IMG/VR virus record: IMGVR_UViG_3300007960_000200
Location: 1 to 23,216 of that record
Length of the DNA stretch: 23,216 nt
Direction: 5' to 3' (one strand)
From: a virus
The position numbers and the translations under genes are program-made. The notes beneath the pieces are model-generated. The model had not been told where the DNA came from, made no database searches, and was given only the letters and a program-made list of their open reading frames with translations. Positions 1 through 23,216 of the stretch are shown piece by piece (within the stretch, counting starts at the first letter, position 1; each line of letters begins with the position of its first letter).

Positions 1-110
1 AGATACACGGCACAGTTACACCAGAAGACATTGTTGCCATCGAGTACATCGACGGTACGGAACCTAGTCAATATGTAAAAGAGTGGATGAGGGCTAACCT
101 AAATGGTTAA
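1..110 (+). CDS. 3' end of a paralogue of the following ADP-ribosyltransferase-like protein (partial)
   Basis: The window opens inside a reading frame whose first full codon is at base 3 and which stops with TAA at 108-110. The 35 visible residues (beginning IHGTVTPEDI and ending MRANLNG) align with the C-terminus of the next gene, which reads IHDQVKPSDI at the same place. Shared features are the I-H pair, a V-x-P-x-D-I stretch and a closing W-x-R-x-N segment. The next gene starts at 103, inside this one, so the pair are coupled tandem paralogues. The catalytic part lies outside the window. Function is inferred only from the neighbour. Confidence 0.7.
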   Translation, partial: IHGTVTPEDIVAIEYIDGTEPSQYVKEWMRANLNG

Positions 111-963
111 AAGAAAATGTACAAAGGGCTATAGCTGTGGGGCTAGCTGTATTGCCACCAGTAAAGCTTGCAAAAAGGATTTTCCCTTAGGGGTTTCTAT
201 CTCCTTGGAAGAGAGAAGGGCATTAATCCCTGAAATAACCTACCCTCCCACTTTTAAGGATGGCTCCAAGAAGAGGGAAGCGCTTCTCGCAAGAGAAAGG
301 CAGGAACTGGTGGCTAAGTTTGGAGAAAGGGTTGTAAGGGCAGCGGAGGAGAGGGTAGAAAAAGTCCTAAGAGACGCTGAAGTGAGAGTTCAAGTCCCAG
401 ATGGAGCAACTCTAGAACAAATACTGAAGTCAAGGTTCAAAACCCAGTTTGAAACAAAAACCACCAGGGGTCTGTCTGGACTAGATAGAAGAACTGAAGT
501 GGAAGAAACGACATTGCAGATTGGGAGGGATGTACCTGCTGAGAATCGCCCAGTATATGGGGTTCTGGCATCTCCTACAGACCCAGTTACAACCTTGGGG
601 CAATACGGTTCTGTTCGTATCACCCTGAAGAACTCTGTCAAAGAGAGGACTTCTAATACACTAGATGACAGCTTCAGCCCTTCCGTTGGAATAGCTGCGA
701 ACACACCTCCCGCTGGGAGTTTTAACATTGCTAGCTATGTTACAGCTAAAGACCAGTTTGCTAAAGAGTATCTGTCCGAACTAGCCCGTGCCCGCAGTAC
801 AAGGGACATCACTTTGATGTTCAGTTCTGTATACTTAGAAGCTCAGATTCACGACCAGGTCAAACCGTCTGACATAGAGTCCATTACTCTCCCCTCTGCA
901 GAAGCCACTCCCTTCATCAGAGACTGGGCTAGAGAAAACAACGTCAAACTATCTGTAATCTAA
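103..963 (+). CDS. Cys-motif protein with ADP-ribosyltransferase-like (DUF3626-like) C-terminal domain
   Basis: A 286-residue protein. Residues 6-23 carry a four-cysteine motif (C-x3-G-x-SCG-x2-CI-x5-C) that may bind metal or act as a short attachment module. Residues 60-95 are charged and helical. The C-terminal half has RPVYGVL at 149-155, a YGSVRITLK strand at 168-176 and YLEAQIH at 244-250. From memory this order (R-P-x-YG, then E-A-Q-x-H) matches DUF3626 and phage-encoded ART-like domains, in which the Arg and Glu would be catalytic. The start overlaps the upstream paralogue by 8 bases. Position next to tail genes suggests a virion-associated or injected protein, but that is inference. 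The reading frame is certain, the ART call is moderate. Confidence 0.75.
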   Translation: MVKRKCTKGYSCGASCIATSKACKKDFPLGVSISLEERRALIPEITYPPTFKDGSKKREALLARERQELVAKFGERVVRAAEERVEKVLRDAEVRVQVPDGATLEQILKSRFKTQFETKTTRGLSGLDRRTEVEETTLQIGRDVPAENRPVYGVLASPTDPVTTLGQYGSVRITLKNSVKERTSNTLDDSFSPSVGIAANTPPAGSFNIASYVTAKDQFAKEYLSELARARSTRDITLMFSSVYLEAQIHDQVKPSDIESITLPSAEATPFIRDWARENNVKLSVI

Positions 964-977
964 AGGAATAACTTACT

Positions 978-1148
978 ATGAAAAGAATCGCTAAAGCAAT
1001 CTCTGGGAAAGACTACCTTGTAGTTGTTTCTGGAGAGGGTAATAACATGATGGTTTCCTCTGAATCCTACTTAAAGAAGAACCCTGGGCATAAAGGGACT
1101 AACATCGGTGCCTTCCTAGCCCATTGCCCATACTGGACGGATGTGTAG
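978..1148 (+). CDS. small protein of unknown function (56 aa)
   Basis: A 56-residue frame beginning MKRIAKAISG and ending AHCPYWTDV. An AAGGA-type ribosome site sits about 10 bases before the ATG, and the frame fills the gap between two Cys-motif genes exactly, ending two bases before the next ATG. It is basic at the N-terminus, with no signal peptide, membrane segment or motif I recognise. Placement and ribosome site support it. The function is unknown. Confidence 0.6.
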   Translation: MKRIAKAISGKDYLVVVSGEGNNMMVSSESYLKKNPGHKGTNIGAFLAHCPYWTDV

Positions 1149-1150
1149 AC

Positions 1151-1447
1151 ATGGCTCCCAAAAAGTGTAAGACTGGTAAATCCTGTGGTATGGGTTGTAT
1201 TTCCTCTACAAAAACTTGTAGAGTACAACTATCCCCCCAGGTAAGTGAAGCCCTAGAGGAACTCCCTTATCGCCAAGATTCCGGAGGAGATGCGAGGGTG
1301 AGAGTTTATCAGGAGTTAGGGTTTGGTGGGATGATTGAAAAGGACCAATGGGCTATAAAACTGGATGGTCTCCTTGTTCCAGTAACAGAAGAGTTCTACA
1401 GGAAGCATATAGAGAAGAAGAAGAAATGGGACTATAAGGGAATGTAA
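1151..1447 (+). CDS. short Cys-motif protein (98 aa)
   Basis: The start is taken at ATG 1151, three codons before the motif, rather than at an upstream ATG at 1124 that would overlap the previous gene. Residues 5-23 repeat the four-cysteine signature seen in the gene at 103 (C-x3-G-x-SCG-x2-CI-x5-C). The rest (about 75 residues, ending in a Lys-rich EKKKKWDYKGM) shares nothing visible with the ART-like domain. So the Cys motif is modular and appears here without the enzyme-like domain. Its role is unknown. Location points to the structural module. Confidence 0.7.
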   Translation: MAPKKCKTGKSCGMGCISSTKTCRVQLSPQVSEALEELPYRQDSGGDARVRVYQELGFGGMIEKDQWAIKLDGLLVPVTEEFYRKHIEKKKKWDYKGM

Positions 1448-1482
1448 CATTTACCTTTTATCCCTCTCACGGAGTTACCACA

Positions 1483-1839
1483 ATGACTTTTAATTCATCC
1501 GCAACACTCAGAGTCCAGGTAAAAGACGGTACAGGTACAGGGAGCCTAGTGTTCTCTAACAGCCCGGAAATAACCTTAGAAAATGGCACAGGGTTACCTT
1601 TAGAAACAGGTGTTGTAGGTAACCTTCCCCCCACCAACCTTGATTATGGAAGAGGGGCGAATGCCTCTACAGTGTGGCATGGGGATGGCAAATGGAGAAG
1701 TCCTGTAGGAACTCCTTTGCAAGGCTCCGTCCACTTTTTCCAAGAAGGGTCTGCCCCTTCAGGGGCAGGTTGGTCTCCTCTAGAACAGTTCAGCCTTCTG
1801 CTTCCGGAAGGATTCGTAGCATACCTTTATTCCCCATGA
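1483..1839 (+). CDS. small tail-fibre-like protein (118 aa)
   Basis: Rich in Gly, Thr, Ser and Asn, with short beta-strand-like stretches (GTGTGSLVF, SPEITLENGTG) and a segment TVWHGDGKWR that resembles the FLRRDGTWR segment of the next gene. This composition is typical of phage fibre shaft and adhesin segments. The ATG at 1483 has a GGAG about 9 bases upstream. It ends in an ATGA overlap with the tail-collar gene, so the two are translationally coupled. The short length suggests an accessory fibre protein or a chaperone-like partner. No receptor-binding fold can be assigned from sequence alone. Confidence 0.7.
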   Translation: MTFNSSATLRVQVKDGTGTGSLVFSNSPEITLENGTGLPLETGVVGNLPPTNLDYGRGANASTVWHGDGKWRSPVGTPLQGSVHFFQEGSAPSGAGWSPLEQFSLLLPEGFVAYLYSP

Positions 1840-2912
1840 CTTTACAAGACAGAGCTCTATTTACAGCAGAATTCACTTTAACCGAGAAGACCGACCCTGC
1901 AACCCCTCCCTTAGGGAGCTACACCGTCTTCCCACAAGTGGACGGTAACCTGTACATGAAGGATTCCTTTGGCAGAGTCTACCCTGTAGGTTCTCCCCCT
2001 GGCTCCCTGGCAGAGGTTAGAACCAACGGTTCAACCTTGACCCACCAGATTGCTGTGTGGGAGAACAACTCCACCGTCAAGGGTGAACCAGGGTTTACAT
2101 ACAACTCCTCTACCAAAGAGTTTTCCCTGCCCATAGATGGAAAGCTGGTGTTGGGGAACAACACCATTCTTTCTAGAACCAACAACTCCACCAGGTTGAG
2201 CAATATCAATTCCCTGGACAGTAATACAACTTTCGCCATCAAGACTGCCCTTAATCTACAGTTTACTGATGTAGGTGGCACTCTTTCAACAAACAGGCTC
2301 TCCGGTTACAGTGCAGGCTCGACCACCGAGTTTCTAAGAAGAGATGGGACTTGGAGGGTAGTGTCTGTCCCCAATATCCCTATAGGAATCATGCTTCCTT
2401 ATATAGGGTTCGCTTCCGAACCAGAGGGCTGGCTGTGGTGCGACGGCAGGGCAGTCAATGGCACCACATACTTAGAGTTGTACAGGGTGTTGGTAGGTAA
2501 TCCCAATGCCAGTGCCCCTGCTGCTTTCAACTTACCTGACATGAGGAATCGTTTCCCGTTAGGTGCCGGTTCTCTTTACGGGCTGGGTTCTGTCGGAGGT
2601 GAAGCCAATGTAACACTCAACGTCGACCAGATTCCCCCTCACTCCCACCCTACATCCCCACACTCCCATGGTGTGTCAGACCCAGGACACTCTCACACTT
2701 GGGTAGGGAGTGACGGCACTGCCTCCCCTAGCCGAACCGACTTTTCACCTGACGAGTTCGGAAAGAAGAACCAAACGGAGACTACTTCTACCTCCGGGAC
2801 AAATATTTCCATCAACTCTGAGGGTGTCTCTGTGGGTAACACAGGCGGTGGCCAAGCTCACAACAACATGCCCCCTTACCTAGCTCTGAACTTTATAATC
2901 AAAGCCGTATAA
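1836..2912 (+). CDS. tail fibre / tail-collar domain protein
   Basis: A 358-residue protein starting at the ATG that overlaps the stop of the previous gene (ATGA). Residues 1-180 are fibre-like: PPLGSYTVFPQ, then LYMKDSFGRVYPVG, then Asn/Thr-rich repeats ending FLRRDGTWR. Residues 181-245 form a Phage Tail Collar domain (PF07484 type): G-I-MLPYIG, EGWLWCDGRAVNGTTY, then FNLPDMRNRFPLGAG. After that comes a His-rich stretch (HSHPTSPHSHG, GHSH), likely metal-binding, and the usual closing NNMPPYLALNFIIKA. The family includes short tail fibres that bind host surfaces. An upstream in-frame extension to 1674 is rejected because it is a shadow of the previous gene. Confidence 0.9.
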   Translation: MTLQDRALFTAEFTLTEKTDPATPPLGSYTVFPQVDGNLYMKDSFGRVYPVGSPPGSLAEVRTNGSTLTHQIAVWENNSTVKGEPGFTYNSSTKEFSLPIDGKLVLGNNTILSRTNNSTRLSNINSLDSNTTFAIKTALNLQFTDVGGTLSTNRLSGYSAGSTTEFLRRDGTWRVVSVPNIPIGIMLPYIGFASEPEGWLWCDGRAVNGTTYLELYRVLVGNPNASAPAAFNLPDMRNRFPLGAGSLYGLGSVGGEANVTLNVDQIPPHSHPTSPHSHGVSDPGHSHTWVGSDGTASPSRTDFSPDEFGKKNQTETTSTSGTNISINSEGVSVGNTGGGQAHNNMPPYLALNFIIKAV

Positions 2913-2940
2913 TAAGTGTGAAGTCACCGCATTAAGCCCA

Positions 2941-3435
2941 ATGTACAAAGTTTCATTAAACGAGGGTATCCAACCCTTGACCGAGACAGAGATGTTCTAT
3001 TCTCCCCTCATGCGTTATAGTCTGCTGGTGTACTATCCCCACGACTTCAGCCATGTCTGCCCTGTGGAAATGCTGGAACTCGACCCCTTAGTCCCCAAGT
3101 TCGAGGAGCTGGGATGCACTGTGTGGGCAATCAGCTCCGACTCTCCGTTCTGCCACAAAGCGTGGTTATCCGCTCCTACGGAATTCCGTGGCTTAGGCGG
3201 TCTTTGCACCAACCTCACCTTAGTTTCCCAACCCGACCCTGTCGAGGAACGAGAGGTGTTGATTTGGGACGGCTCCCGCGACGAGTTTGTGTATTCCCAA
3301 AAGACCCCGGACAATATCGCCCGTAACTTTGATGAAGCCCTGAGGGTGATGACTCAAATCCAGGAATTGGAGTTAAAGCCCAATCACTATTGCACCAAGA
3401 GCCTGGATGTCCCTGCCTTTGAAAGTTTAGGTTGA
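2941..3435 (+). CDS. peroxiredoxin (AhpC/TSA family)
   Basis: A 164-residue thioredoxin-fold peroxidase. Residues 31-43 read YYPHDFSHVCPVE, matching the P-x3-[ST]-x2-C active site with peroxidatic Cys40, Pro33 and Ser37. Then EELGCTVWAISSDSPFCHKAW matches the typical G-x-S-x-DS-x2-H-x-AW stretch. Other cysteines (59, 72, and one near 149 in NHYCTKS) could act in resolution, but the standard VCP resolving site is not evident. Known role: reduces hydrogen peroxide and organic peroxides in the cytosol using thioredoxin-like donors. In a phage it would be an auxiliary metabolic gene guarding against oxidative stress during infection (inference). No strong ribosome site precedes the ATG. Confidence 0.88.
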   Translation: MYKVSLNEGIQPLTETEMFYSPLMRYSLLVYYPHDFSHVCPVEMLELDPLVPKFEELGCTVWAISSDSPFCHKAWLSAPTEFRGLGGLCTNLTLVSQPDPVEEREVLIWDGSRDEFVYSQKTPDNIARNFDEALRVMTQIQELELKPNHYCTKSLDVPAFESLG

Positions 3436-3439
3436 CCCC

Positions 3440-3468
3440 TTGTCATTTCCCCTTGGATGAGCTATAAT
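3440..3468 (+). promoter_or_regulatory. phage promoter, TTGTCA-N17-TATAAT
   Basis: The -35 TTGTCA is at 3440-3445 and the -10 TATAAT at 3463-3468, 17 bases apart, in the 59-base gap before the HxGH nucleotidyltransferase. A TATAG block follows the -10 and the leader ends in AAGGAG. It is a member of the promoter family repeated nine times in the window. Confidence 0.8.
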
Positions 3469-3494
3469 GAGTATAGTTCACTAAGGAGTTCCCC

Positions 3495-3947
3495 GTGTTT
3501 AAGAGAGCAGTTACCTTCGGCAGGTTCAACGTACCCCACCTAGGGCATCTAGCTCTCTTTAACACCCTGCTAGTAATGGGTCAAGAGGTCGTTGTGATGG
3601 TTTCCGAGGGTAAGGGTAACCTGCCCATTGAAGTGAGGTTACACTTGTTGCGCAAGCTCTGCCCTGACCCTAGGGTTCAGTTTTTGCCCTGTAAAACTCC
3701 CTTCAGGAACAGTTTTATAGACGAAGAGACCGTGGTTTGCCTGGGTCAAGACCAAGAGAACCTAGGTCGAGCCTTAAGGAAGTTCTTCAAATGCGACACT
3801 TTTCTCTTGAGGAGGGAAGAATCTGACCCTAGCAGCAGTCGCTGCCGATTGGCTATAGCCAATCAGGACTGGTCGGAACTTGTGACCTTAATCCCACCTT
3901 CATTAATTGAGGATACCCTGTGTCTAACTGGAAAACACGGTTCATGA
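3495..3947 (+). CDS. HxGH nucleotidyltransferase, NMN adenylyltransferase-like
   Basis: A 150-residue protein with a GTG start placed 6 bases after AAGGAG. The N-terminus reads TFGRFNVPHLGHLALF with the HxGH nucleotide-binding motif at 15-18, after a GRF as in NadM/NadR-type adenylyltransferases. Near the C-terminus, SSSRCRLAIANQDW (113-126) corresponds to the S-x-[TS]-x2-R motif that contacts ATP phosphates. The family joins NMN or a similar substrate to AMP. If it makes NAD, it could refill NAD pools during infection, including pools drained by host NAD-consuming defences. No NAMPT-like partner is visible here. It could also be a pantetheine- or glycerol-phosphate-type transferase; the GRF-x3-HLGH form favours NMNAT. 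Confidence 0.78.
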   Translation: MFKRAVTFGRFNVPHLGHLALFNTLLVMGQEVVVMVSEGKGNLPIEVRLHLLRKLCPDPRVQFLPCKTPFRNSFIDEETVVCLGQDQENLGRALRKFFKCDTFLLRREESDPSSSRCRLAIANQDWSELVTLIPPSLIEDTLCLTGKHGS

Positions 3948-4147
3948 AGCTAGTATTAGAGGGGCAACCAAATCTGGCTGCCAGCATTATGCAGGAGCAC
4001 CTGCCTAGCGACGCAGACAAGATAGATGGTATTTGCGCCTTGTCTCATGTTGCCATAAACAATATGGAGGATGAGGCTCTAGTCGATGGGCTTGCAAAAG
4101 TTACAAAAATCCTGGAGGAAAGCTTAAATGATAACCGCATGTACTGA
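3920..4147 (+). CDS. small protein of unknown function (75 aa)
   Basis: A 75-residue frame beginning at GTG 3920, with GAGG about 7 bases upstream, overlapping the nucleotidyltransferase gene by 28 bases. It is predicted mostly helical (MKLVLEGQPNLAASIMQEHL, ALVDGLAKVTKILEESL), with no signal, membrane or metal motif. It is close upstream of the exonuclease gene. The overlap and ribosome site support translation. I do not recognise a family. Confidence 0.6.
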   Translation: MSNWKTRFMKLVLEGQPNLAASIMQEHLPSDADKIDGICALSHVAINNMEDEALVDGLAKVTKILEESLNDNRMY

Positions 4148-4170
4148 AATCTACAGAGGGAGTGGTAGAT

Positions 4171-5013
4171 TTGTCTAATTACATCCTGGTTGACTTCTAT
4201 GCGGTGTTCCATCGCAGCAGGAATGCCCTACACAGGGCTGGCAAGGACTTTAGAAGTCCCACAGGAATACCCACAACTGGAATCTTCTCCACAATCCGGA
4301 GCATAACTTCCTTTGCTAAAAAACACCCAGGGGAAGTCATTATTTGCGCTGATTCCGGTGTTAGTAAGAGAAAGGGAGAGGAGGGTTCATATAAGGGCAA
4401 CAGAGAAAAGAAGGAAGAGTCCTTCTACCTGGAAGCCAAAGAAACGTTGAACCTGCTCCGCCACCTTTACAGCATAGTTTCGGTGGAAGGATTTGAAGCA
4501 GACGACATCATCTCTGGGCTCCTAGATTGTGCCCCCGAAGGGTCTGTCTTTACCATCCTAACCTGTGACAAAGACTTGTTGCAGCACTGCTCCCCCACAG
4601 TCACTGTAGAGCTATTCAACTCTAGCAGGAAGTGGAAGACCTACACCCCTAATGAGGTGATGGAAGAGTATGGCATCAGCCACCCTTGGCACCTAGCTTT
4701 GTTGAAAGCCTTGTCGGGGGATAGTTCTGATAACATCAAAGGTCTTGCCAGGGTCGGGGGTAAAACTGCTGCCAAGGAAATCTACGAAGCAGTCCAGCCA
4801 GATGGAGCAGTGAACTTCACCGCTCTCCAAAGGTTCGCAGAAGGCAGGGAGGAAGGTGGTGGTGAAAGGTTCCGAAGGAACCTTTCCTTGGTGCTACCCT
4901 TAGACCCAGACTTGTCTTTCCCACACCCACCTAAGAGGGACTTAGGAGCCTTAACTTCGAGGTTAGAATTTTTAGGCATAGACCCTTGCCATTTAGGGCA
5001 AGGAGTGTTATAA
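4171..5013 (+). CDS. 5'-3' exonuclease (FEN / Pol I N-terminal domain family)
   Basis: About 280 residues. It opens with NYILVDFYAVFHRSRNAL (first metal-binding Asp), then ICADSG and KGNREKK, which match the D-x2 and arch regions. FEADDIISGLL has the acidic EADD metal site and TCDKDLLQ the third acidic cluster. SGDSSDNIKGLARVGGKTAAK is the helix-two-turn-helix DNA-binding motif. Known role: removes 5' flaps and RNA primers during lagging-strand synthesis; here it would serve the split gamma-like polymerase, which has no such domain. I prefer the TTG at 4171, 8 bases after GGGAG, over the GTG at 4162, which lies one base from the ribosome site. Both are in frame. Confidence 0.88.
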   Translation: MSNYILVDFYAVFHRSRNALHRAGKDFRSPTGIPTTGIFSTIRSITSFAKKHPGEVIICADSGVSKRKGEEGSYKGNREKKEESFYLEAKETLNLLRHLYSIVSVEGFEADDIISGLLDCAPEGSVFTILTCDKDLLQHCSPTVTVELFNSSRKWKTYTPNEVMEEYGISHPWHLALLKALSGDSSDNIKGLARVGGKTAAKEIYEAVQPDGAVNFTALQRFAEGREEGGGERFRRNLSLVLPLDPDLSFPHPPKRDLGALTSRLEFLGIDPCHLGQGVL

Positions 5014-5014
5014 T
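4986..5014 (+). promoter_or_regulatory. phage promoter, TTGCCA-N17-TATAAT
   Basis: The -35 TTGCCA (4986-4991) and -10 TATAAT (5009-5014) are 17 bases apart, with TG one base before the -10 (extended -10). It overlaps the last codons and stop of the exonuclease gene and sits 28 bases before the ATG of the next gene. It has one -35 difference from the other family members and lacks their downstream TATA block. Confidence 0.65.
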
Positions 5015-5042
5015 TGCTGTAACAGTTCAGCCACCTTGCCTA

Positions 5043-5399
5043 ATGGAAAGACCTAAGATTCACACAAGAAACCTAACAGCTAAAGAACTCCTAGCTTACA
5101 CAGTGGGGGGCTTGCCAGCCAACCCTTCCCGATATGTGGAAAGCCTGATAGTCAGGGTGCCCTTTCCTTCCCTGTACATCCACAACGGGGTCATCCTGAA
5201 CGACCGCTCCTTCGCCCCCATCAAAGCATTTATGCTTGGGATATTCCCTCTAAGTGGAATGGAGTTCCTCCTTGACCTAGAGGGCAAAGACTGGTATAAC
5301 CTCCCTAGAAACTGGAAGAGGCTAGTGGAAGAAAGCGTCTTTACTTGCCACGATGTATGGGAAGAGGTTATTATGGAGAGAATCTATGAAATGCTCTAA
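5043..5399 (+). CDS. protein of unknown function (118 aa)
   Basis: Begins MERPKIHTRNLTAKELLAY at ATG 5043. The frame extends upstream to an in-frame start at 4986, but that would begin inside the promoter, so 5043 is chosen. No good ribosome site precedes it. The N-terminal segment TAKELLAYTVGGLPANPSRYVESL looks helical. The middle (VRVPFPSLYIHNGVILND) looks like strands. There are two Trp-rich stretches near the end. No domain recognised. It ends inside the start region of the next gene, so it belongs to a coupled run of small genes. Confidence 0.65.
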   Translation: MERPKIHTRNLTAKELLAYTVGGLPANPSRYVESLIVRVPFPSLYIHNGVILNDRSFAPIKAFMLGIFPLSGMEFLLDLEGKDWYNLPRNWKRLVEESVFTCHDVWEEVIMERIYEML

Positions 5400-5625
5400 G
5401 TGCGGTTCGCTGCTTAGTATGTTCAACAAGCTGTTAATGGTTGACCAGGTTATCCTGGATAGCAAGGGGAGCCGAACCCTTCATAATGGGCTACAGGTCT
5501 TTCTGCAACCGTCCGCTCCGGGGCAGAACCTTAGTGCAGGAGACCTTTGGTTCCATGAAGGGTCTTATTACGAGTGGAACGGGAAGTGGGTGTGTATATG
5601 GAGTCCTACGACGAACCTTGCTTAA
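5386..5625 (+). CDS. small protein with CxxC and fibre-like tail (79 aa)
   Basis: The ATG at 5386 lies inside the upstream gene with GAGAG just before it. Residues 3-6 are CSKC, a possible half zinc ribbon, followed by GSLLSMFNKLLMVDQVIL. The second half (QPSAPGQNLSAGDLWFHEGS then YYEWNGKWV) resembles the P-x-GDLW-x2-x-YxWNGxW segments seen in phage virion proteins. Whether it is structural cannot be decided. It overlaps the next gene by 28 bases. Confidence 0.55.
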   Translation: MKCSKCGSLLSMFNKLLMVDQVILDSKGSRTLHNGLQVFLQPSAPGQNLSAGDLWFHEGSYYEWNGKWVCIWSPTTNLA

Positions 5626-5858
5626 TTATTAACGAAGGGGTCTTACAACTGCTAGTGGGGGACAACACTTGGCTCAGTGTCAGGGTGTCAGAAATTAGGC
5701 TTGGGCAGATAAGGGCAGGAAGTGTAGACCTACATGATGCCTTTGCAAAGGCAGAGAGTGGTTTCTGTACCCTACAGAAAGAAGGTGAAGCTGCATTAAA
5801 CATCCCTTGCTCCATGTTGGGAGAAAGAATACTACCCACACCAGGTGTTACTCTCTAG
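5598..5858 (+). CDS. protein of unknown function (86 aa)
   Basis: I take ATG 5598 (MESYDEPCLIINEG) as the start; in-frame GTG codons at 5574, 5586 and 5592 are alternatives. The frame is alternating hydrophobic and polar (GVLQLLVGDNTWLSVRVSEI), then helical (VDLHDAFAKAESGFCTLQ). Two lines support it: overlap with the previous gene and termination just before the next promoter. No family recognised. Confidence 0.55.
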   Translation: MESYDEPCLIINEGVLQLLVGDNTWLSVRVSEIRLGQIRAGSVDLHDAFAKAESGFCTLQKEGEAALNIPCSMLGERILPTPGVTL

Positions 5859-5896
5859 TCTGGGAGCAGTTGCACGGCATGCAGCACACCAGGTAC

Positions 5897-5925
5897 TTTA
5901 CTTTTTCAGAAAAGTATGTTATAAT
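5897..5925 (+). promoter_or_regulatory. phage promoter, TTTACT-N17-TATAAT
   Basis: TATAAT at 5920-5925 is preceded by TG one base upstream (extended -10). The weaker -35 TTTACT is at 5897-5902, again 17 bases away. It lies in the 95-base gap before the gene at 5954, whose leader carries AAGGAGA. It is the most divergent family member at -35. Confidence 0.65.
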
Positions 5926-5953
5926 GAGTTCAGTTAAGGTTAAGGAGAGACCT

Positions 5954-6163
5954 ATGAGCCGCACTTTCAAAGACCCCGTCCCTGGTGAAAATTTCCGTAC
6001 CAGGGTTCGCACCTTCCAGTATCGTAAAGCTTGTCATAACTTTGTAGAACAAGTTTTAGAGGAAGGGTTAACTTCCCCTCGTCCCCGTGACCTGAAACTG
6101 CGTAATGCCCCCACCAGCCATGACGACCTGCACTTCAGCCACAGCGCAAAATACCATGGTTAA
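5954..6163 (+). CDS. small basic protein of unknown function (69 aa)
   Basis: Starts MSRTFKDPVPGENFRTRVRT after a strong AAGGAGAGA ribosome site. A longer in-frame reading from 5807 would run through the promoter and is rejected. The protein is Arg/Lys/His-rich (RTRVRTFQYRKACHNF) and could bind nucleic acid, but it has no recognisable motif. It ends in an 8-base overlap with the next small gene. Confidence 0.65.
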   Translation: MSRTFKDPVPGENFRTRVRTFQYRKACHNFVEQVLEEGLTSPRPRDLKLRNAPTSHDDLHFSHSAKYHG

Positions 6164-6311
6164 AGTTTTCACCCGTTCTGCCGGATGGGTAGAATGGAAA
6201 GGTAAGGGAGTTGTTTTAGACAATGGTGACTTGGCTGTTGTCTCCGACTCCGAAGAGTTAGTAGCGTTAATCTTGAAGCAAGATATCTTAGGAGAATGGT
6301 ATGAAGATTAA
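6156..6311 (+). CDS. small protein of unknown function (51 aa)
   Basis: A 51-residue frame, MVKVFTRSAGWVEWKGKGVV onwards, that looks like a small all-beta unit (VFTRSAGWVEWKGKGVVLDNGDLAVVSD). It starts inside the stop region of the upstream gene and overlaps the kinase gene by 11 bases. No clear ribosome site, so translation is probably coupled. An in-frame ATG at 6105 is possible but would overlap more. Confidence 0.5.
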   Translation: MVKVFTRSAGWVEWKGKGVVLDNGDLAVVSDSEELVALILKQDILGEWYED

Positions 6312-6849
6312 AGGGTTGATTGGTGTACCTGGTTCCGGAAAGAGCACTGTTATGAAAGACAAGCTTTCTGTTATGGGTGGGGCGTATGAACTTCGTTCGT
6401 GGAAGCACCCTCAAGAAGACCCTGAGGAGAAGCCACAACCGATAACAGCGTGGCTCTACCCATCGTTTCGTACATTGGTTTTCGGTCATTATGCCCCTGG
6501 TGTAGAGTTTCCTGGCACAGACACACTCTCTAAGAGTTGTGGTTCTTCTGTCCGACAGTTCCTTCTGGACGTCCTTGAACACAGTCCAGTTGATATCGGT
6601 GGCATCCTTGTGACCAAGGAATGGTCGTTCCTTTGGGAAGGGGAACGGTTCATGAACCGCCCCATGTTCGACTTCTTCCGAGATATAAAGTACAAAGGTG
6701 CGGAGGTGGTGGTGGACTTACTAGAGGTCTCACCAGAGACCTTGGCTCGCAATCGGGCTGAGAGGGTACAAGACCCCACCTGGCTGAGGGGTATGGAAAC
6801 TAGAGTCCGCAACATAGTTGCATGTTATCCAGACCTGCTTGGGCAATGA
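6301..6849 (+). CDS. P-loop NTPase, possible nucleotide or nucleic-acid kinase
   Basis: A 182-residue protein with Walker A GVPGSGKST at residues 8-16 directly at the N-terminus, as in small phage kinases. IGGILVTKEWSFLW and KGAEVVVDLLEVSPETLARNRAERV follow, the latter resembling the lid and Arg-rich region of nucleotide or polynucleotide kinases. AGGAGA lies 6 bases before the ATG. It is not close in sequence to the kinase pair at 21679 and 22216. Substrate is unknown; a deoxynucleotide or 5'-end kinase is plausible. It ends in an ATGA overlap with the next gene. Confidence 0.7.
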   Translation: MKIKGLIGVPGSGKSTVMKDKLSVMGGAYELRSWKHPQEDPEEKPQPITAWLYPSFRTLVFGHYAPGVEFPGTDTLSKSCGSSVRQFLLDVLEHSPVDIGGILVTKEWSFLWEGERFMNRPMFDFFRDIKYKGAEVVVDLLEVSPETLARNRAERVQDPTWLRGMETRVRNIVACYPDLLGQ

Positions 6850-7037
6850 AAGAAGTTGAATCAAAGTTAGAGAATGTGTTTGGCTCCATAGACAAGTTTG
6901 AATGGGAGCCAACACCAGAAGGAAGATTTGTAAAAGTGACCTTAAAGGTCAGGGGAGTAACCTTGACCCAGTACTGGTGCAAAGACCAACCCCAGACCCG
7001 TGTACTAATTGATAAGATGGTGGACTATCTCCTATGA
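6846..7037 (+). CDS. small protein of unknown function (63 aa)
   Basis: A 63-residue frame lying between two ATGA overlaps, with the kinase before and the topoisomerase after, which strongly supports translation. The sequence alternates charge with beta-like segments (GRFVKVTLKVRGVTLTQYW). No domain recognised. The position suggests it is made with the topoisomerase subunit. Confidence 0.65.
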   Translation: MKEVESKLENVFGSIDKFEWEPTPEGRFVKVTLKVRGVTLTQYWCKDQPQTRVLIDKMVDYLL

Positions 7038-8944
7038 CCTTAGAACCTGTCTCTCTCTCAGCAGAGATGAAGGAAAGTTATCTTTCCTATTCAATGAGCG
7101 TTATTGTTGGCAGAGCTCTACCCGACCTCTACGACGGGTTAAAACCTGTTCATAGGCGAATTCTGTATGCCATGCATGGACTGGGGCTTTCCCCAGAAGG
7201 GAAGTACATGAAAGCTGCCAGGGTGGAAGGGGAGACCATGGGCAAATATCACCCCCACGGTTCCGCCTATGGTTCTATGGTAACCTTAGCTGCTCCTTAC
7301 AGCAACAACCATTGCCTCATCGACGGACATGGAAACTGGGGGAGTCCCACGGACGGGGCAGCCGCCAGCAGGTACACAGAGTGCAGGCTCTCTGCTTATG
7401 CAGAAGATATTCTTCTTTCGCAGGTAGACCTGTGTGAGATGAAGGATAACTACGACGGTTCCTTGAAGGAACCTGTTCGCTTCCTTTCACGGCTTCCTAA
7501 CATCCTTATTCAAGGCTCTGAAGGTATTGGGGTAGGTTACGCTACCTCTATCCCCCAACATTCCCTCAGGGGAGTGGTAAAGGCTATTCTGGACGAGTTA
7601 GAAGGGTTACCTTGCGACCCCAGCCACCTCACACCAGACTTCCCCTCTGGATGTAACATCATCCAAGACGCTGGCTTAGATGAATACCTGTCTTCAGGGA
7701 GAGGCTCTATTCGGATGAGAGCTTCCGTTGAAGAAGAGGTGGTGGTGAGAAGTGGGAGGAAAGCCAATTGGAAACAACTGGTGTTCACCAACCTGCCTTA
7801 TCAGGCAGACACAGAGAGCGTTTCTGAGGAAATACGCTCCGCAGTCGAGAAAGGGTTAATTGAAGGGATTGTGGAGGTGCGGGACGAGTCCGACAGGACA
7901 GGTGACCGCCTGGTTGTAGTTTACAAGGAAGGGGATGTCCTCCCTTACCTGTGGAAGTACACTAAGCTAGAGAAGGTATTCTCTGCCAACACCGTTGTCA
8001 TTGAAAACTTAGCTCCTGTTTCCGTGAGCCCTAGAGATATTATTTCCAAGTGGGTGGTATGGAGAGATAGTACATTAGTATTACAGTTTATTGCCGAAGC
8101 AGAGAAGCTCGCTAAACGGATAGAGGTTGTAAGCGGACTCCTCCTCGTCCCCAAGAACCTGGACAGAGTTTTGCAAATCATCCGAGCTTCGGATAATAAA
8201 GACAAAGCAGCTAAAGCATTAGAGTCTGAGTTCAAACTCACTCCCAACCAGTCCAACGCCATTCTCCAGATGAGGTTACACCAGCTAACAGGTTTAGACC
8301 TTAAGACTTTGGGGCAAGAGGAGAAGAAGCTGAAGAGCCAGTTAGCTCTTGCCAATTCTCGGATTAAGAGCAAGCAGAAAAGAAATCAGTTCTTGCGGGA
8401 AGAACTAGAAGAACTGGCTAAACGGCACGGAAATGCCAGAAAGAGCAAGTTAATTAAGGGCATTTCTCCGGAGAAGAAGAAGGAGGAGAAGCCTGCAGTG
8501 CCCAAGACACGGTTCTTAAAAGTCAACCAAGCTAAGGGTACAGTCGAACAATTGAAGGGGGCTAGAGGAGCCAACCTTATCATCCCTGGAGGTGATAAGC
8601 TAATCGTCCTCTCGGAAGAAGGGTGGGTTAAACGCCTCCCCCCAACTACCAAGGGAGCTTTGTTTGACAAACCCACCAAGCTAGTCTTAGCCCAACGTCA
8701 GGAGAAGGTTTCCTCAGAAACCTTTCTGTGTGTATGGGACTACCAAGGTTCGGTGTTCGCCGCTACCATAAAAGGGGATGATTTACGGAAGACCACTTCC
8801 ACTGGTAAAAGATGGCTGCGTGAGGGTGCAACCCTCCTCTACTTTGGGACAGGGAAGTGGAAGACTTTAACCACAGGGACTGTTCCTCTAAAGCCCTTGG
8901 CCAGCAAAGGGGTTAAGCAGCGCTTATTGAAAGACCTCGTATAA
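7034..8944 (+). CDS. type IIA DNA topoisomerase, A subunit (GyrA/ParC-like)
   Basis: A 636-residue protein. SYAMSVIVGRALPD-type residues near 17-31 and DGLKPVHRRIL at 34-44 are the standard start of GyrA/ParC. KYHPHGSAYG, GHGNWGSPTDG and AASRYTE follow; Tyr114 is the expected DNA-cleaving tyrosine. EGIGVGYATSIPQHSL marks the tower side. A long charged coiled coil lies around residues 410-475. The C-terminal part (about residues 490-636) is shorter than in GyrA and lacks a clear GyrA box, so it acts more like ParC or the T4 medium subunit. It would relax or decatenate replicating phage DNA, but needs an ATPase (B) subunit that is not in this window. Confidence 0.93.
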   Translation: MTLEPVSLSAEMKESYLSYSMSVIVGRALPDLYDGLKPVHRRILYAMHGLGLSPEGKYMKAARVEGETMGKYHPHGSAYGSMVTLAAPYSNNHCLIDGHGNWGSPTDGAAASRYTECRLSAYAEDILLSQVDLCEMKDNYDGSLKEPVRFLSRLPNILIQGSEGIGVGYATSIPQHSLRGVVKAILDELEGLPCDPSHLTPDFPSGCNIIQDAGLDEYLSSGRGSIRMRASVEEEVVVRSGRKANWKQLVFTNLPYQADTESVSEEIRSAVEKGLIEGIVEVRDESDRTGDRLVVVYKEGDVLPYLWKYTKLEKVFSANTVVIENLAPVSVSPRDIISKWVVWRDSTLVLQFIAEAEKLAKRIEVVSGLLLVPKNLDRVLQIIRASDNKDKAAKALESEFKLTPNQSNAILQMRLHQLTGLDLKTLGQEEKKLKSQLALANSRIKSKQKRNQFLREELEELAKRHGNARKSKLIKGISPEKKKEEKPAVPKTRFLKVNQAKGTVEQLKGARGANLIIPGGDKLIVLSEEGWVKRLPPTTKGALFDKPTKLVLAQRQEKVSSETFLCVWDYQGSVFAATIKGDDLRKTTSTGKRWLREGATLLYFGTGKWKTLTTGTVPLKPLASKGVKQRLLKDLV

Positions 8945-8970
8945 TGACAAGGGAACCATAAGGACACAAC

Positions 8971-9477
8971 ATGGACGAAACAGTTTACTTACCTATTCAC
9001 AAGATTTTAAGCAACCCTATGTTATTCGCCCTGGTTAGCGAACTCTTGGGAATCCCACCCTCTGTTATGGCAGATGGATTCTATGACCTTGTAGATGAAA
9101 GCGTCAAGAGTAACCTCTCGGTGGAAGGCTTAGTGATGTTTGCCAGGGAAGACGAAGACCTGCTGGTGGTCTTTGAGAACCGAATGGCACTCAGGATGGA
9201 AAAACGGGAGGAAGGAGTTTTTCAGTCCAGGAAAGAGGTGGAAACCTCTTTCGAGGTCAACACATGGATTAACAGTGTGTTGCGACAACACCTCCCCCCA
9301 GACTGGAAAGATGACTTTGGGTTGGTGGAGGTACCCTTACCTTCCAACAATTTCCTGCTGGACTTATCTTTGGAACAATTTGTAGGGGAAGTGTACAAAC
9401 TCAGCGACCCAGACCAGAAAAAGAAGTTCTCGTTAACTGTTACAGGAGAGGAGACCTACGATGTCAAGTTGGGATGA
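8971..9477 (+). CDS. protein of unknown function (168 aa)
   Basis: Starts MDETVYLPIHKILSNPMLF after an AAGGA site, 26 bases past the topoisomerase stop. Mostly acidic and helical: PSVMADGFYDLVDESVKSNL, LVVFENRMALRMEKREEG, and a C-terminal FVGEVYKLSDPDQKKKFSL. No catalytic motif seen. It overlaps the next gene by 17 bases. Position between the topoisomerase and polymerase suggests a replication accessory role, which is only inference. Confidence 0.65.
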   Translation: MDETVYLPIHKILSNPMLFALVSELLGIPPSVMADGFYDLVDESVKSNLSVEGLVMFAREDEDLLVVFENRMALRMEKREEGVFQSRKEVETSFEVNTWINSVLRQHLPPDWKDDFGLVEVPLPSNNFLLDLSLEQFVGEVYKLSDPDQKKKFSLTVTGEETYDVKLG

Positions 9478-10198
9478 ACAGTTGGAGACGTTGTTAAACA
9501 ACGATGAAAAACGGTTTGAAGCTCTCTTGAAGGAGTTTAGAGGGGAACTACAACTCCTAGACTCCCTTGAGGAATCTGTGAGAAAGGAAGTCGGCAAGAC
9601 CCGAACCAAGCTCAAATTACTCATAGACAGGATGGAGAGAGCCACCGACTACAGCCAACGCCACTTTGCCACACTGAGGCAAAGGAACAAAGTGTGGAGG
9701 AACCGAGTGGCTCTACCTGCTTCACAGGTGGAAGAAGAAGAACCAGCTTTCATCACCATTAACTCTATACTGAAGCTCGTAATGAGTGTGTCTCTTCGAG
9801 ACACTGTAAGGGCTTCAGACTTTGAAGCCCAAAGCTTCAGCTTCCTGTTGCCCTCTGTGCTCAAAAGAACCCTCCTCGGTGAGAGCCAAGGTTATATCCT
9901 TAAGAGGCAGCCCAACCTAGAACCCATACAAGAAGAAGGAGCAGAACTGCTAAGGAGTCTAAGAGAAACCTTCCAGGGTTCCCTCTACTCCTCCCCAGAA
10001 ATATGGTCAGAATCTCTACCCCTAGTCCGGGGATGGTGGACTGATTCCGCATTACCCAGAATTTTCGGGGGGAAAGACCCTGACTGGGAAGGTGATGAGT
10101 GTTATTCCCGGGAATACATGGTACAATGGGTCAACAACCCTGAGTCAGACCCCATCTATACAGATTGCCTGGAGGTTATTAGATGCAGCAAGGTTTAG
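9461..10198 (+). CDS. coiled-coil protein of unknown function (245 aa)
   Basis: Starts after a GGAGAGGAG ribosome site inside the previous gene. Residues 1-75 are strongly heptad-like (LETLLNNDEKRFEALLKEF, LEESVRKEVGKTRTKLKLLIDRM) and should form a coiled coil. The rest contains hydrophobic helices (FSFLLPSVLKRTLL) and a Trp-rich end (VRGWWTDSALPRIFGG). No enzyme motif. Directly upstream of, and overlapping by 16 bases, the polymerase N-half, so it is a candidate polymerase accessory factor on position alone. Confidence 0.65.
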   Translation: MSSWDEQLETLLNNDEKRFEALLKEFRGELQLLDSLEESVRKEVGKTRTKLKLLIDRMERATDYSQRHFATLRQRNKVWRNRVALPASQVEEEEPAFITINSILKLVMSVSLRDTVRASDFEAQSFSFLLPSVLKRTLLGESQGYILKRQPNLEPIQEEGAELLRSLRETFQGSLYSSPEIWSESLPLVRGWWTDSALPRIFGGKDPDWEGDECYSREYMVQWVNNPESDPIYTDCLEVIRCSKV

Positions 10199-12282
10199 GT
10201 TACGAGATGATTCCTGAAAAGGTGAGGGTTAAGTTGTTTGGTGGCCCACTACGGAACGTCTCCCCAGCCACTGTAGCCCATTGCCAGTCCTTGCTGGAGG
10301 AGAAAGGTTTTCCCTTGCCCCCTGCTCCGACAGGGTTAACGTTTCCCGAATGGGTCTTAGATGAACTCCCAGACCTCGAAGGGAACACCATTCAAGAACA
10401 CTTTAACAACATCGCCCTGGAACAACTGGGGGACATCCCTGACAGAGCCCAACAGTTCGTAGAATGCACATTGCCCCCTGTACCTCCCGTGGAGAATCTA
10501 CGGCTCGTCCCAGGATGGACTCGTTACGCTAAGGATGGAGGGATTACCTCTGTACCCCACCCACTAGAAAAGGTGTTCACCTTCGACACCGAAACCTTCG
10601 TCAATGGGGGTTCCTACCCTATCATCGGCACCGCTGTTAGCCCAGAAGCCTGTTACATCTGGCTCTCCCCTGAGTTCCTTCAGGGGCAAGGGGCACCCAA
10701 AGATATGGTTCCTGTGGGCACCGGGAACCTTGCCATAGGACACTTTGTATCCTACGACAGAGTCCGCACCAAAGAAGCTTACACCTTAGAAACAGGGTTG
10801 GAGAATTATTGGCTGGACACCTTGTCTATGCACATCGCCCATAGTGGTTTAGCCTCCGGACAACGCTGGCTGTACGTCCTTTCCAACAAAGACCCAGAGT
10901 TACTGACAAAGGAAGAAAGGAACCAGATGAAATATCGCCCCCAGTGGCTAGAAGCTGGTTCTACTAACAGCTTGGTGGAGGTGTACAACTTTCATGTCTA
11001 TGAAACCAAGAAGTGGAATGGGGATAAGGGTGCCAAACCTATGGTTCCTGCGGATAAACTAATCCGTGACATCTTTGTCAAAGCTAAGACCCTGGCAGAA
11101 ATGCAACCCCTGTTGGTAGACTTGATAATGTACGCTATCAAGGACGCTTGGTTAACCGCAGAGCTTTTCCAATTCCTCTACCCTCGGTACAGGGACTCCA
11201 CTCCTAGCCCAGTGGCGCTCATGGGACACTTTTACCTAGGTGGCTCTAGGGTTCCCTTGACCCCCAACTGGGAAGAGTGGAAACAGGACTGTGAAACTGA
11301 ATACCAAGACCGCCTTCAACAGGTGACGGTTATCTGCCGTGGGCTGTTGATGGAAGAGTATCTTGAGTGGCTAGAATGTTACAACAAAGACACCGAGGGG
11401 ATGACTAAAGCAGAGAAGAAGAAGCTTACCCACTTCCCCCATATTAGCCAATGGGCGAAGAGTGACCCCTGGCGCAAGCAGAGTGACTGGAAGCCAAAGA
11501 TAATTGGGAACTCTAAGAAATTTCCAGAATGGAAAGGGAAAGTCCTTCCGAACTGGTGTGCCACCTTAATCATGGATGAATATTCAGACATTGGTGTTAA
11601 GACTAAAGCTGCTCACTTGCTCCTGAAGCTTAAGTGGATGGGAGAACCCTTGCGTCTTATAGATGGCAAGGGCTGGTGCTTCGGTGCCGATGAGGATAAA
11701 GTACCACATCCTAAGAGACCCGGGGAAAATGTAGGGGGTCTCTTAGGCAAGGACTTTGTAAAGGCAGGGGAGGCGGGGATTCTCTCTTCCGACCTAGATG
11801 AAGCCAAAGTCGTCCTCGGTATCGCCAACGAGATTTCTTACTGGACTTCAGTCCGGGGTAGAGTTAGTGAGCGGTTTGCCATCGAAGTCAACAACCCGTG
11901 TGGCGAAGATGCCCTTGTTACCATACCTGTTATAACCCCGCATGGAACAACCACCAGGAGGGTGGTCGAACCTCTCTTTGCCACAATGTGCAGCACTAAG
12001 AGTTACAGGATTGGGACAGAGTTAAAGACCCGTATAGAAGCCCCAGATGGGTGGAAGATTGTTGGAGGAGACTTCGATTCCCAAGAAGTCAGAATCGCCG
12101 CAGCGTTTGCTGACTCCTGGGAGGGTGGTATAATCGGAGGGAGCCCCATCGGTTACCAACTACTGAGTGGTTCCAAGGAGGAGGGGACTGACCCTCACAC
12201 TAGCATCGCTAGAGAGGCTTTCCCACAAGAGTACCAGGGCATAGTGTTCACCAGAGAACAAGGGATTTGTGAAGAATGTTAA
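10183..12282 (+). CDS. family A DNA polymerase, gamma-like, N-terminal half (3'-5' exonuclease + palm motif A)
   Basis: A 699-residue protein with GGAGG about 7 bases before the ATG. Exonuclease motif I is FDTET (Asp135, Glu137), motif II GHFVSYDR (Asp192) and motif III YAIKDAW (Tyr317, Asp321). The intervening LDTLSMHIAHSGLASGQRWL closely follows human POLG, as do NWEEW, LGIANEISYW, TTRRVVEPLF and TELKTRIEAPDGWKIVGGD. Palm motif A is GGDFDSQE with catalytic Asp630. The protein then reads GTDPHTSIA, equivalent to the POLG stretch just before the O-helix, and stops about 20 residues later. Motifs B and C are absent here but occur in the gene at 22598. It should need that fragment to polymerise, and might work alone as an exonuclease. 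Confidence 0.92.
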   Translation: MQQGLGYEMIPEKVRVKLFGGPLRNVSPATVAHCQSLLEEKGFPLPPAPTGLTFPEWVLDELPDLEGNTIQEHFNNIALEQLGDIPDRAQQFVECTLPPVPPVENLRLVPGWTRYAKDGGITSVPHPLEKVFTFDTETFVNGGSYPIIGTAVSPEACYIWLSPEFLQGQGAPKDMVPVGTGNLAIGHFVSYDRVRTKEAYTLETGLENYWLDTLSMHIAHSGLASGQRWLYVLSNKDPELLTKEERNQMKYRPQWLEAGSTNSLVEVYNFHVYETKKWNGDKGAKPMVPADKLIRDIFVKAKTLAEMQPLLVDLIMYAIKDAWLTAELFQFLYPRYRDSTPSPVALMGHFYLGGSRVPLTPNWEEWKQDCETEYQDRLQQVTVICRGLLMEEYLEWLECYNKDTEGMTKAEKKKLTHFPHISQWAKSDPWRKQSDWKPKIIGNSKKFPEWKGKVLPNWCATLIMDEYSDIGVKTKAAHLLLKLKWMGEPLRLIDGKGWCFGADEDKVPHPKRPGENVGGLLGKDFVKAGEAGILSSDLDEAKVVLGIANEISYWTSVRGRVSERFAIEVNNPCGEDALVTIPVITPHGTTTRRVVEPLFATMCSTKSYRIGTELKTRIEAPDGWKIVGGDFDSQEVRIAAAFADSWEGGIIGGSPIGYQLLSGSKEEGTDPHTSIAREAFPQEYQGIVFTREQGICEEC

Positions 12283-12623
12283 AGGCTTCTGATTTGCTCC
12301 AATTTACCGGCTCGGACTTCTTAATCCGACACCTGGGTGTCCTTATAACCCCTGGGGTTGCACATTTAGCTAACAATGCACAGTGTTGGTGGTTGGTGGA
12401 TATTATCACGTCTCACGTTACTTCCTACAAACCCTCATTCCTTCTGTGGACTCTACAGGTGAGAGACACAGGGAGAGCAGTTGTAACAGCGCAAGAAGAC
12501 TTGGGGGAAAGACCTGTCTTCACCGTCGAAGTGGAGTTCTCTGACTACCTCTGCCATTCTGAGGTCAACCCTTTAAGACTCTACCAGTGTGGTAACACCG
12601 TCATGCTCCCCAGCGAATATTAG
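12276..12623 (+). CDS. DUF6876-like protein (115 aa)
   Basis: Starts at an ATG overlapping the polymerase fragment's stop. Shape and landmarks match the DUF6876 family as I remember it: L-x2-FTGS near the start, TPGVAHLANNAQCWWLVDII (usual form: EGV-x-YLA-x4-AYWLLD), FLLWTLQVRD, then the closing VMLPSEY. This family is found in phages, plasmids and cyanobacteria and has no known function. No signal or membrane segment. It ends at the promoter of the HNH gene, so it is the last gene of the run that holds the polymerase N-half. Confidence 0.75.
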   Translation: MLKASDLLQFTGSDFLIRHLGVLITPGVAHLANNAQCWWLVDIITSHVTSYKPSFLLWTLQVRDTGRAVVTAQEDLGERPVFTVEVEFSDYLCHSEVNPLRLYQCGNTVMLPSEY

Positions 12624-12652
12624 TTGTCATTTCCCGCAAGAAATGTTATAAT
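12624..12652 (+). promoter_or_regulatory. phage promoter, TTGTCA-N17-TATAAT
   Basis: TTGTCA at 12624-12629 and TATAAT at 12647-12652, 17 bases apart, with TG one base before the -10. It lies directly after the DUF6876-like gene and drives the HNH gene. An inverted repeat begins two bases after the -10. Confidence 0.8.
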
Positions 12653-12653
12653 A

Positions 12654-12673
12654 CGTCTATCCAAGGATAGACG
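12654..12673 (+). repeat. perfect inverted repeat at the HNH transcript 5' end
   Basis: A 9-base arm (CGTCTATCC) and its exact complement are separated by AA. It spans the expected transcription start and ends next to the GGGAGGG ribosome site. It could be an operator, or an RNA hairpin beside the ribosome site that limits endonuclease translation. No other copy was seen. Confidence 0.65.
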
Positions 12674-12681
12674 GGAGGGAT

Positions 12682-13335
12682 ATGAGGAATCTATTCAACG
12701 CTGCTATAGGAACCAAGTCGTTCGTACTGGACGACGGAGGGTTCTACTCTAAGACCAAAGGAGGCAAGCGACACCTCGTCACCAAAGACTTCCTCAAGTT
12801 CTTAGAAATCTTAGAGTACGATGTAGGAGCATTACCCACAGAGGAAGACAAGTTGTGGGAGTACATACAGACATCCCCGTACTTCGACGGTGTGTATGCA
12901 CACTTTCTATTCCCCGACACCCCCTGGGATGTGAGTAAGAAGAAGACGAAGAGCCTAACCAAAACTTATGTAGACCAATTCCGCGACGGAGGGTTTGAAA
13001 CCAAAGAAACCATGACCTTCGAGCAAGCGAAGGTGCGGTTCAGCCACCAAGCTTCCTCTGTAAGGGTCAGAACCTTCTTCAATAAAGAACCTGTCTGCCA
13101 ACATTGCAAACTAAGGATTGACACCGTAAAGGTTCAGAGGCAATATGGGGTGGAAGGTTGGCACCTAAACTTTTTCAGTGGGGAAGTCCTAATGACTTCT
13201 GACCACATTATCCCTAAGAGTAAGGGTGGGAAGAACAGGATACAGAACCGTCAAGTCCTTTGTCAACCTTGCAATCAGAGAAAGGGCAACAACTATGAAA
13301 ATTGGGGTTGTCAAATGCTAGAGGATACGCTATAA
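12682..13335 (+). CDS. HNH endonuclease, probably homing-type
   Basis: A 217-residue protein. Zinc-ribbon cysteines CQHC near residue 139, then MTSDHIIPKSKGGKNRIQN with the catalytic His, and LCQPCNQRKGN with the second CxxC, form a classical HNH fold. The N-terminal 130 residues have no recognised fold and may be a DNA-binding part. It has its own promoter, a 5' inverted repeat and a GGGAGGG site close to the ATG. Free-standing HNH genes in phages usually act as mobile homing enzymes; this one lies 400 bases after the polymerase N-half, which suggests a link to the break in that gene. Confidence 0.87.
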   Translation: MRNLFNAAIGTKSFVLDDGGFYSKTKGGKRHLVTKDFLKFLEILEYDVGALPTEEDKLWEYIQTSPYFDGVYAHFLFPDTPWDVSKKKTKSLTKTYVDQFRDGGFETKETMTFEQAKVRFSHQASSVRVRTFFNKEPVCQHCKLRIDTVKVQRQYGVEGWHLNFFSGEVLMTSDHIIPKSKGGKNRIQNRQVLCQPCNQRKGNNYENWGCQMLEDTL

Positions 13336-13336
13336 T
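13308..13336 (+). promoter_or_regulatory. phage promoter, TTGTCA-N17-TATAAT
   Basis: TTGTCA at 13308-13313 and TATAAT at 13331-13336, 17 bases apart. It lies inside the last codons of the HNH gene, so the -10 covers the stop codon. It is followed by a leader of about 110 bases with a small CCCCT/AGGGG hairpin, then TTAAGGAG and the ATPase ATG. Confidence 0.75.
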
Positions 13337-13451
13337 AAGTGTATTCAAAGAAAAGAGGCGACTTAAGAGCCACGAATCCCCTCGCAAACAGGGGAAACAC
13401 ACAAAGAATCAACGTGTTACGAGCCAAACTAAACCATTAAGGAGTATTCCG

Positions 13452-14594
13452 ATGCCTGATGCAACTAATCGGAGCCGAGCCAAAGCCCTCGTTCGATATT
13501 TCAACAATCAGTTCGGTCGTAAGTACCGTTACAGTAACATGGACTACCCTGCTGTAGTATTTGTGGCAGAACTCTTGGAAAAAGGAGGCGAGAAAACAAC
13601 TGTCTCCGGAATTCAGAAAGCGTTGATGATTCTTTTGACTTCCGGTAAGGACGACTTGAACCTAGAGGACACTTTTAAGTTGGCATTTGAGATGGTGGGG
13701 ACTCCCCCCCCAGCCCCTAAGGACATGACAGCCTACCTCGTTGACCAATACTTGCCCCAAATCGTGGATGATGTAATCAAGCTGGTTCAGGAAAAAACTA
13801 GACCCTTAAAGAGGGAAATTTCATTTGAGTACAAAGGGAAGCCCATCAATGTAGGACTTGCCCATGAACAGTTTGAAACTGTGTCCATCCTGATACAAGC
13901 TCAAGAGCCTGTTATGTTGGTTGGCCCGGCGGGGACAGGGAAGAACCACCTGGTTAAACAAGTGGCAGATGCCTTGGAGATGGACTTCTACTTCACCAAC
14001 TCCGTGACTCAAGAGTATAAACTCACTGGCTTCATTGACGCGGGTGGTCGATATCATGAGACCGAGTTCTACAAAGCTTTCACCAAAGGTGGTATATTCA
14101 TGTTAGATGAAGTGGATGCCTCCATCCCAGAGGCATTAATCATCATGAACGCTGCCCTAGCAAACAGGTATTTCCCGTTCCCTTGCGGGCACCGTGAAGC
14201 TCACCCGGACTTTCGTGTCGTGGCAGCAGGTAACACTTATGGCAGTGGAGGCGACGAAATATATGTCCGCAACCAGCTAGATGGGGCGACCTTGAACCGG
14301 TTTGCGGTAGTGTATGTGGACTACAGCCCTGCTATCGAGCAAGGGTTGACAGAAGACCAAGAACTGCTGCAGTTCATCCGTGCCTTCCGGCAGGCTTGTG
14401 TCAAGTCAGACATTCAGAGAGTAGTATCCTATAGAGACATTACTCGAATAGAAAAGCTTCGCCACAGCCCCCTAAGCCTGGAGACGGTAATGGAAATTTC
14501 CTTACTAAAGGGAATTGGGACGGATGAACTGCGGTCTGTTAAGACTAACATGGGGCAATTGCCTGTCTCAAACAAATACCTCCGAGCTATCTAG
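13452..14594 (+). CDS. AAA ATPase, CobS/MoxR-like
   Basis: A 380-residue protein beginning MPDATNRSRAKALVRYF, with AAGGAG 7 bases before the ATG. A longer in-frame reading from 13302 runs through the promoter and is rejected. The first 130 residues are helical and of unknown fold. Walker A is GPAGTGKN at 158-165 (Asn where Ser or Thr is usual), then DFYFTNSVTQEYKLTGFIDA, Walker B IFMLDEVDA at 216-223, AAGNTYGSGGDE (sensor) and LNRFAVVYVDY (Arg finger region). This is the CobS-type AAA group common in phages; relatives remodel partner proteins, often with a VWA-domain partner, and none is evident here. A hairpin follows the stop. Confidence 0.85.
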   Translation: MPDATNRSRAKALVRYFNNQFGRKYRYSNMDYPAVVFVAELLEKGGEKTTVSGIQKALMILLTSGKDDLNLEDTFKLAFEMVGTPPPAPKDMTAYLVDQYLPQIVDDVIKLVQEKTRPLKREISFEYKGKPINVGLAHEQFETVSILIQAQEPVMLVGPAGTGKNHLVKQVADALEMDFYFTNSVTQEYKLTGFIDAGGRYHETEFYKAFTKGGIFMLDEVDASIPEALIIMNAALANRYFPFPCGHREAHPDFRVVAAGNTYGSGGDEIYVRNQLDGATLNRFAVVYVDYSPAIEQGLTEDQELLQFIRAFRQACVKSDIQRVVSYRDITRIEKLRHSPLSLETVMEISLLKGIGTDELRSVKTNMGQLPVSNKYLRAI

Positions 14595-14600
14595 GATATG

Positions 14601-14623
14601 AAGAGGGAGCTTCGCTCCCTCTT
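14601..14623 (+). terminator. hairpin, probable weak terminator
   Basis: Ten-base arms AAGAGGGAGC and GCTCCCTCTT with a TTC loop lie six bases after the ATPase stop and just before the next promoter. The tail is CCCCTTGTC, not a U-run, so it may be a weak terminator or an RNA 3'-end stabiliser. Confidence 0.6.
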
Positions 14624-14627
14624 CCCC

Positions 14628-14656
14628 TTGTCATCTTGTAAAAAATACGTTATAAT
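14628..14656 (+). promoter_or_regulatory. phage promoter, TTGTCA-N17-TATAAT
   Basis: TTGTCA at 14628-14633 and TATAAT at 14651-14656, 17 bases apart. It follows the hairpin directly. A TCTATA block lies just after the -10, and the leader has AGGGG 5 bases before the ATG at 14681. Confidence 0.82.
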
Positions 14657-14680
14657 GATTCTATACTCTTTAGGGGCTAT

Positions 14681-15472
14681 ATGAAAACCAAGACTTTTAA
14701 GGGCACTAAGACTGGTAAGAAGATTTTAGTCGAACGATTCGACTCACTCTCTGAACTGCTAATGGTAGGCTCCAAGCGCGAACAGAATTTCGGGGAACCT
14801 CGTGACAGCATGGCTGTCTCCCTGGGATTCCCCAACTGGAGCACACTGGAAGATGCAGTGTTCAACGACCCTCGAAAAATCAGCTCCCTCCGGAATAAAG
14901 TGAAGGCAGCATACTCGACTGGAGTACGCCGTAGGGACAAACTCTCTGTAGAGGGGGGCACACCTTGCGTCCCAGCCTATCTTATAGGTGCTCCCACTAG
15001 CATGATAAGGAAGGATAAAATTGTTACAAAAGGAAGATTCTTGCAAATCGTCTTAGACTGCTGTTACCCTTGGACAGTTTCCAAGAAAGATGTAGAAGAA
15101 TATTATACAGGGGTGGTGGAAACCATCGCCTCCTTGAGCGCCCAAGGTTACAGGATTTCCATTACTGGGTTTGCTTCCTTCACGGAACCCCATGACCCCG
15201 ATGCCTCTGTAGTTTTTGTGGAACTGAAAGGTTCCAGGGAAAAGTTCAACCTAAAGAAACTTATGTTCAGCCTGTCCCACGAGGCGATGCTCAGGGGGCT
15301 CCTATTTGACTGGTATCAGAGGTCTGGTGGGGTCGAACTGTATGCTTATGGTACACCTGTTTCTTATTGGTCAACTAGAGACAAGGAAGACTTTCTCTCC
15401 GACCTTGGCATAAAAGACACCTTTATTTCATTTAAGAGCGACTACAAAGGAATCCTATGTTCAAAAAACTAG
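14681..15472 (+). CDS. protein of unknown function (263 aa), possibly DUF7192-like
   Basis: Starts MKTKTFKGTKTGKKILVERF. Residues 80-90 read TGVRRRDKLSVEGG, followed by VPAYLIGAPTSMIR, then FLQIVLDCCYPWTVSKKDVE and IASLSAQGYRISITGFA. This order (Arg-rich link, a Leu-Ile-Gly-x-Pro stretch, a beta strand, then a helix and GYRV/I strand) recalls a family of phage proteins of unknown role, DUF7192, from memory only. A Rossmann or VWA-like fold is possible, which would make it a candidate partner of the AAA ATPase just upstream, but no MIDAS motif is clear. It overlaps the RNA ligase gene by 16 bases. Confidence 0.65.
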   Translation: MKTKTFKGTKTGKKILVERFDSLSELLMVGSKREQNFGEPRDSMAVSLGFPNWSTLEDAVFNDPRKISSLRNKVKAAYSTGVRRRDKLSVEGGTPCVPAYLIGAPTSMIRKDKIVTKGRFLQIVLDCCYPWTVSKKDVEEYYTGVVETIASLSAQGYRISITGFASFTEPHDPDASVVFVELKGSREKFNLKKLMFSLSHEAMLRGLLFDWYQRSGGVELYAYGTPVSYWSTRDKEDFLSDLGIKDTFISFKSDYKGILCSKN

Positions 15473-16479
15473 AATGGGTGCTGAACTCCCTCCCCAAAGA
15501 CTTAGTAGAGTCCGTCCTTGAAGGGTTGGGGGTTAAAGTTCACTGTTCCGAAGAAGACCCTAGCCTGGTATGCTTACACTACGTAGCAAGTGCACCCAAG
15601 AACAACTCATTGACTAACCTCTGTAGAGGAGTGGTAATGCAAGTTTCCCCTGAAGGGGAGTGGGGCTTAGTCTCCGCTGCTTTCCCTCGATTCTTCAACC
15701 TAGGTGAAGTAGAAGGGAACGGTGGTTTCGACTTCTCTTCCTTCCTCGTAGAGGAAAAATGGGACGGCACCTTCACCACCATGTACTTCCACAACGGTGC
15801 ATGGAGAGTTTCCACCAGGAGGGCTCCTTTGGGGGGAGACTTTGCTCCCTTATACTGGGAAGCGTTCCACAAGAACGGATTGAAGCTGGAAGACCATGAC
15901 CCTAACCTGGTGTATGTACGAGAGCTAATCACCCCAGAAAACCCTGTCGTGGTAGACTATCGTGACCAGTGGTTGCTTAAAGACATTGCCATGGTGTCCA
16001 GAGAGACCTGGGAAGAAGTGCCCCTGAATGCGGCATTAAGCCTGCCTTCCGACTTAGAATCTCTTCGAGATTCCCTGTTGGAAACCTCTGGCAAAGAAAG
16101 AGAAGGGTTTATCCTCAAGGATAACAAGGGCAACAGACTTAAGCTAAAATCCCCCAACTATGTCGCCCTTCATAGGGCAGTAAACAACCAGTCCCCTGAC
16201 CTAAGGGAACTGTGGTTGAGAGGGGACTTAGACGAGTTCCTCTTGTTTTTCCCTTCCTACAAAGGGAAGGCGGATAGGATGCTAGAGAGCATCCAACATG
16301 CCGTGAGAGAAGCAGCATGGCTGGTGGAACAGTTCCAAGGGGACTTTAAGGAGTTTGCCTTGGTTTACAGGAAACACCCTTGTTTCCATCCTGCCATCAT
16401 GTTCCTACGGAACCAAACCCCTATCATTGAGACCATCCGTAAAATGCCCCAGTCCCAGTTCAAACAGAGGTTCCTATGA
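15457..16479 (+). CDS. RNA ligase, T4 Rnl1-like
   Basis: A 340-residue nucleotidyltransferase. Upstream of the active site, NLCRGVVM and FPRFFNLGE are the usual Rnl1-family landmarks. Motif I is EEKWDGT, with Lys101 the expected AMP-accepting lysine. VYVRELI (Glu156) fits motif IIIa, EREGFILKD (about 214-222) motif IV, and RLKLKSPNY (Lys229, Lys231) motif V. The C-terminal 100 residues are helical, as expected for a substrate-binding domain. Known role: ATP-dependent sealing of 5'-phosphate and 3'-hydroxyl RNA ends, for example tRNA cut by host anticodon nucleases. AAAGGA precedes the ATG. The phosphoesterase at 16763 and kinase at 21679 could prepare its substrates. Confidence 0.88.
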   Translation: MFKKLEWVLNSLPKDLVESVLEGLGVKVHCSEEDPSLVCLHYVASAPKNNSLTNLCRGVVMQVSPEGEWGLVSAAFPRFFNLGEVEGNGGFDFSSFLVEEKWDGTFTTMYFHNGAWRVSTRRAPLGGDFAPLYWEAFHKNGLKLEDHDPNLVYVRELITPENPVVVDYRDQWLLKDIAMVSRETWEEVPLNAALSLPSDLESLRDSLLETSGKEREGFILKDNKGNRLKLKSPNYVALHRAVNNQSPDLRELWLRGDLDEFLLFFPSYKGKADRMLESIQHAVREAAWLVEQFQGDFKEFALVYRKHPCFHPAIMFLRNQTPIIETIRKMPQSQFKQRFL

Positions 16480-16826
16480 GTTTCACTCAATACCTGTCCG
16501 TAGGGCGAGAGGGTTTCTTCTTTTGCCCCCTTATCCTGGGGGATGGTACTTCCCTATCCGTGCAAGGTTCTGCTTTCAGTTACAGCCTTCCTCGTAAGGG
16601 TAACCTCCCTGTAGAGGCTTACACTGCATTTGAGGTATGGTTTGAAGGTATAGAAAATTGCCCTGAGTTCGAGGGGTACTGCGGAGGAGGGGATGTAGGT
16701 GCCTATGTGCCCAAAGAAGTTATTCAAGCATTCATTGATAGCAGAGGAGGAGTGGTAGCAACATGGCGCATTATCTTTTCATCGGTGACGTACATAGCCA
16801 AGCCAAGCCTCTGTCAAAGGCTCTAG
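16476..16826 (+). CDS. protein of unknown function (116 aa)
   Basis: Starts in an ATGA overlap with the RNA ligase stop and overlaps the phosphoesterase gene by 64 bases, unusually long for this window. It reads as beta-rich (REGFFFCPLILGDGTSLSVQG, YTAFEVWFEGIENCP) followed by a short helix and a basic end. The last 20 residues, which lie in the overlap, look less natural, so part of the C-terminus may be tolerated read-out. No family recognised. Confidence 0.55.
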   Translation: MSFTQYLSVGREGFFFCPLILGDGTSLSVQGSAFSYSLPRKGNLPVEAYTAFEVWFEGIENCPEFEGYCGGGDVGAYVPKEVIQAFIDSRGGVVATWRIIFSSVTYIAKPSLCQRL

Positions 16827-17419
16827 CCTATGCCCTGAAACAGAACCTCGTCCCAGTCCTCTTAGGGGACTTATGGGACAGCCGTAACGGGAAGGATGAA
16901 TCCCTGACTGTTATGCGCCTGGTGCTAGAGTTCCCTGATTCTCTACTGTTGGTTCAAAGTAACCACCAATGGTCTCTCCTGCGCTTCCTGGAAGGTAAGA
17001 AAGACACTCAATCACACGACCTGACTATGGGAAGTTTGAAGGGGCAAGAGGAGTTCCTCTTACATTGGCTCAGCAGCTTGCCGTTAGGCTACGTCCTAGA
17101 GGATGACAATGGTGTGGAATACCGTGTAGCCCATGCCTACTTCCCCAGCAATCTCGAAGCTACGTCCGGGGTGGTCTATCCGGGGGATGTTAGTTCCAGG
17201 GTTAGAGGTAAAATGCTGTATGGCCCCAGGTTCCCTGGTGGGGAAAGAAAGCCGTGGTGGTGGTCTCCTTCGGAAAGAGGGTGGGTTAGAGTTTGTGGAC
17301 ATTACCACGAAGTGTTTCAGGGCAAGGAGTCCCTGGTCTTAGACGGCTCTTGCGGTGGCCCTGGTGGGTCTTTGTTTGGGTACAATACTAGAGAAGGAGG
17401 ATTAGTGAATTTTGGATAA
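16763..17419 (+). CDS. calcineurin-type metallophosphoesterase
   Basis: A 218-residue enzyme carrying the metallophosphoesterase metal ligands: GDVH (Asp9, His11), GDLWDSR (Asp36), QSNHQW (Asn67, His68, in place of GNHD), VAHAY (His124) and GHYH (His180, His182). GAGGAGTGG-type purines precede the ATG. The family includes lambda-type protein phosphatases, nucleotidases and the phosphatase domain of bacterial Pnkp RNA-repair enzymes. Being directly after an RNA ligase, removal of 2',3'-cyclic or 3' phosphates from broken RNA is an attractive role (inference). Protein or nucleotide phosphatase activity is not excluded. It overlaps the next gene by 8 bases. Confidence 0.85.
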   Translation: MAHYLFIGDVHSQAKPLSKALAYALKQNLVPVLLGDLWDSRNGKDESLTVMRLVLEFPDSLLLVQSNHQWSLLRFLEGKKDTQSHDLTMGSLKGQEEFLLHWLSSLPLGYVLEDDNGVEYRVAHAYFPSNLEATSGVVYPGDVSSRVRGKMLYGPRFPGGERKPWWWSPSERGWVRVCGHYHEVFQGKESLVLDGSCGGPGGSLFGYNTREGGLVNFG

Positions 17420-17744
17420 AGATTTCCGAGGGAAAGTTGCCAGTTTAGTAGACCCAGCTTGGGGAGACTTCCACACCTTAGAGGACGGAGTGTACCTGTG
17501 GAAACCTTTCGACAATGCCCCAACAGGCATCGGGGAGATAAGAGTTTTCTATGCTACCTTCTTTGAGGAAGAAGGGAAGCCTTCACCTGAGCAAAGAGTC
17601 AAGGAAGAACTGCTAAAGAACCTGGTTCTCCTGAAAACAGGGAGTTTCCTGTTAGAGGTCACCAGGAAACACAATTCAGAACTGAGGTTAACAGAATGCC
17701 TAGCTTCTCTTACACATTGTTCCTTTCCGCAGAGCATGGAATAA
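17412..17744 (+). CDS. protein of unknown function (110 aa)
   Basis: The best start is TTG 17412, which overlaps the upstream stop and lies 11 bases after AAGGAGG. The protein begins MDKDFRGKVASLVDPAWGDF and has a central charged helix (EEEGKPSPEQRVKEELLKNL) followed by strands (SFLLEVTRKH, ELRLTECLASL). No domain recognised. Three bases separate its stop from the ATG of the next gene, so it belongs to the same transcript as the phosphoesterase. Confidence 0.6.
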   Translation: MDKDFRGKVASLVDPAWGDFHTLEDGVYLWKPFDNAPTGIGEIRVFYATFFEEEGKPSPEQRVKEELLKNLVLLKTGSFLLEVTRKHNSELRLTECLASLTHCSFPQSME

Positions 17745-17747
17745 TCT

Positions 17748-18023
17748 ATGAATAAAAATCTCTACAGATTCCTCCACTATGACAGGAGAGGAACCATTGA
17801 AGGGCTCTTCTTCGCCTCCGAAGAAGAAGTCCAAGCGCTCTTTGGAGAAGAAGTGTATTTTGGGGAAGTCTTGGGGAAACACTCGGATGTAGTCTTAGGG
17901 ATAACTCCAGAACAAATCTCTAAGGAAGAAATCCCAGAGGAAGTAAGCCAAGGGATGTTCCATCATTTTGGGGAGACTGTATCTGGCTACAACCCTTGTC
18001 AAATCCTAAGAAGTATGCTATAA
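17748..18023 (+). CDS. small protein, paralogue of the gene at 18799 (91 aa)
   Basis: The N-terminus NLYRF-x-H, EGLFFASEEEV and the C-terminus HHFGETVSGYNP are shared with the 67-residue protein at 18799. The middle (ALFGEEVYFGEVLGKHSDV onward) is unique to this copy. The C-terminal block is identical at DNA level over 39 bases, pointing to a recent duplication or gene conversion. The last codons also hold a promoter. The family is unknown to me; small size and acidic charge are all that can be said. Confidence 0.7.
   Translation: MNKNLYRFLHYDRRGTIEGLFFASEEEVQALFGEEVYFGEVLGKHSDVVLGITPEQISKEEIPEEVSQGMFHHFGETVSGYNPCQILRSML
17959..17997 (+). repeat. 39-base direct repeat, copy 1
   Basis: Identical, base for base, to 18941-18979. 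It encodes HHFGETVSGYNP near the C-terminus of both small paralogues. The last two bases form the start of the -35 of the next promoter. The flanking codons differ, so the identity is confined to this block. Confidence 0.85.
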
Positions 18024-18024
18024 T
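17996..18024 (+). promoter_or_regulatory. phage promoter, TTGTCA-N17-TATAAT
   Basis: TTGTCA at 17996-18001 and TATAAT at 18019-18024, 17 bases apart, with TG one base before the -10. It overlaps the 3' end of the gene at 17748. A TCTATA block follows the -10. The downstream leader has AAGGAG 7 bases before the ATG at 18055. Confidence 0.82.
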
Positions 18025-18054
18025 AGTTCTATATTTAGTCTTAAGGAGCAAACC

Positions 18055-18288
18055 ATGCTAGACTTCACCGCCTTCTGGGCAACCCATTATGAAAACCAGC
18101 TAGGGGGAGAGCTATCTATACTCGAAGCCTCCTTCATGGAGGTGGCTCTTAAAGCCTGGGACTCACCAGATGAGACCTTTGAAGCCTTCTGGTCTTCTAA
18201 TTACGAAGGACGCTTAGGGTCTCCCACCATTGAAGCGTCCTTCCGTGAAGTAGCTCGCAAAGCCTGGGAGGGCAGCCATGTACCTTAA
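18055..18288 (+). CDS. small protein made of two 35-residue repeats (77 aa)
   Basis: Two internal repeats make up the whole protein: FTAFWATHYENQLG...SILEASFMEVALKAW and FEAFWSSNYEGRLG...TIEASFREVARKAW. Both have F-x-AFW-x3-YE-x2-LG then an EASF-x-EVA-x-KAW helix. Such helical pairs often form small binding units, but I know no family. Strong AAGGAG ribosome site and its own promoter. It overlaps the next gene by 11 bases. Confidence 0.72.
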   Translation: MLDFTAFWATHYENQLGGELSILEASFMEVALKAWDSPDETFEAFWSSNYEGRLGSPTIEASFREVARKAWEGSHVP

Positions 18289-18802
18289 GGTTAAGACTTC
18301 TTCTGGTATCAACGTACAGGGCGACTACCCTGAGCAAATGGTTATCATTGGTAGCAATGATTTCCCTGTTGAGTTCTTAGGGTTGATGGAACTCTTCCGC
18401 CATTCCTCCGTCATTGGTGTCCCCCAAGCCCTAGATATCATCGGATGGGAAGGAGATTGCCTGGTTCATGTAGATAGAGACTTCCTGAACATCGAAGATG
18501 GATTCTTGGCTCAAGAATACATTACAGACTCATGGAGGCATCTAACCACCCACACCTTCCCAGAAAGCGGGATTAGCCCTCTGAAGCACTGGGAACTGGG
18601 TGAGAGCCTACTGCTCAATGGCGCGGTGTTCATTACCACTGCTTCCCCTCAGTTGTTGAATGGTGTACCTCTGGAAAAAATCTTTATCTTCCACGACGAT
18701 GGAACCCTCACCTGTGCCAAAGACAATGCCTCCACCAAAAGACTGGTGGAGGAAGGAGACTTGCCTGGTTCTCTATGGATACAAGGACTGTTAATACCAT
18801 GA
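18278..18802 (+). CDS. protein of unknown function (174 aa)
   Basis: Starts MYLKVKTSSGINVQGDYPEQ after GGGAGGG, inside the end of the repeat protein gene. Mixed alpha/beta composition (MVIIGSNDFPVEFLGLMELF, LVHVDRDFLNIEDG, AVFITTASPQLL, KIFIFHDDGTL). HVDRD and FHDDG are acidic clusters but do not form a motif I can name. Ends in an ATGA overlap with the next gene. Confidence 0.65.
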   Translation: MYLKVKTSSGINVQGDYPEQMVIIGSNDFPVEFLGLMELFRHSSVIGVPQALDIIGWEGDCLVHVDRDFLNIEDGFLAQEYITDSWRHLTTHTFPESGISPLKHWELGESLLLNGAVFITTASPQLLNGVPLEKIFIFHDDGTLTCAKDNASTKRLVEEGDLPGSLWIQGLLIP

Positions 18803-19002
18803 AGCAAAATCTTTACAGGTTCAAACACGAACCCTCTAACCTAGAGGGGCTCTTCTTCGCCACAGAGGAAGAAGTAAAAGGAATCAGCCAGGGGACTGTT
18901 ACCAGGGAGGGAATATCAGCAGAAACAGCCATAGAGATGCTCCATCATTTTGGGGAGACTGTATCTGGCTACAACCCTTTGGAGACTGCCCATGAGGATT
19001 AG
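18799..19002 (+). CDS. small protein, paralogue of the gene at 17748 (67 aa)
   Basis: Starts MKQNLYRFKHEPSNLEGLFF at ATG 18799, overlapping the upstream stop. It matches the 91-residue paralogue at both ends (NLYRF-x-H, EGLFFA-x-EEEV, HHFGETVSGYNP) but lacks about 25 residues of the middle. The C-terminal tail diverges after the shared block (LETAHED here, CQILRSML there). It overlaps the WD40-like gene. Confidence 0.7.
   Translation: MKQNLYRFKHEPSNLEGLFFATEEEVKGISQGTVTREGISAETAIEMLHHFGETVSGYNPLETAHED
18941..18979 (+). repeat. 39-base direct repeat, copy 2
   Basis: Exact copy of 17959-17997, about 1 kb downstream. It codes for the same HHFGETVSGYNP block in the shorter paralogue. Two genes lie between the copies, and recombination between them would remove those genes and one promoter. 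Confidence 0.85.
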
Positions 19003-19666
19003 TGTTAAGAAAAGACCCATGGGGGTGACCCCCACCCCTGTTAGAAGCCTTGCTCTATCAGGGAGACTTATAGCTGCAGGGGATAGCTCTAGCATCAGAA
19101 TTGGCGGCAGAATCCTAGCCAACCTGCCTTCAGGGGTCAAGGAAATCGACTTCAGCCCATGTGGTCGTTATCTCCTCTCTGTGTCAGAATGCGGTGGGTG
19201 CCGCATTCACGATACAAAGACCTTTAGGTTTGTCGAGAACCTTGTACCGAGGGGAGGTGTAACTGCTGCTTGTTGGGGGAACATTATGCCTATATGTGCT
19301 TATAGCACTGTTGTGGATACAGTGCACTTCTCCCACCTCCCTAGGGAATTTTATGTCCCAGGAGTTAAACGATTACAATTCTTCAACAACGACTGTGGGT
19401 TAAGAGCTTATTCCTCGGACGGCTCTGTAACTGAGTGGGAAGTTTCTTCTGGGGAGACCTTGAGGAGCTATCACTTCCCCTTCCAGTACAAGGAAGGGGA
19501 CTTAGCGTATAATGTAGAAGAAGGTAACCTGACGGTTTTCTCCAAGGAACCTCTGGCTATCCTGCGCCATCCGGCAAACATCCTAGCTGTAGCTATGGAT
19601 GAGTATCGAATCATTGTCGGGCTTTCAAACAAAGAAATCATCGCGTGGTACTATGTTATTGAATAA
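18992..19666 (+). CDS. WD40-like beta-propeller protein A (224 aa)
   Basis: Starts MRISVKKRPMGVTPTPVRSL at ATG 18992, inside the previous gene. It contains several WD40-type strands: RSLALSGRLIAAGDSSSIRI, IDFSPCGRYLLSVSECGGCRIHD, AYSSDGSVTEWEVSSGETL, ILAVAMDEYRIIVGLSNKEIIAW. The DFSPCGRYLLS element is a clear blade start. About five blades are visible, fewer than a closed seven-blade ring, and the next gene continues the pattern. The two products may join into one propeller or each form part of a complex. Role unknown; WD40 proteins are scaffolds. They are uncommon in phages as far as I know. Confidence 0.7.
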   Translation: MRISVKKRPMGVTPTPVRSLALSGRLIAAGDSSSIRIGGRILANLPSGVKEIDFSPCGRYLLSVSECGGCRIHDTKTFRFVENLVPRGGVTAACWGNIMPICAYSTVVDTVHFSHLPREFYVPGVKRLQFFNNDCGLRAYSSDGSVTEWEVSSGETLRSYHFPFQYKEGDLAYNVEEGNLTVFSKEPLAILRHPANILAVAMDEYRIIVGLSNKEIIAWYYVIE

Positions 19667-20398
19667 AATCGCCGTCCACCCTAGTGGGCATGGGCATTTG
19701 ACAGTTTCCACTCGTTGTGGGAGGATTTTTGAGGAAGGTTGCTTGGTTGATACACACCGGGCTGTGTACAGCATAGCCTACTCTCCCTCAGGGGAACTAG
19801 CTATTGGCACGGATAAAGGTGTGTGTATCCGTGGTCATATGATACCTCTCCTTGACTCCCCTGTGTACCATGTTATGTGGTTAGATAGAGAGAGACCCTC
19901 GCTTCCGCCACTTCCACCTTCGTCCGCATTTGGAACAGAGAGGGGGAAAGGCTGTTTACGCTAGGGACTAACGGTTTCCGTTTAGCCTACCACGCGCCTT
20001 CTGAGAGATTAGCTGTTATTGATGAAGAAGGTGCTCTCCGTCTATTTGACCATTGCGGCAATTTCCTCTCCCTGCCGTGGGCTGAAGAACAATTCGGTGC
20101 AGTGGGTTTCTACTCTTCTGGCACCTTAGTGGCGGCTCCCTCAATGGGGCGAAAGCTATACTCCTGCACAGAAGATGGAAATACCCACACCAAAGAAGTT
20201 GACTACAGGGTCACAGCCATTGCTACTCACACAGACGTAGGAACTGCCTTTGGTACTTCTGAGGGGGAAATCGTCCTCCCCTCCGGCAGGGTAATCCCCG
20301 CCCACACCAAAGCTGTTACGGATTTGCAGTTTTCCCCCTCCGGTACAGAAATCTACAGTGTGGGAGGAGGGGTGGCTTTGAGGGTAAAAATCTCTTAG
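19653..20398 (+). pseudogene. WD40-like beta-propeller protein B, interrupted by a frameshift
   Basis: Starts MLLNKIAVHPSG at ATG 19653, overlapping the stop of propeller A. Reads VYSIAYSPSGELAIGTDKGV and VYHVMWLDRE, then the frame is lost at a short AG run (19887-19894) and would stop at 19964. Reading on in the -1 frame gives LASATSTFVRIWNREGERL, then AVIDEEGALRLFDH and VTDLQFSPSGTEIYSVGG, all WD40 blades, to a stop at 20396-20398. Removing one AG restores a 247-residue propeller with WLDRETLASATSTFVRIWN across the joint. So the gene is either inactivated, a site of slippage, or a sequencing error. Confidence 0.75.
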
Positions 20399-20415
20399 TT
20401 TAGGTACAATCTATC

Positions 20416-20538
20416 ATGAATCACCAAAAGAAAGTAGAGGATTCCGGCTTGAAAGGTCGGATGCGGACGGTCGGTGTTAAACCCACCTTCATTGTTGTAA
20501 ACCCGCCGAAAACAAATGCAAGAACTAACCCTGTTTGA
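20416..20538 (+). CDS. possible small protein (40 aa)
   Basis: A 40-codon frame starting MNHQKKVEDSGLKGRMRTVG and ending KTNARTNPV. It is the best ORF in the gene-poor stretch 20399-20690. It is basic and plausible as a peptide, but has no clear ribosome site, and a second short frame (20516-20596) overlaps it. Weakly supported. Confidence 0.25.
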   Translation: MNHQKKVEDSGLKGRMRTVGVKPTFIVVNPPKTNARTNPV

Positions 20539-20557
20539 GAAGCATGTAGGACTCCCA

Positions 20558-20582
20558 GGAGAGAGCCTTTTCGGCTCTCTCC
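20558..20582 (+). repeat. perfect 10-bp hairpin in the gap before the tRNA
   Basis: Arms GGAGAGAGCC and GGCTCTCTCC with a TTTTC loop lie between the propeller genes and the tRNA. There is no U-tract, so a standard terminator is unlikely. It could be an RNA processing or stability element, or a structured part of a small RNA in 20399-20690. The rest of that stretch shows nothing I can name. Confidence 0.6.
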
Positions 20583-20690
20583 ACAGCCGTGGATAAAAGA
20601 GTCTACACCTACAGGGAAGGGGTTATGCAACCAGCACCACATCTTCCCTGTAAGTTCCCCAGAACTCTTCATCCAAGGGTATAATGAAGT

Positions 20691-20764
<74 letters not shown>

Positions 20765-20935
20765 TCAACATAAGGAATAGACAACATGGTTTTCCGTATA
20801 TTCGTGCCGCAGTGGTTGCCTCCCCGTTCCGTCAAGGTTATTGCCCTCACATGAACCGGAAATACGTGGGGAAGCTGACTGTGACGCTACTCTAGCCACT
20901 GTACCAGACCGTTTCAAATTTCTTCCGTAGAAAGC
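20765..20935. other. 171-base gap with only short or degraded reading frames
   Basis: A 22-codon ORF (20786-20854, MVFRIFVPQWLPPRSVKVIA) follows AAGGAA and overlaps a 14-codon ORF by ATGA. A second frame over the same bases reads HGFPYIRAAVVASPFRQG and a third ends DATLATVPDRFKFLP. The mix suggests a decayed gene or a small RNA region. None is firm enough to call as a gene. Confidence 0.3.
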
Positions 20936-20964
20936 TTGTCATTCCCCTCAAGTTAAGCTATAAT
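20936..20964 (+). promoter_or_regulatory. phage promoter, TTGTCA-N17-TATAAT
   Basis: TTGTCA at 20936-20941 and TATAAT at 20959-20964, 17 bases apart. The 10-base palindrome GACTATAGTC follows directly, overlapping the likely start of transcription. AGAGGGG precedes the ATG at 20991. Confidence 0.82.
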
Positions 20965-20990
20965 GACTATAGTCAAGAGGGGACAAAACC

Positions 20991-21194
20991 ATGCCTGTTA
21001 CCAAAGTAGAAGCTATCCAATACATCAATCGCCTTGAAACCGCACTCAAGAGTGGTAAGTTAACCCGTCCTGGTGCGCTAGTAAAACAAATCCAAGAGCT
21101 AAAGGCTCGTTGGGGCTTGGTTCCTACCAAGAATCTGTACGTCAGCGAAGTCTGGTTAGTCCAGGCTCACAAACCCTTACCTAAGAAAGTATAG
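20991..21194 (+). CDS. small protein of unknown function (67 aa)
   Basis: MPVTKVEAIQYINRLETALK onwards: basic, helical (AIQYINRLETALKSGK, ALVKQIQELKARWG). Its own promoter and a good AGAGGGG site support it. It ends in TAG, but the same frame stays open for 43 more codons (FLVGWEGIPKEYRD ... FTWETPSCK) to a TGA at 21324-21326. That extension looks protein-like, so readthrough, or loss of an original longer gene by a nonsense change, is possible. No family recognised. Confidence 0.65.
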   Translation: MPVTKVEAIQYINRLETALKSGKLTRPGALVKQIQELKARWGLVPTKNLYVSEVWLVQAHKPLPKKV

Positions 21195-21316
21195 TTCCTG
21201 GTAGGGTGGGAAGGCATCCCCAAAGAGTACAGGGATGCATCCCTGCCTGCTCGGATGACATTAGACTTCCCTGAAGAGACCAAACGAATCGCAAAATTCA
21301 CTTGGGAGACTCCATC

Positions 21317-21577
21317 ATGCAAATGAAACTTTTGAAAATGCCTAAAGGCTTCCAACTACAAATTTGGAACTACTGGGTTCGGTGGACGGAGACTGGGAAC
21401 TTAACTGCTTCCCTCCCGGGAATCTTCTTCCGAAGCAACTCTGTCACCAAAGAATCCGCCTTGTTTCTATACACCCCTTTCTGTTCGGTAAAAGTTGGGT
21501 ATGACTACGGGTATATGTTCTTCTTTATCGACCCTCCCTTGCACCTTGATAGGTGGAGAGGAGGCTGCGACTCTTAA
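21317..21577 (+). CDS. protein of unknown function (86 aa)
   Basis: Start ATG 21317 with GGGAG 8 bases upstream. Sequence is aromatic and beta-like: FQLQIWNYWVRWTETGNL, SALFLYTPFCSVKVGYDYGY, MFFFIDPPLHLDRW. No signal peptide or membrane helix, despite the hydrophobic runs. No family recognised. A small hairpin (GACTCT/AGAGTC) covers its stop codon, and another short frame overlaps its 3' part. Confidence 0.6.
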   Translation: MQMKLLKMPKGFQLQIWNYWVRWTETGNLTASLPGIFFRSNSVTKESALFLYTPFCSVKVGYDYGYMFFFIDPPLHLDRWRGGCDS

Positions 21578-21674
21578 GAGAGTCAGAGACAACAGCAAGA
21601 TTCCTTCTGGTGCCACCCTCAGTAACCTTTTCGGGAGGAAGGGAGTTATAATTGGTTCAACCTTAACTAAGTAA
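21501..21674 (+). CDS. possible small protein overlapping the previous gene (57 aa)
   Basis: In the +1 frame relative to the gene at 21317. The part beyond that gene, EEAATLKRVRDNSKIPSG then ATLSNLFGRKGVIIGSTLTK, is convincingly protein-like and ends four bases before the kinase ATG, as expected for a coupled gene. The upstream part is less natural, so the true start may be the TTG near 21545, or the peptide may be reached by a frameshift from the previous gene. No ribosome site. Confidence 0.4.
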   Translation: MTTGICSSLSTLPCTLIGGEEAATLKRVRDNSKIPSGATLSNLFGRKGVIIGSTLTK

Positions 21675-21678
21675 AACA

Positions 21679-22131
21679 ATGAAAGCAACTCTATTAATTG
21701 GGCCACCTAGCTCCGGCAAATCCACTGCTATCGCCCATAACTGCTTCCCTGGCTCCTTAGTTGTCTCCTTAGACACTTGTCGGCAGGTGGTGAATGGGGA
21801 CGAGGGGAGCCAAGACAACTTCGCCCTAGTTAAGAACCTCTTCGACGAAAAGCTAAAAAACTACGCCACCATTGGTGCGAATGTAGTCATTGACAACACC
21901 AACTGTAAGAAAGTTTACCGAGTGAATCTGATTAAACAACTCCAAGAACTGGGTTACACAGAAATTGTAGGTGTTATCTTTCCTCGCACTCCTCAGGAGT
22001 GTATGGAGCTTCAGAAGAACCGTGTACGTCAAGTCCCCTCGGCAGTCATCGAGGCTATGTACAGCAGCCTGACCTTGTCCCCGCCTTCCCTTGACGAAGG
22101 GTTCGACCGTTTACTCACGCTAAGAAATTAA
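21679..22131 (+). CDS. polynucleotide kinase-like protein (5' kinase domain)
   Basis: A 150-residue P-loop kinase. Walker A GPPSSGKST at 8-16, then SLDTCRQ (Asp32, Arg35), matching the catalytic Asp and Arg of T4 Pnkp (RDDYRQ there). VVIDNTNCKKVYR at 69-81 corresponds to the DTN-x4-R stretch, and NRVRQVPSAVIEAMYSSL to the lid region ending in VP-x2-V-x2-MY. The HAD phosphatase domain of T4 Pnkp is absent, so this is a stand-alone kinase. Likely reaction: transfer of ATP gamma-phosphate to 5'-OH RNA or DNA ends, which would feed the RNA ligase at 15457. No strong ribosome site before the ATG. Confidence 0.8.
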   Translation: MKATLLIGPPSSGKSTAIAHNCFPGSLVVSLDTCRQVVNGDEGSQDNFALVKNLFDEKLKNYATIGANVVIDNTNCKKVYRVNLIKQLQELGYTEIVGVIFPRTPQECMELQKNRVRQVPSAVIEAMYSSLTLSPPSLDEGFDRLLTLRN

Positions 22132-22149
22132 GCCCTAATACCCTGGGGG

Positions 22150-22178
22150 TTGTCAAGCTCATCAAGGTATGCTATAAT
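22150..22178 (+). promoter_or_regulatory. phage promoter, TTGTCA-N17-TATAAT
   Basis: TTGTCA at 22150-22155 and TATAAT at 22173-22178, 17 bases apart, with TG one base before the -10 and a TATATA block after it. It would serve the frameshifted kinase paralogue and, through it, the polymerase C-half. Confidence 0.82.
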
Positions 22179-22215
22179 GGTTATATACTCAATAAATCAA
22201 CGGGAGAACAAACCA

Positions 22216-22604
22216 ATGAAAGCAACTCTATTAATCGGTGCCCCTGGAGCAGGAAAGTCCCGTTGGTGGTTTACCAATCATTACTGTTCCACCCGTATCC
22301 GCCTCCCCCTCCCCACTAACGGTAATTGGGCTGAGGTTAAAGGATGGCTCAACGGAGAGCTAAAGCAATACTCTGCGATAGGGCGGGAAATCGTTGTAGA
22401 AGGGACGTTCTGTTCCTCTGAATACCGTAAAAGCCTGGTTAAACTCTGCGTGCAGCAGGGTACACTGAGGTGGTGGGCATCGTCTTCCCTAAGACCTCCT
22501 CCTCTAAAGAATACGCTCTGGAACTTCAGGAAAGACTTCGCCTTTGCCCGCCTTCCCTTAACGAAGGGTTCGACAATCTTACTATCCAAGAAATCGCATG
22601 CTAA
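22216..22604 (+). pseudogene. kinase paralogue with a one-base frameshift
   Basis: MKATLLIGAPGAGKS is nearly identical to the start of the kinase at 21679, and the first 20 coding bases match exactly. The copy lacks the S-x-D-x3-R acceptor motif (a deletion of about 12 residues) and has VVEGTFCSSEYR where the other has VVIDNTNCKKVYR. At base 22461 one T is missing: GGTACAC here against GGTTACAC in the paralogue. Restoring it gives YTEVVGIVFPKTSSSKEY, then CPPSLNEGFDNLTIQEIAC, clearly homologous to the paralogue, with a stop at 22602-22604. Without it, translation runs on out of frame to 22641. Either a decaying duplicate or a sequencing error. Confidence 0.78.
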
Positions 22605-23216
22605 CGCCTGTTTCCAAAGAAAAGGAAGTTTACTTGGGTAAACTCAGAGGATGTGGGAAGATTATGAACTTCTCCGTCCTCTACGGCTCAGGGGTCAAGG
22701 GGTTAGCTACCTTCCTTCAGGGGGAATTCCCCCATCTCCCCTGGTCAAAATTGACCGAGATAGCCAAGTTGGCTATCAAGGCTAAGAAAGGGACTACTGA
22801 CAGAGAGGGAGTGTTCTCTGGTGGGACAGACTCCGGTGCCTTTAACATGATGGACAAGATTGCCATCCATTCCCCCACTCCCTCTCTCCCTACGCTGGGC
22901 ACAAAAATTACCACAGCCCTTCGCCCCTCTGTAGTGGGTAGAGACTTCCTGCCGGGAAGAAGGAACTGGGCTATTCAAGGGACTGGTGCGGAAATTCTTT
23001 CCATCTTCCTTGTAGCCGTCCATTGGTTGGCTAAGAAAAAAGGTATAACCACCTTGTTCATCATAAGCATCCATGATGAGATATGGTGGCTCTTCCGAGA
23101 GGGAGATACGGAGATGGGTGTTAAAATCCTTCAATTAGCCCACTTGTACACCTGGGGATTATTTAATGCCCAGCTAGGAATGCCTGACCTAGCCTTGAAC
23201 AATGCTTTCTTCTCCG
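22598..23216 (+). CDS. family A DNA polymerase, gamma-like, C-terminal half (motifs B and C), partial at window end
   Basis: Opens at ATG 22598, overlapping the restored stop of the kinase paralogue, and stays open to the window edge (206 codons). Motif B is RGCGKIMNFSVLYGSG (Arg17, Lys21, Phe25, Tyr29), matching the POLG O-helix, which has Tyr where this has Phe. GGTDSGAFNMMDKIAI, ALRPSVVGRDFLPGRRNWAIQGTGAE and motif C ISIHDEIWWL (His159, Asp160, Glu161) follow POLG in order. AQLGMPDLALNNAFFS resembles the POLG segment ending in VAFFS. It lacks motif A and the exonuclease, which are in the gene at 10183. The first 14 residues have no POLG counterpart. The two products should assemble into one polymerase. 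Confidence 0.9.
   Translation, partial: MLTPVSKEKEVYLGKLRGCGKIMNFSVLYGSGVKGLATFLQGEFPHLPWSKLTEIAKLAIKAKKGTTDREGVFSGGTDSGAFNMMDKIAIHSPTPSLPTLGTKITTALRPSVVGRDFLPGRRNWAIQGTGAEILSIFLVAVHWLAKKKGITTLFIISIHDEIWWLFREGDTEMGVKILQLAHLYTWGLFNAQLGMPDLALNNAFFS

What the first reader, a model, noticed from the sequence alone, without database searches (positions are those of the whole stretch)
1..1447. Tandem ART-like proteins and a free-standing copy of their Cys motif
Two adjacent paralogues end with the same I-H-x2-V-x-P-x-D-I segment, and the second has an N-terminal C-x3-G-x-SCG-x2-CI-x5-C motif. The 98-residue gene at 1151 has this motif without the ART-like part. This looks like a sorting or attachment tag reused on several proteins near the tail genes. 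An injected ADP-ribosyltransferase could modify host targets.
Basis: partly seen in the sequence, partly recalled or inferred. Interest (0 to 1): 0.5.

Follow-up and report, generated by a model that had tools for sequence, protein, structure and literature searches.

The report
Cysteine tag on cyanophage virion effectors
A virus that probably infects cyanobacteria makes an enzyme of the ADP-ribosyltransferase fold with a short four-cysteine tag at its front, and the same tag recurs at the front of, or inside, many unrelated proteins of other cyanobacterial viruses, where it probably marks cargo carried in the particle and injected into the host.

Summary
The 286-aa protein has an ART fold: best PDB matches SopF (Z 14.0), DarT and Tpt1 (Z about 10); R149 is kept in 43/43, S190 in 39/43 and E246 in 41/43 relatives, though R149 is changed in two more distant ones. 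Only 35 aa of the upstream paralogue lie in the contig.

The motif is a recurrent module: 86 distinct proteins, followed by 25 groups unlinked by blastp, among them ARTs, kinases, zeta toxin, GNAT, C39 peptidase. It sits at the N-terminus or behind portal or MuF domains. In isolated cyanophages PaV-LD and CL131 every hit lies in the structural gene block. S-CBWM1 has it on APH, ChoK and RIO kinases; a later paper says such kinases were detected in its virions.

Best reading: a tag of virion-carried, injected effectors, mainly in cyanophages. I found no Pfam or PDB family and no paper describing it. How it works is unknown.

The parts
3..110 (+). C-terminal remnant (35 aa + stop) of an upstream ART-like paralogue; the contig begins inside it
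   Evidence: local alignment to the C-terminus of the 286-aa protein, score 56, 0 of 2000 shuffles reach it
103..963 (+). tagged ART-fold protein, 286 aa; its ATG (103-105) lies inside the end of the upstream gene (sequence)
   Evidence: (phrog_8314 6e-10)
118..171 (+). Cys tag C-x2-G-x-S-C-G-x2-C-I-x5-C of the ART protein (residues 6-23)
331..897 (+). ART / DUF3626-like domain (residues 77-265)
   Evidence: phrog_8314; fold model residues 83-286 on a DarT chain, 35-286 on SopF
547..549 (+). R149, candidate NAD-binding Arg of the R-S-E triad
   Evidence: 43 of 43 sequences; H in SP-15 and P in Tierra in another alignment
670..672 (+). S190, candidate Ser of the triad
   Evidence: S in 39 of 43, T in 3, gap in 1
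838..840 (+). E246, candidate catalytic Glu (Y-x-E-x-Q-[IV]-H)
   Evidence: 41 of 43, R in 1, gap in 1
978..1148 (+). 56-aa ORF between the two tagged genes, no family, no tag; membership unknown
1151..1447 (+). 98-aa tagged protein without ART domain; tag, helix, low-confidence linker, beta-hairpin plus helix
1166..1219 (+). Cys tag of the 98-aa protein (residues 6-23)
   Evidence: model pLDDT 84-92 (block means) over residues 1-30

Best explanation
The 286-aa gene encodes an ADP-ribosyltransferase carried in the phage particle and delivered into the host cell with the DNA. Its first ~25 residues are a separate, basic, four-cysteine tag that marks virion cargo; the 98-aa gene is a second, small cargo protein with the same tag. 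The tag's four cysteines clamp a tiny beta-hairpin (by metal or disulfides), which attaches the cargo inside the head so that it is packaged and then ejected. Because the tag occurs with different portal families and is strongly positive, I think binding to the packaged DNA is the likeliest attachment. SHOWN BY COMPUTATION: ART fold and conserved R/S/E; the tag as a mobile module at the start of many unrelated effector domains or behind portal/MuF domains; its confinement to structural gene blocks in the isolates PaV-LD and CL131. REPORTED BY OTHERS, read second-hand: APH, ChoK and Rio2 kinases in S-CBWM1 virions. INFERRED: enzymatic activity, injection, host target, and the attachment mechanism.
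For: ART: model pLDDT 75.3, pTM 0.71; Foldseek E 1.3e-7 to SopF; Z 14.0 SopF, 10.1 Tpt1, 9.2-10.0 DarT; R149 43/43, S190 39/43 (+3 T), E246 41/43. The same domain in phages without the tag: of 9 such proteins scanned with Pfam (picked by hand from 37 untagged loci), 4 carry MuF, portal or minor capsid protein 2 above the cut-off and a fifth a sub-threshold MuF. Tag: 86 distinct proteins; of 79 with a complete 5' end, 46 have it within the first 60 residues and 33 further in. 88 post-tag segments fall into 25 unlinked groups. Of 35 of these proteins scanned with Pfam, 8 have a portal or MuF domain before the tag. Effector domains behind or beside tags, above the cut-off: ART, APH-type kinase, zeta toxin, GNAT, C39, DnaJ, LPD1, lipase-like; PaV-LD's tagged ORF079R also matches ART. 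Isolates: PaV-LD 7 profile hits, all between portal and tape measure genes; CL131 6, all between major capsid and tape measure genes; ART-carrying phages Tierra and SP-15 0. S-CBWM1 has five hits: gp106, RIO-like kinase gp113, ChoK-like kinase gp161, APH-like kinase gp162 and gp174, annotated 'virion structural protein' beside the capsid gene; [quoted passage not shown] I matched the names by annotation, having viewed three stretches (about 25 kb) of the 139-kb record. Charge of the tag region: median +5.5 in 23 residues versus mean 0.51 in other windows of the same proteins; 1.3% of those reach it. Of 148 neighbour ORFs scanned, 170 PHROGs matched; the 25 shown include several terminase, portal, head protease, minor head/DNA pilot and head-tail families.
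Against: R149 is H in SP-15 and P in Tierra, so the R of the triad is not universal in the wider family. The tag is not needed for packaging in general: the S-CREM2 virion kinase and virion Cas9, and the kinase reported in S-CRM01 virions, belong to phages with no tag hit, and the NMNAT-like protein reported in S-CBWM1 virions is not among the named products of its five tag hits. Proteins already fused to a portal also have the tag, where a pure packaging signal would be redundant. S-CBWM1's five tagged genes lie in three places, with metabolic genes among the neighbours. Similar motifs occur in proteins with apparent signal peptides (by eye) in two genomes of the family of a Glaciecola genome and in phage C5a gp23, so the module is not exclusive to virion cargo. 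The S-CBWM1 proteome paper was not available, nor CL131's Table S5. In the 286-aa model the tag region is unresolved (pLDDT under 50). P0002 scores below Pfam's cut-off for DUF3626. The neighbour tally had no control set.
Confidence: 0.68

Rival explanations
1. Delimiter and processing site. The tag marks where a polyprotein (portal or MuF plus one or more effectors) is cut, just before the basic residues and first Cys, so that each effector ends up with the tag as its N-terminus; free-standing effectors already start there.
For: 33 of 79 5'-complete proteins have the tag more than 60 residues in, in 8 of 35 scanned behind portal/MuF; residue -2 is K or R in 77 of 90 and -1 in 63 of 90. It would explain why portal fusions keep the tag.
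Against: I did not identify or search for a protease partner; the residue before the first Cys is N or Q in 22 of 90; 46 of 79 proteins have nothing large to remove.
Confidence: 0.3
2. Host-side or redox device. The tag acts after injection, for example as a metal/disulfide switch read by the cyanobacterial thioredoxin system, or to cross the envelope; packaging uses other signals.
For: The 8 proteins from bacterial genome records among the 86 all come from records named as cyanobacteria (an Acidobacteria protein, L148, was dropped as a chance match), and the isolates with tags in their structural genes are cyanophages; the tag is shared by phages with different portal families; relatives occur in proteins with apparent signal peptides, where disulfides would form.
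Against: No direct evidence; cyanophage restriction could equally be shared ancestry and recombination.
Confidence: 0.2
3. The tag is a mere structural cap or linker that travels with late effector genes by recombination and has no sorting role.
For: Short, AF2-confident only as a hairpin plus helix; no known fold found.
Against: Seven positions are invariant in 66 selected sequences, in part because the search pattern required them; yet PaV-LD, CL131 and Nodularia phages keep the four Cys at similar spacing although the strict pattern did not find them. Three kinds of kinase that carry the tag in S-CBWM1 are reported in its virions.
Confidence: 0.15

Closest known systems
Phage T4 Alt (head-packaged, injected ADP-ribosyltransferase) and the T4 capsid-targeting sequence (the latter recalled, not from a call)
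   Same: ART carried in the virion and injected; an N-terminal signal shared by unrelated internal proteins (packaging of Alt: PMC5512222 and PMC9503650, passages)
   Different: The tag here is a four-Cys basic module; no prohead-protease removal is known; nearest folds here are SopF, DarT and Tpt1
MuF polymorphic toxins (PMC5576092, passages)
   Same: Variable effector domains, ART among them, attached to a head protein; some relatives of this ART domain are MuF-fused
   Different: The window protein has no MuF domain match; the effector is free-standing with a tag instead
Polyvalent proteins of phages (PMC5512222, abstract, outline and passages; 0 occurrences of 'cysteine'; also 0 in PMC7824862)
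   Same: Injected mixtures of ART, kinase, GNAT, peptidase and other domains; some tagged proteins carry LPD1, InPase or ART-PolyVal domains
   Different: Here many effectors are separate genes that share one small tag; the tag is not described in the passages read
Cyanophage virion-associated kinases (S-CBWM1, S-CREM2, S-CRM01; PMC10665884, passages)
   Same: Virion-carried kinases; in S-CBWM1 kinases of the three named kinds carry the tag
   Different: S-CREM2 and S-CRM01 have no tag hit; the passages read do not mention the motif
DUF3626 (PF12294) / phrog_8314
   Same: Sequence relatives of the ART domain; several relatives pass the Pfam cut-off
   Different: The window protein itself scores 18.9 against a cut-off of 27
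phrog_33618 (unknown function) and phrog_16619 (minor head protein)
   Same: Their matches to tagged L115 and L140 (phrog_33618) and L115 (phrog_16619) run over the tag, so the tag is already inside these profiles
   Different: They are long whole-protein families; neither names or separates the tag

Membership tests
ADP-ribosyltransferase (ART) superfamily | ART fold | tested here: met
   model Z 14.0 to SopF, about 10 to DarT and Tpt1
ADP-ribosyltransferase (ART) superfamily | R-S-E type active-site residues conserved in order | tested here: met
   R149 43/43, S190 39/43 (+3 T), E246 41/43; R149 is H or P in two distant relatives; the match to known catalytic positions was not checked residue by residue
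ADP-ribosyltransferase (ART) superfamily | NAD-dependent modification of a target | not testable with these tools
   needs an enzyme assay
DUF3626 (Pfam PF12294) | score at or above Pfam's cut-off (27 bits) | tested here: not met
   P0002 18.9 bits; relatives L003, L008, L187, L199 pass
MuF polymorphic toxin | MuF domain in the same protein | tested here: not met
   none in P0002; present in relatives L189, L199, L208 above the cut-off
Polyvalent protein | two or more different effector domains in one chain | tested here: not met
   P0002 shows tag plus one ART domain; tagged L140 and L185 are multi-domain
Virion-carried injected effector | found in purified particles | not testable with these tools
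   for the window phage; for S-CBWM1 a later paper reports kinases of the tagged kinds in virions
Virion-carried injected effector | gene in the late/structural block | tested here: inconclusive
   window: next to a tail collar gene, contig ends at the left; isolates PaV-LD and CL131: all hits in the block
T4-type capsid-targeting sequence | T4 CTS consensus and cleavage by prohead protease | not tested
   recalled only; no protease test possible

The most novel reading that the evidence does not exclude
Cyanophages of unrelated head types share a universal 18-residue four-cysteine cargo tag: whatever domain is placed behind it is loaded into the particle and injected, so a whole, recombining set of effectors (ARTs, kinases, zeta toxins, acetyltransferases, proteases, hydrolases) can be found in genomes by this tag alone, and foreign cargo could be addressed to the virion with it.
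Probability: 0.45. Interest if true: 0.85.

Novelty: new variant of a known kind. Interest (0 to 1): 0.7.

Why it matters
Which proteins a phage injects is usually hard to tell from sequence. A short tag that marks them would give a genome-readable list of injected effectors for cyanobacterial viruses, many of which are 'hypothetical proteins' today, and makes a direct test possible: does the tag alone carry a reporter into the particle? It also suggests where to look for host proteins attacked in the first minutes of infection in bloom-forming cyanobacteria.

Tried and rejected
Relatives of the 98-aa protein: none confirmed in viral contigs and none for its non-tag part among 23,479 ORFs of fetched loci; what it does beyond the tag is open. 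Known structure for the tag: none by sequence in PDB and no Foldseek match under E 0.3 (top row an IscA chain at E 0.33, taken as chance); a family that is not listed is not excluded. Isolate Mic1, which has a virion proteome, was examined hoping for a tagged protein: no tag found. Printed motif strings: 0 papers for six strings. Novelty searches in the held library; searches for virion data; most subscription papers are not held. With a relaxed motif 3 of 292 cyanobacterial genomes (one of them the centre, chosen because it has the motif) and 3 of 196 genomes of a Glaciecola genome's family (again with its centre) match, reversed control 0 in all, so it is not a common host domain. In Nodularia phage kac68v161 the short pattern also gave two reverse-strand matches far from the block, one with a stop codon in frame, taken as chance. 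Rfam found no intron near the split polymerase. One search grouped pre- and post-tag segments together at E 1e-4; the quoted 25 groups are (E 1e-3, post-tag only); blastp groups may hide distant homology.

Full report
WHAT IS THERE. The window is a 23,216-base IMG/VR virus record. At its left end lie the last 35 codons of a gene (3-110 with stop), a 286-aa gene (103-963), a 56-aa ORF (978-1148) and a 98-aa gene (1151-1447), followed by a tail collar gene (1674-2912, Collar domain E 4e-10). The 286-aa gene starts inside the end of the upstream gene. The upstream fragment aligns with the end of the 286-aa protein (score 56; 0 of 2000 shuffles reach it).

THE ART DOMAIN. P0002 residues 77-265 match phrog_8314 (6e-10) and weakly DUF3626 (below the cut-off). 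tblastn in isolated phages finds Nodularia phage DUF3626 proteins (4e-13), Bacillus SP-15, the Mycobacterium phage Tierra 'capsid maturation protease and ADP-ribosyltransferase' (6e-5) and, weakly, the TP901-1 minor head protein (4e-3). In an earlier nine-sequence alignment the position of R149 is H in SP-15 and P in Tierra, so it is not universal further out. AlphaFold2 on the 43-row alignment gives pLDDT 75.3, pTM 0.71. Foldseek and VIA-align 2 put it with ARTs: SopF Z 14.0 (236 residues aligned, rmsd 4.7), Tpt1 10.1, DarT 9.2-10.0, OspC3 9.1. Of nine relatives without the tag scanned with Pfam, picked by hand from the 37 untagged loci, four carry a head protein domain above the cut-off in the same chain (MuF in L189, L199 and L208, which also has a portal; minor capsid protein 2 in L219) and a fifth a sub-threshold MuF (L194); a tenth protein, L185, has a relaxed tag and a lambda-type portal.

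THE TAG IS A MODULE. The scan with one extra residue of spacing returned 18 stretches, 4 in such ORFs. After removing near-duplicates and three chance matches 86 proteins remain, counting the two in the window and eight from cyanobacterial genome records. In 46 of 79 with a complete 5' end the tag is within 60 residues of the start, in 33 it is further in, and four proteins carry two tags. The residues before the first Cys are basic (position -2 K or R in 77 of 90; -1 in 63 of 90), position +9 is T, S or A in 85 of 90 and +15 is K in 54 of 90. Net charge is a median +5.5 per 23 residues. The 88 segments behind tags fall into 25 groups unlinked by blastp. PHROGs phrog_33618 and phrog_16619 run over the tag in L115 and L140, so the tag is inside existing whole-protein profiles without being named.

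WHAT THE TAG IS ATTACHED TO. Pfam was run on 35 of the 86; 17 of them have a match above the cut-off. In front of the tag: Mu-type portal (L032, L039, L137, L161), lambda-type portal (L089, L101, L135), MuF (L179), InPase (L039, L154). Elsewhere in tagged proteins: ART (L039, second protein), DUF3626-like (L032, just below the cut-off), APH kinase (L100) and weaker kinase matches (L098, L126), zeta toxin (L105), GNAT (L154), C39 peptidase (L179), DnaJ (L140), LPD1 (L036, L140), lipase/esterase (L065, L174). One Leptolyngbyaceae contig has a tagged portal, a tagged relative of P0002 and a tagged MuF-C39 protein within 5.4 kb. 148 of 158 neighbouring ORFs were scanned against PHROGs; of 170 families matched the 25 commonest are shown, and they include several terminase families, portal, head maturation protease, minor head/DNA pilot, head-tail joining and major head protein, besides PhoH and homing endonucleases. 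No control set of ORFs was run.

ISOLATED PHAGES. Planktothrix phage PaV-LD has seven matches to the tag profile and Aphanizomenon phage CL131 six, none on the other strand by pattern, and all lie in the structural block (between portal and tape measure genes in PaV-LD; between capsid and tape measure genes in CL131). Two of the PaV-LD genes are annotated 'virion structural protein' and 'minor head protein' and a third, ORF079R, matches ART. CL131 gp048 has four tags and several lipase-like matches. Nodularia phage kac68v161 has two divergent tags, one in gp023, which also has the ART domain; at E 0.001 the profile reaches only the other one. Synechococcus phage S-CBWM1 has five: gp106, the RIO-like kinase gp113, the ChoK-like kinase gp161, the APH-like kinase gp162 and gp174, annotated 'virion structural protein' beside the capsid gene. 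They lie in three places, near terminase and baseplate, tail sheath, and capsid genes, with metabolic genes among the neighbours. In gp113 and gp161 the annotated starts lie behind the tag but an in-frame ATG precedes it. [quoted passage not shown] 2018, which I could not read). By annotation these are the three tagged kinases; I viewed three stretches of the record, about 25 kb of 139 kb. A fourth kinase there, PknB-like gp173, has no tag hit and is not named in the passage, which does not say whether it was sought. CL131 virions were analysed by LC-MS/MS (23 proteins; PMC6293099, outline and passages), but the list is in a supplement not available here.

RESULTS AGAINST. The virion kinase and virion Cas9 of S-CREM2 belong to a phage without tag hits, as does the kinase reported for S-CRM01 virions; Mic1 has none; the NMNAT-like virion protein reported for S-CBWM1 is not among the named products of its tag hits. 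So the tag is not a general requirement. A similar motif follows an apparent signal peptide (by eye, no predictor run) in Pseudoalteromonas phage C5a gp23 and in an SH3 protein of a genome from a Glaciecola genome's family, and lies near the C-terminus of another such protein, so the module is not confined to virion cargo.

HOW IT MAY WORK. With an alignment of 66 tags, AlphaFold2 gives residues 1-30 of the 98-aa protein block-mean pLDDT 84-92: a tight hairpin (strands 10-12 and 15-17) and a helix from 29; no solved relative was found. The shared use of one tag by phages with different portal families argues against docking to one particular head protein and for something common to all, of which packaged DNA fits the positive charge best. 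This step is inference. Cleavage before the tag and a post-injection redox or host-factor role remain open.

VERDICT. The ART is a new member of a known kind; the tag is, as far as the searches named here reach, an undescribed marker of virion-carried effectors, mainly in cyanophages.

Noticed in passing
window 10183-12282 and 22598-23215: A family A DNA polymerase of the mitochondrial type (DNApol_Exo E 1.5e-61; DNA_pol_A E 2.4e-9 on the second piece) is split on the same strand by about 10.3 kb; the first piece ends ...TREQG plus a short tail, the second resumes with ...KIMNFSVLYG. No Rfam intron was found; trans-splicing, two separate chains or a rearranged contig are all possible.
   Followed up: partly
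window 3495-3947: Cytidylyltransferase-like (NMNAT-type) gene 2.5 kb downstream of the ART gene; NMNAT-like proteins are reported in cyanophage virions (PMC10665884 passage), so NAD supply and NAD use may be linked.
   Followed up: partly
S-CBWM1 MG450654.1 70464 and 117887 (L250, L245): Annotated starts of the RIO-like (gp113) and ChoK-like (gp161) kinases lie downstream of the Cys tag; in-frame ATGs at 70398 and 117830 include it.
   Followed up: yes
L181 7706-13141 (CL131 gp048): 1811-aa protein with four Cys tags and several lipase/esterase-like matches.
   Followed up: partly
L242 1429-1872, L243 1303-1590, L182 7114-7539, L241: Proteins with apparent signal peptides in two genomes of a Glaciecola genome's family and in Pseudoalteromonas phage C5a carry the same Cys motif, in two of them before an SH3 domain; a similar stretch is in a 118-aa ORF of a cyanobacterial genome (L241). 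An unrelated or ancestral use of the module.
   Followed up: partly
L246 (S-CREM2 gp12, gp14): The record notes a CRISPR-associated endonuclease Cas9 and an APH-like kinase as virion proteins of a cyanophage (both also in the paper's virion table).
   Followed up: partly
L189 715-3648: One chain with MuF, an ADPrib_exo_Tox domain and a DUF3626 domain: apparently two ARTs on one head protein.
   Followed up: no
window 20690-20766: tRNA-Met (CAT) gene in the phage contig.
   Followed up: no
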